A DNA stretch of 64,000 bases, taken from contig JAGONT010000007.1 in assembly GCA_017992885.1 (NCBI GenBank), positions 1-64,000 of the forward strand, read 5' to 3'. This document shows positions 1 through 64,000 of this stretch, piece after piece (position 1 is the stretch's first letter; each line of letters begins with the position of its first letter). Below the pieces are notes generated by a model. The model was not told the DNA's origin, searched no databases, and worked only from the letters and a program-made list of their open reading frames with translations. The position numbers were made by a program, and so were the translations under genes. This stretch comes from Alphaproteobacteria bacterium. GTDB taxonomy: Bacteria; Pseudomonadota; Alphaproteobacteria; UBA9655.

Positions 1-69
1 AATCAGAATCTCGGCTTGGCGTAGTTTCCGAATGATTGCTTCTGAATTATGGTGTTTCTTTGCTGACAT
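1..69 (-). pseudogene. IS3-family transposase OrfA, N-terminal end (cut by window edge)
   Basis: On the minus strand an ATG at 69 opens a frame that runs off the left edge. Its 23 residues include IIRKLRQAE, the usual start of IS3/IS911-type OrfA helix-turn-helix proteins. A good ribosome site (AGAGGAAAG) lies just upstream, so the start looks real. Only the N-terminus is visible, so I cannot tell whether the element is intact outside the window. A neighbouring IS5 scrap shows the area has been hit repeatedly by insertion sequences. Family call is from pattern recognition only. Confidence 0.6.
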
Positions 70-382
70 GACGCTTTCCTCTTTCTGATTGACCCAATTT
101 AAATCTCATATCTTCCTCATCCTAAATAACTTCGCTACGAGATTATTTCTGGACTACTTATAAGGGAGCAGGACACATTCTCTGTGATTCCCCCTCCACC
201 CACAAATCTTCCTGACGAACAGAGCATGAGCCGCTGGTTTTTTAAAAGCTATTTCCCCATTATAGCTTTGGAAAAACCAACTTCTCTATTTATGAGCTTA
301 ATAGTAACTTTATGGAACTGGTTAAAAGTGAAGCATCTTTCTTCCTCTGATATGGAACTTCTCGAAAGTATTATTTAAAAAG

Positions 383-781
383 AAAATTAATGTTCACTGC
401 CGGCAAGAATTGCCTTATGATGGCAAAGTCTTGTCTCAGGTCTTAGACAAAGAAAATACATTAAGCCATGTTTGGGGCGATATAGCCTACCGTTCTGAAG
501 AAAATGAAAACCTTCTGAAGGACCATGGGTTCACTTCGAAGCTCCATCACAAAAAGCAAAGAGGAAAGCCTGTGCTTCAACAAACTTTAAGAGCGAATAG
601 TAAAAAGTCTAAAGTACGCTGTAAGGTAGAACACATTTTTGCCTTTCAAAAAGAAAAAATAGACCTTTTTATCAGGATCATTGGAATCATACGGGCTAAC
701 GTTAAAATCACCCTGGCAAACATTGTTTATAATATGAAAAGGCTTGTTTTCTGGGAACAGAAGTTGGCTTTTACAGGATAA
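383..781 (+). pseudogene. IS5-family transposase, C-terminal remnant
   Basis: The plus frame from about 383 to the stop at 781 reads like the C-terminal third of an IS5-family DDE transposase. It has a KKINVHC-like strand, VWGDIAYRSEENE (the second-Asp region, normally WADSAYRS), then KSKVRCKVEHIF (the Glu region, normally SKVRARVEHVF), and ends in a NIVYNMKRL motif (normally NLAYNMRRL). The first catalytic Asp region and N-terminal half are missing in this frame: the frame is closed by a stop at 329-331, and the preceding open stretch (184-378) lies in another frame and does not look like an IS5 N-terminus. It is therefore a decayed fragment. A 12-bp sequence at 790-801 (aaactacgccaa) is the inverse of 16-27, inside the IS3 OrfA. 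Confidence 0.8.
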
Positions 782-1066
782 GTCTGATAAAACTACGCCA
801 AATGAGATCAAATTAGACGTTCATCTCCTAAAAAGCTAACATTATCTCTTGTTTTTGCGCATCTTTCTTTCATCTTTTGCATCTTCTTTGGTGTCTCACT
901 CAAAAAATTGGATTCTTAGAGGTATCCATTTTTAATGTAGAGATCAGCTAGAGAAAACAGTTTCCATTTGAAAGGCACTTTTATAGAGTAGAGGAAGCGC
1001 TCTACGCGTTTAACGAAAAGAGCACAGATAAGATAAATTATTGAGTCAACAGAATGGAGAATCAAA

Positions 1067-1402
1067 ATGTTAAAGAAAAGTTATTTGCTTGTTGCCGTGC
1101 TCAGTTTTATGTTCATGGCTCCTGCTTTCTCAATTGAAAATGAGGAGGAGACCTCAGATCCTCTCCAAGAAACGCCGCGTGGACATGAGACTCTGCCGAA
1201 GAAAGAGGGAGACTTGAGATCATCTCAAAGTGAAGAGCAAGAGACTCCGGATCCGAAGACAGCTTCTCCTGGACAGAGTGCAGAGCAAAATATCTCTCTC
1301 GAAGATCCAAAAGGCGCTTCTCCTCCATCAGCAAAATCCTCCAAAAAGAGAAGCGGATGGTGCTGTTTTCCTAGCCGCAAAGAAATAGAAGACGATAAGT
1401 AA
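1067..1402 (+). CDS. Small secreted, low-complexity protein
   Basis: I do not recognise a family. The 111-residue product begins with a clear signal peptide (KK, then a hydrophobic run to about residue 22, probable cleavage after AFS). The mature part is rich in Glu, Ser, Pro and Lys and predicted disordered, with little hydrophobic content until a short C-terminal patch containing W-C-C-F. A ribosome site (GGAG) precedes the ATG by eight bases. It sits alone between IS remnants and a dispersed repeat that begins ten bases after its stop. Export and disorder would suit a secreted or surface protein acting outside the cell, but no function can be assigned. Confidence 0.6.
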   Translation: MLKKSYLLVAVLSFMFMAPAFSIENEEETSDPLQETPRGHETLPKKEGDLRSSQSEEQETPDPKTASPGQSAEQNISLEDPKGASPPSAKSSKKRSGWCCFPSRKEIEDDK

Positions 1403-1410
1403 CACCACCA

Positions 1411-1522
1411 GTTACGTAATTTAAGTTTACCCTTCTCGATTGCTTTGTCGAGATTTTGTCCTTCTGCGCAATGACATTGTGAGCGAAGCAATCGAGAAGT
1501 ATACTTTTTCTTAATTAATTTT
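1411..1522. repeat. Dispersed palindromic repeat, copy A
   Basis: This stretch contains a perfect 14-bp inverted repeat, cttctcgattgctt (1432-1445) and aagcaatcgagaag (1486-1499), and the phrase gcgcaatgacattgtgagcgaag that resembles the 'cattgcgagcgaagcaatcc' palindromes scattered through many bacterial genomes. Its left end (ttacgtaatttaag, 1412-1425) and right end (ttcttaattaatttt, 1508-1522) recur, in reverse orientation, at 55129-55279, so the two are copies of one element. The right end overlaps the stop codon of the neighbouring minus-strand gene. It encodes nothing obvious and looks like a small non-autonomous repeat. Confidence 0.75.
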
Positions 1523-2894
1523 CCAATTCTTGCAAATAATCATCATCTTCACTGATACCTCCAAAATATTTATAGTATAAAGAAATTATACGATATTCAT
1601 CATCTAATTTTTTTCTATTTTCTTGAATCCATTGGTCTTTTTTTTCATTTGCAATGAAAGAACACTCAAGACTATCCCTCAGTTCTCTCTTTTTAGCTTC
1701 TTCTTCAACGCTCGTCTCTTCTATTTCTTTATTAAGTTTGAGACATTCGGTTATCCACCACTTTTGAGCTTGTTCATTTATCCATCTATCCCTAGCTTCT
1801 TTCTTAACATTTTTTTTATCTTCATCGTTTTCATGCTTAGATTTTCCTACTTTTCTTTTGTGGACTTCCGTAAGAATATTTCTTGTAGCCGTTTCTCCCA
1901 CCCAAGAAGCCCCTTCAAAAGGATTATATCCATTATAGACTCTGACTTCTTCAGCATAGACTTCTTCAGCATAGACTTCTTCAGCATCGATTTCTTCAAT
2001 AAAAAGTTCTTGTGAGATATTATTATCTATTTTTTTGCTAACAAACTCTGGTTCTTCAAATTTCACTTTAGGTTTCTCGAAAAGGTAATGAAGCTGATAT
2101 TTAGCATATTCCCTAGAAAGCTTTAAATAATTGATGATTGCAGAAGCAATAGGAATCTCTTTACCTTCACTAGAAGATATGTTTCTCGTTGACCAACGTG
2201 CCATTTGGAAATCAAAAAAAATAAAGACTCTATTGAAATGATCTTGTTCACAAGGAATGCCCTGTTTATATCCTTTGATAAAATATCTTGATATTTCTTG
2301 GCTTCTATCCACATTACTTGGATTAACTAATCCCTTCCAAATACTCTCGCAATTTAAATGATTTAGCTCTGTTTCTAAATCATAAGAGTTCTTTTTGCTA
2401 GGTTTATGCAGAACCGAAAATATTTCTAAATTACCCGGATCCATTTCGTTAGGCTTATACCTAACAACAAACTCTGTATTGCCAAAAGAATATACTATAT
2501 CTTCTTTAGAACACGTAGATTGGGAATTTTGCTCATCTTTTTTAAAATATGAACATTCATTATAAAGTTGGTTGAAGGCCTTTTCACTTTTATATCTCGT
2601 GAATATTGTTTGAGAGATCAAAGTCAACAGTAGAATACGAGAACGTGGCAAGAGCTCACTCAAGTTTATTTTCAATCCTTTCGGGGAATATGCATATGCT
2701 TCCTGAAAGTTTTTCAAAACCTCCAGTGTTGCTGGATTTTTAGGCGACTTTTTAAAAAAGAGATTAGAAACTTTCTGATGGATTGAATAATCTTCATCCT
2801 TATCATAAGGATTTGCATAGGCTTGTGGATCACATCCTACCCAAACAAGAATAAAAAAAACCCCCTTAAATATCTTGATAAACGTCTCTTTCAT
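1515..2894 (-). CDS. Secreted protein of unknown function with internal AEEVY repeats
   Basis: The 459-residue product starts with a typical signal sequence (KIFKGVFFILVWVGC followed by DPQAYA). Cleavage could be after AYA by signal peptidase I. The VGC could also be a lipobox, but Trp at -3 is atypical. The rest is highly charged and mostly soluble. Near the middle EEVYA units are repeated (15-bp DNA repeats at 1944-1988), and the C-terminal third is rich in Glu and Lys and probably helical or coiled coil. A strong ribosome site (GGAGGGG) precedes the ATG. No family is recognised. Its last codons lie inside a dispersed repeat, so the C-terminus may have been changed by the insertion. Confidence 0.7.
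   Translation of the reverse strand: MKETFIKIFKGVFFILVWVGCDPQAYANPYDKDEDYSIHQKVSNLFFKKSPKNPATLEVLKNFQEAYAYSPKGLKINLSELLPRSRILLLTLISQTIFTRYKSEKAFNQLYNECSYFKKDEQNSQSTCSKEDIVYSFGNTEFVVRYKPNEMDPGNLEIFSVLHKPSKKNSYDLETELNHLNCESIWKGLVNPSNVDRSQEISRYFIKGYKQGIPCEQDHFNRVFIFFDFQMARWSTRNISSSEGKEIPIASAIINYLKLSREYAKYQLHYLFEKPKVKFEEPEFVSKKIDNNISQELFIEEIDAEEVYAEEVYAEEVRVYNGYNPFEGASWVGETATRNILTEVHKRKVGKSKHENDEDKKNVKKEARDRWINEQAQKWWITECLKLNKEIEETSVEEEAKKRELRDSLECSFIANEKKDQWIQENRKKLDDEYRIISLYYKYFGGISEDDDYLQELEN
1944..1988. repeat. 15-bp tandem repeat (three units) inside a CDS
   Basis: The unit gacttcttcagcata occurs at 1944-1958 and 1959-1973, and once more with a single change at 1974-1988. A weaker fourth unit follows. 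The period is a multiple of three, so copy-number change would add or remove five residues (AEEVY) without breaking the frame of the secreted protein encoded on the minus strand. Confidence 0.9.
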
Positions 2895-3043
2895 AGGCCC
2901 CTCCTTCTCTTTAAATTTCTTATGAGTCGATCAGCTATATTTCATCACTATGGCATTAAACAATAGCGTAAAGGATTTCTCCTCAAAATACACATTTACG
3001 CTCTATTTTGTTCCTGCCAGGATCCATGATAATAGAGTTTGAT

Positions 3044-3547
3044 TTATTCAAAAAATACACACGCAGCTTCGCTAAGAGGAAATGTAGGGTGATTTTCCAC
3101 CAACCCTTGTAATCTTTCAAACCTAGCATCAAGATGTCGCGTTCGCCAGATTGTCATGTGAGGAACATAACTTAGAGATTTTGTTTTTTCATTCAACTGG
3201 AAACGTCCTTTTGAAACTTCCTTTACTTTTTGCAAAAGCCATTGATTAATCTCATGCAGTTGTCTTGCGGAAGTGGGTGTCGGTAGGAAAGCTATCACAT
3301 GACCAAAGAGATGAGCCGCTGTTTCAACTTCATATAATGGAGAAAATAAGGATATGTGCTCTTGAAGAAGTTTCACTATCTCTTGCCCAAAAGCTTTCGC
3401 TTCTTCTTTGGGAATTAATTTTTCAATAAAACCAAAAGTACAATGATATTTTCTCTTTTGATGAACATATCCAGCTTTCTCCATAAGAGAATTCACTGTC
3501 TCTTGGTCCTCTCGAGAAACATTGACCTTTATGGCTAGAGAGAGCAT
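3044..3547 (-). CDS. 2H phosphoesterase-like protein (cytosolic)
   Basis: The 167-residue product carries the two H-x-T/S signatures of the 2H phosphoesterase superfamily (LigT/2'-5' RNA ligase fold): H-C-T within KYHCTFGFI near residue 36 and H-M-T within YVPHMTIWR near residue 139. The spacing of roughly 100 residues is normal. Members cleave cyclic phosphates or 2'-5' linkages in RNA or nucleotides; the substrate here is unknown. There is no signal peptide. A GAGGAGG ribosome site lies about a dozen bases before the ATG. A paralogue with the same core (AAxxFGxxIAxxP, then YxPHM) lies at 49003-49452 and appears to have been exported. Two 14-bp perfect palindromes sit 84-131 bases upstream. 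Confidence 0.75.
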   Translation of the reverse strand: MLSLAIKVNVSREDQETVNSLMEKAGYVHQKRKYHCTFGFIEKLIPKEEAKAFGQEIVKLLQEHISLFSPLYEVETAAHLFGHVIAFLPTPTSARQLHEINQWLLQKVKEVSKGRFQLNEKTKSLSYVPHMTIWRTRHLDARFERLQGLVENHPTFPLSEAACVFFE

Positions 3548-3630
3548 TTTTATGTTTGTCCTCCTCTCTATTTTAATGAGTGCTCAATAATTTTAAGTCA
3601 TTTTGTTAGGTTCTTTTTTTATTCATAACA

Positions 3631-3678
3631 TGATCCCGGGATCAAAAAATGGCCTTAAAGTACTTGTGTTGCAACACA
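3631..3678. promoter_or_regulatory. Pair of perfect 14-bp palindromes in a 487-bp gap
   Basis: tgatcccgggatca (3631-3644) and tgtgttgcaacaca (3665-3678) are both exact palindromes. They lie between the divergently transcribed 2H-protein gene (minus) and dnaG (plus). They could be operators for dimeric regulators of the 2H gene. The rest of the gap (3548-4034) shows AT-rich runs, no tRNA and no convincing open frame. Function is inferred from symmetry only. Confidence 0.35.
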
Positions 3679-4034
3679 TGAGAAGTTGGAAAAGACGATA
3701 AAAAAATCTTTCCTCCCTCGTGGGTGACAGATCTTGTATCAAGAAAAAAATAAGGAATCGGCTAGCTTTTTATCACTTCCTTAGATTTTAACTTTTTTCA
3801 TACGTAACCTGCCTGTAATCGTTTAGAAACTTTCCTTTGCCCTTTTGAGCCCAAAAGATCATTCTCAAAACAATCTAAAAGCATTAGATCATAAAATAGT
3901 AAAAAAACAAAATAAATGCAGTTTAAATGGCCAAAGATATTTTTATCTTTTCATTTCTTCAAAATGGACTATAGTCTTTTCTTAAACACAGTCTGAACGA
4001 ACCAAGCATTTTTTAACCCTTTAAAAGGCTAACT

Positions 4035-5783
4035 TTGCAAATTCAAGGAAAGTTTTTAGATATCCTCCGTTCGCGCACTTCTCTTGCAGCAATCGTTGGC
4101 GAGAAGGTGAAGCTTACACGCAAGGGACGTGAGTTTCTTGGAATTTGTCCCTTTCATCATGAAAAAACACCCTCCTTCACCGTCAGTGAAGAAAAAGAGT
4201 TTTATCATTGTTTTGGGTGTGGAGCTCATGGCGATGCTATTCGTTTTCTTGTTGAAATTCAACATTATAGTTTTATGGAAGCCGTAAAAGAATTGGCAAC
4301 ACGTGCCGGTCTTGCCCTTCCTCAAGAGTCCTTCCAACCCACAACTGAACCTCAAGAAAACTTAACGCCTCTTAAACAGGCCCTTCAAGCAGCGAGTGAG
4401 TGGTTTCATAAGAACTTATTTCTTGCAAAAAACAGGGAAGCCCTACACTACATAGAGCAGCGCGGTCTTACAAAAGAAACCATTAAGAGGTTTATCCTTG
4501 GGTATGCCCCTGATGACTATCAGGCTTTAAAAACTCATTTAATGGGCAATGGATTTTCAGAAGAAATTCTTCTAAAAGCCGGTCTTTTAACAAAAGGGGA
4601 GGGATCAAAAGCGTCTTATGATCGCTTTCGCAAACGCATTCTGTTTCCGATTCATGATCACAAGGGACAGATCGTTGCTTTTGGCGGTCGTTTTTTAGGT
4701 AAAGGAGAGCCAAAATACCTTAATTCACCCGAAACGCCTCTCTTTTCTAAGGGAAAGCTTTTATATGGATATTTCTTTGCAAAAGAAAAGCTTTCAACTG
4801 ATCCTCTCATTATTGTGGAAGGATATATGGACGTCATTGCCCTTCATCAGGCCGGTTATAAAGGAACTGTAGCCCCCTTAGGAACAGCCCTAACTGAAGA
4901 TCAGATTCTTTTAGCTTGGCGCTTAAGTCCAGAGCCCATCTTATGCTTTGATGGGGATGCTGCGGGTCTTAAAGCGGCAGAAAGAGCTGCTGAACGAACC
5001 TTGCCACTTTTAAAACCAGGACATTCCTTGCAATTTTCTATTCTTCCCCAAGGAGAAGATCCTGATAGTTTAGTGCAAAAAGGAGCAAACTTCGAAAAAC
5101 TCCTTGCTCAAGCTTATTCTCTTCTTGATGCTTTGTGGATGTTTTTAACATACGGTAAAACTTTTAAAACGCCTGAGAAAAAAACGGCTCTTCAAGCACA
5201 ATATGCTCTTTGGAGCCAAGCCATTCAAAATGCGGATGTGAGAAAAAGTTATCAATATGCTTTTAAAAATCTTTTTTACCAAAGCATCATAGGAACAAAA
5301 GAAGGAAAGAAACCTCTTTTTTCTATCAAGAAAAGAACTTTAAATTTTTTATTAATTTATGAGCATCTTCTTATTGCAATTTTAATCAACCATCCCAATT
5401 TATTAGATGAGATTAGTGATGACTTTTCTTGTGTGGGCTTTCAAGAGCAACGTCTTCATGAAATGAGAGAGGCGATTTTGCTTTTTTATGCGGAACATCT
5501 CTCGGCAAAGATAAACTTAAAGGAGTATCTCCTGCACAATGGATTTGAGAACGAAGTGACAGCTGTTTTAGCCCCTCAAATCCTTATTCATGGAGCTTTT
5601 GCAAGCCCTTCGGCCTCATTAGAAGATGCACGTAACGGATGGAAAGAGCTTTTTAATCGTATTCAAGGGAGTTTAAGCAAAAATGACCTTAAAGTAGCCC
5701 AAGACCATTTAGCTGATAAAATGTCTCTTGACGCTTGGAATCGATTAAAAATGTTGAAAAAAAGCTTAATGAATCAGGATTAG
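4035..5783 (+). CDS. dnaG: DNA primase DnaG
   Basis: Synthesises RNA primers for replication. The 582-residue length matches the family. An N-terminal CHC2 zinc-binding domain has Cys38, His41, Cys59 and Cys62 (CPFHHEKTPSF then CFGCG). The catalytic core follows, with the Toprim Glu in IIVEGYMDV near residue 258 and the metal-binding DGD in CFDGDAAG near residue 305. The C-terminal helicase-binding region is present but poorly conserved. The start is a TTG: an in-frame stop lies 18 bases upstream, no ATG or GTG lies between, and the next Met is past the zinc finger. AAAGG at 4023-4027 is the likely ribosome site. rpoD follows 58 bases later, the usual dnaG-rpoD pairing but without rpsU. Confidence 0.97.
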   Translation: MQIQGKFLDILRSRTSLAAIVGEKVKLTRKGREFLGICPFHHEKTPSFTVSEEKEFYHCFGCGAHGDAIRFLVEIQHYSFMEAVKELATRAGLALPQESFQPTTEPQENLTPLKQALQAASEWFHKNLFLAKNREALHYIEQRGLTKETIKRFILGYAPDDYQALKTHLMGNGFSEEILLKAGLLTKGEGSKASYDRFRKRILFPIHDHKGQIVAFGGRFLGKGEPKYLNSPETPLFSKGKLLYGYFFAKEKLSTDPLIIVEGYMDVIALHQAGYKGTVAPLGTALTEDQILLAWRLSPEPILCFDGDAAGLKAAERAAERTLPLLKPGHSLQFSILPQGEDPDSLVQKGANFEKLLAQAYSLLDALWMFLTYGKTFKTPEKKTALQAQYALWSQAIQNADVRKSYQYAFKNLFYQSIIGTKEGKKPLFSIKKRTLNFLLIYEHLLIAILINHPNLLDEISDDFSCVGFQEQRLHEMREAILLFYAEHLSAKINLKEYLLHNGFENEVTAVLAPQILIHGAFASPSASLEDARNGWKELFNRIQGSLSKNDLKVAQDHLADKMSLDAWNRLKMLKKSLMNQD

Positions 5784-5841
5784 GCTGTATGTTCAACCGA
5801 AAATATGGTTTAGTATTTGATCAATTTAAAGGATAAATCTG

Positions 5842-7794
5842 ATGTCTACTATGGCAAACTTAACTGCAGAACCAACTCATTTTGATGAGAAAGATGTAAA
5901 AGAAACGCTAAGCGAAAAAGCAATAAAGCACCTGATCGCTCAAGGAAAGCAGCGTGGATATATTACCTATGAAGAACTCAATGAAATTTTGCCCGAAGAT
6001 AAACTCAATTCAGAGCAAATAGAGGATATTATGTCCATGATATCGGATATGGGCATTAACATTATTGAGGACGAAGAGACTGAACAAGAAGAAAAACCTA
6101 AGCATATTCAATTTGATGAAGAAGCTCCAGAAGAGCAGGAAAAAGTTAGTGAAGTAAGCGATGTTGGCCGTACTGACGATCCTGTACGCCTGTATTTAAG
6201 AGAAATGGGAAGTGTGGAGCTTCTTTCACGCGAAGGCGAAATTCAAATTGCTAAGCGTATTGAATCAGGTCGGGAAATGATGATAGGGGCGATTTGTGAA
6301 AGCCCTCTCACCATTCGAGCCATCATAACTTGGCGAGAGGCCCTCAACCAAGATCAAATGCTCTTGCGTGACATCATTGATATTGAGTCTACCTATACGC
6401 AGGGTCCTTCTGACGAAGAAGCTGCTTCAGAAGACTTCGAAGGTGATACCCTTCTGGTCGTTGATGCTCCTTTGATTGAAGATCCTTTGAGCGATGAAGG
6501 AGGTTTTAGTGATGAGGACGGAGGGGGACTTTCTGTCTCTGCTATGGAATGTTCTTTGCGTCCACAAGTTCTTGAAACTTTTGATAAAATTGCAAAAACG
6601 TATACTCAACTCCATAAGTCTCAAGAACAACGTCTGAAACAACTTCAAGTTGGGAAGAGTGTTTCGCCTGCTATTGAGAAGAAATATGAGGAATATCGTC
6701 ATAAACTTATTGAACTCATGGAAGGAATTCATCTCAATGCTTTCCGTGTTGAACAGTTAGTAGAACAACTTTACGCTCTTAATCGTAAGCTTGTCGGCTT
6801 GGAAGGGCGCCTTTTAAGGCTTGCCGAGTCTGATGGCGTTAAGCGTGAAATGTTTCTTGAACAGTACTATAACAATGAACTTGATCCTGAATGGTTCAGC
6901 ACACTTAAGTCACTTCCTGGAAAAGGATGGCAAAAATTTCTAGAAAGACACCAAGGGGAAGCTCAAAATATTCGTGAAATCATTGCTGAAGTGGCGGCTG
7001 AAGCCCGTCTGCCCATTTCAGAATTTAGACGTATTGTTGGAACTGTTCAAAAAGGAGAGCGGGACTCTACACGAGCTAAAAAGGAAATGATTGAAGCAAA
7101 CCTGCGCCTTGTCATTTCGATTGCCAAAAAATATACGAACCGTGGTCTTCAGTTCTTAGATTTAATTCAAGAAGGAAACATTGGCTTGATGAAGGCGGTA
7201 GACAAATTTGAATATCGACGCGGCTACAAGTTTTCAACGTATGCGACTTGGTGGATTCGCCAGGCTATCACGCGGTCAATTGCCGATCAAGCGCGCACAA
7301 TCCGCATTCCGGTGCATATGATTGAAACCATTAACAAATTGGTGCGTACATCTCGTCAAATGTTGCATGAAATCGGACGAGAGCCAACACCTGAAGAACT
7401 TGCAGAGAAATTAAAAATGCCTCTCGATAAGGTTCGCAAGGTCATGAAAATTGCAAAAGAACCAATTAGCCTTGAAACACCTATTGGAGATGAAGAAGAT
7501 GGTCATTTAGGTGACTTTATTGAAGACAAGAATGCCGTTGTCCCTGTGGATGCAGCTGTCCTTTCAAACTTGCGCGAGACAACAACACGTGTTCTTGCCA
7601 GTTTGACGCCCCGAGAAGAGCGTGTTTTGCGTATGCGTTTTGGTATTGGAATGAATACAGATCATACTTTGGAAGAGGTTGGCCAACAATTTGCTGTGAC
7701 GCGTGAACGTATTCGTCAAATTGAAGCTAAAGCTTTACGAAAACTTAAACACCCTAGCCGATCTCGGAAGCTGAGAAGTTTCTTAGATACATAG
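5842..7794 (+). CDS. rpoD: RNA polymerase primary sigma factor RpoD (sigma-70)
   Basis: Directs core polymerase to housekeeping promoters. At 650 residues it has the full architecture: an acidic region 1.1 (about 25-105), region 1.2 ([17 protein letters not shown], from residue 112), a long non-conserved insert, region 2 from about residue 414 ([44 protein letters not shown]), region 3, and region 4 with the -35-binding helix-turn-helix ([20 protein letters not shown]) near the C-terminus. AAAGGA lies about ten bases before the ATG. It probably shares a transcript with dnaG. A short AT-rich hairpin with a T-only loop (7801-7820) follows the stop and could be a weak terminator. Confidence 0.98.
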
Positions 7795-8177
7795 TTAAAA
7801 TTTGGAATTTTTTTTCCAAACCCTTTGAGGGGTCTATGTACATATAGAACTTAAAGGCACCTTTCTTCATACTGCTGGATGGTATTCTAGCGTAGGTGGA
7901 ATTCTATAAAATAGTGTTTGATCATATCATTGTGTTGGATTTGTGTGCATCAAGGGAAGTGTAAATGTTAGGTGATTTGTTGACACTATTTCCTCTTTTC
8001 ATGTGTTGTTATTAGGTTAGAACAGCTTTGAGACACTGCGAAGCCGTGACATTTAGCGCCTTGAGCTGGCTGTATGTGTCGCGGAGAGTCTTTTTTGCAC
8101 CCGTTAGGTGGGGCCAATTTTGATTCTCGACTTCAGGTGCTCCGTGATGGGAATTTGGGGGAGTACGGGGAGAACTT
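7795..8177. other. Non-coding gap after rpoD
   Basis: Just after rpoD lies the inverted repeat tttggaa (7801-7807) and ttccaaa (7814-7820), which is too AT-rich and lacks a separate T-tract, so it is at best a weak terminator. Further on no tRNA, recognised small RNA or convincing gene is visible. Open frames here are short and overlap the opposite-strand secreted protein. Confidence 0.5.
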
Positions 8178-8468
8178 TTATTTGCTATTTTTTGGGAGAC
8201 TGAAGGTAGTTTCACATGCCTCCAAACACGCTCGCCATTCATTTGATGCATCAGAAGCTTCTGCTCCTCGTTCGTCCGGACTGAGGAAATTGCTTCGTGC
8301 TGTGAGACGGTTTACCATGGCTTGGAAGACTTCCCAACATGTACCCTGACAAGCTTTCCAGCGTGGATCACTTTTCTCTTCTTTGGGGATCGTCGCGTTC
8401 ACATTTTCGTTTGGAAATGCTGTGGTGAATATGGCAAGAATTAATACTTGTAGAAATTTTTTATTCAT
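8178..8468 (-). CDS. Small secreted protein with twin C-x3-C motif
   Basis: The 96-residue product has a signal peptide (MNKK, then a hydrophobic stretch, probable cleavage after NVNA near residue 25). The mature 70 residues contain only four cysteines, arranged as CQGTC and, about 40 residues later, CLEAC. Two C-x3-C pairs on two helices can form a disulfide-linked helical hairpin, as in CHCH-type proteins, which fits a periplasmic or secreted location. AGGACAACC upstream of the ATG is a reasonable ribosome site. The open plus-strand frame across it has no supporting signals. No family is recognised and the role is unknown. Confidence 0.6.
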   Translation of the reverse strand: MNKKFLQVLILAIFTTAFPNENVNATIPKEEKSDPRWKACQGTCWEVFQAMVNRLTARSNFLSPDERGAEASDASNEWRACLEACETTFSLPKNSK

Positions 8469-8642
8469 AAAGGTTGTCCTGTTTGCAGTTGGTTATGTCT
8501 GTAAACCCGGGAAGGGTCATCTCTCCGAATCCACTTCTGTTTTACAGTAATCATGATCTTTGTTAGGATAGGACTAACACAGAGAGAAACTTCGTACAAG
8601 CTAGTCTTCAATACTTAAGTGTTAAGGTATCTTAGAGGGACT

Positions 8643-9962
8643 TCACCAATGTGGTACTGCAAGGTTTGATTCAGTTGGTTGATCCGTACATAAGGTTAAT
8701 CTAGCGTTTTTTAAAAACATAATAATATACTGGCGGGTTATAAATGCGGTTAAAGAAAAACTTAAAGCAGTTGCAATGGCTGCTCCATACAGCCCGTATT
8801 TATAAGAAAAAAATGTGTTAAGCAATATATTGATACTTAGAATTATGAAGTTAACGTAACTCTGATGAGAGGGTTTGCCGACATGATTAGGAAAAAACTG
8901 GAGGGGCAGGTAATATGTTGAAAACAGAAGGCCTGTAATTAAAATTAAAAAGACATACATACTTTCAGAAAAATTATTTTGTAAAACAAAACAGAGATAA
9001 GCATAGTAAAAAAAAGTTGAGATTAATAACAGAAAGAACATTGTAATAAAAAAAAGGAAGCATACTTCCCTAATTTTATTCTCAAGAATATCATATTCTT
9101 GAGAATAAAAATATCGAGTAATTAATGGGTTTAAACTATTTCTTACTACAACTATAAGTTGTAGTAATCCCTCAACAACAAAAAATGCAAAGCTGTAAAT
9201 TCCAACACAAAGCTCATTCGTAAAATAAGATAATATTAAAACATCAACTCTTGAATTCAACTCTATTGATGCTCCAGCAAGAAAACTTTTTGCGCCAAAT
9301 ATAAAATGTTTTTTATACCAAGAGGATAAAGAAAGAGACCATGTAATTTTTCCCCAGAATATCCATAAACATGTTACAAAAACAATCATCTCAGATATTG
9401 TTATAATATATCCTAATTTATATAAATGTGAATTATTGTAAATTAATATTAATAAAACGGATAAAGAACTTACGTAGCGCAACGATGTTAACCCAGAAAA
9501 AGCTAGCATATAATTTTTGCCATTCATAAAAGCAAAAAAGCTTTTATTGAGGCTAAAAAAAATAATACCTGGAATAGTTATAATCCATGCCTCAGCTAAA
9601 TATTGAAATTTAAAAATATTGTCAATAAAAAATGAAAAAATGAAACAAAGCGCTATTACTAAAGAGGAAATTGAAAGAGACAACAAGAGGCCAGAAGAAA
9701 GTATTTTTTTTAATTCATTTTTTTTATTATGATTTTCAGCAGTATATTTTATCATTGAATAATGTAGACCAAAAGTAGAAAATTGACTAAATACTATAAA
9801 AAGTGCCATAACTAAATTAAACAAGCCTAGCCCCGCTGTGCCGTAAAATTTGTTAATTAAATAGTTAATCGCTAAACCACAAATAGCTAAAACACCTGTG
9901 CTGACGATATTAGCAAAAATTCCTGTGTTAAAAGAGTGACGAGAGAGCAAGGTTTGTCTCAT
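8643..9962 (-). CDS. Polysaccharide flippase, PST/Wzx-like
   Basis: A polytopic membrane protein with about 12-14 hydrophobic segments and the N-terminal pattern of the MATE/PST superfamily (NIVSTGVLAICGLAINYLI, then YGTAGLGLFNLVMA). These proteins translocate lipid-linked glycan units across the inner membrane. I place the start at the ATG at 9962 (MRQTLLSRHSF), because the longer open frame begins inside the upstream glycosyltransferase gene and its first 28 residues lack family character. The resulting product is 439 residues, a normal length. It is the last gene of the minus-strand glycan island, 13 bases after the GT2 gene. The substrate cannot be read from sequence. Confidence 0.85.
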   Translation of the reverse strand: MRQTLLSRHSFNTGIFANIVSTGVLAICGLAINYLINKFYGTAGLGLFNLVMALFIVFSQFSTFGLHYSMIKYTAENHNKKNELKKILSSGLLLSLSISSLVIALCFIFSFFIDNIFKFQYLAEAWIITIPGIIFFSLNKSFFAFMNGKNYMLAFSGLTSLRYVSSLSVLLILIYNNSHLYKLGYIITISEMIVFVTCLWIFWGKITWSLSLSSWYKKHFIFGAKSFLAGASIELNSRVDVLILSYFTNELCVGIYSFAFFVVEGLLQLIVVVRNSLNPLITRYFYSQEYDILENKIREVCFLFFITMFFLLLISTFFYYAYLCFVLQNNFSESMYVFLILITGLLFSTYYLPLQFFPNHVGKPSHQSYVNFIILSINILLNTFFSYKYGLYGAAIATALSFSLTAFITRQYIIMFLKNARLTLCTDQPTESNLAVPHW

Positions 9963-9975
9963 TTCAATATCATTT

Positions 9976-10923
9976 TTATCTAAGATTCTTATTGGTATCT
10001 TGATCAAACCACATTGCAAAAAAAGTAGATTGTATGCCACTTCCAAGGCAAAATAGGGATAAAATTAATGTGATTTCAGGGGCTTTGCCTTGTACAATCC
10101 ATAAGGTTAGAAATCTAAGCATCATAAATATCCCTACAAAGAGTGAAAAAAAACCATAGGCATAAAATAAAACTAAGGGGTGAAAATCTCGTATGATATA
10201 TTTCTCTCGGATGCGCCAAAAAAATAATTTTATTAAAAGGAAGCTAATAGGAAAGATAACTTTCCTAATCTTTAATTTAGATTTTTCACCTATATTATAA
10301 ACAGGTTTTAAAGGGATATCGCGAACACGAAAGTTATGAATATTCAAGCGAACGAGTAAATCATTGGGCTGTCCATAACGTTTATACATGGTATCCCAAT
10401 CAATGACTTGAAGAGCTTTTAGATTAATGACTGTATACCCCGTTTGAGAATCGCTGATATGCCAATAGCCTGAAGCTATTTTTGTTAATAAGGATAACAC
10501 GGCATTTCCCCAAAATCGCTTTTGGGGAATAAGTTGTTTTGAACCGGCATAAATTAAACGATTCGCTTTCGTATAATCAACTTCATCATTTACAATTGGA
10601 TCTAAGAGAGCGGGTAAATCTTTTGGATCCATTTGATTATCACCAGCCAAAACAGCGACCGCATCATATTTGTGATCACGTGCCCATTTGTACCCTGTAG
10701 CAATAGCGCCGCCTACACCTTGATTGCTATCATGATGCAAAAGGATAATGTTTGGATGGTTACTCATTTTTGATTCGATTACAGCGACAGTCTTATCCGT
10801 ACTGTCATCGTTAACAATAACAATGCTGTCTACGCAAGGATGCATAGAAGCAATGACTTTAATAATTTGCTCTTCTTCATTAAATGCAGGAACAATAGCT
10901 GCTATTTTTTTATTTTTGTACAT
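9976..10923 (-). CDS. GT2 glycosyltransferase, dolichyl-phosphate-mannose-synthase-like, membrane-anchored
   Basis: The N-terminal GT-A domain opens with IAAIVPAFNEEEQI and has a DDST nucleotide-binding motif, an N-Q-G-V-G-G-A stretch, AGDNQMDPKDLP as the D-x-D-like metal site, and a QTGY loop. Two C-terminal hydrophobic segments (from about residue 245) anchor it. This layout matches polyprenyl-phosphate sugar transferases that charge undecaprenyl phosphate with a hexose on the cytosolic face. Such donors feed GT-C enzymes in the periplasm, which fits the GT-C-like gene at the head of the same island. The ATG abuts an AT-rich 134-base gap. The sugar is unknown. Confidence 0.88.
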   Translation of the reverse strand: MYKNKKIAAIVPAFNEEEQIIKVIASMHPCVDSIVIVNDDSTDKTVAVIESKMSNHPNIILLHHDSNQGVGGAIATGYKWARDHKYDAVAVLAGDNQMDPKDLPALLDPIVNDEVDYTKANRLIYAGSKQLIPQKRFWGNAVLSLLTKIASGYWHISDSQTGYTVINLKALQVIDWDTMYKRYGQPNDLLVRLNIHNFRVRDIPLKPVYNIGEKSKLKIRKVIFPISFLLIKLFFWRIREKYIIRDFHPLVLFYAYGFFSLFVGIFMMLRFLTLWIVQGKAPEITLILSLFCLGSGIQSTFFAMWFDQDTNKNLR

Positions 10924-11057
10924 AGTATGAAGTGTTCATTATTTCTTTACCAAAATATATTGCAATCATATCATATAAAATTTTTTCACACTACCACATG
11001 GTTTTTTCATGAAAATGAGCTTGAAAAAATTCATAAACTTTTAGCTCGTTGCCACAA

Positions 11058-11720
11058 TTATCTAGTCAATACAACATGTATTCGATAATGGTAATGTAAG
11101 GAACCATAAACAGTATAATTTAGGTTGTTTTTTTTAGCAAATTTCTTGAAGGTTCGTATGCTGTGCCAATAACCCATACGGTTAATAGAGTTTCCTTTTA
11201 AGTGTAGTTTAATTAACTCTAAGATGGATCGTCTTGTTCCGTGATCATTGCGAAGACAACTTAATTTGGCTGTCTTCCATGGAATAGCTGCTAAAATGAT
11301 TTTTCCTTTTGAATTTAACATATTTTTCATGTTGCTTATGTGCGTGCTTAGCTGATTTGGGGTTAAATACTGAATCAACCCGCAAGAGAAAATAAGGTCA
11401 AATTTTTCATTAATTTTGAAATCTTCAGCAAGACTTTGTTGAAGTCTTACTTTCGGGTAATTTGATTTGAATACTGAAAGCATAGAGTCAGAAAAATCAA
11501 CTCCTAAATAATCTGATTTATCAAAGCCATAATTTTCAAATAATAAACCGTTACCACAACCGAATTCTAAAACTTTTTTCCCAGCTACATCTCCTATCAG
11601 AATGAGCATTTCTTTTGCAAATTGATCTCTATAATTTGGATCAACTTCCCTTGTGAGAGGACTTTGTGCGTCCTTCCACATCTTATACCATTTATTGTTA
11701 TTGAGAGATTCTGGCTGCAT
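11058..11720 (-). CDS. Class I SAM-dependent methyltransferase
   Basis: The 220-residue product has motif I as VLEFGCGNGLLF followed by an acidic strand end (YLGVDFSDSML), the signature of S-adenosylmethionine-binding Rossmann methyltransferases, and a later FDLIFSCGLIQYL motif. The acceptor is unknown. Its place between the FemAB-like and GT2 genes suggests that it methylates a sugar, an acyl group or an amino-acid substituent of the glycan. A 181-base gap separates it from the upstream gene, so it may have its own promoter or a different history from the first half of the island. Confidence 0.85.
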   Translation of the reverse strand: MQPESLNNNKWYKMWKDAQSPLTREVDPNYRDQFAKEMLILIGDVAGKKVLEFGCGNGLLFENYGFDKSDYLGVDFSDSMLSVFKSNYPKVRLQQSLAEDFKINEKFDLIFSCGLIQYLTPNQLSTHISNMKNMLNSKGKIILAAIPWKTAKLSCLRNDHGTRRSILELIKLHLKGNSINRMGYWHSIRTFKKFAKKNNLNYTVYGSLHYHYRIHVVLTR

Positions 11721-11901
11721 CTTGATAATATTTTCTTAAATTGCAATATAACTTGGAGTGTGGAACAAAAAATATCCTTTTCCAACTCCAAAATTCAAAT
11801 TAAACATTTTCTTGAGTGACTGATTAAGATAGTGATTTGCTCGTAGAAATTTATGGTTTCATTCTTAAAAGCGTAAGACTTGAGAAAAATATAGTGTTCC
11901 C

Positions 11902-12933
11902 TCAGAGGGCTTGCTTTAGAATATACGGACCTATGATTTTATTTAAGCTTAAGGGCATTATCTTGAAGCTTTTAGTAAGACAATTTGCTAACAAGCCAGT
12001 TCGAGAAATATGCTTGTAGTTATCTGCCATAATTTTGTAATCCAAGTTATAATGTTGAGGACTCCACTTTTCCTTAAAGGCAATAAGAGTCGAGTGGTTT
12101 TTAGGGGATGAGCCAAAATCAAAAACGAGTTGATTTTGATTAAATGCGTGTTTAATTGCCTCCCAAAATAATACGTCCATAGGAAGGTATTTATTTGATA
12201 GGTTATTGTGAAGGGAGCCCCCATAAGCATAGAGAGAAGTAAATTTAAAATTGATAATAAGTATTCCTGCTAAGGGGATAGAGTTATGACAGGCAATAAA
12301 AAGATCAGTACGATTGCTCATTTTTTTATGTAAATTTATAAAAAAAGATTTTGGATAGGAAGCAGCACCCTGCCTTCTTTTTGAAGCAGCGGTTACCTCA
12401 TAGAGTATTTCGAAGTCTTCTTTTTTTTCAGATTTACGCACAGTTATAGCAGAAAATCCTTTTCGGATGTCTCTCCTCGCTCTTTGCTTCAGCTGAATCC
12501 AATAGTCATCGTGTGATTTAAATCTATCTAAATTTATTCGAGAATTGATATGTTCCTGTATTTCTTGACAATACTCAAAATTATTTGAATTGCTGTCGCG
12601 AATTTCAATGTACTTATATTTATTTTTTATTGTTTCAAGAAAGTTTAGTAAGGCTAGAGAAATATCACTATTATTAGCTAAAATAGGAACATTGTGTGAT
12701 AAGGGTAAACTTACTAAACGAGTCCCTTTTAAAATACCTTTAATTTCCATTAAAGAAATGCATCCGACAATTTTATTCTTGTCCTCTGCGATAACATAGA
12801 CAGGACTTAATCCGTACGTATCTTTCAGTACTTCATGCCACTCAAGTAAGTGATATACGTTAGTATTGGGATGTTGTTCAATAAAATGATTGTATTTTTC
12901 TACATCAACTGCAGATGATATGAAAATATTCAT
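11902..12933 (-). CDS. FemAB-like GNAT-fold acyltransferase
   Basis: 343 residues with the double-GNAT pattern of the FemABX superfamily: an N-terminal NTNVYHLLEWHEVLKDTYG (the 'hspew' region), VYVIAEDKNKIVGCISL, a central RARRDIRKGFSA, and a C-terminal half with GGSLHNNLSNKYLPMDVLFWEAI and FDFGSSP. Classical members add amino acids from aminoacyl-tRNA to peptidoglycan precursors; relatives in exopolysaccharide loci act on unknown acceptors. Here the neighbours are a deacetylase homologue and a sugar amidotransferase, so transfer of an amino acid or acyl group to a sugar amine is plausible but inferred. It starts three bases after the deacetylase gene. Confidence 0.8.
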   Translation of the reverse strand: MNIFISSAVDVEKYNHFIEQHPNTNVYHLLEWHEVLKDTYGLSPVYVIAEDKNKIVGCISLMEIKGILKGTRLVSLPLSHNVPILANNSDISLALLNFLETIKNKYKYIEIRDSNSNNFEYCQEIQEHINSRINLDRFKSHDDYWIQLKQRARRDIRKGFSAITVRKSEKKEDFEILYEVTAASKRRQGAASYPKSFFINLHKKMSNRTDLFIACHNSIPLAGILIINFKFTSLYAYGGSLHNNLSNKYLPMDVLFWEAIKHAFNQNQLVFDFGSSPKNHSTLIAFKEKWSPQHYNLDYKIMADNYKHISRTGLLANCLTKSFKIMPLSLNKIIGPYILKQAL

Positions 12934-12936
12934 AAA

Positions 12937-13713
12937 TTAAACTCGTGTTAATTTTATAAGTGATTTTATTGATTTTGCTGCTGTATCTAATAATACAGAT
13001 GTAGCATAGCTTTTAACTGAGTAAGCCCATCTTTCGGGGTGTGTTTGAATAATTAATCGTTTTGGTTTGTTTTTTTCGATATAAGAAATTAAACTTTGTG
13101 TGTTTGTTAAATTAGGTAAATTTACAGAAGAGGTTGAGATTCGATCTCTAAAATTTAATGAGGAGTCTCCCCAAGTTCTTAAGGTATCTGTAAAATAAGC
13201 TATTTTAGAATAGTCTAGAGATAAGTATATTTCAGCTAAGATACCATAATCTTTAAAATCATAATCGGTCCACATATCGCGGTTATCATAAGGTGAGAGG
13301 GGAGAGCCGTGCATGCAAATTGTAGTGACAGGAACTATAGATCTAAAATCATTTAATTCGCTTTCAAATAATGAAATGGCACGTTTTTTATCACCAGATG
13401 CTTTAGAAAGTGTTTCATAATGATAACCAATTTCATGATCTAAGTTAAATATTGATTTGATAATATCTTTTTTAAATACGGAACGAATGTGCCTAAAATA
13501 ATAAGTTGAGTTAATGTGCATATCTCGCTCTAGCTCTGCCATTTTTAAAGCATTATAAGGGAGCCTATCAACATCGTGACGCATAACGACAATCTTTTTA
13601 TTTTTTTTGTAGGCAATCTCTTCATAAAATTCTTTACATGTTGTAAATTCATATCCTTGTTCAAATAAAAAGTAGCATAGTTTTTTATAATATTTTAAAG
13701 AAAAATCATACAT
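12937..13713 (-). CDS. Polysaccharide deacetylase homologue, WbmS-like
   Basis: It has the NodB-fold signature RHDVDRLPYNAL (metal-binding Asp pair) and HEIGYHYETL as the second motif, then CMHGSPLSPYDNRDMW and a late HPERW. This combination recalls the WbmS-type deacetylases of O-antigen loci rather than chitin deacetylases, and the second His of the usual H-x3-H pair is not present. It may remove an N- or O-acyl group from a glycan sugar, or have another hydrolytic role. I choose the ATG at 13713: the longer frame (to 13761) lies inside the preceding gene, and the chosen start overlaps that gene by only eight bases. Product about 258 residues. Confidence 0.75.
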   Translation of the reverse strand: MYDFSLKYYKKLCYFLFEQGYEFTTCKEFYEEIAYKKNKKIVVMRHDVDRLPYNALKMAELERDMHINSTYYFRHIRSVFKKDIIKSIFNLDHEIGYHYETLSKASGDKKRAISLFESELNDFRSIVPVTTICMHGSPLSPYDNRDMWTDYDFKDYGILAEIYLSLDYSKIAYFTDTLRTWGDSSLNFRDRISTSSVNLPNLTNTQSLISYIEKNKPKRLIIQTHPERWAYSVKSYATSVLLDTAAKSIKSLIKLTRV

Positions 13714-15532
13714 ATATTTTTTTGGCATTATCAATTGTGCGAATAGCTTTCTTGAGATCAAAACCTATCATTCTGGCGTAGTCCTGCATAGAATCATACA
13801 TAATAATATTCTCTTCACGTGTCATTTTAAGGGCATCTTCACGTGTAATGAGACCTTGGCGAATTTGATTGCTGCGGAACGTTTCATGTTCCGTAAATCC
13901 AGCAAGTGTGAAATAAATGTAGTTATAAAAAGCAGCCGTTCCATCTCCTATTCTCCAAATAATATCAGAAGATGGGTTTGCCTCCCAATTATATTCAGCT
14001 TTAAGCGTATTTAAAATCACATTTTCGTTCCAAGAGATGTAGTCATAAAAGGATTTGTAATTATGCTTTAAAATGCAAGAGTAATAAAAAGAACACATTG
14101 TATCAAAAAAAGAAACATTAAAATAAGAGGGGTTTTTTAAGAAATTAATTAAAAAATATTTTAGCAGTTTTAGCTTTTGAAAAGCTGAAGTATGACAATA
14201 CCAGGTATTTTTTTCATGGACACCACAAAATGCTGATTTGAAGCTAGTATATTCAAGAGGGTTTCCACCAAAGAAGGCAAGGTCGATGTTCATATCTTTT
14301 TGAATGTTTTTGGGATGATAAAAGAACTCCTTATCCCCAGCCATGAAAAGGGTAACCATGCCGACTTCTGGCTTTTTAAGCCAAGCTTCAATATTCTTTC
14401 TTACATAAGATCTTTTTTTAGGAATATCAGCCGAAACCAAAATATTCTCGACACCTAACTTACCACACATACGGGCAATGTTTCGGCGAGCTAAGTCTGT
14501 TATGACTCCCCAGTCATAGGTATAGGTTATAGGATTCATTTTTAAGACACATTTGACATAGTGTAATAAATAGCTGCTATCCAATCCACCACTAAAGGCT
14601 ATGAGACAATCTGGAGATCCATCTTTCTTTCGATGCTGATCACACAAATTTTCGAGCGAAGCGTGTCCATAAGGTTGAAAGGGAACATAATCATGACAAA
14701 TATTGCATACACCCTTGCTATCAAAGTGAATGCCAGGAAAACTTTCAGGAAGAATACATCTTGAACAACGTTTTAAGTCTCTTTTTTCTTTTTGTGAGGC
14801 GTTTAAATCGATAAAATTAGTTTTTTTTGGTTGATCAAAGGAAAGGAGTTTTATGACATGGGGTTTTAATTGATGAACTGGTTGAGAAGCTAAATATTTC
14901 TCAGAAATTTTTTTTAAAAATGCATGTTGAGAGGCAAAGACAAAATATTCGTTACTTATACCACTATAATATAGTGATCCTGTATTTGTTTTAAGAGCCA
15001 AAACATTCCGGTCTTCAAATAAGCAACAAATAGAAGCATCTCCTTCAATAACTTGATAAAGGGACTCAAGGGCCTCTTCAAGAGAGTGAGATTTAAGTTT
15101 TTGAGCTAAGAAAATAGGGATAATGTCTGTGTCAAGTTCTGATGGTGGATTTTGCTTAAAAACATCACGCCAGATAGAGGAATAGTTACATATAATTCCA
15201 TTATGGATAACAACAATTCCATTGCTTACAACTGGTTGATTATTAGCTATAAGGGATCGATCACCATTTGTAACTAAGCGCGTGTGACCTGTCAGAATCA
15301 GATCGTCTTGAGTAAGATCAATATTTTTTAGAAGCTCTTTAAATTGTTTGCTACGGATTAAATCTGAGGCAGGTTTGTCATGCCGTAAGACATGCAGTTT
15401 ATCTTGATGCCTTATCGCAATGCCGCTTGCTTCCTTTCCCCGTGATTCAGATAAACGGTATAAATCGAGTAATAAATTTTGCCAATTTATTTTAGAATTT
15501 TGTTTAAGATAAAACCCTAAAATGCCACACAT
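13706..15532 (-). CDS. Fusion: class II glutamine amidotransferase + N-acetyl-sugar amidotransferase (WbpG/PseA-like)
   Basis: The protein starts MCGILGF: Cys2 is the N-terminal nucleophile of Ntn-type glutaminases, supported by GHTRLVTNG and VVIHNGIICNY. From about residue 255 a second domain begins with a Cys-rich element (RCSRCILPESFPGI, then GVCNIC) and the PP-loop AFSGGLDSSYLL, the hallmark of N-acetyl-sugar amidotransferases such as WbpG and PseA, which turn an N-acetyl into an acetamidino group. Those enzymes normally receive ammonia from a separate class I glutaminase (WbpH); here a class II glutaminase is fused in frame. Asparagine synthetase is the alternative, but the cysteine pairs argue against it. 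The ATG shares a base with the preceding stop (TAATG). Confidence 0.82.
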   Translation of the reverse strand: MCGILGFYLKQNSKINWQNLLLDLYRLSESRGKEASGIAIRHQDKLHVLRHDKPASDLIRSKQFKELLKNIDLTQDDLILTGHTRLVTNGDRSLIANNQPVVSNGIVVIHNGIICNYSSIWRDVFKQNPPSELDTDIIPIFLAQKLKSHSLEEALESLYQVIEGDASICCLFEDRNVLALKTNTGSLYYSGISNEYFVFASQHAFLKKISEKYLASQPVHQLKPHVIKLLSFDQPKKTNFIDLNASQKEKRDLKRCSRCILPESFPGIHFDSKGVCNICHDYVPFQPYGHASLENLCDQHRKKDGSPDCLIAFSGGLDSSYLLHYVKCVLKMNPITYTYDWGVITDLARRNIARMCGKLGVENILVSADIPKKRSYVRKNIEAWLKKPEVGMVTLFMAGDKEFFYHPKNIQKDMNIDLAFFGGNPLEYTSFKSAFCGVHEKNTWYCHTSAFQKLKLLKYFLINFLKNPSYFNVSFFDTMCSFYYSCILKHNYKSFYDYISWNENVILNTLKAEYNWEANPSSDIIWRIGDGTAAFYNYIYFTLAGFTEHETFRSNQIRQGLITREDALKMTREENIIMYDSMQDYARMIGFDLKKAIRTIDNAKKIYV

Positions 15533-16773
15533 TAACTTCCTCTTTCAATCGATAATGAGCTCAACGTAAAATTTTGTACGTTATTAAGGTTTCCAGACTT
15601 GATATAGATAAGAACATTAGAATTTTCATGGAAAGGGATGGATATGGTTTTTTCTTTCTCACTAATAGAATATTCATAAGTCTTTTTAGGCAGTAACGTT
15701 AACAAAACCCATCGACTCGGCCCCCATTTTAAAAGCTGATCAAAGTGTTCTGTATGAGAGAATATAGCGATAGTAATTGTTCCATAACCACTTGCCTTAA
15801 ATTTCAGAGAGTCACCTGGTAAGAAGGGTTTTTTAAAATTTAAAATTTCATAATCATTTACGTTTAGAGTGGCAATTCCTTGGTTGTCTTGGTTTACGAG
15901 CCTGTTATTTTTATGGTAACATAATAAATTTATAGGACTCAGTGGTTTTTCTTGTAACTCATAGGATAATCTTACGCTATGAAACGTAAATTGAGAATGT
16001 TCGGATGAAAGAACTAGGCGAAAGGGTTCATGCGAATGTAAAAATCTAGTAAACAAATAATTCTTTCCCTTTTTTAAATAAAAAGATTGAGTTCCGCAAG
16101 ATGCTAAATAAGGATGAATTTCTAAGTCCAGTTGTGTATCTTTATCAACTTCTACGTCCATTTCACAGATGAAGTCATATAAGCCAGGCTCTAAAGTAGG
16201 AAAGTCGTTATGTTCAATTCTTGGCATCACTCTCAAATCAGGGAACTCACCATTATGACTGGCATATTTATAAAATTTCCCCACCTTTTTAACGAAAGAC
16301 ATTTGTAGGAGGGTACTTGCATAGTTAAAAGGAAGTTTAGAGGATTCTATTTTAAAAATTTTCCAATCGTCATAGTCAAATATTATTCTGCTTTTATTTG
16401 GGTTATAGAGTATATGATTTAAAAAAGGAGAGTACATGATTGGATCACTATAATCATTAAGAGCAATATATTTTATGTTTTTTAGATCGTCATTAGCTAA
16501 AAATATGTCAAAAAAACGCTTGTCTTCTATATTTATAATATCAACATTTGTATAATGTAATATTTCTCCTTGCCTCATGACTAATGTGGGACCTTGCAGT
16601 TGGTTTAAAAAGGTTAATACATCTGAGAATTTTTTCAAGGAGGGGTTTTTTTCTATTTTTTTTCTCTCCTCAATGAAACTGATAATTGTAGAAAATTCAA
16701 AAGCTTTATAGAAATAGGCTGCTAGAGGACATAATAATAAAAAGATAATAAGTGTTTTTTTAAATTTTTGCAT
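15532..16773 (-). CDS. Membrane-anchored periplasmic protein, possible C-terminal half of a split GT-C glycosyltransferase
   Basis: The 413-residue product has one N-terminal transmembrane segment (about residues 8-22) followed by a soluble, probably periplasmic, beta-rich domain. Residues 45-110 read like the post-membrane domain of ArnT/PMT-type glycosyltransferases (a short helix, then GPTLVMRQGEILHYTNVDI and a stretch ending in IKYIALNDYS). The remainder is unfamiliar, perhaps carbohydrate-binding. It overlaps the upstream polytopic gene by 14 bases. Removing one base from a five-T run on the plus strand (16765-16769) would fuse the two frames. It could be a true separate subunit or the broken half of one enzyme. 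Confidence 0.65.
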   Translation of the reverse strand: MQKFKKTLIIFLLLCPLAAYFYKAFEFSTIISFIEERKKIEKNPSLKKFSDVLTFLNQLQGPTLVMRQGEILHYTNVDIINIEDKRFFDIFLANDDLKNIKYIALNDYSDPIMYSPFLNHILYNPNKSRIIFDYDDWKIFKIESSKLPFNYASTLLQMSFVKKVGKFYKYASHNGEFPDLRVMPRIEHNDFPTLEPGLYDFICEMDVEVDKDTQLDLEIHPYLASCGTQSFYLKKGKNYLFTRFLHSHEPFRLVLSSEHSQFTFHSVRLSYELQEKPLSPINLLCYHKNNRLVNQDNQGIATLNVNDYEILNFKKPFLPGDSLKFKASGYGTITIAIFSHTEHFDQLLKWGPSRWVLLTLLPKKTYEYSISEKEKTISIPFHENSNVLIYIKSGNLNNVQNFTLSSLSIERGS

Positions 16774-18184
16774 TTAGCAACCGTCTTAGACTAAGGATAC
16801 CGAAGAATGCAACCAAGGGAAGAGCTTGTAAAAGATATCTTGGGTTAAAAACAAAAGTGTTCTTCCCCAGAAGTGTTGCTAAAATCACTATTACAAAGAA
16901 AAAAAAGACAACTGTAAAAATAAAATCCATATAGTCCCATTTATTGTCTCTTAAATCTTTTACTGTAGGCTTAAAGCATAAAAATATTCCGATTACGCCT
17001 AACCAATAAGAAAAACCATACTCAAATGGACTAAAAAAAAGTTGTTCTACCAATCTAAAGAATTTTTCATCTAAGGAACCTATCTTTCTTGAGACGGCAA
17101 AGTAGTGTTCATATTCATTAGATAAATAAGTAATGATTTGGATATTTTCTAGATCCCCAATTAATCTTCCATGTACAGAATAAATTTTTATAACATCTAA
17201 AAGTACAAAAAACAAACTTGAAAAGATAATTATACTGCTTCCTACAAAAATATTCTTTATAACTCTTATAGAAAGACATCTGTCTTGCAATAATGAAAAG
17301 AATCCATAAGTCCCTAACACGACAGCTAATGTTAATAGGCCAGAACTATGAGCAAACCAAGAAAGCCCACAAGAAACACCAACAAGGATTAAGCTTCCTT
17401 GGTTGGTGAAATGATCATATAGGGCTATGATAGCTAAGAGAAAAAGGAGCATACGAATAGAGTCTATATGCGCCTCTAAAACGTTAGAATAAACTAATGG
17501 AGTTGTTAAAAAAATAAGGGAAAAAAGCATACAGGGTTTAATATTTTCCTTAATTTGAATAATGCACGCAACAAATAATGTTAAGAAAATACACAAAAAG
17601 GATAAAACTTTTCCTGTGAAAAGGCCAAACTCAGCACCGAGCGTAAGCTGACCCCACGCAAGTAAGGCTGGGTACCCTATAGGATGAGTAAAGGGAGCGA
17701 GTAAACCTTGAGAATCTACGCTAGAAACGTTCGGGTAAAATCCCAGATCTTTTTTGACATCTATCAAGTGACTGATATAAAAATATTCTAAAGAATCGTT
17801 GCCTAATAAAGGCATGTTTATGTACCAGAGGAGGATAAAAAGCAAAAGGAACCCAGTGATTGTAAGATATATTTTTTCTTCAAAAATAGGTTTAAAAATA
17901 GAAAATTCCTTTAAAAAATTGGGAAGGATAGAAGGTTGCAATGAACTAAAAACCAAGGGAACTGTGGTCAAGAGAAGATAAAACGTTGATGAGTGACCGG
18001 GTGCAAAACGTAAAAGTACCATATAAAACCATGAAAGTAAGGTTGGCGAAAGCCCCATAGATAAAGCAAAAGTATAGTTTCCTTTAAAATTTAAATAATG
18101 AAATAAACTGTATAAAGTAACAGGTAAAAAAAACAAGAGTACACTAAGTTTAAAAGCAATCAATAGACCATCTGTTGCAGTCAT
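16760..18184 (-). CDS. Polytopic GT-C-like glycosyltransferase (ArnT/PMT-type membrane part)
   Basis: About ten to eleven hydrophobic segments over 474 residues. An acidic site follows the second or third segment (LLGNDSLEYFYISHL), in the place where GT-C enzymes have the catalytic Asp of the first periplasmic loop, and HPIGYPALLAWGQL resembles the loop that follows. The C-terminal FNPRYLLQALPLVAFFGIL is a typical last-helix motif. Such enzymes move a sugar from a polyprenyl-phosphate donor to a lipid or glycan acceptor in the periplasm; the GT2 gene downstream could make the donor. The soluble domain that usually follows is encoded in another frame (15532-16773). This is the first gene of the minus-strand island. 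Confidence 0.75.
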   Translation of the reverse strand: MTATDGLLIAFKLSVLLFFLPVTLYSLFHYLNFKGNYTFALSMGLSPTLLSWFYMVLLRFAPGHSSTFYLLLTTVPLVFSSLQPSILPNFLKEFSIFKPIFEEKIYLTITGFLLLFILLWYINMPLLGNDSLEYFYISHLIDVKKDLGFYPNVSSVDSQGLLAPFTHPIGYPALLAWGQLTLGAEFGLFTGKVLSFLCIFLTLFVACIIQIKENIKPCMLFSLIFLTTPLVYSNVLEAHIDSIRMLLFLLAIIALYDHFTNQGSLILVGVSCGLSWFAHSSGLLTLAVVLGTYGFFSLLQDRCLSIRVIKNIFVGSSIIIFSSLFFVLLDVIKIYSVHGRLIGDLENIQIITYLSNEYEHYFAVSRKIGSLDEKFFRLVEQLFFSPFEYGFSYWLGVIGIFLCFKPTVKDLRDNKWDYMDFIFTVVFFFFVIVILATLLGKNTFVFNPRYLLQALPLVAFFGILSLRRLLNAKI

Positions 18185-18529
18185 TAGTCAGCACTTACAA
18201 AAGTGATTGTTAATGACACATCTAAGTCGGTATACTTCTTCATAATTTCTATCATTATTTAATCGATTTTTGAGATTTTTTAAATTTTTATTTTAATCTT
18301 CCAAAATTACAGCCAACTTCAATTATTCTTTAAACATATACATCAAATTTAAAAATGGTCAAAGCCAAATTTGGAGTTGTCCATCTTTCAACAATTTCTA
18401 GGGAAACTGACATAACACTCTCAGTTTACTGAAAAGATAGCGAAAGCATTAAAGAAACATTAAAAAATTGTATTTTTTCATGTTATGTGACAAAAAAATA
18501 ATAATCATAATTTGAGAGGAGAAAACTGC
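18185..18529. other. Divergent intergenic region between glycan island and gpsA
   Basis: An AT-rich gap of about 345 bases that must contain promoters for both the island (minus) and gpsA (plus). I see T-tracts and A-tracts but no confident -35/-10 pair, no operator-like palindrome, no tRNA and no open frame with a ribosome site. AGAGGAG at 18515-18521 belongs to gpsA. Confidence 0.5.
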
Positions 18530-19522
18530 GTGAATCGTGTTTCAGTCATTGGTGCAGGGGCTTGGGGAACAGCGCTCGCTTTAACGGCTTTTCGAGCAGG
18601 AGCCAAAGTAACTTTATGGTCACTAAGTCTTGATGAGGTTGAGACAATCAACCATCGTCATGAGAATGTGTATCGTTTACCAGGGATTGCTCTTGACCCT
18701 AGTTTGCAGGCAACAACTGATCCTTTAGAAGCTGCAAAGGCTGATATCGTCATTCTGGCTCCTCCCGCCCAATATATGCGAAGCACCTGTGAAACATTCC
18801 AAAAGGTGTTATCTCCTGATGCAGCTCTGATTATTGCATCAAAGGGAATTGAGAAGGAAACATCCCTTCTTATGTCTGAGGTAATTCGTGAGTATTTCCC
18901 CCATAATCCTCTCTTAGTGCTTTCAGGTCCTAGTTTTGCAAGTGATGTCGCAAAAAAACTTCCAACAGCTGTGGCTCTTGCCTCTGAAAACATAGCCACA
19001 AGTCGTAAAATTGCAACGTTGTTGAGTAGCCAATATTTTCGTCTTTATGCTTCAAAGGACATTATTGGAACACAAGTCGGGGGAGCTTGTAAAAATATTA
19101 TCGCTATGGCTTGTGGGATTATTGAGGGTCGAGAGCTTGGAGATAATGCGCGAGCGGCTCTTGTGACACGTGGTCTTGCTGAAATTACACGGCTAGGTCG
19201 GGCAATGGGTGGCAAACTTGAAACTTTCTTAGGCCTTTCAGGAGTGGGAGATATTACTTTAACGTCCTTAAGTTCCCAATCTCGAAATAAATCTTTTGGG
19301 TTTTCTTTGGGACGAGGGACTCCTCTCAATGAACTTTTGACGAATAAAAAAACGTTAACAGAAGGTGTTCACACGGTTTCAGGAACGATAGCATTGGCTG
19401 TCAAACATCAAGTTGAGATGCCAATTACATATGCTATAGATGAGCTTTTAAATGGAGGGGGCTCTGTCGAAGTATTGACCCAAAATCTTCTCAATCGTCC
19501 TTTAAAAGAAGAAATTGCATAG
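18530..19522 (+). CDS. gpsA: Glycerol-3-phosphate dehydrogenase [NAD(P)+]
   Basis: Reduces dihydroxyacetone phosphate to sn-glycerol-3-phosphate for phospholipid synthesis. The Rossmann motif VSVIGAGAWGTALA is at the N-terminus, and the catalytic region has GGACKNIIAMACGI, with GLAEITRLGRAMGG and LSGVGDITLTSLS further on. I start at the GTG at 18530, which follows a GAGGAG ribosome site; a TTG 18 bases upstream is in frame but lies before that site. The 330-residue length is normal. It abuts the EVE gene with no spacing, so the two are co-transcribed. Confidence 0.96.
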   Translation: MNRVSVIGAGAWGTALALTAFRAGAKVTLWSLSLDEVETINHRHENVYRLPGIALDPSLQATTDPLEAAKADIVILAPPAQYMRSTCETFQKVLSPDAALIIASKGIEKETSLLMSEVIREYFPHNPLLVLSGPSFASDVAKKLPTAVALASENIATSRKIATLLSSQYFRLYASKDIIGTQVGGACKNIIAMACGIIEGRELGDNARAALVTRGLAEITRLGRAMGGKLETFLGLSGVGDITLTSLSSQSRNKSFGFSLGRGTPLNELLTNKKTLTEGVHTVSGTIALAVKHQVEMPITYAIDELLNGGGSVEVLTQNLLNRPLKEEIA

Positions 19523-19927
19523 ATGACTTATTGGCTTATCAAAAGTGAACCTCATGTGTGGTCTTGGGAAGATCAAGTCGAAAAGCAAGTTACTTTTTGG
19601 GATGGAGTCAGGAATTACCAAGCTAGCAATAATCTTAAGGCTATGAAAATAGGGGATCTTGCTTTTTTCTACCACTCAGGAAAAGAGAAGAGAATCATGG
19701 GAATTGTAGAAATTGTCAAATCTTACTACCCCGATCCTTCTGACCCTTCTGGACGGTTTGGAATGGTGGACGTTAAAGCCGCCCGTTCATTTGCTGAGTC
19801 TGTGTCATTAAAAAAAATTAAAGAAGATCCTCGTCTTCAACATCTTGCTTTGGTTCGGCAGTCCCGACTTTCTGTGATGTCTATAGATGCTTCTTCATGG
19901 GAAATTCTTATCGGTATGGGCAAATAA
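19523..19927 (+). CDS. EVE-domain protein
   Basis: A 134-residue single-domain protein that begins [18 protein letters not shown] and continues with [21 protein letters not shown] and [19 protein letters not shown], the standard pattern of bacterial EVE proteins related to thymocyte nuclear protein 1. The EVE fold is PUA-like and related to YTH, and can bind modified bases in DNA or RNA. The cellular role in most bacteria is unsettled. Its ATG directly follows the gpsA stop. Because this family is widely conserved as a stand-alone protein in alphaproteobacteria, I see no sign here of a defence context. Confidence 0.92.
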
Positions 19928-19962
19928 GCTATAAGATTCACAAAAAAGAGGACCTCTCAAGC

Positions 19963-21843
19963 ATGGAAACCTATGAAAATCTCTATCAAGCTTCCTTAAT
20001 GGATTCAGAAGTTTTTTGGAGGAAAGAAGGGCAGCGTATCGATTGGATAAAGCCTTATACAAAAGTCCAAGAAGGCAGTTTTGAGGGTAATATTGACATT
20101 CAGTGGTATCAAGATGGGACTCTCAATGCCTCTCAGAATTGTTTAGACAGACATCTTCCAACGCGTGCCAACAAGCTTGCCCTTATTTGGGAGGGAAATC
20201 ATCCTCATGAGCGGCGATCACTAACATACCAAGAGCTTTTCGACGAAGTCTGTCGTTTTGCGAATGTTCTTAAAAGCAAATCTGTGCAAAGAGGTGATCG
20301 TGTAACAATTTACATGCCTCTCATTCCCGAAGCTATTGTTGCTATGCTGGCCTGTGCAAGAATTGGAGCTATACATTCCGTTGTTTTTGGAGGATTTTCA
20401 GCAAAATCCCTTGCCGATAGAATTCGCGATTCAGCTTCAACGGTGATTATTACAGCGGATGCAAGTATGCGAGGGGATAAGACGATTCTTTTGAAAGAGA
20501 ATGTGAACGAAGCCCTTAAGGAATGTCCCTGTGTTCAGACATGCATTGTGGTGAATCATCAGGGAGAGGAGGCGAACTGGTGTGATGGTCGTGATTTTTG
20601 GTATCATGAGTTAGTGGCAGAAGCTTCACCTGTGTGTGAGTTTGTTGAGATGAAGGCTGAGGATCCTCTCTTCATTTTGTATACTTCGGGATCGACGGGA
20701 AAGCCAAAAGGCGTTTTACACACAACAGGTGGATATTTAGTTTATACCTCTCTTACTCATCAGCGTGTTTTTGATCTTCAAGAAGAGGATGTGTATTGGT
20801 GTACGGCAGACATCGGTTGGATTACAGGTCATAGTTATGTTGTTTACGGACCTCTTGCCAATGGGGCTACAGTTTTAATCTATGAAGGAATTCCTACTTA
20901 TCCTACACCTGCACGACTTTGGGAGATGGTCGATCGATATGGTATCTCGATTTTTTATTCAGCGCCTACGGCCATCCGTGCGCTTATGAAAGAAGGAGAG
21001 CAGTGGCCTCAACGTGCACAGTTAAAATCTTTACGTCTTCTGGGAACCGTAGGAGAGCCAATCAATGTGGAAGCGTGGGAATGGTATAATGACATTATTG
21101 GTCATCGGTCTTGCCAAATCTTAGATACGTGGTGGCAGACAGAGACAGGTGGTATTATGATTTCTGCTCTTCCACATCTTATCCCTTCAAAAGCAGGTTC
21201 GGCCTCTAAACCTTTTTTTGGAATTTATCCTGTCATTATGGGAGAAAACAACAAACCTATTGAAGGAAAGTGCGAAGGGGCTCTTTGTATAGCACGATCA
21301 TGGCCTGGTCAAGCGCGAACCCTTTACGGAAATCATGAGGGGTTTATTAATACATATTTCAAAGCTTATCCTGGTTACTATTTTACAGGCGATGGAGCTC
21401 GACGGGATGAGGAAGGATTTTATTGGATAACCGGTAGAATTGATGATGTGATCAATGTAGCTGGGCATCGTCTTGGCACAGCTGAAATTGAAGATGCCAT
21501 CAATAGTCATGAAGCTGTTATAGAATCAGCAGTTATAGGATATCCTCATGAAATTAAGGGACAAGCGATCTATGCCTATGTTATTTTAAAGGCGGACATT
21601 CAAGTCTATCCTGCACTCAAACAAAAAATTATACTCCATGTGCGGCAAACCATAGGCCCCATTGCGACACTCGATGCTATTCTTTTTACGTCGGGTCTGC
21701 CGAAAACCAGATCGGGAAAAATCATGCGTCGCATTTTGCGCAAGCTTGCGACAGGAGAAGTTGATTCTCTCGGGGATATTTCCACTCTCGCTGATTCTTC
21801 CGTTGTGGAAGAGTTGATTCGATTGATGAGGCTTGTTGAGTAA
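19963..21843 (+). CDS. acs: Acetyl-CoA synthetase (AMP-forming)
   Basis: Activates acetate to acetyl-CoA through acetyl-AMP. The adenylation motifs are clear: [11 protein letters not shown] (P-loop, about residue 239), [22 protein letters not shown], and [20 protein letters not shown] with the hinge. The C-terminal [14 protein letters not shown] carries the catalytic Lys that protein acetyltransferases modify in enteric bacteria. The start at 19963 (METYENLY) has AGAGGACC upstream; a longer in-frame start at 19897 lies inside the EVE gene. At 626 residues it is slightly shorter at the N-terminus than the usual 650. Could give the cell a route to use host acetate (inference). Confidence 0.95.
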
Positions 21844-21938
21844 TTCTTTAATTAATTATTTAAATTGAGTCCTTTAGAGGGTAGGGTTGCTTTTTGTGTG
21901 TTTTTTAGGTATTACAATAAGGTCGTTAATAAGGATGA

Positions 21939-22499
21939 GTGTATACATTGTTTATACAAACAGAGGAAACACCAAATCCAAACACATTGAAATTTCTTCC
22001 CGGCCGCCTTCTTATGTCAGAGGGAACGGCAGATTTTAAATCGCGGGATGAAGCCTCTCAATCCCCCCTTGCTCTTAAGCTTTTTGAGATCAGTGGTGTA
22101 AGAGGCGTTTTCTTTGGATCGGATTTTATTACAGTCTCTAAGGAAGAGACTTCCCCATGGGCAGTTCTTAAACCTGCCCTTTTGGGAGCCATAATGGAAC
22201 ATTTTATTACACATCAGCCCTTGTTTTATGAAAAGAGGGCTCCTATCTCTCTAGAAGACGAAGCGGATCCTATAGTGATCCAAATTCAAGAGATCTTAGA
22301 CACTCGTATTCGGCCTGCTGTAGCTATGGATGGTGGGGATATTGTCTTTGATCGCTTTGAAGAGGGCATTGTTTATGTGCGTATGCAAGGGGCTTGTTCT
22401 GGATGTCCGAGCTCATCGGCAACTCTCAAGGCGGGAATTGAAAATATGCTCCGTCATTATGTGCCGGAAGTGCTTGAAGTTAAAGCCGTAGAGAATTAA
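21939..22499 (+). CDS. NifU-family iron-sulfur scaffold/carrier (Nfu)
   Basis: The N-terminal Nfu domain begins FIQTEETPNPNTLKFLPG; the C-terminal NifU domain holds PAVAMDGGDIVF and the cluster-binding CSGCPSS near residue 152. This is the architecture of mitochondrial NFU1 and alphaproteobacterial relatives, which pass 4Fe-4S clusters to target enzymes. The open frame starts at a GTG (21939) three bases after AAGGA; relatives usually start MFIQTE, which here would be the TTG at 21948, better spaced from the same AAGGA, so the true start is probably there. The Bax-like gene follows 11 bases later. Confidence 0.93.
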   Translation: MYTLFIQTEETPNPNTLKFLPGRLLMSEGTADFKSRDEASQSPLALKLFEISGVRGVFFGSDFITVSKEETSPWAVLKPALLGAIMEHFITHQPLFYEKRAPISLEDEADPIVIQIQEILDTRIRPAVAMDGGDIVFDRFEEGIVYVRMQGACSGCPSSSATLKAGIENMLRHYVPEVLEVKAVEN

Positions 22500-22510
22500 G
22501 GAGTTTTATT

Positions 22511-23434
22511 ATGTTGAAACTATCAAAAATACAGATTTCCCTGATTGTTACTTTAGGCTTGATGATAGTGGGTCAAATGGGGTGTGTTCTTTATAAAAAC
22601 TCTCTTCCTGATATCACCTCTGAAAAAGCACCTGAAATACAAGTGACGGTGGCTGGATCTGCAAAGGCTTTTGGCCTTGTTCATCCTCAAGAAAAGCACT
22701 TTCAAGTGTCCAGTGTCAAAGAGCTTAAGCATGTGTTTAATCATTGGGAGTATAACCTTACAAAAGCCAAAAGCGAAGGACATGTGCCGCGTTTGTATTT
22801 AGCCAAATTACCAGGGGATATGAAACGCAAAAAAAGTGCAGCGAATTCTACCTTTATTCAAATACTTTTGCCCCATATTTTAAAAGTAAATGAGCAGATT
22901 TTGGTGGATAGGGCCCGCCTTTTAGAAATGCAAAAACGCCAAAAGGAAGGTCACCATTTATGTTACGCAGAAAGGCTGTGGCTGAGTAAGCTGGCTTCCG
23001 AATATCGCTGTAAATCGACAAAGATTGAGTCTTTGTTAGTCCATGTTGATGTTGTTCCGCCGTCTCTTGCGTTAGCGCAAGCTATTCTAGAAACAGGAGG
23101 AGGAAGATCTTCCGCTGCGCTCAAAAAGAATTCTCCCTTTGGTTATATGGCGACCAAAACACAAGTGGCTAAGTTTGAGAGCCTACTCCATAGTGTGCAA
23201 GCCTATACGCTAAATCTTAATCGTCACGTTGCTTACGCTGCTTTTCGTAAAGAACGAGCAGTACAAAGAAATTCCAACCAGACTCTCTGTGGACATAAAT
23301 TAGCCCCGCTTCTGGTGAAATATTCTGTTCGTGGCCCGGCTTATACAAAGGATTTGCAAAATTTAATCCATAACCATGGCTTAAAAGGATATGACAGTAT
23401 GGTTCTTGAGCAGCCCATGCGATTAAAACCTTAA
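22511..23434 (+). CDS. Bax-like glucosaminidase-domain protein
   Basis: 307 residues with an N-terminal signal anchor (LIVTLGLMIVGQMGCVLY) and a C-terminal glucosaminidase-like domain. The pattern is that of E. coli Bax: FIQILLPHILKVNEQIL, then PPSLALAQAILETGGGRS with the catalytic Glu in LETGGG, then NSPFGY, LNRHVAYAAFRKER and a YT-DLQNLI-NHGL tail. It probably hydrolyses peptidoglycan in the periplasm. The VGQMGC stretch could be a lipobox, but Q at -3 is unusual. GGAG lies eight bases before the ATG. It is likely co-transcribed with the Nfu gene although their functions are not linked. Confidence 0.88.
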   Translation: MLKLSKIQISLIVTLGLMIVGQMGCVLYKNSLPDITSEKAPEIQVTVAGSAKAFGLVHPQEKHFQVSSVKELKHVFNHWEYNLTKAKSEGHVPRLYLAKLPGDMKRKKSAANSTFIQILLPHILKVNEQILVDRARLLEMQKRQKEGHHLCYAERLWLSKLASEYRCKSTKIESLLVHVDVVPPSLALAQAILETGGGRSSAALKKNSPFGYMATKTQVAKFESLLHSVQAYTLNLNRHVAYAAFRKERAVQRNSNQTLCGHKLAPLLVKYSVRGPAYTKDLQNLIHNHGLKGYDSMVLEQPMRLKP

Positions 23435-23480
23435 AACAAGGGCTTCTGGGGTTGCCACCTGAAGAAATTATGCAACCTCT

Positions 23481-23517
23481 CTTCTAAAGCTCCTGACCAA
23501 AGAAGACACTTTAGAAG
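23481..23517. terminator. Inverted repeat after the Bax-like gene
   Basis: cttctaaag (23481-23489) pairs exactly with ctttagaag (23509-23517) around a 19-base loop, 46 bases after the stop; atttttc follows shortly. It could end the Nfu/Bax transcript. The loop is long and the T-tract short, so support is weak. Confidence 0.35.
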
Positions 23518-23630
23518 GGTAAATATTTTTCATGAGGCGAGCTTGGGGGAATTTCTCAATTCTTTTATGAAATTTTAATTTTTCCGCTCTAAAGTGAATA
23601 AAAATTAAGATAAATATAAGGAGTAGGCAT

Positions 23631-24221
23631 ATGGGAAAAGTTAATGAAGATTGTTTAAAACAAATTTTTTATGATGCTAGAACCCATTATAAGTGGCACG
23701 ATAAACATGTTACGGATGAACTTTTACATGACATTTATAATATTATGCGTCTGGGTCCAACAAGCGCGAATTGTTCTCCCTTAAGGATTTTATTTTTAAA
23801 ATCAGAAAATGCCAAAGAACGCTTAAGGCCGCACCTTGACCCAGGGAACCTCGTTAAAACAATGAAGGCTCCTGTGACAGCTCTTTTTGCCTGTGATATG
23901 CAGTTTTATGAGAATTTACCCCATTTATTTCCTTTTGCCGATGCGAAATCATGGTTTGAAGGCAAGCATCGGTTTATTGAAGAAACAGCTTTTCGTAATG
24001 GCAGTTTGCAAGGGGCTTACTTCATCATTGCGGCTCGTGCTTGTGGTCTTGATTGTGGGCCTATGTCAGGATTTTCCAAGGAAGGGTTGGACAAAGAATT
24101 TTTTCCTGAAGGACGTTTTAAATCAAATTTTTTATGTAATCTTGGATACGGAGATCCTGAAGGTCTTCCTGGGCCACGTGCGCCGCGTCTTTCCTTTGAC
24201 GAAGCTTGTCAAATTTTTTAG
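23631..24221 (+). CDS. Nitroreductase-family protein, RutE/HadB-like
   Basis: A 196-residue FMN-dependent oxidoreductase of the malonic-semialdehyde-reductase subgroup. It starts with the (D)ARTHYKWHDKHVTDELL motif and has IMRLGPTSANCSPLRILF for FMN binding, NGSLQGAYFIIAARACGLDCGPMSGF, and the C-terminal NFLCNLGYGDPEGLPGPRAPR. Members reduce aldehydes or nitro compounds with NAD(P)H; RutE acts in pyrimidine breakdown, but no other rut gene is visible here, so a general detoxifying role is as likely. AAGGAG precedes the ATG. It seems to be a single-gene unit, with an inverted repeat after its stop. Confidence 0.92.
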   Translation: MGKVNEDCLKQIFYDARTHYKWHDKHVTDELLHDIYNIMRLGPTSANCSPLRILFLKSENAKERLRPHLDPGNLVKTMKAPVTALFACDMQFYENLPHLFPFADAKSWFEGKHRFIEETAFRNGSLQGAYFIIAARACGLDCGPMSGFSKEGLDKEFFPEGRFKSNFLCNLGYGDPEGLPGPRAPRLSFDEACQIF

Positions 24222-24292
24222 ATTTTATCAGTGTTTTTTGAATTTTTGTCTAAATGAGATGACTTCTTTTTTGAGAAAAAACTTTGAAAAAA

Positions 24293-24326
24293 GTTAAAAG
24301 CATCGTGCCTATAGCTGGCTTTTAAC
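24293..24326. terminator. Stem-loop after the nitroreductase gene
   Basis: gttaaaagc (24293-24301) pairs perfectly with gcttttaac (24318-24326) around a 16-base loop. It lies 72 bases after the nitroreductase stop and about 115 before the stomatin gene. There is no run of T after it, so it may be a processing or boundary element rather than a classical terminator. Confidence 0.35.
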
Positions 24327-24440
24327 AGTATCTCTAAGGATACCACTTATTTAGATTCAGAGATGAAAGTATTGTTTTATCTTGATAGACGATTTACTAA
24401 ATTTCCATTATCATTAGAAAAAATAAAGGAGTATTAGATT

Positions 24441-25427
24441 ATGGAAGCTTTTTCTGTTTTTTCAGTTCTTATTGCTGTCGCTGCTATTTTATTTGTATGG
24501 GGCAGCGTCATCATTGTTCCTCAAGGTGAGCAATTTTCTATTGAACGATTTGGTCGGTATACGCAAACGTTCAAGCCCGGCCTTCATTTTATTATTCCTT
24601 ATGTGGATCGTATAGGCGCAAAATTGAGTATGCGAGAGCATGTTATAGATGTTCCTTCTCAAGATGTTATCACTCGAGATAATGCGATGGTAACTGTAGA
24701 TGGAATTATTTTTTATCAGATCTTGGATCCCGTAAAAGCTGCTTATGAAGTTAATAATTTAGAAGTTGCCCTTACAAATCTCACCATGACTAATATTCGT
24801 ACGGTGATGGGGTCGATGGATTTGGATGAACTCTTATCTCATCGAGAGAAAATTAATGCTCAGCTTTTAATCGTTATTGATGAAGCAACAGAAGCTTGGG
24901 GTGTTAAAGTTACGCGTATTGAAATCATGGATATTAAGCCACCTCGAGATCTCGTGGAGTCTATGGGACGGCAAATGAAAGCAGAGCGTGATAAGCGGGC
25001 GGAAATTCTTATGGCTGAAGGAGATCGGCAATCTGCGATTTTAAGGGCTGAGGGACAAAAACAAGCGGTTATTTTAGAAGCAGAAGCTAAAAAGGAAGCG
25101 GCATTTCGTGAATCTGAAGCAAGAGAAAGGCGGGCAGAGGCTGAAGCGCGAGCGACTCAAGTCCTTTCTCACGCGATTGATGAGGGGAATATACAAGCCG
25201 TCAATTACTTCGTGGCTCAAAATTATATTGCTGCACTAAAGGATATGGCGTCAGCTCAAAATCACAAAGTCATTTTAATGCCTCTTGAAGCATCAAATGT
25301 GATTGGTGCTCTTGGAGGAATTGGAGAAATTGCGAAAGAAGTATTTCGCAAAGAACCTGAAGCTAAACAAGAAGCTGCACATAAAGAACCAAGAAAATCA
25401 ATGATACCGCAAACAAGAAAAATTTAG
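24441..25427 (+). CDS. Stomatin/SPFH-family membrane protein (paraslipin, QmcA-like)
   Basis: 328 residues: an N-terminal membrane hairpin (FSVLIAVAAILFVWGSVIIV), then the SPFH domain (VPQGEQFSIERFGRYTQTFKPGLHF, QDVITRDNAMVTVDG, LDELLSHREKIN, WGVKVTRIEIMDI), then a long Ala/Glu/Arg coiled coil (about 180-245) and a conserved C-terminal stretch. Paraslipins oligomerise in the membrane and organise membrane domains or partner proteases. The gene directly downstream encodes an NfeD-type protein, the usual partner, eleven bases away, so the two form an operon. AAGGAG precedes the ATG by ten bases. Confidence 0.95.
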   Translation: MEAFSVFSVLIAVAAILFVWGSVIIVPQGEQFSIERFGRYTQTFKPGLHFIIPYVDRIGAKLSMREHVIDVPSQDVITRDNAMVTVDGIIFYQILDPVKAAYEVNNLEVALTNLTMTNIRTVMGSMDLDELLSHREKINAQLLIVIDEATEAWGVKVTRIEIMDIKPPRDLVESMGRQMKAERDKRAEILMAEGDRQSAILRAEGQKQAVILEAEAKKEAAFRESEARERRAEAEARATQVLSHAIDEGNIQAVNYFVAQNYIAALKDMASAQNHKVILMPLEASNVIGALGGIGEIAKEVFRKEPEAKQEAAHKEPRKSMIPQTRKI

Positions 25428-25438
25428 GTGACAAAGGA

Positions 25439-25882
25439 ATGAATGTATCCATAAATGTTTGGGAATGGTTAGGCCTTGCTGTCATCCTTATCGGGCTGGA
25501 AACTTTTATTCCCGCCGGCTTCTTCCTGTGGATTGGCGTTTCGGGGGTGGGAGTTGCTTTGGTTCTTTGGGTTTTGCCTGATATAAGTATTTGGTTTCAA
25601 TTTCTTATATTTGCTTTTTTTTCCGTGTTATCCATTGTGGCTTCAAAAAAGCTTCTTCGAAAAAAAACTCACGTTGCAGGGTATTCAACATTAAACGAAC
25701 GGGCTTTCCACTATATCGGACGTACTTTTACGCTCTCCAGACCTATTGTGAATGGACGCGGTAAAGTGCGTGTTGAGGATACAGAATGGCTTGCAGCTGG
25801 ACCTGATCTTCCTCAAGGATCTAAAGTACGTGTTATAGAGGTTGAGGGAACTCTTCTAAAGGTTGAAAAAGCAGAGGAATAA
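25439..25882 (+). CDS. NfeD-family protein (YbbK-like)
   Basis: 147 residues with two to three transmembrane segments (WEWLGLAVILIGLETFIPAGFFLW and FQFLIFAFFSVLSIVA) and a C-terminal OB-fold domain (IGRTFTLSRPIVNGRGKVRVEDTEW, then GSKVRVIEVEGTLLKVE). NfeD proteins pair with SPFH proteins and are thought to stabilise or regulate their assemblies. This short form lacks the ClpP-class protease domain. AAAGGA lies close to the ATG, and the gene follows the stomatin gene by 11 bases. Confidence 0.92.
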   Translation: MNVSINVWEWLGLAVILIGLETFIPAGFFLWIGVSGVGVALVLWVLPDISIWFQFLIFAFFSVLSIVASKKLLRKKTHVAGYSTLNERAFHYIGRTFTLSRPIVNGRGKVRVEDTEWLAAGPDLPQGSKVRVIEVEGTLLKVEKAEE

Positions 25883-26086
25883 TTGGAGGGATTATATCTT
25901 TTAATTCATTGTAATTTAGTAATTATATTATGAATAAAAGCTGTATGCTATCAAAATAAAAAAAATAGAGATCTGTAACTCTTCTTAACTTTTTTTTAGA
26001 TTAATTGATGACTAACCTGGTTTATTAGGATTAAAGTTAGAAGGATAATGAGGACGATAATTTTTTTCTAACGAATAGGATAGTTT

Positions 26087-27736
26087 GTGATAGCGGTCAT
26101 TGAAGCTTATAAATCAGGTTCATTTCGATCGCAAAATTGCCTCCCCAATATCATTTCTGGAATTATCATAGGGATTATTGCCTTACCCTTAGCCATGGCT
26201 TTTGCTATTGCCTCCGGAGCAAAACCAGAACAAGGAATTTATACCGCCATTATTTCTGGTGTATGTGTTGGCCTATTTGGCGGCAGCCAAGTTCAAATTG
26301 CAGGACCTACAGGAGCCTTTATTGTTGTGCTTGCCATGATTACTTCGAAATATGGAATCGAAGGCATGCAGATCGCCACTCTTATGGCCGGATTTATTTT
26401 AGTATTCATGGGGTTAGCAAAATTAGGGAGTATTATTAAGTTTATTCCTGCTCCCGTTATTGTGGGGTTTACGAGTGGGATTGGTGTGATTATTTTTGTT
26501 AGCGAATGCAAGGATTTTTTTGGTCTTCCAAAACTTCCGAATCAACTTATTCATTTTCACGAGAAATTTTTTGCTCTTTTAAATTCCTTTTCACATTTAA
26601 ACCATACAACAACGGCCCTTGCTCTTATCAGTTTACTTTTAATGCTCTTCTCTTCAAGAATTCGATATATTAAGCACGTTCCTGCTCCCTTAGTGGCTAT
26701 GGTTGTGGTGACCATTCTTCAATCTCTTTTTCAATTTTCTGAAGTTGCAACTATCGGGAATACCTTTGGTGAAATTTCTCAAAAACTACCTTCTTATCAT
26801 CTTCCCAATCCTTCTTTTAGTGAAATCATTGAGCTTATTGGCCCTGCTTTTACAATTGCGCTTTTAGGAGCAATAGAATCACTTCTTTCTGCTGTTGTTG
26901 CTGATGGAATGACAGGAAAAAGACACAATTCCAATCAAGAGCTCATTGGACAAGGTCTTGCAAATATCGTTTGTCCTCTTTTCGGCGGGTTTGCTGCAAC
27001 GGGAGCTATCGCCAGAACAGCGACAAATATTCGCAATGGAGGGAATTCTCCCCTTGCAGCGTTGGTGCATTCTTTTGTGCTTCTTTTAATTATTTTATCT
27101 CTTGCCTCTGTTGCACAGAATATTCCTCTTTGCACGCTCGCGGCAATTTTATTTGTTGTGGCTTACAATATGAGTGACTTCCATCACTTTTATTATATGG
27201 TACGGCATGCCCCAAAAAATGATATTATTATTCTGATTTTAACCTTTATTTTGACTATTTTTACTGATTTAGTTGTCGCTGTAAATGTTGGGGTTATTCT
27301 TGCGATTTTCTTATTTACACGCAGGATGAGCCAAGCCGTCTCCGTTGAACAAGAAACCACGAGCAGTCTTCAAGCAACATTAAGTCAATTAAATCTTACC
27401 GCCCTTCCTTCAGAAATTATTGTCTATAATATTCAAGGACCTTTCTTTTTTGCAGCTGCAGAAACCCTTGAACATACTTTATCCATGACACATATGGATC
27501 CAAAAGCAATTATTTTTCGTCTGAAAGAGGTTCCTTTTATGGATATTACTGGGTTACAAACCTTTCAAGAAATCATCGAACAATTCCATAGTCGGAGCAT
27601 TGATGTATTGCTTTGTGAAGCAAATTCACGTGTGCAGTACAAGCTTGAAAAAATGGATATTTTTAAATGGATTTATAAAGGCCAGGCATTCACAACTTTA
27701 CCTGAGGCCTTAAAGGCAATTTTAAGAATTTCCTAA
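26087..27736 (+). CDS. SulP-family anion transporter with STAS domain
   Basis: 549 residues. The membrane part carries SulP motifs: NIISGIIIGIIALPLAMAFA, then GGSQVQIAGPTGAFIVVLA, PVIVGFTSGIGVIIF, and VADGMTGKRHNSNQELIGQG near the middle. A cytosolic STAS domain (about 430-549) ends the protein with IIFRLKEVPFMDITGLQTFQE. Family members move sulfate, bicarbonate or dicarboxylates; the substrate cannot be told from the sequence. The start is GTG at 26087, with AGGA ten bases upstream. It stands alone, with about 200 bases of AT-rich DNA before it, and converges on the PagL-like gene. Confidence 0.94.
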   Translation: MIAVIEAYKSGSFRSQNCLPNIISGIIIGIIALPLAMAFAIASGAKPEQGIYTAIISGVCVGLFGGSQVQIAGPTGAFIVVLAMITSKYGIEGMQIATLMAGFILVFMGLAKLGSIIKFIPAPVIVGFTSGIGVIIFVSECKDFFGLPKLPNQLIHFHEKFFALLNSFSHLNHTTTALALISLLLMLFSSRIRYIKHVPAPLVAMVVVTILQSLFQFSEVATIGNTFGEISQKLPSYHLPNPSFSEIIELIGPAFTIALLGAIESLLSAVVADGMTGKRHNSNQELIGQGLANIVCPLFGGFAATGAIARTATNIRNGGNSPLAALVHSFVLLLIILSLASVAQNIPLCTLAAILFVVAYNMSDFHHFYYMVRHAPKNDIIILILTFILTIFTDLVVAVNVGVILAIFLFTRRMSQAVSVEQETTSSLQATLSQLNLTALPSEIIVYNIQGPFFFAAAETLEHTLSMTHMDPKAIIFRLKEVPFMDITGLQTFQEIIEQFHSRSIDVLLCEANSRVQYKLEKMDIFKWIYKGQAFTTLPEALKAILRIS

Positions 27737-27787
27737 GAGCTATAGTTTTTTATCCGCGATTATTTGTTAAATCTGAACCAGTATCTT

Positions 27788-28408
27788 TCAGAACCAGTAC
27801 TTTACGCCTGCGGCAAAAGCGGTAGATGCATCTTCGACGCCATGAAATGTTCCAAACATCCCAGAGCGATGATGATAGCGCAAAACAAAGGCCCACTGAG
27901 GGAGAGAAGGAGCGGATAGGGTGACTTCACACATAACAAAATTGAGTGTACGGGCTGAATTTTTACGCCCTCTTCTTTTAACTTCCAAGTGGGGTCTTTG
28001 TGTGGCAATACTGAGTCCATCCCCAATCGCTAGTGTTGTGGGAAGTGTTTTATTCCAAGGAAAATCATGCCAACGGGCAATAAGAACAGCGGGGTTAAGT
28101 TCGAAATGTTTTTGTCCTCCAAAATGTTGAACTCCTTGGAATTCAAATTCAAAATCTAAGCGCTTTTCAAAAAAATAAACGAGCTCTTTTGACACGGCAA
28201 GAGCAATAATTCCTGAATCACCAAAGCCAGAATTACGAATAATACGGCTTGAGGTTTGGGTTGTTAAGGGACCACTGAAGATGGTTGCAGCCCATCCTTG
28301 GTTCCACCAAGAGGGCTGTTGTTGGCAATACTTTAAAGAAATAGCTTCTTTATTGAGGCTAGCGCAAATAAGAAAAAGCAAGAGATAAAACGTGAGAACG
28401 GTCTTCAT
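27788..28408 (-). CDS. PagL-like lipid A 3-O-deacylase (acyloxyacyl hydrolase)
   Basis: 206 residues with a signal peptide (KTVLTFYLLLFLICAS) and an outer-membrane beta-barrel ending in an aromatic strand (AAGVKYWF). Near the end H-H-R-S-G, followed about ten residues later by the Glu in HGVEDAS, match the His-x-Ser and Glu catalytic set of PagL. PagL removes the 3-O acyl chain from lipid A in the outer membrane, which usually lowers recognition by host immunity. Overall similarity outside the C-terminal strands is weak to the eye, so activity is inferred. The gene is convergent with the SulP gene and stands by itself. Confidence 0.82.
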   Translation of the reverse strand: MKTVLTFYLLLFLICASLNKEAISLKYCQQQPSWWNQGWAATIFSGPLTTQTSSRIIRNSGFGDSGIIALAVSKELVYFFEKRLDFEFEFQGVQHFGGQKHFELNPAVLIARWHDFPWNKTLPTTLAIGDGLSIATQRPHLEVKRRGRKNSARTLNFVMCEVTLSAPSLPQWAFVLRYHHRSGMFGTFHGVEDASTAFAAGVKYWF

Positions 28409-28617
28409 TTTTTGAGTGACTCCCTTTGGCTGAAATGGGATTCATTAAGTATCTTAATGAGTTAAAGTGTATCTTTTTTACTCTATAATATATTTTTGAA
28501 TGCATCGGAACCATTTTTTTACTCTCTTAGAAAGCAAAAACTATACGTAGCATTTTTATTAAATTCAATTCACTTTTTTCTGTGATGTTATAAACTGAAG
28601 AACACTTCATAAGTGTC

Positions 28618-30381
28618 TTAGGGGTGAAAACCAGCATCATTAAATGCTTTTTGTACGGTGCTGATGGTAAGAATTTCAGGCAAAGCAATACCATGCGGGC
28701 TTTGGGGACCAAAAACAATATTAAAGGGAATACCATAACGTCCGTGTTCTTGAAGAAACTTCATAATCCTTGGGTCTTGTTTTGTCCAATCTGCGCGCAT
28801 CGCAATGACAGTGGGCTGAGTCAGTAAACTTGTGATGTGCGGGTCATTCAAGACTAAGGACTTATTGACTGCGCAGGTTACGCACCATTCAGCAGTTGCA
28901 TCAACAAAGACAATTTTTCCTTGATGGACAAAGGCACTAATAGCGTCAGGCTCAAAAGGTTGCCATATTTCAAGAGTTGGAGAGGATGCGGCAAGTTTGT
29001 GGGCAGGATCCACACTCTTTTCTGGGAAAATCCAAGGCAGACTCCAAGCCATAAGAAAAAGAGGTCCTGCAAAAGCCCAAGCTTTAAGTGAGGGGGCCTT
29101 GTGATGCTTAATCCAAAAAAGAGACAGGGCAATAAGCGATAAAAGCGTACTTAAAAATAATACCAAAAGAGAGAGATGAAAGCTGAGAACCCAACCAATC
29201 CACAGAGCTGTTAAGGCAAGACCTAGCCCCAAAACACTTTGTACCCAAACCATCCAAGAGCCTGGTTTAGGAAAGAAGAGTGCACGTTGAGGGAGCGAGG
29301 CGAGTAAAAAATAAGGGAAGGCAAATCCAAGGCCTAAAAAGAAGAAGACTAAAAAGATATCACCTGTGGATCGAGCTAACGCAAAAGTTAATGCTGTTCC
29401 GACAAAGGGTGCAGAGCAAGGAGTGGCCAGAAGGGTTGCAAACACCCCTGAAAGAAAGTCTTTAAGCCTGCCTTTGCCCTCATGACTGATAAGCCATGTG
29501 CCCAACCCTGAGGGAAGGTCAATCTCAAAAACACCCCAGAGACTTGCAGAGAAGGCGATAAGCACAAGGAAAACAAAGAGCAAAAACTGGGGGTTTTGAA
29601 AGTGAATTCCCCACCCAAAAGCATTTCCTGATGCTTTTAAGATAATTGTAAGAAGAGCAAGGAGGATAAAGGAAGACAATATTCCAAGCCCAGTAATAAA
29701 AAAGCTTTGTTTTGCTTGACCGAGATGGGCTTTTTTTGATTGTTTAACGAGAGACATAATTTTAAGAGATAAAACGGGTAAAACGCATGGCATAAAATTT
29801 AAAATTAAACCTCCCAAAAGGGCGATTAAAAGCAGGCTTAAAAGTGAAAGACCTTCATATGATTTTTCCCAATCTTTTGCTGCATTAAAGACTTGATCTT
29901 CCTTTTCGTTAGGGGAAAGAATGATAGAAAGGGTTTCTTCAATGGGAACACAAAGGGCAGAGCAGGCTAAGAGAGAAATTTTTAGGTTTAACGAGAGGGG
30001 ATCTTTGATGTGGTGAGGCGTAAGCTGAAGAGGGATAAGGACTTGTCCTTCGTAAATGTACGAGGTTTGGCCTTGGATTTCTGTGCGATGAGGCACAGGC
30101 CATAAAACCTTAGCATTCTGAAGATTTGAGGAAGTTTCCCATGTGATCGTTGGCTCAAATCCGGCAGTTTCTTCTTGAGAGGGAGTAGGAGCATAAACAT
30201 GCCAATGTTGAGGGATTGTTATCAAAAGACCGGCAAGGACATGATCGCCTTTGACGCCCCCAGGAACGAGCTTAAGTTCAACAGGAGCCTTATCCCCTGC
30301 ATACACGGAAAGTGTAAGGACAAGAAGAAAAACAAGTCCAGCAAGGTATCGATTAAAGAAAATTTTCATAAAATTCAGCAT
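28618..30381 (-). CDS. Thiol:disulfide interchange protein DsbD-like (ScsB-type N-domain)
   Basis: 587 residues in three parts. An exported N-terminal domain (to about residue 160) has HWHVYAPTPSQE and the cysteine pair in LLACSALCVPIEE. A central eight-helix DsbD membrane domain has PCVLPVLSLKIMSLV and TPCSAPFVGTALTFALA, each with a redox Cys. A C-terminal thioredoxin domain has EWCVTC near residue 500. DsbD carries electrons from cytosolic thioredoxin to periplasmic substrates. The N-domain looks more like the ScsB/DsbD-2 type than the classic DsbD-alpha (inference). An in-frame ATG four codons downstream is an alternative start. It is divergent from yqgE. Confidence 0.92.
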   Translation of the reverse strand: MLNFMKIFFNRYLAGLVFLLVLTLSVYAGDKAPVELKLVPGGVKGDHVLAGLLITIPQHWHVYAPTPSQEETAGFEPTITWETSSNLQNAKVLWPVPHRTEIQGQTSYIYEGQVLIPLQLTPHHIKDPLSLNLKISLLACSALCVPIEETLSIILSPNEKEDQVFNAAKDWEKSYEGLSLLSLLLIALLGGLILNFMPCVLPVLSLKIMSLVKQSKKAHLGQAKQSFFITGLGILSSFILLALLTIILKASGNAFGWGIHFQNPQFLLFVFLVLIAFSASLWGVFEIDLPSGLGTWLISHEGKGRLKDFLSGVFATLLATPCSAPFVGTALTFALARSTGDIFLVFFFLGLGFAFPYFLLASLPQRALFFPKPGSWMVWVQSVLGLGLALTALWIGWVLSFHLSLLVLFLSTLLSLIALSLFWIKHHKAPSLKAWAFAGPLFLMAWSLPWIFPEKSVDPAHKLAASSPTLEIWQPFEPDAISAFVHQGKIVFVDATAEWCVTCAVNKSLVLNDPHITSLLTQPTVIAMRADWTKQDPRIMKFLQEHGRYGIPFNIVFGPQSPHGIALPEILTISTVQKAFNDAGFHP

Positions 30382-30422
30382 TTGTAATAAACTTTTAACT
30401 CATCTTATGGCATAAAGATAGT

Positions 30423-31010
30423 ATGACAGAAGAGACAAATTCAAAACAAGAACTTTCAGGTTATTTAACGGGCCAGTTTTTGTTAGCGATGCCGCATATG
30501 CAAGATCCGCGGTTTGAAAAAGCGGTGATTTACATTTGTGGTCATGATGCAAACGGTGCGATGGGTCTTGTTGTGAATAAATATTTAGGAGATTTAACTC
30601 TTAAAGGTCTTTTAGAGTACTTAACCATTCCGCAAGATTCTATCAAACGAGATCTTCCCATTTTTTTTGGAGGGCCTGTGGATACGGGTCGAGGGTTTGT
30701 TCTCCATTCCGATGATTTTACGCATATGGGCACCGTTCCTTTAGGTCATCATATTGCTCTTACGGCAACCGTCGATGTTCTTCAATCCATTGCGGAAGGA
30801 GATGGTCCCAAAGAGTGCCTTTTGGCTATGGGTTACGTAGGGTGGGGACCTGGCCAGCTTGATGCTGAACTGCATAGTAACCGGTGGCTGCAAATTGAAG
30901 GGGATGCCACTATTCTTTTTCAAGTTGAAATTGAAAAAAAGTGGGAGAAGGCTATTGCCAAGCTTGGGGTGACACCTGAAGCTTTATCTGAGGAATTTGG
31001 ACAAGCTTGA
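30423..31010 (+). CDS. YqgE/AlgH family protein (UPF0301)
   Basis: 195 residues. The family signature is present from residue 14 (LTGQFLLAMPHMQDPRFEKA), followed by GAMGLVVNKYLGDLTLKGLL, IFFGGPVDTGRGFVLH and GYVGWGPGQLDAEL. The family is widespread and conserved, but its biochemical role is not settled; it is annotated as a transcriptional regulator in Pseudomonas. The gene is a single unit, converging within eleven bases on truA, and its own promoter must lie in the 41 bases shared with dsbD or inside dsbD. Confidence 0.93.
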   Translation: MTEETNSKQELSGYLTGQFLLAMPHMQDPRFEKAVIYICGHDANGAMGLVVNKYLGDLTLKGLLEYLTIPQDSIKRDLPIFFGGPVDTGRGFVLHSDDFTHMGTVPLGHHIALTATVDVLQSIAEGDGPKECLLAMGYVGWGPGQLDAELHSNRWLQIEGDATILFQVEIEKKWEKAIAKLGVTPEALSEEFGQA

Positions 31011-31021
31011 GTGGGATTCAC

Positions 31022-31759
31022 CTAATACTCAATTTGTGTCAGATAGAGCCCCTTTGCAGGTGCTGTTGGACCTGCTAAGCGTCTATCTTTGGCGTCGAGA
31101 ATCTCTTTAACTTTCTTTGGGGACCAGGCGCCTTTGCCGACACGCATGAGGGTACCAACCATATTACGGACTTGATGGTGGAGGAAAGAACGAGCACGGG
31201 CTTTAATCAGGATAAATTCCCCTCTCTTTTCTACTGAAAGAAGATTAAGCGTTTTGAGGGGAGAAGAAGCTTGGCAGCGGCTATCACGGAAGGAAGAAAA
31301 ATCGTGATGACCTATAAGGTAAGTTGCAGCTTCTGCCATGGCATCTATGGAAAGTGGGGAGATAATCCACCAGGCTCGATATTTTTCAAGAGCTGATGGG
31401 GCCCTTCGATTAAGGATAATATATTCATAAGAGCGGCTAACCGCTGAAAAACGTGCGTGAAAATCAGAAGGAACTTCTTCAACAGTCAGAAGGCTAATAG
31501 GAAAGTTGAGAAGACGTTTAGTGATGGCTCCTTGGATTGCAAAAGGAGGATAATCTTTAGAAATATCTACGTGAGCTACCTGTCCTCTGGCATGTACGCC
31601 GGCATCCGTACGCCCACTTCCCCAAACTGTAACGGGTTCTTTAAGAAAATCAGTGAAAGCTTCTTCTAATGTTCCTTGCACCGTTTGAAAACCAGGTTGT
31701 TGTTGCCAACCTGAGAACGAGGTTCCCTCATATTCAAGAGTAAGTTTAAACCGAGGCAT
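31022..31759 (-). CDS. truA: tRNA pseudouridine synthase A
   Basis: Makes pseudouridine at positions 38-40 of tRNA anticodon arms. The catalytic Asp is in GSGRTDAGVHARGQVAHVD, and the product starts with the usual FKLTLEYEGTSFSGWQQQ. Conserved HHDFSSFRDSRCQASSPL and RSFLHHQVRNMVGTLMRVG follow. I choose the ATG at 31759 (MPRFKLTLEYEG) because alphaproteobacterial TruA proteins start this way. An upstream in-frame ATG at 31786 has AGAGGA only one base before it. Either start overlaps the 3' end of fmt, so the two are translationally coupled. Order on the minus strand is def-fmt-truA. Confidence 0.95.
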   Translation of the reverse strand: MPRFKLTLEYEGTSFSGWQQQPGFQTVQGTLEEAFTDFLKEPVTVWGSGRTDAGVHARGQVAHVDISKDYPPFAIQGAITKRLLNFPISLLTVEEVPSDFHARFSAVSRSYEYIILNRRAPSALEKYRAWWIISPLSIDAMAEAATYLIGHHDFSSFRDSRCQASSPLKTLNLLSVEKRGEFILIKARARSFLHHQVRNMVGTLMRVGKGAWSPKKVKEILDAKDRRLAGPTAPAKGLYLTQIEY

Positions 31760-32690
31760 AGGAAAGTTGATGAGAGGGGAGTTCATATCCTCTTAAAAAG
31801 GTCTCGGTTGGGAGAGGGGATTTCCCTACTTTTTGTACATATAAAATACGCAAGGCACCTTCACCGCAAACAATTGTCAACTGATTGTCTAAAATTGTTC
31901 CAGGAGGATAAGGGAAACTTCCAGAGATAGCTTGGGCTGTCAGAACTTTAATGCGATCTTTCCCAATTTCAAACCAAGTTCCAGGCCAAGGGTTTAAAGC
32001 TCTGACTTTGCGCTCGAGAAGAGAAGCGGGTAAATGCCAATCCAAAAGGCCTTCGTCTTTTTTAAGCTTTTCAGCATATGTAATACCTTCTTTGGATTGA
32101 GGAATTGGGGATATCTTTTCTGAAAGATAGAGAGGAAGAGCTTCTATAAGAGCTTCTGACCCTAGATGAGCAAGCGTATTCTGCAGGGAAAGAGAGGTGG
32201 TAAACTGATCAAGGGGGGTTTTTTTTATAAGCAAAATATCTCCCGTATCAAGACCTGTATCCATTTTCATAATCGTCACACCGGATTCAGTATCGCCAGC
32301 CAGTATTGTTCGTTGAATAGGAGCAGCTCCCCGCCAACGAGGAAGAAGCGATGCATGAATATTGATGACTCCCCGTCGAGGTGCTTCTAAAATGGCTTGA
32401 GGAAGGATCAAGCCATAAGCAGCTACCACGGCTACATCTATATTTAAAGTACTCCATTGGCGTTGAATTTCTTCTGTTTTGAGAGACTCAGGAGTAAAGA
32501 CGGAAAGCTTGCGCGTCGTAGCAAATTCATGAACAGCACTTGGCTGTACTTTATATCCACGTCCTCCGGGACGAGGAGGTTGAGTGTAAACGGCTATAAC
32601 TTGATACTGAGCCTGTAAAAGAGAGTCGAGAATGTGAACGGCAAAGCTAGGGGTCCCCATGAAAGCTAGGCGCGTGGTTTGTGGGTTCAT
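31746..32690 (-). CDS. fmt: Methionyl-tRNA formyltransferase
   Basis: Formylates initiator Met-tRNA using 10-formyl-tetrahydrofolate. At 314 residues it is complete. The catalytic Asn/His/Asp set appears in VINIHASLLPRWRGAAPIQR (SLLP loop) and DTGLDTGD. The N-terminus RLAFMGTPSFAV is typical, and the C-terminal domain begins around RKVRALNPWPGTWF. It lies between def and truA on the minus strand, three bases after def and overlapping truA, so formylation and deformylation enzymes are co-expressed. Confidence 0.97.
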   Translation of the reverse strand: MNPQTTRLAFMGTPSFAVHILDSLLQAQYQVIAVYTQPPRPGGRGYKVQPSAVHEFATTRKLSVFTPESLKTEEIQRQWSTLNIDVAVVAAYGLILPQAILEAPRRGVINIHASLLPRWRGAAPIQRTILAGDTESGVTIMKMDTGLDTGDILLIKKTPLDQFTTSLSLQNTLAHLGSEALIEALPLYLSEKISPIPQSKEGITYAEKLKKDEGLLDWHLPASLLERKVRALNPWPGTWFEIGKDRIKVLTAQAISGSFPYPPGTILDNQLTIVCGEGALRILYVQKVGKSPLPTETFLRGYELPSHQLSYASV

Positions 32691-32693
32691 AAA

Positions 32694-33209
32694 CTACCTT
32701 TTTTTCTTTTGTTCTTTTCGAAGTTTACTCAAAATTAAATTACGCTTAAGAGAAGAAATGTGATCGATAAACAAAATACCATTTAAGTGATCAATCTCGT
32801 GTTGAATACAATCAGCCAAAAGGCCTCGTGCTGATAAAAGTTGAGTTTGGTTGTTTTCATTTAAGTAAGAAACTTGAATTTCCAAAGGTCGGATGACGTT
32901 CTCATAATAACCTGGCACTGAAAGACACCCTTCTTTCGTTATTTGGGTTGCCGGAGAGACAGATCGAAGCTCAGGATTGGCCATAAGCAGTGGTTTAAAG
33001 GGAAGGCCATTTCGTTCACCAAGATCAATGGTTATCACTCTCTTTTGCACTCCAACCTGAATAGCCGCAAGGCCTACGCCATTGTGACTGTACAAGGTTT
33101 CTAGTAAATCGTACATGAGTTTACGTATTTCTTTGTCAACTTTTTCAACAGGAAGAGCTTTGTTGAGAAGCTGAGGGTTGGGAGCTGTTAAAATGTTTAA
33201 AACTGTCAT
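32694..33209 (-). CDS. def: Peptide deformylase
   Basis: Removes the formyl group from new proteins. The three motifs are intact: GVGLAAIQVG, EGCLSVPG (metal-binding Cys) and QHEIDHLNG (metal-binding His pair and catalytic Glu). 171 residues, normal length. The first gene of the def-fmt-truA unit; its promoter is probably in the AT-rich 133-base gap between it and hldE. The C-terminal tail is rich in Lys. Confidence 0.97.
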   Translation of the reverse strand: MTVLNILTAPNPQLLNKALPVEKVDKEIRKLMYDLLETLYSHNGVGLAAIQVGVQKRVITIDLGERNGLPFKPLLMANPELRSVSPATQITKEGCLSVPGYYENVIRPLEIQVSYLNENNQTQLLSARGLLADCIQHEIDHLNGILFIDHISSLKRNLILSKLRKEQKKKR

Positions 33210-33342
33210 GATAATATTTTAAAAATACCTATTTATTTACGTATGCTCTATAAATAAAAATATGTAATAAATGAAAAAATACAAGAGGTCATCAGAATTT
33301 AATTTTTTTTGCGACCTGGCTCAAAATGTTTTTTGAGGGCTC

Positions 33343-34794
33343 TTACGTTACCATTTTAGCTACCATGCGGGTTGTACTTTGCCCTTTAAGAAGGTCAATA
33401 AGAAGAATTTGCCCTCCATAACTTTGAACAAAGGGGCCCCCGATCACTTGATCAATTTTGTAATCCGCGCCTTTCACAAGCACGTCAGGCTTTAAAATTT
33501 GGATTAATTCAAAGGGGGTTTCTTCTTCAAAAAGAACGACCAAATCCACTCCTTCAAGAGAAGAAAGAACAAAAGCTCGATCGCTTTCATGCTGAATGGG
33601 GCGTTGGGGACCTTTAAGTTTTTGAACTGAATAATCCGTATTAAGACCCACGATAAGCCGATCTCCTGCTTTTTTAGCTTGGCTTAAAAGATGGATATGG
33701 CCTGGATGAAGAAGATCGAAGCAACCATTTGTGAAGACAATGCGATTCCCACGTCGTTTCCATTTTTGTACTTGATCATGGGCCTTTTCTCGAGAAACAA
33801 TTTTCTTTTCATGAGCTTGAACTTCTTGACAATGCAGGGCCGCTAGAAGTTCGTCTTGATGAACAATGGCTGTGCCTACTTTTGCAACAACAAGACCGGC
33901 TGCTGTATTTGCTAAGTGCATTGCTTTAGCTAAAGGTGCGCCTGCAGCAAGACAGACGGCAAGAGTGGCTATAACTGTATCCCCCGCCCCAGAAACGTCA
34001 AAAACCTCTAGAGCTTGTGTGGGTAAATGTTCAATGTTACCAGAATCTTCGATGAGGGACATTCCTTCTGGACCTAGCGTTACAACCATTGCTTTAAGAT
34101 CGCATGTTTCTATGACTTTGTGAGCGGCGGTTACTAAATCTTCTTTCGTTTCGATTGTTGAAAGTGTTGCAAAGGCAAGTTCTTGACGATTGGGAGTTAA
34201 AAGAGTTGCCCCCTTATAGCGTGTATAGTCTCCCCCTTTGGGGTCAACAAGAACAGGTTTTCCGTGGTTTTGGGCTTCATTAATTAAGAGATGGAGGGTA
34301 TGAGGAGAAAAGAGTCCTTTTGCATAATCGGATAGAATGACAAGATCATGAGAGCAAATGTGATCTTTAAAAAGCTTGAAAAGTTCAGATTCACTTTTTT
34401 TCTGAATGGGAAAGGTTTGCTCCGTGTCTGTTCTTAAAATTTGTTGATTGGTGGCGATGAATCGAGTTTTTGTGGTTGTTATACGTGCGTTATCTATAAT
34501 GAGATAAGGATCAATCTGGGAAGATGATTTTAGCAGACTTTGGATGTGAGAGCCGTTTCTGTCTTGGCCAATAACAGAAATAAAAGTAATATAACTTCCG
34601 AGGGCTTCAAGATTTCGAACAACGTTTCCCGCTCCTCCAAGAACAGTAGATTCATCTTTTATACGAAGAATGGGGACGGGAGCTTCTGGGGAAATGCGGG
34701 AAATTGTTCCCCTTATAAATTGATCAAGCATAACATCTCCCACACATAATATGCGAAGAGATGAAAAAGCATCTATAAGCTGTGAATCATTCAT
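33343..34794 (-). CDS. hldE: Bifunctional heptose 7-phosphate kinase / heptose 1-phosphate adenylyltransferase
   Basis: Makes ADP-heptose for the LPS core. The N-terminal two thirds is a PfkB-type kinase (VLGGAGNVVRNLEALG, DPKGGDYTRYKGATLLTPNR, and the catalytic GAGDTVIATLAVCLAAG). The C-terminal 150 residues form a nucleotidyltransferase with FTNGCFDLLHPGHIHLL (HxGH) and GLNTDYSV. At 483 residues the fusion is full length, as in E. coli HldE. gmhA lies five bases upstream, and gmhB is on the plus strand in the ftsEX unit, so the central heptose steps are encoded within 5 kb. Confidence 0.97.
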   Translation of the reverse strand: MNDSQLIDAFSSLRILCVGDVMLDQFIRGTISRISPEAPVPILRIKDESTVLGGAGNVVRNLEALGSYITFISVIGQDRNGSHIQSLLKSSSQIDPYLIIDNARITTTKTRFIATNQQILRTDTEQTFPIQKKSESELFKLFKDHICSHDLVILSDYAKGLFSPHTLHLLINEAQNHGKPVLVDPKGGDYTRYKGATLLTPNRQELAFATLSTIETKEDLVTAAHKVIETCDLKAMVVTLGPEGMSLIEDSGNIEHLPTQALEVFDVSGAGDTVIATLAVCLAAGAPLAKAMHLANTAAGLVVAKVGTAIVHQDELLAALHCQEVQAHEKKIVSREKAHDQVQKWKRRGNRIVFTNGCFDLLHPGHIHLLSQAKKAGDRLIVGLNTDYSVQKLKGPQRPIQHESDRAFVLSSLEGVDLVVLFEEETPFELIQILKPDVLVKGADYKIDQVIGGPFVQSYGGQILLIDLLKGQSTTRMVAKMVT

Positions 34795-34799
34795 CTTAA

Positions 34800-35405
34800 C
34801 TAAACTAACCCTAATCTATATTCAAGAGCTCCAACTAACATTTGTCCGAGAGTGATATGCATTTCTTGTATACGTGCGATAATAGGAGAAGGTACAGTGA
34901 GTAGAATATCAACTTTTCCATTAAGCTCTCCCCCACTTCCCCCTGTAAGACCAACGGTTATCATTTTCTTTTTTCGGGCCTCTTCAAAGGCTTTGAGGAT
35001 ATTCGGACTTTTGCCAGAGGTTGAAATACCAATAGCCATGTCTCCTTCTTGACCTAAAGCTTCTAATTGACGAGAAAAAAGATGGTCAAACCCTAGGTCA
35101 TTACCTATCGCAGTCAATGCAGACGTGTCTGTCGTTAAGGCAAGGGCAGCAAGAGCTTTTCGATTGGTCTTAAAGCGTACTGTAAATTCTGTTGCAATAT
35201 GTTGTGCATCAGCAGCACTTCCTCCATTGCCAAAAAATAAAAGCTTTTTGCCATGCTGAAGGGTAAAGGCTGATGTTTCTACCCATTCTGTAAAAGCAGT
35301 AAAAAGAGCATCTTGTGTTGTTCTGGCCACTTGGCAATGCTCATCCCATTCTTTTTGATAAAACAGGTGAAGATCAAAAGAAGCAGATGGAAAAGAATGT
35401 GTCAT
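34800..35405 (-). CDS. gmhA: Sedoheptulose 7-phosphate isomerase
   Basis: First step of heptose synthesis for LPS. A SIS domain with LLFFGNGGSAADAQHIATEF, GNDLGFDHLFSRQL, and GISTSGKSPNILKAFEEAR. The longer frame opens with a TTG at 35417, but the ATG at 35405 begins just one base after the stop of the upstream gene and is the better start, giving 201 residues. It precedes hldE by five bases, so the isomerase and kinase/adenylyltransferase are one unit. Confidence 0.96.
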   Translation of the reverse strand: MTHSFPSASFDLHLFYQKEWDEHCQVARTTQDALFTAFTEWVETSAFTLQHGKKLLFFGNGGSAADAQHIATEFTVRFKTNRKALAALALTTDTSALTAIGNDLGFDHLFSRQLEALGQEGDMAIGISTSGKSPNILKAFEEARKKKMITVGLTGGSGGELNGKVDILLTVPSPIIARIQEMHITLGQMLVGALEYRLGLV

Positions 35406-35406
35406 A

Positions 35407-36063
35407 TTAAAACTCAATTACTACTTGTTGAGCCCCTTTTATTTTCGGACGCGGCTCGGTTTCAAAATGAATTTGCTCACCTGGTAATAAGGAGTTTTCG
35501 GAAAGGCGATGCTCCCATTGATCCAAAATATATGCCGTTTTTTCCTTATCTTGTAAATAGTTCAAAGGAATAGATTCTCCTAATACTTTAATTTTAAGAG
35601 AAGGAATAGATCTTATTCGATTTGATGTATTAACAACATCGCTCGCAACGTTAAACATTTCATGGGGGCCTTCCTGATAGGATTGAAAAGTTGTGTTGAC
35701 AATAGACAATCCTGTTCCAGGAGGGTAACTATATAAGCCGACAAGAGTATATAATTTTTCAGCTTCTGGCCATAGCTTTATAACAAAGTCTCGTCCAAAG
35801 ATAAGGGCACAGAAAAGAGAAAGCACAAGAGAAAAGCCGAAAATCCATCCTAGCCATGACGTTTTCTTGTCATAAGAAAGGGTGGTTTGAGGAGGAATTT
35901 CTATCACTCCCTTATGGGTAGGATTGCTCACAAGATGAGAGATATTAGGAGCTTGATGCCATACGTAATGACAAGCAATACACCTTACTTGGCGACCGTC
36001 TTTTGAAAGCAAATTATCATCAATCATATATCGTTTGGAGCAATTGGGACAAGTAACAATCAT
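35407..36063 (-). CDS. Zinc-ribbon (MJ0042-type) and DUF3426-like membrane protein
   Basis: A zinc ribbon opens the protein (MIVTCPNCSKRYMIDD, then VRCIACHYVW; two C-x2-C pairs). One transmembrane segment follows (WLGWIFGFSLVLSLFCALIFG), then a periplasmic DUF3426-type domain of roughly 100 residues. The family is typical of proteobacteria; its function is not established. The start is the ATG at 36063, with GAGGGA upstream; the longer frame to 36093 adds an unconvincing ten-residue lead. It is the first gene before gmhA-hldE and is divergent from ftsE, 120 bases away. Confidence 0.85.
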   Translation of the reverse strand: MIVTCPNCSKRYMIDDNLLSKDGRQVRCIACHYVWHQAPNISHLVSNPTHKGVIEIPPQTTLSYDKKTSWLGWIFGFSLVLSLFCALIFGRDFVIKLWPEAEKLYTLVGLYSYPPGTGLSIVNTTFQSYQEGPHEMFNVASDVVNTSNRIRSIPSLKIKVLGESIPLNYLQDKEKTAYILDQWEHRLSENSLLPGEQIHFETEPRPKIKGAQQVVIEF

Positions 36064-36183
36064 AAAGGAATCCCTCTTACATATATTCTGCATTGGTTAT
36101 ATGCTCTTTGTAAGAAAGGTGCAAGCTAGACGATGTTTTTCTTTTGTGCCATTTTATATTTCTTATATTTGTAAAAGGGATAA

Positions 36184-36882
36184 ATGACTGTGTCAGACAT
36201 GATCGCACGATTAGTGGGTGTAGGCCATAAGTATGAAGCTGGCCCAGAAATTTTTAAAGGGATAACCGTTAATATTGAAAAAGGTTCTTTTCATTTTCTT
36301 ACAGGTCCCAGCGGTTCTGGAAAATCTTCTTTGCTTCGGATTTTGTACTTAGGATTAAAACCAACTTGGGGTAATATTCAACTTTTTGGTGAAGATACTT
36401 TGAAAGTGACGGCTTCTCTTCTCCCTCTTCTCCGGCAGAAAATAGGTGTTGTTTTTCAAGAGTTTAAGCTTTTAGATCATTTGAAAGTTATTGATAACGT
36501 TTCTCTTCCGCTAAGAGTGCGTGGTATTGAGTCAAAGAGGGGCCAAATGCATGTTCAGGAGCTTCTTGATTGGATTGGCCTTGGGGATTGTCTTCAAGCG
36601 TATCCTCCCTCCCTTTCAGGAGGACAAAAGCAACGTGTAGCTATAGCTCGAGCTATTATTACACGCCCTCAACTTCTTTTGGCCGATGAACCGACAGGTA
36701 ATGTTGATGATGACATGGCCATGAAACTTCTTTATTTATTTGAAGAATTGAACAAAATGGGAACAGCTGTCATTATTGCAACTCACAATCAACGGATTCT
36801 TGAAAAGTTTCCCTATTCTCAACTGACCATAAAAGAGGGAAGCCTTCTTAAACTGCCAATGAGGAAAGTTGCCTATGAATAA
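36184..36882 (+). CDS. ftsE: Cell-division ATP-binding protein FtsE
   Basis: ABC ATPase that with FtsX activates septal peptidoglycan hydrolysis. Walker A GPSGSGKSS near residue 41, signature LSGGQKQRVAIARAI near 143, Walker B LLLADEPTGNVD. 232 residues, normal. There is a TTT-rich leader and an AAAGGGA-like ribosome site. The stop overlaps the ftsX start by eight bases (ATGAATAA). This begins a tightly packed plus-strand run that ends with the DUF2125 gene. Confidence 0.95.
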   Translation: MTVSDMIARLVGVGHKYEAGPEIFKGITVNIEKGSFHFLTGPSGSGKSSLLRILYLGLKPTWGNIQLFGEDTLKVTASLLPLLRQKIGVVFQEFKLLDHLKVIDNVSLPLRVRGIESKRGQMHVQELLDWIGLGDCLQAYPPSLSGGQKQRVAIARAIITRPQLLLADEPTGNVDDDMAMKLLYLFEELNKMGTAVIIATHNQRILEKFPYSQLTIKEGSLLKLPMRKVAYE

Positions 36883-37744
36883 ACGACAGGATCTTCCTTT
36901 AAAAAATGATGTCGCGGCTCGCTTTGTGCCCAAGATTGTCGCTTTAATGGTGTATGTGGGGACTCTTTGCTTTGTCTTTACTCTTTTTATGACTCACACA
37001 GCACGTGTCTGGGAAACCCAGTTTGCCACCCAGCTATCCATTGAAATTCCAACGTTTTCTGACAATGCATCCGGCGCGGTACAAGAACGAGTTGTGCAAC
37101 TTTTAAATAAAACTCCCGGGGTTCAACATGTTATTGCTGTTCCGCAGAAAGAAATGGAAAATTTATTTCATTCCCTTTTAGGGGAAGACGTTAATCTAGA
37201 ATTTCTTCCTTTGCCGGTCGTTATTGATGTTACTCTCGATAGCAAAGAAAATGTTGATACGCAGAATTTAGAAAACCACTTAAAAAATATTTCTCCTTAT
37301 ATTCAAATGGTTGATCATCGTGTTTGGCAAAGTCACGTTACAAGTTTAATTCATACAGGTGTTTTCCTTGCCCTTATTATAACACTTCTTATTTTATCAG
37401 CTGCTCTTGCGACCACGACTTTTGCGATTCGTACAAGCCTTCTGATCCATCGTCAAATTATTGAAGTCTTGAGCCTTATCGGAGCAACACATTCCTATAT
37501 CGCAACTCAATTTCAGATAAACGTTTTTAAACAAGGGCTTATAGCAAGCTCGATTGGATCTTTCATTGCTTTTTTGACTTTTTTGGGAATTAAGACTCTT
37601 TTAGAAAAGTCTGGCTTTTCTTTTATAACGACTCCTTCTTTCTTTTTTCAATCGATCTGTGTTTTTATACTCGCTCCCTTTTTTACGGCTCTTTCTATGA
37701 TGCTAGCGGCTCGTTTAGCTGTTATGAAAGCTTTGCGTTCATGA
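36875..37744 (+). CDS. ftsX: Cell-division protein FtsX
   Basis: Permease-like partner of FtsE. Four membrane segments: one near residue 25-47 (IVALMVYVGTLCFVFTLFM), a large periplasmic loop, and three near the C-terminus (GVFLALIITLLILSAALATTTF, QGLIASSIGSFIAFLTFL, FFQSICVFILAPFFTALSMM). The conserved cytosolic RQIIEVLSLIGATHSYIA is present. I start at ATG 36875, eight bases inside ftsE, with GAGGAAAG upstream. The stop overlaps the gmhB start (ATGA). Confidence 0.93.
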   Translation: MNKRQDLPLKNDVAARFVPKIVALMVYVGTLCFVFTLFMTHTARVWETQFATQLSIEIPTFSDNASGAVQERVVQLLNKTPGVQHVIAVPQKEMENLFHSLLGEDVNLEFLPLPVVIDVTLDSKENVDTQNLENHLKNISPYIQMVDHRVWQSHVTSLIHTGVFLALIITLLILSAALATTTFAIRTSLLIHRQIIEVLSLIGATHSYIATQFQINVFKQGLIASSIGSFIAFLTFLGIKTLLEKSGFSFITTPSFFFQSICVFILAPFFTALSMMLAARLAVMKALRS

Positions 37745-38289
37745 AGCTTATCCTTTTAGATAGAGATGGTGTCATTAATGCGGATCGCCCAAATTCAGTG
37801 AAATCGCGAGAGGAATTTGTTTTATTACCGGGTGTCATTCCTGCAATCAAGCTTTTGAATAAAGCTGCAATTCCCATTGCAATTGTTACAAATCAGGCTG
37901 TTGTAGGCAGAGGAGAGCTAACAGAAGAAGGATTAGAAGATATCCATACCTATTTTAAGGAAATTTTAAAAATGGAAGATGCTTTTATTGATAAGATTTA
38001 TGTTTGTACGTCATCGGATCCTCAACATTCACATCGCAAGCCCAATCCTGGTCTTCTTCTCGATGCTTTACGTGATTTTAAAGTCAGCGCCCATGAGAGC
38101 CTGTTGATAGGAGATGATTTGCGCGATCTTCAGGCGGCGCAAGCTATCCAATGTCCGCGAATTTTGGTGCGTACGGGAAAAGGAGCCCAAACCCTTGAGA
38201 AGGGATTACCTGAGCATGTTTTGCCCGTTATAATTTTTAAGGATCTATACGAAGCTGTTTCCCATGTGCTTGATGAGAAAAGATGTTAA
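37741..38289 (+). CDS. gmhB: HAD-superfamily phosphatase, probable heptose 1,7-bisphosphate phosphatase
   Basis: 182 residues of the HAD-IIIA type: LILLDRDGVINAD (nucleophile and acid Asp), AIVTNQAVVGRG, HRKPNPGLLLDAL with the conserved Lys, and LLIGDDLRDLQAAQA. It fits GmhB in length and in sharing the region with gmhA and hldE. One difference from E. coli GmhB is visible: the zinc-binding stretch has CTSSDPQHSHRKP, with one Cys and two His where two Cys-containing pairs would be expected. Metal binding may be altered or lost. Alternative: histidinol-phosphatase-like activity. It overlaps ftsX and ydcF-like genes by a few bases. Confidence 0.85.
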   Translation: MKLILLDRDGVINADRPNSVKSREEFVLLPGVIPAIKLLNKAAIPIAIVTNQAVVGRGELTEEGLEDIHTYFKEILKMEDAFIDKIYVCTSSDPQHSHRKPNPGLLLDALRDFKVSAHESLLIGDDLRDLQAAQAIQCPRILVRTGKGAQTLEKGLPEHVLPVIIFKDLYEAVSHVLDEKRC

Positions 38290-38894
38290 AATATGTTATA
38301 TTATATAGCTTGCGCCTTATATTAGTTGTTGTAGGAGTAGGAGGACTATGGATTATAGGCCTTATCCTTTTTACCCGTCTTATCCCTTCGTCTCCACAAG
38401 ATATGACGAGCCTTACGGATGGGATTGTCGTTTTTACCGGAGGTGAGACGCGTCTCAAGGTTGCTTTTAGCCTTTTTGAACAAAAAAAAGGAAAATACCT
38501 TTTGATTTCGGGAGTGAATCCTCGATCAACACTTGCTGAAAAAGTGAGGGAAATGCCTTTTCATTCTCGTATTACATTGGGGTATGATGCCTTAGATACA
38601 TTAGGTAATGCAGAAGAAACAGCCGCATGGGCTCGTGCTCATCACATTGAAACCTTAAGGCTTATTACATCTAATTATCATATGCCGCGTAGTCTTTTTG
38701 AGTTGCGCCATTTGATTCCTGATATTCAGATTCTTCCCCATGCTGTGGTGGGAAAGAGCTTTTTAAAAACTAAATGGTGGCTTGATTCATTTACGCTACG
38801 TCTTGTTGTGCAAGAATATAATAAGTTTCTTTTTGCTTTAGTTCGCCGGCCTTTAGCAGATTTTCACGAATTTTGGAAGTTTAAGAGGTTATGA
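38283..38894 (+). CDS. YdcF/ElyC-like (DUF218) protein
   Basis: 203 residues with an N-terminal membrane anchor (LRLILVVVGVGGLWIIGLILF) and a DUF218 domain: IVVFTGGETRLKVAFSLF, YLLISGVNP, DTLGNAEETAAWARAH, and TSNYHMPRSLFELRHL. DUF218 proteins such as ElyC and SanA act in envelope carbohydrate or undecaprenyl-phosphate metabolism, but the reaction is unknown. It overlaps gmhB by seven bases and plsC by four, which places it firmly in the same transcript. Confidence 0.9.
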   Translation: MLKYVILYSLRLILVVVGVGGLWIIGLILFTRLIPSSPQDMTSLTDGIVVFTGGETRLKVAFSLFEQKKGKYLLISGVNPRSTLAEKVREMPFHSRITLGYDALDTLGNAEETAAWARAHHIETLRLITSNYHMPRSLFELRHLIPDIQILPHAVVGKSFLKTKWWLDSFTLRLVVQEYNKFLFALVRRPLADFHEFWKFKRL

Positions 38895-39631
38895 GGATGT
38901 GGTTAAGAGCAATTGCCTTTAATAGTGCGTTTTATGGATGGACTTTTTTGATATCTTTTTTATTCTTTCCATTCCTGATTTTTTCTCGCTCAGTCGTTTT
39001 AAAAATTATAAAATTTTGGATTCATGGTGTTGTTTGGATTTGTGAAAATATCTTAGGACTTTACCTTACAATTAGAGGAAAAGAAAAACTTCTTTCAACA
39101 CCAGTTATTCTTGCCGTTAAGCATCAATCCGCCTGGGAGACAATATTTCTTCATTATATTTTATTTGACCCTTCTGTTGTTTTGAAACGAGAATTATTAT
39201 GGATCCCCTTTTTTGGATGGTTTTTGAAAAGATTAGGTATGGTTCCTGTATCCAGGACAAAAGGGAGGGGAACACAAGATATTAGAAATCTATTAAAAGC
39301 TGCCGAACGAGCCATTGCTCGAGGGCAGCCTATTGTTATTTTTCCCGAAGGAACTCGATCTTATCCTGGAAAAAAAGAAACGTATCAATCTGGAGTAGCA
39401 AGTCTTTACCTTCACTTAAAAATTCCTGTTATTCCTGTTGCGCACAACGCTGGTCTTTTTTGGCCACGCCGAGGTTTTCTTAAGTACCCTGGACATATTA
39501 CCTTAGAAATTTTAGACCCTATTGAGCCAGGTCTTTCTCGGCAAGAGTTTATGCGTGTCCTTGAAAACAAAATTGAATCAAGGACAGATGACCTGATTCA
39601 TGAAGGAGGTCTCTATGTTTCTAAAGCGTAA
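38891..39631 (+). CDS. plsC: 1-acyl-sn-glycerol-3-phosphate acyltransferase
   Basis: Adds the second acyl chain to make phosphatidate. 246 residues. The acyltransferase motifs are HQSAWET (motif I, H-x4-E rather than the common H-x4-D), GMVPVSRTKGRGT, FPEGTRS (motif III), and IPVIPVAHN (motif IV). Two hydrophobic stretches lie at the N-terminus. The ATG overlaps the preceding stop by four bases. The acidic residue in motif I is Glu in many alphaproteobacterial and HQSxWET-type homologues, so activity should be intact. Confidence 0.93.
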   Translation: MRMWLRAIAFNSAFYGWTFLISFLFFPFLIFSRSVVLKIIKFWIHGVVWICENILGLYLTIRGKEKLLSTPVILAVKHQSAWETIFLHYILFDPSVVLKRELLWIPFFGWFLKRLGMVPVSRTKGRGTQDIRNLLKAAERAIARGQPIVIFPEGTRSYPGKKETYQSGVASLYLHLKIPVIPVAHNAGLFWPRRGFLKYPGHITLEILDPIEPGLSRQEFMRVLENKIESRTDDLIHEGGLYVSKA

Positions 39632-40637
39632 AAAGCTAATTATAAGTCTTGTTCTGCTTTTACTGATTAGCATGAGTTGGGTTGTTTTTTTTGAGTATGG
39701 AAAGCGGGAACTTGAGAAAAAAATTAACCATATAACAAAAAATTTACAACAAAAAGGATACGTTATTTCTTACTCAAGCTTTGAAATATGGGGGACTCCT
39801 TTTTCAGTTAAAGCTAAATTTAAGGATGCTTTGATCAAAGATCCCAAAGGACGTATAGAATGGCGCGGTCAAGAAGTTGATATTAGGATGTGTCCGTGGA
39901 AAATTTATACTTTAAACTTTAGTTTTCCCGGAGATCAAAAAATTCTTACTTCTCAAAATACTATTTTTCCTTCGAGTGATTTACAGTTTGAAGGAGCAAA
40001 AGGAATTTTTGTCTTTTTTCCTAAAGGAGGGATTGAAGGAGTTGATTTTACAGTGAATCGTATAAAATCAGTTGTTGGAACTCAAATTCAGCCTATTTTT
40101 CTCGAAGATTCATCAGTAAAAGTTGAAAATATAGTTGATCCTTTAGATCTTAAGTTAACAATGGTCACTTCTATCGTTAACCTTGAAAAATTTTTAAATA
40201 TGGAAAAGCCTCTAGAAAACGCCCTTAAGTTAAGCTTGGATGCCAAGCTTTCCGGATACCAAACAAAAGGTTCCTTGCCTAAGTCATTTTCTGAGTGGCG
40301 GGATGGAGGGGGTGTCTTAGATATCAACCTTTTGACATTTTCTTGGCCTCCTATTAGTGGAGAGATGGAAGGGACTTTAACTCTTGATAAGGAGTTGTAC
40401 CCCTTAGGGTCTTTTTCTAGTAAAATACTTGGGTATCAAGAGGCTATAGATTATTTAGTTAAGGTGGGATTAATAAAGAAAAAAAAGGCGCTTGCGGCTT
40501 CTTTTATGATTGGTCTATTCAGTCATACTGATGAATCAGGTAAGATGTATCTGACACTTCCCATTACGTTTCAAAATAAGATTTGTTCTCTTGGGCCAGC
40601 TCCTCTCTTTAAGCTGAAATCCCTTGAAGAGCTTTAA
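39615..40637 (+). CDS. DUF2125-like membrane-anchored periplasmic protein
   Basis: 340 residues. An N-terminal anchor (LIISLVLLLLISMSWVVFF) is followed by SYSSFEIWGTPFSVKAKFKD and IEWRGQEVDIRMCPWKIYTLNFSFPGD-type strands, characteristic of the alphaproteobacterial DUF2125 family. Function unknown; the repeated strands resemble AsmA-type envelope proteins (inference). The ATG at 39615 has a strong ribosome site (AAGGAGG) eight bases upstream and overlaps plsC by 17 bases; the longer frame starts before this site. Last gene of the ftsEX-led run. Confidence 0.8.
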   Translation: MFLKRKKLIISLVLLLLISMSWVVFFEYGKRELEKKINHITKNLQQKGYVISYSSFEIWGTPFSVKAKFKDALIKDPKGRIEWRGQEVDIRMCPWKIYTLNFSFPGDQKILTSQNTIFPSSDLQFEGAKGIFVFFPKGGIEGVDFTVNRIKSVVGTQIQPIFLEDSSVKVENIVDPLDLKLTMVTSIVNLEKFLNMEKPLENALKLSLDAKLSGYQTKGSLPKSFSEWRDGGGVLDINLLTFSWPPISGEMEGTLTLDKELYPLGSFSSKILGYQEAIDYLVKVGLIKKKKALAASFMIGLFSHTDESGKMYLTLPITFQNKICSLGPAPLFKLKSLEEL

Positions 40638-40808
40638 AAGAGACTATGAATTTCAACTCTAATTGAGGTGAGTAATATTTTTTAGGCTTCTAAAGAACTA
40701 TCGTTGAGAAAGATCAAAATAATTTGGTGTATTTTTTTAAAGATCGACTTTTTTATTAGAGAGTGAAATATAATTTATGAAAATTTTTTTGAGAAAGGGA
40801 TTGTTTCA

Positions 40809-41378
40809 ATGTTTATAAAATCATTTATTTATGTCCTCATAGCGATACTCTTTATGAATATGGGTGAAGCATTTTCAGGAAAACCTGAAAGATTTGAAGG
40901 TCTAGGGTTTTTGAAACGGGTTCTCCGAACTCCATTGAAAAATGACTCTAAGAAAAATGCAATTCAATCAAGAAGAGGCATACAACAGCGCCGTTTTCCT
41001 GTTAGAAAATTTTCTCCGCCACAAACAGCTAATGCTAAAGTTCAGCCAAGAATCATAAGCCAACGCAAAGCTCAACCACCCGTTAAAAGAGGTACGCGCG
41101 TTCCCTCCGAGCATAATAGAAAAGTTCAATATCAAACTGTTAAAGGAGATCAAGGTAACAAAAAAGTCATTCAGACGAATCGAAAAAACCGACCTGATCT
41201 TCCCTTAAAACCTTCTCCAAAAAGTGCTCCTAAGGGGCCAGGCCAAGACCGTACAGTTAAAGTGAGTGATCTTCTACCAGAGGAGAAAGTTCGTATTCAA
41301 AAGATCCTAGGGCCACTCAATGACAAGGGAACAGTTACATATCGCTATCCTGAGAATTGGTGTATTTCCCCTTATTGA
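40809..41378 (+). CDS. Basic secreted protein, probably frameshifted near its end
   Basis: The 189-residue product has a signal peptide (FIKSFIYVLIAILFMNMGEAFS) and a long, strongly basic, Pro/Gln/Arg-rich mature part that is likely disordered, with a more structured C-terminus (VSDLLPEEKVRIQKILGPL). No family is recognised. The stop is followed, in the +1 frame, by another 45 codons with no stop, rich in basic residues, ending at 41511. Losing one C from the run 41368-41371 would join the two frames to give about 233 residues. Either the tail has been lost or the base count is wrong. A GGGA ribosome site precedes the ATG. Confidence 0.55.
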   Translation: MFIKSFIYVLIAILFMNMGEAFSGKPERFEGLGFLKRVLRTPLKNDSKKNAIQSRRGIQQRRFPVRKFSPPQTANAKVQPRIISQRKAQPPVKRGTRVPSEHNRKVQYQTVKGDQGNKKVIQTNRKNRPDLPLKPSPKSAPKGPGQDRTVKVSDLLPEEKVRIQKILGPLNDKGTVTYRYPENWCISPY

Positions 41379-41614
41379 AAACATAGAGTACGTTGGACCC
41401 GCTTCAAAGAGGGGTCACGATAAAAGACATTTCGGTTCTTTTGGAGATGCAAAGTCGTTTAGAGCAGCTTACTCTTCTGAAATTTATAAGAAATTTAAGA
41501 GTCACAAGTGATCTTTTCACACCAACATAAATCTTGGAAAAAAAAGCTAATATACTCATAGCTAAAGATGCCATGTTCTCTACCGTTGGGAATTCAGAAG
41601 TTTTTTATAGCTTA

Positions 41615-41656
41615 GGTATTACTAGATTCCCACTTATGTGGGGATCTAGTAATACC
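41615..41656. repeat. 19-bp near-perfect hairpin
   Basis: ggtattactagattcccac (41615-41633) and gtggggatctagtaatacc (41638-41656) pair over 19 positions with one G-U wobble around the loop ttat. It lies between convergent genes. There is no following T-tract. The core ttcccac..gtggg resembles the 'attcccgc..gcgggaat' palindromes dispersed in many proteobacterial genomes, so a mobile palindromic repeat acting as a boundary or terminator is likely. Confidence 0.7.
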
Positions 41657-41727
41657 AATACTGTCATTTAAGTTTACGTTTCTGGTTTTCTTTATTACGA
41701 CTTCTTTAAAATGAGATGAAAACGGGA

Positions 41728-42027
41728 TTACTCTGTCCTTGTTGCTTTTCTTGTTACACAATAACGACTCGGTTGCTTCCAGTGGCAATGAGGTGAAGGA
41801 CAAGCCTCTTGAGTTTCGTGCGGCCAACAATGGTATTGGACTTCCCCTTGACAAAACCCGTTTGCTTCTTGGTGTTCCATACATTCAGGATGCTTAGCAC
41901 ACTCACTAAGATCATGAATTTCCCAACAATTTACAGCGCTAGCTTGGTTTGGAAAGAGTATTCCATAAATTCCGAGCATTGACGTTCCTATCATAACCTT
42001 GGCTAATGAACTCATTTTTTGATACAT
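41728..42027 (-). CDS. Small secreted protein with duplicated four-cysteine module
   Basis: 99 residues with a signal peptide ending at about NQASA (residue 31). The mature 68 residues contain eight cysteines in two similar blocks: CW-x7-EC-AKHPEC-x8-FC and CW-x6-AC-PSPHC-x7-YC. Each block repeats C-W, a short loop and three more cysteines, so the gene looks like an internal duplication and the product a disulfide-stabilised, exported protein. AAGGAG lies ten bases before the ATG, a convincing start. No family is recognised. The C-W...C..hp.C pattern recalls small cysteine-rich domains in protist and animal surface proteins, but that is a weak analogy. Confidence 0.65.
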   Translation of the reverse strand: MYQKMSSLAKVMIGTSMLGIYGILFPNQASAVNCWEIHDLSECAKHPECMEHQEANGFCQGEVQYHCWPHETQEACPSPHCHWKQPSRYCVTRKATRTE

Positions 42028-42078
42028 ATTATTTCTCCTTTCTAAAGAAATTTATGCTAAAGAAGTTAAGATACCCAT

Positions 42079-42113
42079 AACTATGGATAACTTCATCCCT
42101 TATCCATAGTTAG
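42079..42113. other. 13-bp perfect stem-loop upstream of the cysteine-rich gene
   Basis: taactatggataa (42079-42091) pairs exactly with ttatccatagtta (42101-42113) around a nine-base loop. It lies 52 bases upstream of the cysteine-rich secreted protein and downstream of tyrS. On the minus strand it could end the pst-tyrS transcript or regulate the small gene. No T-tract is attached. The arms contain ttatccata, one change away from a DnaA-box 9-mer, arranged as an inverted pair. Confidence 0.6.
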
Positions 42114-42255
42114 GGTTAAGATAGATTTAATGTTAAAACATTTACATAAGGTGTGGAAATAGTTGGGTGAATTTTATAAAATAAGGCATTGAAAAAAGAA
42201 TTTGAGTGTAAATATATAATATAAAATAGATAATAAATACCTTTTTATTCTAAAT

Positions 42256-43521
42256 TTACTTAGCTTTTTTTACCAGCCCATGTCTCTTTTTTCCAGCAGA
42301 TAGTTTGAGAATGGCTTGCGTTTTAAATGAAGCTTCGGTGAGGATGTGAAGTTCATTGGTAAGGAGTAGGTCATTCAAACGACCTCCGCCCCCTTCAATT
42401 AAGCGACGTGCCTCACCCTTGGAGTTTGTTAACCCTAAGCGACAAAAAAGGTCAATGATGGAAATTCCCTTGTCGATCTCATCTTTAGAGAGGACAAGGG
42501 TTGGAAGAGACGCTTCCTCAAGATTTGTTGCGCTGTGGCCTGCAAAAAGTTGTTGAGCCGTGGCTTGTGCTTCACGCACGGCTTCTTCTCCATGAAGAAA
42601 GGCTGTTGCTTGATTTGCCAATATTTTTTTGGCTTCATTAATTTCTGCTCCTTCCAATTTTTCAAGACGCTTGATTTCATCAAGGGGAAGGAGGGTAAAC
42701 AGCCTTAAAAATCGACCCACATCTTGATCTTCAGTGTTGCGCCAGAATTGCCAATAGTCATAAGGAGATAAAAGATCCGCATTTAACCAGACAGCTCCCT
42801 GGGCAGTTTTGCCCATTTTAGTGCCGCTCGATGTCGTAATAAGAGGCGTTGTGAGACCAAAGACCGTTTGATGAGCGACACGACGGACGAGATCAACTCC
42901 ATTAATGATATTTCCCCATTGATCAGAGCCACCAATTTGAAGAAGACATCCATATTTTTTATGAAGATAAAGAAAATCATACGCTTGGAGAATCATGTAA
43001 TTGAATTCAAGAAAGGTCATGGGATGCTCACGCTCAAGCCGTAAACGTACACTTTCAAAGGTGAGCATTCGATTGATGGTAAAATGTGTGCCATAGTCTC
43101 TTAAAAAGGCAGGGTAATTTAAGGTATCAATCCAATCTGCATTATTCAATAAAATGGCTTCTTGAGGTCCACTACCAAAGGTAAGAGCGCGCTCAAAAAC
43201 TCGGGACAGGCTTTGGATATTTTTATGAATTTCATCGTCATCCAAAAGTTTGCGGGATTCATCTTTCCCTGTGGGGTCGCCAATTTTCGTTGTTCCTCCT
43301 CCCATTAAAACGAGAGGACGGTGGCCCGTTTGTTGAAGCCAATAGAGAACCATAATCTGGACAAGACTTCCGACATGAAAGCTACGTGCAGTTGCATCAA
43401 AGCCAATATACGCGGTTAAAGGTTTCTCTGCTAAGTGGGCATCAAGGGCTTCAAAATCAGTTGCTTGATGAATAAATCCCCGTTGATTAAGAATAGTTAA
43501 GAACTCAGATGTGGGAGACAT
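42256..43521 (-). CDS. tyrS: Tyrosyl-tRNA synthetase
   Basis: 421 residues, class I synthetase of the bacterial TyrS type. The HIGH-equivalent is in [13 protein letters not shown], the tyrosine-binding YIGFDATA is present, KMSKS-equivalent is [15 protein letters not shown], and a C-terminal S4 RNA-binding domain contains [17 protein letters not shown]. It overlaps the phoU 3' end by 17 bases, so it is probably translated from the end of the pst-phoU transcript as well as from any internal promoter. That coupling of an essential synthetase to the phosphate operon is unusual. Confidence 0.97.
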
Positions 43522-44194
43522 GGTTTATGACGTCACTTTCTTTAAAGGGTTTTCCCATAACCATTGTATAAACGGCTTCGGCAATATTTTGTGATTGGTC
43601 GCCAATTCGTTCAATGTTCTTCGCAATGAATAAAAACTGGGTACAAGGTTCAATATTTTTGGGAGCGGCAATCATCTCATTAAAAAGCTGATGAAGGTAG
43701 GCATTATAAAGTTTGTCTACTTCTTCATCCATAAGCCAGACCTGCAAGGCCGACTTAACATCATAAGTGGTAAACGCAGTAATAGCTTTCTCAAACATCT
43801 GTTGGGGCGTTTCGACAAGAGGGAGTAATCCTTCAACCAAGAATGCAGAGCGACTGTCCTTAAGCATGATGCTGCGTTTAGCAATATTACTCGCATAATC
43901 GGCGATACGTTCGACTTGATTTGAGATTTTAAGTGCCGCCACAACCATACGAAGATCAGAAGCCACAGGTTGACGAAGGGCAAGAATGCGGGTCGCCAGT
44001 TTATCAACCTTTGTTTCTAAAAGATTAATTTCAAAGTCATGGTCAATAACATCCTGAGCAAGGGTAGCATTATGCTCTAAAGTTGATTGAGTGGCTTTGT
44101 GAATCTGTTTAAGGGTTAACTCCCCCATGTGTCGAATCAAAGCTTGAAGTGTATTCAGATCCTCATCATAAGCTTTTACAATATGGTTATTCAT
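43505..44194 (-). CDS. phoU: Phosphate-signalling protein PhoU
   Basis: 229 residues, all-helical with two PhoU repeats. Conserved E/DxxxD-type metal motifs can be seen in [41 protein letters not shown] and [19 protein letters not shown]. PhoU restrains phosphate uptake by the Pst system and signals to the PhoR/PhoB pair, but neither phoR nor phoB lies in this window. It overlaps pstB by four bases (ATGA) and tyrS by 17. Confidence 0.95.
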
Positions 44195-44949
44195 CCGTAG
44201 CGTCCTGTAATATATCCTTGGGTACGTGTATCTTGGGGCGTTGTAAAGAGAGCCCCTGTCTCTCCTGCTTCAACAAGGTAACCACTATGGAAAAAAGCCG
44301 TTTGCTGGGAAACTCGAGCGGCCTGCTGAAGGTTATGGGTCACAATAACAATCGTAAATCTTTCACGCAATTCATCAATTAATTCTTCCACCTTTGCTGT
44401 GGCAATGGGGTCTAAAGCTGAGCAAGGCTCATCCATCAAAATAACTTCTGGGTTAACGGCAATTGCCCGTGCGATGCAAAGTCTTTGCTGCTGTCCTCCT
44501 GAAAGCCGAGTTGCCGGATGGGGAAGGCGATCTTTTACTTCTGCCCAAAGTCCGGCACGCATCAAGCTTTTTTCAACAATCTCATCTAATTCTGCTTTGT
44601 TTTTGAAAAGTTTATGAATTCGAGGTCCATAAGCGACATTTTCATAAATTGAGCGAGGAAAAGGATTAGGTTTTTGAAAAACCATCCCCACATGTGTTCG
44701 TAAATCGACAACATCGATGGAGGGAGCATAAATATCCTGCCCATCCAGCAAAACCTGCCCTTGAAGATGGGCAAGGGGAACAATATCATTCATGCGATTT
44801 AAACATCTTAAAAACGAACTTTTACCACATCCTGAGGGGCCAATAAGTGCTGTGGTTTGAAATTCAGGAAGACCTAAATTGACATTAAAAAGCGCTTGCT
44901 TATCGCCATAAAAGAGACTCAAGTCTACAACGTTAATCTTAAAGGCCAT
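44191..44949 (-). CDS. pstB: Phosphate ABC transporter ATP-binding protein PstB
   Basis: 253 residues from the ATG at 44949, which begins one base after the pstA stop; the frame is open to 44991 but that would lie inside pstA. Walker [10 protein letters not shown], signature [16 protein letters not shown], Walker [17 protein letters not shown], and a typical switch His. PstB-specific [20 protein letters not shown] is present. It energises PstCA for uptake of inorganic phosphate. Confidence 0.97.
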
Positions 44950-44950
44950 C

Positions 44951-46009
44951 TTATGACTCAAATTTCTTGCGAATGAAAATAGCAATCCCATTTAAGAGAA
45001 GCAAAACAAAAAGTAAGACCAAAATAGCACCAGATGTGTTTTCTATAAACCCTATTTCGGGACTTCGAGACCAATTATATATTTGAACGGGAAGCACAGT
45101 GGTGGGATCTAAAAAAGAGGAAGGGGGGGTTCCAATGAAAGCGACCATTCCGATCATCAAAAGAGGGGCTGTCTCTCCTAGAGCTCGCGCTAACCCCAAA
45201 ATGACTCCTGTCATGATTTCGGGAAGAGCTGTCGGAACGACATGATGAAAAAGAACGTGTAAGGGCGTTGCTCCAAGCCCCAAAGCGGCTTCTCTTAAGC
45301 TTGAAGGAACAGATGAAAGAGCCGTGCGTGCTGTTACAACAATTACGGGAAGGCTCATGAGTCCAAGGGTCAGTCCTCCCACCAGAGCTGAAGGACGGGG
45401 AAGGCCCAGAAAATGGATAAAAAGGACAAGTCCTAAAAGGCCAAATAAAATAGAGGGAGTTGCCGCCAAGTTATTAATGTTGGCCTCAATCCAATGGGTA
45501 AAACGGTTTTTTGTGGCAAATTCTTCTAAATAAAGGGCAGTGCCAATACCTAAGGGGACAGCGGTCAAAAAAGTTATGATAAGAATTAAAATTGATCCTA
45601 ATAATCCTCCCCAAATTCCGGCAAGCTCTGGTTCACGTGAATCAGAATGCGTGAAAAAACCGCCATTAAAAGCGAGACGGATCCCTCCTTGTTTTTCCAG
45701 AGAGTCTATGGTTTGAATTTGTTGGGGTGTTAATTTTCCAGCTTGCTGATGTTTATAATACATATCGACAGCATCAGAAGCGATAATCCATGAGTTTTCC
45801 TTGGATTCAAGATACTGAGCATATGGATTTAAAAGAGAGGACTGTCCTTTGTTAGCAGCAATTTCCGTTCTAAAAAAAGCTGGATAACCCGTATAAATAA
45901 TTTCCCCTAAAATACATCCCAAAAAAAGTAAGGCCAAAATAAGGCTGGCACGTGCCATACATTTAAACAATTTCTCATTTCTGTGACGTCTTTTTAAAAT
46001 AGCGGTCAT
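44951..46009 (-). CDS. pstA: Phosphate ABC transporter permease PstA (with DUF3333-type insert)
   Basis: 352 residues. The first membrane segment ([17 protein letters not shown]) is followed by about 90 residues of soluble insert ([16 protein letters not shown] up to [19 protein letters not shown]), which matches the DUF3333 region found in alphaproteobacterial PstA. The transporter domain then has five helices and the [20 protein letters not shown] coupling motif. It overlaps the small upstream membrane protein gene by four bases. Confidence 0.94.
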
Positions 46010-46242
46010 GAGAGTTTTTTTAAAATATAGAGAGTGAGGTTAAAGATAATTCCAACAATAAGGAGAACGCTGGCGATAATTAAAAAACCAAAAGCAAACA
46101 AAATAGCCACAGCAAGAAGTATGGCTACAGCTAACCAATGCTTTCCTTTAAAACGAGAAGATGCCGTTTCCCATTGCCAATTCTCAACATATAAGTTGAC
46201 CTTTTCAGGTTCATGTTTGTCGTGGAGATCTTTTTTAGCCAT
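46006..46242 (-). CDS. Small membrane protein embedded in the pst operon
   Basis: 78 residues: a hydrophilic, charged N-terminus of about 33 residues (MAKKDLHDKHEPEKVNLY, then WQWETASSRFKG), then a continuous hydrophobic region of roughly 40 residues that can span the membrane twice, and a KKLS end. It overlaps pstC by eight bases and pstA by four, so its translation is coupled to both. I do not recognise a family. Its place suggests an accessory subunit or regulator of the PstCA permease, but that rests on position only. Confidence 0.75.
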   Translation of the reverse strand: MAKKDLHDKHEPEKVNLYVENWQWETASSRFKGKHWLAVAILLAVAILFAFGFLIIASVLLIVGIIFNLTLYILKKLS

Positions 46243-47140
46243 AAATCCTTTTATACCTTTTTACGCCATATAAAGCGAGTATATTCAAGAAAAGAGTGAG
46301 AATAAACAACACGAATCCCAATCCAAAGGCGGCAAGGGTTTTGGCATTATCAAACTCTTGATCTCCCGTCAAAAGATTGACAATTTGAACTGTGACCGTT
46401 GTGACGGCTTCTAAGGGGTTGAAACTCAAATTTGCTGCAAGGCCAGCCGCCATGACAACAATCATTGTCTCTCCAATAGCGCGTGATAGAGAAAGTAGAA
46501 AAGCGGCCATAAGGTTTGGAAAGGCTGCTGGCAATAAAACCTTTAAGATTGTTTCGGATGACGTGGCGCCGAGTCCCATTGATCCTTCACGCAAACTTGT
46601 GGGTAAATTATGAATCGCCTCTTCACAAAGAGATGACATATAAGGCAAAATCATAATCCCCATCACAAGACCCGCATTAAAAGCACTTTCGCTTGCGAGG
46701 GAGAGATGAAAAGTATCGGCGATATCTCTGAAGAAAGGAGATAAAATCGTTGCGGCAAAAAAACCATAAACGAGTGTTGGAATTCCAGCCAGTATCTCAA
46801 GAATAGGCTTGAGAACGGCACGTAGAGTTGTTGAGGCATATTCTGATAAGTAAATAGCAACAAGTGTTCCACAAGGAATGGCGACGATCAAGGCAATCAG
46901 TGTAATCAGAGCCGTCCCTGTAAACAAAGGGATAGCCCCGAAGCCAACATTTTCTCCTGTCGCAAGTGTATGTGGAGACCAGGTGAGTCCAAAAAGAAAA
47001 TCGAACACCGAGACACGGGTAAAAAAACGGAGCGCTTCCCCAACTAACGATGCAAAAATCCCAACGGTAATCATGACTGCTATAAATGTGCAGAGAAAAC
47101 AAATACGACGAACAAGCTTTTCAAGCCACAGAGATCTCAT
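46235..47140 (-). CDS. pstC: Phosphate ABC transporter permease PstC
   Basis: 301 residues with six membrane segments. PstC hallmarks include FLFGLTWSPHTLATGENVGFG, GIFASLVGEALRFF, and the coupling helix EGSMGLGATSSETILKVLLPAA. The N-terminal long DUF-type extension seen in some alphaproteobacterial PstC proteins is absent. It overlaps pstS by four bases (ATGA). Works with PstA, PstB and PstS in high-affinity phosphate import. Confidence 0.95.
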   Translation of the reverse strand: MRSLWLEKLVRRICFLCTFIAVMITVGIFASLVGEALRFFTRVSVFDFLFGLTWSPHTLATGENVGFGAIPLFTGTALITLIALIVAIPCGTLVAIYLSEYASTTLRAVLKPILEILAGIPTLVYGFFAATILSPFFRDIADTFHLSLASESAFNAGLVMGIMILPYMSSLCEEAIHNLPTSLREGSMGLGATSSETILKVLLPAAFPNLMAAFLLSLSRAIGETMIVVMAAGLAANLSFNPLEAVTTVTVQIVNLLTGDQEFDNAKTLAAFGLGFVLFILTLFLNILALYGVKRYKRIYG

Positions 47141-48108
47141 CGTTCTTCCTTTTGTTGAAGGTCACGAACCCGTTGATTCATTATGTGTTGTTCTTGAAGA
47201 GAGAGGGGGACTAACCCTTTATCCTTCAAATACCCTTGTTCTCCAATTGCTTCTTCTGAAGTAAATTCAAGAGCATACGCCGCACGCATTGGAAAATCTT
47301 TAAGATCATTTGTTTTAATATAAAGATAAAGGGGGCGGCTTAAAGGATAACTTCCCTCTTGAATCGATTTAAAGGAAGGAAAGATTGCATCTAAAGCAAG
47401 AGCTTGGATGCGCGTTCTGTTTTGGTCATAAAAACTAAAGGTCACAATCCCAAGAGTTTGTGGTGCGTTAAGGACTTTTTGAATGATTAAATTTTCATTT
47501 GCAGGAGCCTCAATATAAGCCCCATCAGATCTTAGATAAGGACCACAATCTCCTATAATATTGTCAATTAAGACATCATAGGTTCCTGAAGTGGGAGCTG
47601 GCCCTAAAATTCGAATCGAATATAAAGGATAGTTTTGTTGAATTTCATTCCATGTCTTGTAAGGGTTTGTAAGACAAGCTGCACCCTGCTGAATTTTTTC
47701 AGCAATAGCTTCCTTAAGAGTCTTCAGGGTTAAAGAAAAGGGCGTTTCTTCCTTGCTTTGAATAATAACGAGACCATCTTTACCGATTTTCAATTCTTCA
47801 TAAGTAACGCCTTGCTCTCTGCATTTTTCTGCTTCATTTGCTGTGATTGCCCTTGAGGCTATGACACCATCTGGTCCGTTAAGGCTTTCACAAAAAAGCT
47901 TAATTCCTGCCCCGGTGCCAATTGTTTCAATAAGAGGGACTGATTCATGGGTTTTATAGCTAAAATGTTCAGCAACGGTAGCGGCAAAGGGAAAAACTGT
48001 TGAAGACCCCACAATGCGAAGCAATGAAGAGGCTTGACCGTCTTGACGAAAAAAACTGAGAAAGATGAAGAATCCTAAAATTTTAAAATTCTTTTCCCCT
48101 TGAATCAT
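47137..48108 (-). CDS. pstS: Phosphate-binding periplasmic protein PstS
   Basis: 323 residues with an N-terminal export signal (FKILGFFIFLSFFRQDGQA). Phosphate-contacting motifs are visible: LRIVGSSTVFPFAATVAEHF, IGTGAGIKLFCESLNG, SRAITANEAEKCREQGV and GPAPTSGTYDVLIDNI. It is the first gene of the pst operon; the 150-base gap to the divergent small plus-strand gene should hold its promoter. I do not see a clear Pho box in that gap. Confidence 0.95.
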   Translation of the reverse strand: MIQGEKNFKILGFFIFLSFFRQDGQASSLLRIVGSSTVFPFAATVAEHFSYKTHESVPLIETIGTGAGIKLFCESLNGPDGVIASRAITANEAEKCREQGVTYEELKIGKDGLVIIQSKEETPFSLTLKTLKEAIAEKIQQGAACLTNPYKTWNEIQQNYPLYSIRILGPAPTSGTYDVLIDNIIGDCGPYLRSDGAYIEAPANENLIIQKVLNAPQTLGIVTFSFYDQNRTRIQALALDAIFPSFKSIQEGSYPLSRPLYLYIKTNDLKDFPMRAAYALEFTSEEAIGEQGYLKDKGLVPLSLQEQHIMNQRVRDLQQKEER

Positions 48109-48287
48109 TCTTTCCTTATCCCTTTTTCATTGAGTATGCCAGAATTGACAAAAAGAACCAAAGATTTTAATCAATTCATCTCCTCAAGAATTTGACTTTA
48201 CGAAAAAACAGGATAGACATACAAATATATAGCTTGATAATGTTTTTCTAAAATTAAGTGCCCAAAAAGAAAAAGAAGGAGCAAAAA

Positions 48288-48518
48288 ATGAAAGACAGCA
48301 GCATACCCCTAGATGACATGGAAGATTGGATTGAAGATAACCTTGAGTCAATGGACATGATAGCAGAGGTTCTGAAAATACAACAACAAGGGGCAATTGA
48401 GCTGACAAAGCTTGTTTTGGAACATTGCAAGGAAGATAGTAAAACGCAAGACTACATTTTTAGAGTCTATAGCGAGGCCTTGCAGTTAGTGAGTTCAGAA
48501 CTGCCTGGGGGGCAGTAG
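48288..48518 (+). CDS. Small acidic cytosolic protein
   Basis: 76 residues starting at ATG 48288, six bases after a strong AAGGAG. A longer frame with a GTG start at 48258 would add ten Lys-rich residues, but it contains that ribosome site, so I reject it. The product is rich in Asp and Glu and predicted helical (PLDDMEDWIEDNLESMDMIA, then VLEHCKEDSKTQDYIFRVYS). There is no signal peptide or membrane segment. No family is recognised. It is divergent from pstS. Confidence 0.6.
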   Translation: MKDSSIPLDDMEDWIEDNLESMDMIAEVLKIQQQGAIELTKLVLEHCKEDSKTQDYIFRVYSEALQLVSSELPGGQ

Positions 48519-48976
48519 AGTAAAAATGTAGAAATATTTAAAATTTTACAAGAGCTTACGTGAAGAGAACCCATGATCATTAGCCTTTTGCTTAAAGTCA
48601 TTTCGCAGGATCTATATCGTTTTCTTCCGGTGTTAATGAATCGATGTTTTTCCCATCCTTTATAAGCTTTACAAAATTCATCAATGAAAAAATATGGCTG
48701 TGATATTATATTTCATTGGCTAAGCTTCCTTCTTATTTTTTAAGTAACTTTAAGAAAGGCTTAGCCTGCTCTATTTCTTCCTTATCCAAACCTGCTCTTA
48801 TAACTCTTTAACCAGCAGGAAATTCTGAAAAAAGGAGATATGTCTTGACCTAATCTCAATGAGAGAATTCAGGTTGTGAAAAATAGATTACATTTTAAAA
48901 TGAGTTTTCTATATAAGAACTGAATGCATTATTATAAAATGGTGGTTTTTGAATTAATTTTAAAAGGATTATTGTT
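48519..48976. other. Non-coding gap with a possible gene remnant
   Basis: 458 bases without an intact gene. On the minus strand, around 48738-48812, a short frame reads VIRAGLDKEEIEQAKPFLKLL and ends in a stop, with a stop also just upstream; it looks like the C-terminal scrap of a lost gene, but no family can be named. The end of the gap holds AAAAGGA (48962-48968), the ribosome site for the ATG at 48977 discussed with the next gene. Confidence 0.4.
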
Positions 48977-49002
48977 ATGAAATTAAAATTATATCTTTTT
49001 TT

Positions 49003-49452
49003 ATGTTTCTCTCTGTTTGTGCTGCAGGTGAAACATTCGCAGCTAAAGGATTAGTCATTAAATTGGATGTGACTGACTTTGCTCAAGATCTTATAAACAA
49101 AAACATACGTGTCCGTGCCGGGATGGGGGAAAAATCAGCTCGTCATCATGTAACAGTTGGATACATTGACGAAAATCTGCCGGATGGTCAGATGAAGAGT
49201 TTGGGAGAAGAGATAACCACGCAACTCGAAAAGATTTTCTCCATTTCTAACCCAAATAATCATATTACATTTGATGTAAAAGAAGCCGCTCAGCCTTTTG
49301 GAAACGGTATTGCATTAATTCCTGTCAATGAGGTGGATCTAAAAACTGTTAACAACGAGGTAAATAATATTGTTAAAAGCTTTAATCATCAATTGAATAA
49401 CGCGACTCAGCCACATAATTATATTCCCCATATGTCATTTTCTCTTAATTAA
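49003..49452 (+). CDS. 2H phosphoesterase-like protein, export signal out of frame
   Basis: The main frame has the two 2H signatures, HHVTVGYI and YIPHMSFSLN, and shares AAQPFGNGIALIPV with the cytosolic paralogue at 3044-3547. From the ATG at 49003 the product has only a stub of hydrophobic sequence (FLSVCAAGETFAA). The ATG at 48977, eight bases after AAAAGGA, would give the missing half of a good signal peptide (KLKLYLF) but is in another frame. Adding one T to the seven-T run at 48996-49002 joins them into a normal exported protein of about 159 residues. This may be a base-count error, a true frameshift or a phase-variable tract. Substrate unknown. Confidence 0.65.
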   Translation: MFLSVCAAGETFAAKGLVIKLDVTDFAQDLINKNIRVRAGMGEKSARHHVTVGYIDENLPDGQMKSLGEEITTQLEKIFSISNPNNHITFDVKEAAQPFGNGIALIPVNEVDLKTVNNEVNNIVKSFNHQLNNATQPHNYIPHMSFSLN

Positions 49453-49633
49453 AATGATGCTCAATATTTACCCAGCTTAAATCAAACGATAGCGTGGCAT
49501 AAACAACGACGTAATGGAGAGCTTTTCTTTAAATTTTTTAAATTCAGTTATACTGTTATTAAATAGTAATCCAAATACAATCTTAATCAATACGCAAGGA
49601 GAGATCAATTTGAGCAATGGTTCCTCCTTGTGA

Positions 49634-49790
49634 AGGTATAACTCCGTAATATCCCAGCGTAAGAGGCAACGTGCTGCAAGGGAAAAAACTACCATGAGAT
49701 GGTTTTGTGGACTCAAGTTGCAACTAGTCATTAATCACAAAGGGAGCATTGTGGTCGTTAAGATTACGCCAGGTAATGTGGATAGAACCT
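49634..49790 (+). pseudogene. DDE transposase remnant (IS982-like)
   Basis: A plus-strand frame with no own start reads EKTTMRWFCGLKLQLVI, NHKGSI and then ITPGNVD. This matches the strand around the first catalytic region of IS982/IS4-type transposases (normally STGWFFGFKLHLVINDKGE...TPGNVDDR). A stop closes the frame at 49631-49633 upstream, and the similarity ends at the point where the minus-strand DUF2155 gene ends. Only some 50 residues are left, so this is an old fragment. Confidence 0.65.
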
Positions 49791-50391
49791 ACTCTAAATT
49801 TTTACAGTCTTTGATCCATACATCATAAAGGGGATGATCAAGAAAAGATAAGCTAGGGCTTGAAGAAAACATCCAGCCAGAGAAGAGTTTTTGAGGGGGG
49901 CTCTTGGCTTTTTCTTCAGAAATGACCATAAAGGCCATAGATTCCTGGCGATCTTCAAGGGGCGTTTTTTCACAGCGTTTAACGACAATTTTTAACGTTC
50001 CAAACTCAATCGTTTGCCCCACAGGGGCATCAATGATGAAGACGCGTGCCGTTTGTTTATCAAGACCTTGGAGTGTAATCCCATTTGTTACGATATTTTT
50101 TTCGGTGGCAAAGAGATCCTCTTCAGGAGGAGAGGCTGCTTCTGGAAAGGAAGGAGACTCAAGAATGACGTCTTTTTCTTTTTTATTTTTACTATCTGCC
50201 ATTTCACTTTCTAACTGATCTGTTTCGGATAGCTCATTCAAAAGAGTGTTAAAATCCTGTGCATAAAGGGGAGGAGCAACTGTTGCTAATAGAAAAAAAA
50301 TCCTCAGACTTAGCCTGAATTTTTTGGATGATTGCGTGAGAAAGTGGTTCAGAAAATATCGTATTTTGAAATGATTAAGAGAGTTGAGCAT
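49789..50391 (-). CDS. DUF2155-domain exported protein
   Basis: 200 residues with a long N-terminal lead, a signal segment (LSLRIFFLLATVAPPLYA), an acidic linker and a C-terminal DUF2155 domain. The domain shows TARVFIIDAPVGQTIEFGTL, then KRCEKTPLEDRQESMAF, LFSGWMFSSSPSLSFLDHP and YDVWIKDC; two conserved cysteines are present. The family is nearly confined to alphaproteobacteria and its function is not known. It commonly lies next to NDUFA12 and mlaD-like genes, as it does here. Another ATG further inside (near residue 25) could be the true start. Confidence 0.88.
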   Translation of the reverse strand: MLNSLNHFKIRYFLNHFLTQSSKKFRLSLRIFFLLATVAPPLYAQDFNTLLNELSETDQLESEMADSKNKKEKDVILESPSFPEAASPPEEDLFATEKNIVTNGITLQGLDKQTARVFIIDAPVGQTIEFGTLKIVVKRCEKTPLEDRQESMAFMVISEEKAKSPPQKLFSGWMFSSSPSLSFLDHPLYDVWIKDCKNLE

Positions 50392-50417
50392 AAAATTATC
50401 TGATCATGAGGGGCTGA

Positions 50418-50882
50418 TTATTTATCACCAGAGTCTTTCTTATCTTGAGCACTGAAAATAAATTGCCCAATAAGAGACTCTAAACTAACGGCAGCTTGAG
50501 TATGCATAATTTCTCCATTAGGAGGGATGATTTCATCGTCTCCCCCAGGGACGAGGGCTAAAAATTTTCCACCCAAAAGACCATCACTAACGATTTCTGC
50601 GGCGCTATCTTTGGGGAGAGTAACCTCGGGGGCGATGGTAATGCGCACAACGGCAAGGTAGGTTTTGGGGTCAAGATGGATGTCTTTAATTGTTCCAATT
50701 TTTACACCACTTAAGCGCACGTCACTGCCACGCATGACACCGTCGATACGATCAAATTTCGCCACAACCTCATAGCCCGTCGAAGGCTGCCATTGACTGG
50801 TTGAGTAAGCAAGAACAATAAAAAAGATGAAGACGACGAGAACAATCGCACCCATTATAACTTCAAGTAAATTTGTTTTCAT
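50418..50882 (-). CDS. mlaD: MlaD-like MCE-domain protein
   Basis: 154 residues: one N-terminal membrane anchor (VIMGAIVLVVFIFFIVLAY), then an MCE domain (YEVVAKFDRIDGVMRGSDVRLSGVKIG, ISDGLLGGKFLALVPGG-type loop). MlaD forms a hexameric lipid channel on the periplasmic face of an MlaFEB-type transporter that moves phospholipids between membranes. The mlaE and mlaF partners are not in this window. It overlaps the NDUFA12 gene by 20 bases, so the two are co-translated. Confidence 0.93.
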   Translation of the reverse strand: MKTNLLEVIMGAIVLVVFIFFIVLAYSTSQWQPSTGYEVVAKFDRIDGVMRGSDVRLSGVKIGTIKDIHLDPKTYLAVVRITIAPEVTLPKDSAAEIVSDGLLGGKFLALVPGGDDEIIPPNGEIMHTQAAVSLESLIGQFIFSAQDKKDSGDK

Positions 50883-51240
50883 CCTTCACCTCATGAGGAC
50901 ACCAGGCGACATAGTCTCCTGTTGCCGATTTTCGTTTCCCTGCAGAAAAAAAATGCCCTAACGGTCGGTAAGCATAGGGTGTTCCTGTAAGATTAGGAAG
51001 ATGATTTTTTTCCCAGGGCCACCTTTGAAGGGTTTCAAGGGCAGGAGGTTTGTCCATCATATGATGAATCCACCCGTGCCATTGTGCGGGAATTTTAGAG
51101 GCTTCTGGGAGTCCTTTATAAATAACCCACCGTCGTTCTTTAAGATTTTCGGGGCCCTTCTCTCGATAGTAACAATTCCCAAAGGAATCTTTGCCCACAA
51201 GCTCTCCTCTAAACCAGGTGAGAAGCTTTATCCATAGCAT
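50863..51240 (-). CDS. NADH:ubiquinone oxidoreductase subunit NDUFA12 (17.2 kDa type)
   Basis: 125 residues. It contains the core pattern LVGKDSFGNCYYRE, ERRWVIYKG and SKIPAQWHGWIHHMMD that defines the B17.2/NDUFA12 family, a complex I accessory subunit shared by alphaproteobacteria and mitochondria. A NTGTPYAYRP-like segment follows. It implies that complex I is encoded elsewhere in the genome. Its promoter region is shared with nrdJ, which starts divergently 186 bases away. Confidence 0.95.
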   Translation of the reverse strand: MLWIKLLTWFRGELVGKDSFGNCYYREKGPENLKERRWVIYKGLPEASKIPAQWHGWIHHMMDKPPALETLQRWPWEKNHLPNLTGTPYAYRPLGHFFSAGKRKSATGDYVAWCPHEVKDENKFT

Positions 51241-51331
51241 GTTAACGCCCTCTTCTAATGCTCGTACTATGGCACTCTGAAAAGGATCTGTCCACTCTCA
51301 AGTACTTAGGTTGTCAAGCAAAAAATGGAGA

Positions 51332-51359
51332 TTGACGTCCTTACGCAACGACCTATAGT
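51332..51359 (+). promoter_or_regulatory. Probable sigma-70 promoter of nrdJ
   Basis: ttgacg (51332-51337) and tatagt (51354-51359) are separated by 16 bases and each has one change from consensus. It faces nrdJ, whose ATG is about 60 bases beyond the expected start site. No other gene on the plus strand lies between. This is the best promoter-like sequence I noticed in the window. Confidence 0.6.
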
Positions 51360-51363
51360 ACCC

Positions 51364-51377
51364 ATGTCGTACGACAT
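51364..51377. promoter_or_regulatory. Perfect 14-bp palindrome at the nrdJ start site
   Basis: atgtcgtacgacat is an exact palindrome that starts four bases after the proposed -10 box and so covers the expected transcription start. A dimeric repressor bound here would block nrdJ. It does not resemble the NrdR box (ACACWATATMTTGT-type). No riboswitch-like structure, in particular no obvious cobalamin element, is seen between here and the ATG. Confidence 0.45.
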
Positions 51378-51425
51378 TTACCTTGTGAATAATTTCTAAA
51401 CCTTACATGAGAAGAGGGTTCTTCT

Positions 51426-54400
51426 ATGAAAATTACGCGTCACTTTACCAAAGAAAACACAGATCCCTATCGCTCTTTTGAGTTCCGTAAAGCGGATAGT
51501 GAAATTCGTAACCCCGATGGATCGGTTGTTTTTCATCTTGAAGGAATTGAAGTTCCTGCGGCTTGGTCTCAAGTAGCTTGTGACGTTTTAGCACAAAAGT
51601 ACTTTCGTAAGGCAGGTGTTCCTCGGGCCTTAAAAGCAGTTAAAGAACAAGGAATTCCAGAATGGCTTTGGCGCAAAGAAGCTGATTCGATAGCTTTGTC
51701 TCAATGGGCTGAGAAAGAGCATTTTGGACATGAGATGACTGCTAAACAGGTGTTTGATCGTTTGGCAGGGTGTTGGACTTATTGGGGCTGGAAAGGAGGA
51801 TATTTTGACACTGAAACCGATGCGCGGGCGTATTATGATGAAATGCGTTATATGCTTTGTGCTCAAATGTGCGCACCTAATTCTCCTCAATGGTTTAATA
51901 CCGGCCTCTACTGGGCCTATGGAATTAATGGGCCCGCTCAAGGTCACTCTTACGTAGATTACAAAACAGGTGAACTTAAAACATCTACCTCTTCTTATGA
52001 GCGTCCTCAAGTTCATGCTTGCTTTATTTTAAGCCTCAAAGATGATCTTGTGAATGAGGGGGGAATAATGGACCTGTGGTTGAGAGAAGCCCGTCTTTTC
52101 AAATATGGTTCTGGAACGGGTTCTAACTTTTCACATTTAAGAGGTGCAGGAGAAATTCTTTCTGGAGGGGGATATTCTTCAGGAATGATGAGTTTTTTAA
52201 AGATTGGTGATCGGGCGGCTGGCGCTATTAAGTCGGGGGGAACAACGCGTCGTGCAGCTAAGATGGTTGTTGTAGACGTAGATCATCCGGATATCGAAGA
52301 ATACGTGAATTGGAAAGTGATTGAAGAGCAAAAGGTTTTAGATCTTGTAGTAGGATCTAAAAGTGCAAAGAAGCATCTTTCTGCCATTCTTGCTGCTTGC
52401 CAAGAGGGGCAAGGGGATGAGCGATTAAATCCACAAGAAAATCCTTCTCTTTACCAAGCTTTAAAAGAAGCTCGTGCGGCAATGATTCCCGAGAATTATT
52501 GTCAACGTGTCATTCAATTTGCCCGTCAAGGATATACTCATATGGATATTCGTGAGTATGATACAGACTGGGATTCGGAAGCTTATCGTACGGTCTCTGG
52601 GCAAAATTCAAATAACTCTGTTCGTGTAACGAACAAATACCTCCATGCAGTTATGGAAGATAAAGAATGGAATCTTTTGCGCAGAACAGATGGGAGTATT
52701 CATAAGGCTATACGGGCTCGAGACCTATGGGATCAAATAGGTCAAGCTGCATGGGCTTCGGCCGATCCAGGTCTCCAATATGATACAACGATCAATGAGT
52801 GGCATACTTGTCCTCAAAATGGGCGAATTCGTGCTTCAAATCCTTGCTCGGAGTACATGTTTTTAGATGATACAGCTTGTAATCTTGCTTCTCTTAATTT
52901 GGTGGCGTTTATGAACCATCAAGGGAGAGAAGCCAAAGCGGGAGAGCTTCATTTTGATTGTAAAGCTTTCGAACATGCAGTTCGTTTGTGGACAATGGCT
53001 CTTGAAATTACGGTTATGATGGCTCAGTTTCCCTCAAAAGAAATTGCGATGCTTTCTTATGAGTTTCGTACACTAGGGCTTGGATATGCCAACATCGGTG
53101 GTCTCTTAATGGCATCTGGCATTGCTTATGACAGTAAAGAAGGTCGAGCCATTGCAGGGGCTGTTGCTGCATTGATGACAGGAATTTCCTATGCGACGTC
53201 TGCAGAGATGGCCGCAGAGCTTGGGACTTTTAAGCATTATAAGCTGAATGAGAAAGATATGCTGCGCGTGATGCGTAACCATCGTCGAGGGGCCTATGGA
53301 GAAAAAGAGGGATATGAAGGCCTTGAAGTGATGCCTGTTCCGTTGGAAGAAAAAGATTGTCCTTGTCCGACCCTCGTCAAAGCTTGTCGACAAGCTTGGG
53401 ACAGATCCTTAGAGCTAGGGAAAAAACATGGATATCGCAATGCACAAGCGACCTGCATTGCCCCAACAGGAACAATTGGTTTGGTGATGGACTGCGATAC
53501 CACAGGTATTGAACCTGATTTTGCAATGGTGAAGTTTAAAAAGCTTGCCGGGGGGGGGTATTTTAAAATCATTAACCGTCTTGTTCTTCAGGCTCTTCAG
53601 GTCTTGGGGTATACCCCAAAGCAGATTGAAGATATCATTCAATATGCGGTAGGACAGGGGAGTCTTGAAGAGGCTCCCGGAGTTAGCTTTAAGGCTTTGC
53701 AGAGCAAGGGCTTTACAAATCGTGAAATTAATCTTTTAAAAGATAATTTAAAATCTGCCTTTGATATTAAGTTTGTTTTTAATCGTTGGACGTTGGGAGA
53801 TGATTTTTGCAAGAAGGTATTGAAGTTAACAGAGGCACAACTCAATAACGTGCGGTTTGATCTTTTGACTCACTTAGGCTTTAAGCAAGATGAAATTGAA
53901 AAGGCTAATGCTTATTGTTGTGGGACGATGACCGTTGAGGGTGCTCCCCATTTGAAAAAAGAGCACTTATCGGTTTTTGATTGTGCAAATCCGTGTGGTC
54001 GAACGGGAAAACGTTACCTTTCCGTCGAAAGTCATATTCGGATGATGGCTGCTGTTCAACCCTTTATCTCAGGCGCTATTTCTAAAACCATCAACATGCC
54101 AAATTCAGCAACAATCGAAGACTGCAAAGAAGCGTATCTTCTCTCTTGGCGATTGGCTTTAAAAGCGAATGCTCTTTATCGAGATGGATCAAAGCTTTCT
54201 CAACCGTTAAATGCGTCTTTATTGGGAGATGAGGTTGCAGAAACGCTTGCTGAAATGTCATCTCCTGAAAAAGCAAAAGTTGTGGCAGAGAAGGCTGTAG
54301 AACGTGTTGTTGAGCGATTTATCCATCGTGCCCAGCGACAAAAGCTGCCTAATCGTCGTAAGGGATACACTCAAAAGGCTGTAGTGGGTGGTCACAAGGT

Positions 54401-55085
54401 TTACTTACGTACTGGAGAATATGACGAAGGAAGCTTAGGAGAAATTTTTATTGATATGCATAAGGAAGGTGCTTCCTTTCGGAGCTTAATGCACAATTTT
54501 GCCATGGCAATTTCTATTGGACTGCAATATGGCGTTCCGTTGGAAGAATTTGTAGATGCGTTTGTTTTTACTCGTTTTGAACCCTCAGGTCCTGTTTCTG
54601 GAAATGATACCATCAAGATGGCGACATCGATCCTTGATTATATTTTTCGCGAGTTGGCCATTTCTTATATGGGTCGAACGGATCTTGCTCATGCAGAACC
54701 GGTAGATCTGCGCCCAGATACCATTGGTCGTATTGAAGCGGAGAAAGGAGCTCTCGTCAATAAAGATAAGAAAAAAGGAGAAATCGTCAATAGTTTGATG
54801 AGCAATGGGTACGTGCGCAATAATTTATTTGTAGTGTCTCCCGCCAATCACGATCAAGATGCTTATTTGCTTCACGAAGCGACAGGGACAGAATCTGTGA
54901 AACCCTTAATGGGGTCATCCGTCATTGCGGAAGTGGAAGTTACGGAAATGGAAGAGCGGCGTTTTCAAGCTCGTCTAAAAGGGTATGCTGGGGATGCTTG
55001 CACTGACTGTGGAAACTTCACTCTTGTTCGTAATGGAACGTGTTTTAAGTGTGATACCTGTGGCTGCACAACCGGGTGCTCTTAA
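51426..55085 (+). CDS. nrdJ: Adenosylcobalamin-dependent ribonucleotide reductase (class II, NrdJ)
   Basis: 1219 residues, the long alphaproteobacterial class II type. Reduces ribonucleotides to deoxyribonucleotides using B12 and needs neither oxygen nor a NrdB subunit. Catalytic-core motifs are visible: [15 protein letters not shown]-type loop, [19 protein letters not shown] with the active-site Cys, [18 protein letters not shown]. The C-terminus carries a Cys-rich tail, [10 protein letters not shown] and [10 protein letters not shown], that delivers electrons and may bind zinc. It stands alone, with a promoter and palindrome upstream and a dispersed repeat after it. Cobalamin must be made or imported; no such gene lies in the window. 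Confidence 0.97.
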
Positions 55086-55128
55086 AATATGGACAAACTT
55101 GCTTTTATTATGAATAATATCATTTACA

Positions 55129-55279
55129 AAAAATAATTAAGAACAAGTCCTAATTCTGGATTGTTTTGCTTCGCTCGTAATGACGAGTTTTTATATTGAA
55201 AAACAAAAGGTTCGTCATTGCACGGAGGGATGAAGCCCGACAAAGCAATCCAAAAAAGTAATCTTAAATTACGTAATTT
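55129..55279. repeat. Dispersed palindromic repeat, copy B
   Basis: This is the reverse-oriented copy of the element at 1411-1522. The terminal gtaatcttaaattacgtaat (55258-55277) matches, as reverse complement, the left end of copy A with two changes over about 20 bases. The other end (aaaaataattaagaacaag) matches the ttcttaatta end. Between them are paired gcttcgctcgtaatgacgag and cgtcattgcac...caaagcaatcc motifs. It is about 40 bases longer than copy A in the centre. It separates nrdJ from the ABC exporter. Confidence 0.75.
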
Positions 55280-55352
55280 GTATAAGTCTTTGAATCAAAA
55301 CTGAACTATGCATATCTATGACCATTTTTTTAAATGAGAAAGATAAATAATT

Positions 55353-57137
55353 ATGGCGTCTGTAAAACTAAAAAATAAAAATACTATAGAAGTCCATAAT
55401 AAAACAATCCTTGCTTTTTTTTGGCAGCACATAAAGCCGTATAAGTGGCTTTATCTTATTATGTTAATGGCTCCTGTTATAAGTAGCTTTTATCCTTTTG
55501 CTTATAATTATGCCATAAAGTTATTTCTTGATGTCATGGCAACGCAAAGCCCCTTAACCTATCAAGCCATTCTTTTCCCGATCATTCTCTTTATTGCTGC
55601 GCAGTTCACCTTAGATTTTGTGTGGAGAATAAGTAATATAGCAGAATGGAAGGCAGAACCTTATGTGAGACGGTCAATTCTTCTAAAATCCTACGATTAT
55701 GTACAACATCATTCTTATTTGTTTTTTCAAGATAATTTTACTGGCACCATGAGTAGTAAGCTAAAGGGTCTGCTTGATGGATATGATAAATTTTGGGCTG
55801 AGATGCATCATGGTCTCATGTCAAAAATTCTTAAGAGCATTGTCAATCTTTGTGCTCTTTCAATTGTTAGCTTTAATCTTGGTATATTTGTTTTTATCTG
55901 GGCTGCAGTCTATGTTCCCATAATGTATACACTTTCCCTTAGATTGAACAAACTTTCCTTTGAGGAAACAGAAAGTAGGCACGCCCTTGTTGGGCAAATC
56001 TCAGATAAAATCACTAACATTATTTCCCTTTTCTCTTTTGCTTCACGAAAGAGAGAACTTAAATCTTTAGACAACCAGATCTCTCATGATTTTATTCCTA
56101 AGCAAGTTCGGGTTTATAAATACGATTTTAAAATTCAAATCATTGGAGGATTTCTTTATCTGATAATGTTTGGATTTATTCTATTTTATATGATTCACTT
56201 AAGGATGATAGGGTTAATCTCGATTGGAGATTTTGCTTTTGTGTTTGGCATTGCTTTGGTGGTAGCAGATGACATTTGGCATGCAACAATTTCTTTGCAA
56301 GAGTTTTCCCGAGCAATGGGCGATTTAAAAAGCTCTCTTTCCATTTTAAATAGTCCTCACGAGAACGTAGATCAGAAAAATGCTTATCCTCTTATCCTAA
56401 ACAATCCAAAAATAGAATTTAAAAATGTTAGCTTTGGGTACGATGACAAAGACTCTGTTTTCAAAGATCTTAATCTTATTGTGAATCCAGGTGAAAAGGT
56501 TGGATTGGTGGGACATTCAGGGGCTGGAAAGTCTTCTCTCATTAATCTTCTTCTTAGATATTTTAAAAATAATAAAGGGAAAATCCTCATTAATGACCAA
56601 AATATTAATGATGTGACTCAGGATTCGTTGAGGGAAAATATTGCTATTATCCCACAAGATACCCTGTTATTTCATCGAACTTTGTTGGAAAATATCAGAT
56701 ATGGCAAGCCATCGGCGACGGACGATGAAGTCATTGAAGCCAGTAAACGCGCACATCTTCATGAGTTTATCATTAAATTGCCTGAGCAATATCATTCTTT
56801 TGTAGGGGAGAGAGGTATAAAACTATCCGGAGGACAAAGACAAAGAATAGCCATTGCTAGAGCGATCTTGAAAGATGCGCCTATCCTTATTCTTGATGAA
56901 GCCACTTCTTCTCTTGATAGTCAAACAGAACAATTCATTCAAGACAGCCTTAATTTTCTTATTGAAGATAAAAGGAAAACAGTTATTGCTATCGCTCATC
57001 GCTTATCGACATTAAAGCATATGGATCGGATTATTGTGCTGGATAAAGGAATAATTATTGAAGAAGGAACTCACGATAAATTAATTCATACGAAAGATAG
57101 CCTCTATAAGAAATTATGGGAACTACAGGAAATTTAA
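55353..57137 (+). CDS. ABC exporter, fused permease and ATPase
   Basis: 594 residues: six transmembrane segments over about residues 35-310, then a nucleotide-binding domain with Walker A GHSGAGKSS (near 386), signature KLSGGQRQRIAIARAI (near 490) and Walker B ILILDEATSSLD (near 512). It is a half-transporter of the type IV exporter (MsbA/ABCB-like) fold and should act as a dimer. Substrate cannot be inferred; peptides, lipids or drugs are all possible. Its AT-rich codons, isolation after a repeat and lack of linked genes may point to acquisition by transfer (inference). Confidence 0.93.
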   Translation: MASVKLKNKNTIEVHNKTILAFFWQHIKPYKWLYLIMLMAPVISSFYPFAYNYAIKLFLDVMATQSPLTYQAILFPIILFIAAQFTLDFVWRISNIAEWKAEPYVRRSILLKSYDYVQHHSYLFFQDNFTGTMSSKLKGLLDGYDKFWAEMHHGLMSKILKSIVNLCALSIVSFNLGIFVFIWAAVYVPIMYTLSLRLNKLSFEETESRHALVGQISDKITNIISLFSFASRKRELKSLDNQISHDFIPKQVRVYKYDFKIQIIGGFLYLIMFGFILFYMIHLRMIGLISIGDFAFVFGIALVVADDIWHATISLQEFSRAMGDLKSSLSILNSPHENVDQKNAYPLILNNPKIEFKNVSFGYDDKDSVFKDLNLIVNPGEKVGLVGHSGAGKSSLINLLLRYFKNNKGKILINDQNINDVTQDSLRENIAIIPQDTLLFHRTLLENIRYGKPSATDDEVIEASKRAHLHEFIIKLPEQYHSFVGERGIKLSGGQRQRIAIARAILKDAPILILDEATSSLDSQTEQFIQDSLNFLIEDKRKTVIAIAHRLSTLKHMDRIIVLDKGIIIEEGTHDKLIHTKDSLYKKLWELQEI

Positions 57138-57298
57138 TTTAATTTTTATTAATTATATACAATACAATGGCTTATTTTTAAATTCATGATTATTCTCGCG
57201 AAGAAGTCAGTTAAAAATGAGAGTTTTAAATACATTCATTGCAAGATTTTAAAGTTTTTTGTTATTCGTTTAAGAATAACTACAGATTTCTTTTTCCT

Positions 57299-57934
57299 TT
57301 ATTTTATTTCCAAAAAAAGTTCCGAGGGTGAAGATTTTTGTTGAAGAATTATTTTTCTGTTGTGTTCTTTAACAAGACAATGGATTAAATAACAAGGAAT
57401 AGAGCGGGGCGTTAGTTCTTGAAGAGAAGCATTACCCTCTAGGGCCTCAACAGTCCCTTGATGAAGAATGATTGAGGTGGCTTTTAGACAAAGAGAAAGG
57501 GAAGGCTGATTTTCTGTGGGAGTTGTAATATGTAAGATTCCTCCCTTGGGAGCACATTCGCTCATCCATAAAACAGTGTTAAGCAGAAGGCGTCCCCACC
57601 CTTCAATGGCTAAATCCTTTTGAAACGGTTCTTGCCAATTAAACACCATCTTACTCCGGACAAAATAATCATCAATAAACTTTTGGGCTTCTCCAAGAGA
57701 GAACATCCCCCCATTGCTTCCGAAGGCAATTCTAAAAAAGCGAAGACGCGCAGAAGCGGCTTGAGCACTATGAAGAATTAAACTTAAAATTTCTTCGGAT
57801 TCCATCAAGTGATCAGGAGGAGTTTCTTGAAAAAGTTCTAAACCTGTATTAATAGCTCCAACAGGTGTAACGAGATCATGGCAAATACGAGAGGTAAGAA
57901 GTTCAGCAAGACGGAGAGAAGAGTTCATAGGCAT
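57299..57934 (-). CDS. chpT: Histidine phosphotransferase ChpT
   Basis: 211 residues in two parts. An N-terminal helical hairpin carries the phosphorylated His in LLTSRICHDLVTPVGAIN (His19), and a C-terminal region resembles a degenerate HATPase (GRLLLNTVLWMSECAPKGG). ChpT relays phosphate from CckA to CtrA and CpdR, which control the alphaproteobacterial cell cycle. AAGGA lies eight bases before the ATG; a second ATG two codons in is possible. It shows that the CtrA phosphorelay is at least partly kept in this genome. It is divergent from the RND genes. Confidence 0.87.
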   Translation of the reverse strand: MPMNSSLRLAELLTSRICHDLVTPVGAINTGLELFQETPPDHLMESEEILSLILHSAQAASARLRFFRIAFGSNGGMFSLGEAQKFIDDYFVRSKMVFNWQEPFQKDLAIEGWGRLLLNTVLWMSECAPKGGILHITTPTENQPSLSLCLKATSIILHQGTVEALEGNASLQELTPRSIPCYLIHCLVKEHNRKIILQQKSSPSELFLEIK

Positions 57935-58046
57935 TTTTTGTATCCTTGTAATATTTTAGCATCTTGTTAAGGTCTTATCTGGTAGGGTATGAATATAAAA
58001 CATATATATTAAAATTTTAAGCTTATTTTAGACAGAGATATACCAA

Positions 58047-59120
58047 ATGAGAACGTATACAAAAATTATAATCGCGATCATCATATGTGCAATAGGTCTT
58101 GGCATTGTCCTTTGGCTAAAAAAGGAAAAGGTCTTACCTGATAGTGTAATCAAAGAACCTAAACTTGTTGAAGCGGCTAGAGCTAAAAGTGGTTCTATCC
58201 TAAGGCGTATTACGACAGTTGGGAGCCTTTCTGCCATCCAATCGGTTCTTTTGCGTCCAGAGGTTAGCGGAAAGATTGTAAAAATATTTTTCCAAGATGG
58301 AGAGAATGTGAAAGCAGGAGATCCTCTTTATAAGATTGACGATGCAATTTATGTAGCAAAAGTTAAAGAAGCTGAAGCACACCTTGCCTTAAACAAAGAA
58401 GAACACAGTCGAGCGATTAAACTTTTGGAGAAAAAATTTGGGACTCTCCAGCAGCGAGATAGAACACTGGCTGAAGTTCAAGTCGCCGAAGCTGTTTTAG
58501 CAGAAGCAAAAATTCGTCTTGATAATACAGTCATAAAAGCGCCGTTTGATGGTGTTATGGGATTAAGTACTGTAAGTATAGGTGCTTTTGTTTCAGAGTC
58601 TGTTGAACTTGTAAACATTGTAGATTTAGATCCCATTAATGTGGATTTCCACATTCCAGAGTCTTATTTGCCTTTTGTGCATCCAAAGGATGAGGTTGAT
58701 GTAACGATTGAGGATTTTGATCCCTTGCCCGTGCCAGCAGTGGTTAAAGCTATCGATCCCAAAATTGATGAGGCCACAAGGACTGTAATTATTCGTGCTC
58801 AAATGCCAAATAAAGAGTTGGCTTATCGTCCGGGAGAGTTTGCCCGTGTTACGGTTTTGGCAGGGAGAATTGAAGATGCTGTTTTAATTCCGGAAATAGC
58901 TGTTGAGCGAGAGGGTGATGAAGAGTCTGTCATGCTTGTCGTGGATAATACAGCTTTTAAATCGGTAGTGAGTACAGGAATGAGAGAAGGGAATGAAGTC
59001 GAAATTAGTCATGGCGTCAAAGCAGGTGATTGGGTGATCACTGCAGGTCAATTCAAAGTACATGATGGAGAAGAAGTTAAGATTGTTAATGAGACTGAAG
59101 GGCAAGAAGAGGCAGAATGA
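58047..59120 (+). CDS. RND efflux periplasmic adaptor (membrane fusion protein)
   Basis: 357 residues with an N-terminal membrane anchor (IIIAIIICAIGLGIVLWL). Barrel-sandwich motifs are split around a helical hairpin: GSLSAIQSVLLRPEVSGKI with FFQDGENVKAGDPLYKID, and later IKAPFDGVMGLSTVSIGAFV. A beta-barrel (VDFHIPESYLPFV) and a membrane-proximal domain follow. It links the inner-membrane pump to an outer-membrane channel, which is not in this window. The stop overlaps the pump start (ATGA). There is no clear Shine-Dalgarno sequence before the ATG. Confidence 0.94.
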   Translation: MRTYTKIIIAIIICAIGLGIVLWLKKEKVLPDSVIKEPKLVEAARAKSGSILRRITTVGSLSAIQSVLLRPEVSGKIVKIFFQDGENVKAGDPLYKIDDAIYVAKVKEAEAHLALNKEEHSRAIKLLEKKFGTLQQRDRTLAEVQVAEAVLAEAKIRLDNTVIKAPFDGVMGLSTVSIGAFVSESVELVNIVDLDPINVDFHIPESYLPFVHPKDEVDVTIEDFDPLPVPAVVKAIDPKIDEATRTVIIRAQMPNKELAYRPGEFARVTVLAGRIEDAVLIPEIAVEREGDEESVMLVVDNTAFKSVVSTGMREGNEVEISHGVKAGDWVITAGQFKVHDGEEVKIVNETEGQEEAE

Positions 59121-62100
59121 AATTTATAGAACTTCTCATACGTCGTCCCGTTTTATCAACTGTTATGACCGTTATTATTTTAATGATTGGGGGTGTTTCC
59201 TACACGCGTTTGACACTGAGACAATTTCCTGAAGTTGATAAGCCCATCATTACTGTTAGAACGTCTCTTGAGGGAGCGAGTCCTCAAATTATTGAAGCTC
59301 AGTTAACACGACCTTTGGAGGAAGCCTTAGGAGGAATTGAAGGTCTTGATTACATGACCTCAAGAAGTGATACGGAAAACAGTAGTATTAAGTTAAATTT
59401 TAAGGTAGATCGTAATATTGACCTTGCTGCAGCCGATGTTCGCGATCGACTGCAAAAGGTGAGAAATCAACTTCCTGATGATGCTCAAGACCCTTTGATT
59501 ACAAAAGCTGATGCCGACGCTGCACCTTTAATTTATCTCTCGCTATATAGTGATAAAAAGGATGTCACTGAGTTGGCTGACTATGCTCATAGGTTTTTAG
59601 AAAGTGAACTTGAAACAATTAAAGGTGTTGCGAGTGTAGAAGTGATGGGAGGGGGCAATTTAGAAATGCACCTCGTCTTAGATCCTGTTCGACTCAATGC
59701 ATATAAAATTACAGCAACAGATGTAGCTGCAGCTTTAAAACGACAAAATATAATAAAGCCAGCAGGACGTATTTCAGGGGAAGAACGAGAATTTACGGTT
59801 ACAACAACGGTTCCTCTGACAACGTCAAATCAATTCAATGCAATGATTATTGCAGAACGAGAAGGTCGCATTATTCGTTTGAAGGATGTGGGATATGCTA
59901 AACTTGACTCGGAAGATAAACGTTTTTCTTCACGGTATAATGACAAAAATGCAGTGAGTATTGGGATTGTTAAAAAGTCGGTTGCTAATCCTTTACTTGT
60001 TAAGAAAGGGATTGAAGAAAAAGTCGCGCAAATTAGGGAGCGTCTCCCCTCTGGAACATATATTGAAATTTCTTCAGATCAAACAGTCTTTATTCAAAAA
60101 TCTATTGAACATGTTTATCGAACCATTTGGGAAGCCATTTTTCTTGTGATTTTTGTTGTCTTTGTCTTTTTAAGATCGATACGGGCTTCTCTGATCCCTC
60201 TTGTGACGATTCCCGTCTCTTTAATTGGTGCCTTTGCATTAATGTTTGTTCTTGGATTTACAATTAACATCTTGACCCTCCTTGCACTTGTCTTGGCTAT
60301 TGGTCTTGTTGTGGATGATGCTATTGTTGTGCTTGAAAATATTTATCGCTACATCGAAGAGGGAATGAAACCAAAGGCGGCCGCAATTCGCGGGGCAAAA
60401 GAAATTAGTTTTGCTGTTATTGCTATGACACTAACATTGGCTGCTGTTTATGCTCCTGTTGCCCTTTCAAGTGGAATAACCGGAAAGCTGTTTACTGAAT
60501 TTGCCATGACTCTTGTAGGGGCAGTGCTTATTTCAGGATTTGTAGCCTTAACCTTAACGCCGATGATGTGTGCTCAATTGCTTGTTTCGCATGATCATGA
60601 AACACATGCAAATAATAGGTTTTCTCGAGCTTATCAAGCTTTTTCAGATAAAATGGGTCAATGGCTAGATAAACTAGATCAGGGATATGGCAACCTTTTA
60701 ACACGCATTTTACACAAACGATTATGGGTTTCTATAAGTGGTCTTGTTGTTGCTTTAATCGGCCTATATCTTGCGGTATTTCAATTGAGGCGTGAGCTGA
60801 CACCTGCTGAAGATCAAGGTGTTCTCATAGCTACAGCGCTTCCTCCTTATGGAAGAAATTTAAACTATATTGAAAGGTATGCTCTGCAGATGGATCAAGT
60901 GCTTGCTGCGGTTCCAGAGCTTATTAAACGAATGACCATTGTTCAGGTGGGTGATTACACTCAGTCACAGAATACGATGACGCTGTGGGAAAATAGAACC
61001 AGAAGTTGTAGTGATATTCAGAAGACGATAGCACCTGAACTTGATAAAATTATTGGTCTTGAGGTGAAGTCACGGTGTCGAAGTCGTTCGGCAATTGGAG
61101 GAGGAAGTGGGTATGATCTGTCCTTTGTGATTCAAACGACGCGCTCATACGAAGATTTAGTGCAGCAAATGGAAAAAATTTGGAAAGTGATGCTCCAGCA
61201 TCCTGGAATTGATAGAGTCCAACCTGATACAGGGCAGCCTGGTCAAGATTATAAGGTGCAAGTAGATGCTGAAAAAGCGTCCACCTTAGGTGTTGAGCCA
61301 GATGTTATTGCTCAGACTTTGGATACATTAATTGGCGGGCGTCGTTCGACAACCTTTGAAAGGGAAAACAAACAATACCCCGTGCGTGTTTGGGTGGGTG
61401 AAAAATTCCGTAGGTCGGCGCAAGACGTATTGGATATGACGGTGCGAGGGTCAAGAGCAGGAAAAGAAACGATCGTCCCTCTTTCAGATATTGTGAAAAT
61501 AGTGGCCGTAACCACAACCCCAGAAATTTACCACTTTGATGGCATGCGCTCTGCAACGTTGGATGCAACTTTAAAAGAAGGATATGGTTTAGGGCAGGTT
61601 CTTAATGATATCAAGGGGATTGCAACTAAAATTCTGCCTGATGGATACCAGACGACAGTTTCGGGGGAAACGAGGGATTTCTTAAAAGAAACCTATACGA
61701 TTTATCTCATTTTTGGGCTGGCTATTGCCTTTATATTTTTAGTGATGGCTGCACAATTTGAAAGCTTTATTGATCCTTTTATTATTATTCTGAGTGTACC
61801 ATTGTCTTTAGCAGGGGCTGTCTTTACCTTATGGATAGTGCCGACTGGAACTTTAAATATTTATAGTCAAATTGGACTTGTTACTTTGATAGGATTGATT
61901 ACTAAACATGGAATCCTTATTGTTGATTTTGCCAACAAATTGCAACAAGACGGAAAATCCGCCTACGAAGCTGTGATTGAAGCTTCACGCTTGCGGTTAA
62001 GACCTATTCTCATGACTACTTTTGCAATGGTTTTTGGGGCTGTGCCATTGGCTTATTCGAGCGGTGCGGGTGCAGAAACACGAGAGCAGATTGGTCTTGT

Positions 62101-62218
62101 GATTGTTGGAGGAATGAGTGTCGGGACTCTGTTTACCCTTTTTGTGATTCCAGTTGTGTATACGTATTTAAGCAGGAGTCGTCGTTTAGAAGAGCTCCAT
62201 GATGAAGGACATCATTAG
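59117..62218 (+). CDS. RND multidrug efflux permease (AcrB/MexF family)
   Basis: 1033 residues, the typical length, with 12 membrane segments in two halves. The proton-relay acid pair is in LALVLAIGLVVDDAIVVLEN in the fourth helix, and a Lys partner lies in the tenth (GLVTLIGLITKHGILIVDFAN). The N-terminus FIELLIRRPVLSTVMTVI is canonical. It forms a trimer that expels drugs, bile-like compounds or lipids with the adaptor encoded just upstream. Alphaproteobacterial pumps of this subtype can be specific; the substrate is unknown. No repressor gene is adjacent, so control is not evident. Confidence 0.95.
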   Translation: MKFIELLIRRPVLSTVMTVIILMIGGVSYTRLTLRQFPEVDKPIITVRTSLEGASPQIIEAQLTRPLEEALGGIEGLDYMTSRSDTENSSIKLNFKVDRNIDLAAADVRDRLQKVRNQLPDDAQDPLITKADADAAPLIYLSLYSDKKDVTELADYAHRFLESELETIKGVASVEVMGGGNLEMHLVLDPVRLNAYKITATDVAAALKRQNIIKPAGRISGEEREFTVTTTVPLTTSNQFNAMIIAEREGRIIRLKDVGYAKLDSEDKRFSSRYNDKNAVSIGIVKKSVANPLLVKKGIEEKVAQIRERLPSGTYIEISSDQTVFIQKSIEHVYRTIWEAIFLVIFVVFVFLRSIRASLIPLVTIPVSLIGAFALMFVLGFTINILTLLALVLAIGLVVDDAIVVLENIYRYIEEGMKPKAAAIRGAKEISFAVIAMTLTLAAVYAPVALSSGITGKLFTEFAMTLVGAVLISGFVALTLTPMMCAQLLVSHDHETHANNRFSRAYQAFSDKMGQWLDKLDQGYGNLLTRILHKRLWVSISGLVVALIGLYLAVFQLRRELTPAEDQGVLIATALPPYGRNLNYIERYALQMDQVLAAVPELIKRMTIVQVGDYTQSQNTMTLWENRTRSCSDIQKTIAPELDKIIGLEVKSRCRSRSAIGGGSGYDLSFVIQTTRSYEDLVQQMEKIWKVMLQHPGIDRVQPDTGQPGQDYKVQVDAEKASTLGVEPDVIAQTLDTLIGGRRSTTFERENKQYPVRVWVGEKFRRSAQDVLDMTVRGSRAGKETIVPLSDIVKIVAVTTTPEIYHFDGMRSATLDATLKEGYGLGQVLNDIKGIATKILPDGYQTTVSGETRDFLKETYTIYLIFGLAIAFIFLVMAAQFESFIDPFIIILSVPLSLAGAVFTLWIVPTGTLNIYSQIGLVTLIGLITKHGILIVDFANKLQQDGKSAYEAVIEASRLRLRPILMTTFAMVFGAVPLAYSSGAGAETREQIGLVIVGGMSVGTLFTLFVIPVVYTYLSRSRRLEELHDEGHH

Positions 62219-62272
62219 CGTCTCCGAATCTCTTGGGTAGAGAGGTATGAGGATGAACCGAATGTGGTGTGA

Positions 62273-62318
62273 GTAATGTGAGAGCATGCGCATAAAAAAT
62301 ATTTTATTTGCTCATTAC
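62273..62318. terminator. Long imperfect stem-loop after the RND genes
   Basis: gtaatg...gagca (62273-62286) can pair with tgctcattac (62309-62318), and between them ataaaa pairs with ttttat. The result is a 46-base, AT-rich, interrupted hairpin about 55 bases after the pump stop. It is a plausible end for the RND transcript; there is no T-run after it. Confidence 0.4.
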
Positions 62319-62421
62319 TAGATATATATTGTCGTGTGTTTTTTAGTCGATCGTTAAGAAGCCATATTTAAGAATCTCTTGCAAAGATCATGTATAAAAT
62401 AAAGAACAAAAATTCCCTAAT

Positions 62422-62541
62422 TTAGAGGAGAAGAAGTGTGAAGTTGTGACCAATGCCTGAAAGTGTTGCGTTGATCTTATCACCTAACGTTCCTTTGAGA
62501 TAATTCCAGCCTAAATGCTCATCATTCTTAAAATGTCTCAC
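62422..62541 (-). pseudogene. IS5-family transposase remnant (C-terminal)
   Basis: A minus-strand frame of 39 codons reads RHFKNDEHLGWNYLKGTLGD, then KINATLSGIGHNFTLLL, then a stop. This matches the C-terminus of IS5/IS1182-group transposases (normally GHLKxDHRLGRNFLKGTLGDxINxxLAAxGYNLRxLL). The frame has a stop immediately upstream and lacks the DDE core. It is a different IS5 group from the scrap at 383-781. The fragment lies in the 348-base gap between the RND and DUF4167 genes. Confidence 0.75.
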
Positions 62542-62553
62542 AAGTCAATAAAG

Positions 62554-62567
62554 ATGACCTTGGTCAT
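62554..62567 (-). terminator. Short hairpin at the end of the DUF4167 gene
   Basis: On the minus strand atgacc-aa-ggtcat begins in the stop codon of the DUF4167 gene and is followed by ctttatt. The stem is only six pairs, so this is a weak candidate terminator. Confidence 0.35.
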
Positions 62568-62905
62568 TAATTGTTCATTGTTCCAATGGGTTCAGGAGTG
62601 TTTTCTATAGGGAGTGAAGCAGGAGCTTTTTCTTCACTAAATTTTTCAGGACGGGGAGCACGAGAGATGCGACTAGCTAGGGCTAGACGATAGTAGTGAT
62701 CCGCGTACTGGTAATAATTTTCGGCAGATATAGGATCTCCTGATGAGGCGGCATCGCGCGCAAGAGTAAGATATCTTTCGACAGATTGTTGAGGATTGCC
62801 ACGACTCTTCCCATCGTTGAAATCTCCATTTGATGACTTGTGATGTTGCCTATGGCGCTCAGAAGAACGGCTCGGGGGCCGCTTGGAATAACCAGCTTGT
62901 TTCAT
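62567..62905 (-). CDS. DUF4167-domain protein
   Basis: 112 residues. A basic, disordered N-terminus (QAGYSKRPPSRSSERHRQHH) is followed by the family core QQSVERYLTLARDAASSGD then PISAENYYQYADHYYRLAL, and an acidic Pro-rich tail. The family is restricted to alphaproteobacteria; most members have the same basic-linker plus helical core pattern and may bind nucleic acid, but function is not established. This copy is shorter than typical, with a short tail. The ATG has a weak AGAAGA upstream. Confidence 0.85.
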   Translation of the reverse strand: MKQAGYSKRPPSRSSERHRQHHKSSNGDFNDGKSRGNPQQSVERYLTLARDAASSGDPISAENYYQYADHYYRLALASRISRAPRPEKFSEEKAPASLPIENTPEPIGTMNN

Positions 62906-63178
62906 AACTATCTTCTATGTTGATGTTTACACTCACATTCCTTTAAAGGAATAGATTAGCATTGGATTCGAAAGAGGTCCTCTTTCTCTTACATGGTTAA
63001 CTATTAAGATAGATTTTGCAAGCTTTTTTTATTGATTTTTTATTTGTTCCATAAATCCCATTGAAAATGAGGATTAAAAAATATCAGGCAACACCTAAGT
63101 TTTTGTTTTGGGAACTTAAAGAATTTGGCCTATTTGACGATAAGAATTATAAAAAACTTAAAAGCGAATCTACACTGT

Positions 63179-63538
63179 TTACTTGTCATTTTTACTTTTC
63201 CATAACGCTGCCATAAAGGCTCCCTTGATTAAGGGCAGAAGGCCGAGAATAATCACTAGCGTTAAAGGCAAACTAACCATAAGCGCTAGGCCTAAAGAAG
63301 GCTCATAAAGAGCTTGGGTGATAAAAAAGAAGGGAACAATAAAAAGACACACGAGTCCCATCGTGATATAGGCTGGTCCATCATCTGCATTTAACTGGTT
63401 AAAGTTTAAGCCACAGACTTCACATTTTTCTTGGGGTGTTAAATAGCCTTCGAATAAGTGTCCTTCTCCACAATGTGGACACTGCCGAAGAAATCCGCGC
63501 ATAAGAGCCGTAAGCCAAGAAACATCATAACTGGACAT
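63179..63538 (-). CDS. DUF983 membrane protein
   Basis: 119 residues with an N-terminal zinc-ribbon-like part (RQCPHCGEGHLFEGYL, then KCEVCGLNF) followed by two membrane segments (GLVCLFIVPFFFITQAL and LALMVSLPLTLVIILGLL). The DGPAYITM stretch between them is characteristic of DUF983. The role is unknown; the family is common in alphaproteobacteria. It starts 14 bases after lysK ends, so the two are probably co-transcribed. Confidence 0.9.
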   Translation of the reverse strand: MSSYDVSWLTALMRGFLRQCPHCGEGHLFEGYLTPQEKCEVCGLNFNQLNADDGPAYITMGLVCLFIVPFFFITQALYEPSLGLALMVSLPLTLVIILGLLPLIKGAFMAALWKSKNDK

Positions 63539-63552
63539 AGAAGGGCAGCTCC

Positions 63553-64000
63553 TCAGTCTTTCTTTAATGCCTTTTGAATTAAATCTACAGTTTCTTGAAG
63601 ACCATAAAGAGCTATAAACGAACCCATCCGAGGACCTTCATCTTGTCCAAGCAAGATTTGATAAAGCGCTTTAAACCATTCCCGTAAATTTGTATAGTTG
63701 TGGCGTTTTCCTACCTCAAAAACCTCCGTTTGAATGATCTCTGGATCTTTTGAGAGTCCGGAAAGACTTTGTGCTAGATCGGTCAGGGCTTTCCTTTCTT
63801 CCGTTGTAGGAGCACGATAATGTTTATGAGGCTTGACGAAATCTCGGTAATAAGCAATGGCATAGTTAACAAGATGATCCACCATTGGCATGGTTTCAGG
63901 ACTTGCATTGGGGGCATACCGGCTAATAAATCCCCACAGGACATTTTTATCCTCCGTATTACAGACACTGGCCAAATTAAGCAAAATTCCGAAGCTTAAG
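63553..64000 (-). CDS. lysK: Class I lysyl-tRNA synthetase, C-terminal part (cut by window edge)
   Basis: 149 codons of the minus-strand frame are visible and the frame stays open to the right edge. LSFGILLNLASVCNTEDKN, then VLWGFISRYAPNASPE, FEVGKRHNYTNLREWFKALY and GPRMGSFIALYGLQETVDLI match the C-terminal helical bundle of the LysRS class I found in archaea, spirochaetes and alphaproteobacteria, not the common class II LysS. The catalytic domain with its HIGH and KMSKS motifs lies outside the window. The TTG at 63984 is internal, not a start. Confidence 0.93.
   Translation of the reverse strand, partial: LSFGILLNLASVCNTEDKNVLWGFISRYAPNASPETMPMVDHLVNYAIAYYRDFVKPHKHYRAPTTEERKALTDLAQSLSGLSKDPEIIQTEVFEVGKRHNYTNLREWFKALYQILLGQDEGPRMGSFIALYGLQETVDLIQKALKKD

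Follow-up and report, generated by a model that had tools for sequence, protein, structure and literature searches.

A widespread fusion of a class II glutaminase with an N-acetyl sugar amidotransferase domain, probably a self-contained enzyme of surface-glycan pathways

Acetamidino sugars, which mark flagella, O-antigens, and archaeal N-glycans, bring a positive charge to glycans that would usually be neutral or acidic. In the known bacteria, the step that produces them is divided among three separate proteins. The ammonia subunits encoded beside wbpG are HisH2 and HisF2 (PMC13277307), while WbpH, which an earlier note on the DNA analyzed here had taken for the class I glutaminase feeding WbpG, is in fact a glycosyltransferase (PMC13277307). 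In archaea, an acetamidino group is lost when the WbpG homologue MMP1081 is deleted (PMC2952790). For the N-acetyl sugar amidotransferase (NASAT) itself, the authors of the Legionella structure 8WEX (LpNASAT) proposed a chemistry in which ATP is converted to AMP and PPi, and described NASAT function as little known (PMC10607449). The protein described here is a NASAT that carries its own class II glutaminase; its family is widespread and unnamed.

The window (the entire 64,000-nucleotide stretch of alphaproteobacterial DNA that was analyzed) contains an uninterrupted minus-strand ORF at 13706..15532, which encodes a protein of 608 aa (P0001) supported as a fusion by profile, PDB, and model evidence. 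All the features of the window described below are likewise on the minus strand. Residues 1-251 (14780..15532) comprise a class II (Ntn, GlmS-like) glutaminase and a linker, as delineated by profiles, alignment to 1xff, conservation, and pLDDT; the glutaminase proper extends to about residue 230, and the linker, at about residues 232-251, is predicted to be disordered. Residues 252-608 (13709..14779) form the NASAT domain with its tetracysteine and PP-loop, as defined by profiles, conservation, and profile-profile alignment. The motifs MCGILGF, RCSRCILPESFPGIHFD, GVCNIC, and AFSGGLDSSYLL, which the earlier note had read as lying in one frame, are all found in this ORF with MCGILGF at its start, and profile, structure, and tree evidence concur with its view that a class II glutaminase has been joined to a WbpG/PseA-type domain. 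The ATG of the fused gene overlaps the stop codon of an upstream gene for a 413-aa protein by one base, and its 3' end abuts or overlaps the downstream ORF, which places it within a tight minus-strand gene cluster.

Searching the two halves separately, as the earlier note had advised, recovered GATase_7 and GlmS for the first half and TIGR03573, below its cutoff, for the second, with the Pfam search giving no match to Asn_synthase (PF00733). The GATase_7 match covers residues 84-206 with 31.2 bits (Pfam cutoff, 25), and against the NCBIfam profiles residues 1-250 score 71 bits with GlmS, 47 bits with PurF, and 28 bits with AsnB. Residues 254-573 match the TIGR03573 WbuX profile with 130.8 bits (E=8e-38), short of the curated cutoff of 203.2 bits; judged by sequence, the NASAT half is a distant sister group lying outside the curated subfamily. 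A sequence search of the PDB likewise retrieved 8wex for the second half (E=4e-12) and GlmS for the first. An assembly artifact or chimera is ruled out by a fused orthologue with 85% identity in a sister species and by hundreds of relatives elsewhere. The sister genome also carries a second fused copy (L033:2758-4707, minus strand), 44% identical, which lies in another glycan cluster together with a GT2, an epimerase, a flippase, and a dehydrogenase/transketolase-like gene pair belonging to that cluster.

When 78 fused relatives were aligned, both halves proved to keep their catalytic residues. The glutaminase nucleophile C2 is kept in 77 of the 78, and R85, N111, G112, and D134, which align with R73, N98, G99, and D123 of GlmS (1xff), are kept in every one; by this alignment C2 is the nucleophile and the others provide the oxyanion pair plus the Arg and Asp that bind glutamine. 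Hence, as read from the sequence, the Cys2 and Arg/Asn-Gly/Asp set of a class II glutaminase is complete. In the NASAT half, the zinc-type tetracysteine (CxxC...GxCxxC; C256/C259/C276/C279) and the PP-loop SGGxDS at 314-319 are present in 78/78 relatives, the variable PP-loop position being Leu in the window protein (SGGLDS) and its orthologue and Arg in 76 of the 78. An AlphaFold2 model built with 31 relatives reached a pLDDT of 83 and a pTM of 0.82, with values under 50 confined to the linker (232-251) and residues 87-90. In a fold search with this model, the top PDB match was the NASAT 8wex (E=1e-13), followed by GlmS/GFAT, human ASNS, and PurF.

The gene neighborhoods bear on the source of ammonia. 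With regard to INDEPENDENCE from HisH/HisF, HisH2/HisF2 are present in 3 of 82 fused-gene neighborhoods; two of these three also hold a separate WbpG-like gene alongside, and in the third, from Agrobacterium, a separate gene annotated as an N-acetyl sugar amidotransferase lies about 5 kb away from hisH. At a distance of up to 4 kb, a HisH gene accompanies 2/75 fused genes versus 13/20 stand-alone NASATs (Fisher p=2e-9), and among fused loci drawn by phylum HisH/HisF were found in 2 of 20, again beside a separate NASAT. The HisH/HisF genes in fused neighborhoods are therefore explained by stand-alone NASATs of their own, and the fused enzyme is independent of them. The same genome provides an internal control, with a classical NASAT(WbpG)-HisF2-HisH2 trio on contig C72 (L035:5765-8305), so that the two systems coexist in one cell. 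In two other Alphaproteobacteria, we observed a HisF2-like barrel fused in frame to the N terminus of a stand-alone-type NASAT (L121:205-2622, plus strand, 805 aa; L122:544-2625, plus strand, 693 aa). Here the class I ammonia route has been fused independently, and the ammonia supplier has accordingly been joined to a NASAT at least twice.

The most frequent partner of the fused gene is a GT2 glycosyltransferase of the polyprenyl-phosphate-sugar-synthase type (AglJ/PpgS/DPMS-like) with two C-terminal TM segments, represented in the window at 9976..10923, for which the sole match in a PDB search was dolichol-phosphate mannose synthase. Neighborhood clustering places this GT2 in 54 of 78 fused loci, mostly directly upstream on the same strand; 44/75 fused loci have it no farther than 4 kb away, versus 1/20 stand-alone NASAT loci (p=9e-6), and it recurs in 10 of the 20 phylum-drawn loci, which were chosen without similarity ranking. 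The GT2 is thus a recurrent but not universal partner. A Wzx-type polysaccharide flippase (8643..10046) represents the second commonest neighbor, and a multi-pass membrane protein of 474 aa (16760..18184), a putative GT-C glycosyltransferase on the basis of a weak profile match, has relatives in the vicinity of the fused gene at 9 loci. The remaining neighbors across the family are largely methyltransferases, epimerases, acetyltransferases, and glycosyltransferases; in the window, profile matches identify a SAM-dependent methyltransferase (11058..11720) and a FemAB/GNAT-like acyltransferase (11902..12933). Directly downstream of the fused gene is a polysaccharide-deacetylase-like ORF (12937..13761), recognized by eye from the motifs RHDVD, HEIGYHYE, and HGSP, with no Pfam match and no NCBIfam match of note; its translation probably begins at 13728 or 13713, and relatives of it occur in about 10 fused loci. 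Directly upstream, the 413-aa protein (15532..16773) has one N-terminal TM segment and no family match; its translation appears to be coupled to that of the fused gene, and it is kept in the sister genome. A nonulosonic-acid pathway was considered as the default context and rejected, there being no nonulosonate synthase among the 25 commonest neighbor families of fused loci.

A scan of one genome per species across 84,980 species recovered 466 relatives, ruling out a protein unique to one genome. In the best 80 of the 466, the matches span essentially the whole protein, and these come from Alpha-, Beta-, Gamma-, and Deltaproteobacteria, Bdellovibrionia, Myxococcota, Bacteroidota, Ignavibacteria, Planctomycetota, Verrucomicrobia, Chloroflexota, Patescibacteria, Omnitrophota, Nitrospinota, Atribacteria, KSB1, Sumerlaeota, Deferribacterales, and two groups of archaea. 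Since the choice of these 80 depended on their similarity to the window protein, the fusion and neighbor counts were rechecked in evenly drawn phylum samples, with the genome on which each sample was centered left out of the counts. Fused copies were found in 2/397 Pseudomonadota, 5/394 Bacteroidota, 10/391 Planctomycetota, and 3/294 genomes of one archaeal phylum; the subfamily is hence rare but regular within phyla. The glutaminase half was present in each of the 20 fused loci that were retrieved again from these samples, and in the Pseudomonadota sample the NASAT-half profile separated fused members (544-588 bits) from stand-alone NASATs (at most 86 bits) by a clean gap. The author of the earlier note had not seen the arrangement described, and our literature search of 5.4 million open papers likewise found no description of the fusion; it is, however, far from unique, being a common family that is neither named nor annotated as such. 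In the databases its members pass as GlmS, QueC, or hypothetical proteins, as in Solidesulfovibrio carbinolicus (“7-cyano-7-deazaguanine synthase”) and Agrobacterium (“glucosamine 6-phosphate synthetase” or “hypothetical”).

Relatives are also found in viruses. A single-sequence scan of viral contigs found none, and an alignment scan found three. Two phage contigs (L170 and L171) encode the full 608-aa fused protein, the gene in L171 (4260-6086, plus strand) directly adjoining portal- and protease-like phage ORFs. The third, on a viral contig of 119.5 kb, is a 370-aa protein consisting of the NASAT half only (L169:4965-6077, plus strand), surrounded by sugar genes resembling WecB, GMD, FnlA, and RmlD; that viral record yielded no class II glutaminase.

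In a tree of 57 sequences, all fused members fall in one clade (support, 100/99) within which three glutaminase-less rows are nested, namely, the phage copy, the second copy of a planctomycete, and a copy from Bacteroidota with a seemingly truncated N terminus; these look like secondary losses. Unfused archaeal relatives lie just outside the fused clade (98/95), with typical NASATs farther out. The nearest of these relatives are L203:4975-6048 (minus strand), L206:4990-6063 (plus strand), L202, L204, L205, and L207; the GT2 partner is adjacent or nearly so in two of the six, and within about 5 kb of them neither HisH nor HisF was found, nor a class II glutaminase encoded separately. The NASAT halves of the fused family share a mean pairwise identity of 54.6% across phyla (5th percentile, 48.6%), a value somewhat inflated in absolute terms by the ranking of the set by similarity to the window protein, a ranking from which the Pseudomonadota score gap is free. 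By comparison, the mean is 27% for stand-alone Pseudomonadota NASATs and 35% for the glutaminase halves of the fused family. Some 40 positions are invariant among fused members and not in stand-alone NASATs, over and above a core common to both (the four cysteines, SGGxDS, N351, E427, and R564). The simplest reading is that this conservation reflects a single acceptor shared throughout the family, whereas the acceptors of O-antigen NASATs vary from strain to strain.

Taking these observations together, we propose that the fused protein is likely a self-contained glutamine-dependent NASAT, in which one chain replaces WbpG, HisF2, and HisH2 in a surface-glycan pathway. That it is a single-chain enzyme, as the earlier note had envisaged, is probable from the intact glutaminase residues and NASAT homology combined in one 608-aa chain with no HisH/HisF. 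In the mechanism that we envision, Cys2, whose supporting residues are observed in the alignment, would attack glutamine to release NH3, which would pass within the chain to the C-terminal PP-loop domain. There, ATP would activate the amide oxygen of a sugar N-acetyl group, yielding AMP and PPi, and NH3 would displace the activated oxygen to form an acetamidino (amidine) group; both the amidine chemistry and the acetamidino product are inferred from the NASAT relationship. The substrate would probably be an N-acetylhexosamine on, or destined for, polyprenyl phosphate, and the enzyme would act together with the partner GT2 and often a flippase; the link to polyprenyl phosphate is suggested by the neighboring GT2, flippase, and putative GT-C genes. 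A broader and decidedly more tentative idea is that the amidination of one common N-acetylhexosamine of this kind might constitute a single, anciently conserved surface-glycan step of bacteria, archaea, and some phages, served by the single-chain synthase and a dedicated GT2 and independent of the strain-variable WbpG/HisH/HisF systems.

Several alternatives compete with the glutamine-dependent NASAT. The earlier note had also entertained an asparagine synthetase (AsnB) relative with a new acceptor, and AsnB does have the same domain order (Ntn glutaminase, then PP-loop synthetase) and supplies structures among the fold-search matches. However, profile-profile comparison (hhalign) of the second half with stand-alone NASATs gave 100% probability (E=3e-46) over 344 columns versus 27% over about 60 columns with the synthetase half of AsnB, and together with 8wex as the best fold match this makes the second half a NASAT and not an AsnB. 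The tetracysteine motif, a glutaminase nearer to GlmS than to AsnB, and the unmatched Asn_synthase profile point the same way; neither the Pfam nor the profile-profile evidence places the second half squarely in AsnB, and this reading, which is refuted at the family level, retains only a very slight probability. A somewhat stronger contender would have the NASAT architecture forming another nitrogen bond, for instance, converting a sugar carboxylate to a uronamide or making another amide. Glutaminase-fused synthetases that amidate carboxylates are common in glycan clusters, and AsnB-like glycan amidotransferases are thought to make such bonds; AsnB-type genes indeed lie near 13 fused loci. The roughly 40 family-specific invariant residues and the score below the WbuX cutoff also leave room for a different acceptor, or even a different chemistry. 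Against this, the entire core of the acetamidino-forming NASATs is kept, several clusters already have a separate AsnB-type enzyme, and the similarity to AsnB is limited to the PP-loop; we hence regard another bond as unlikely.

Alternatively, the NASAT might take free ammonia, with the glutaminase domain surviving as a passive or regulatory remnant. The absence of a glutaminase near the unfused archaeal relatives and the phage copy would fit such a state, as would the faster divergence of the glutaminase domain (35% versus 55% mean identity), and its loss in the phage L169, a planctomycete, and the unfused archaeal relatives implies that the reaction does not absolutely depend on the fused domain. 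Nevertheless, a remnant would not keep its catalytic residues invariant across 78 sequences from many phyla, and nearly all members keep the fusion in samples drawn without similarity ranking. A remnant is therefore quite improbable, and a working, glutamine-fed NASAT is the reading that we prefer. As a system of one protein and one glutamine, it would be a tractable enzyme for demonstrating NASAT chemistry and a good candidate for reconstituting acetamidino-sugar synthesis with one protein; the strong conservation of the family suggests a conserved acceptor across many phyla, and its recognition corrects the annotation of a family now listed as GlmS, QueC, or hypothetical.

Comparison with the known systems sets the fused family apart from each of them. 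With the NASATs of the WbpG/WbuX/PseA/AglX type (TIGR03573; LpNASAT, 8WEX) it has in common the zinc-type tetracysteine, the SGGxDS loop, a full-length profile match, and the fold, but the known ones are single-domain, sequence-diverse proteins that need separate HisH2/HisF2, whereas the fused family has its own class II glutaminase, no HisH/HisF, its extra invariant residues, and a score below the TIGR03573 cutoff. The HisH2/HisF2 (AglY/AglZ-type) subunits deliver glutamine-derived NH3 to a NASAT, as is proposed for the fused glutaminase, but they do so by a class I (triad) glutaminase and a barrel conduit in place of an Ntn class II glutaminase in one chain. The partner GT2 agrees with AglJ, PpgS, and dolichol-phosphate mannose synthase in family and in C-terminal TM layout, although all its scores fall below the curated cutoffs. 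Finally, GlmS, PurF, and AsnB also fuse an N-terminal-Cys Ntn glutaminase to a synthase domain, but their acceptor domains are an SIS isomerase, a PRTase, and Asn_synthase, respectively, and none of them has the NASAT domain that distinguishes the family described here.
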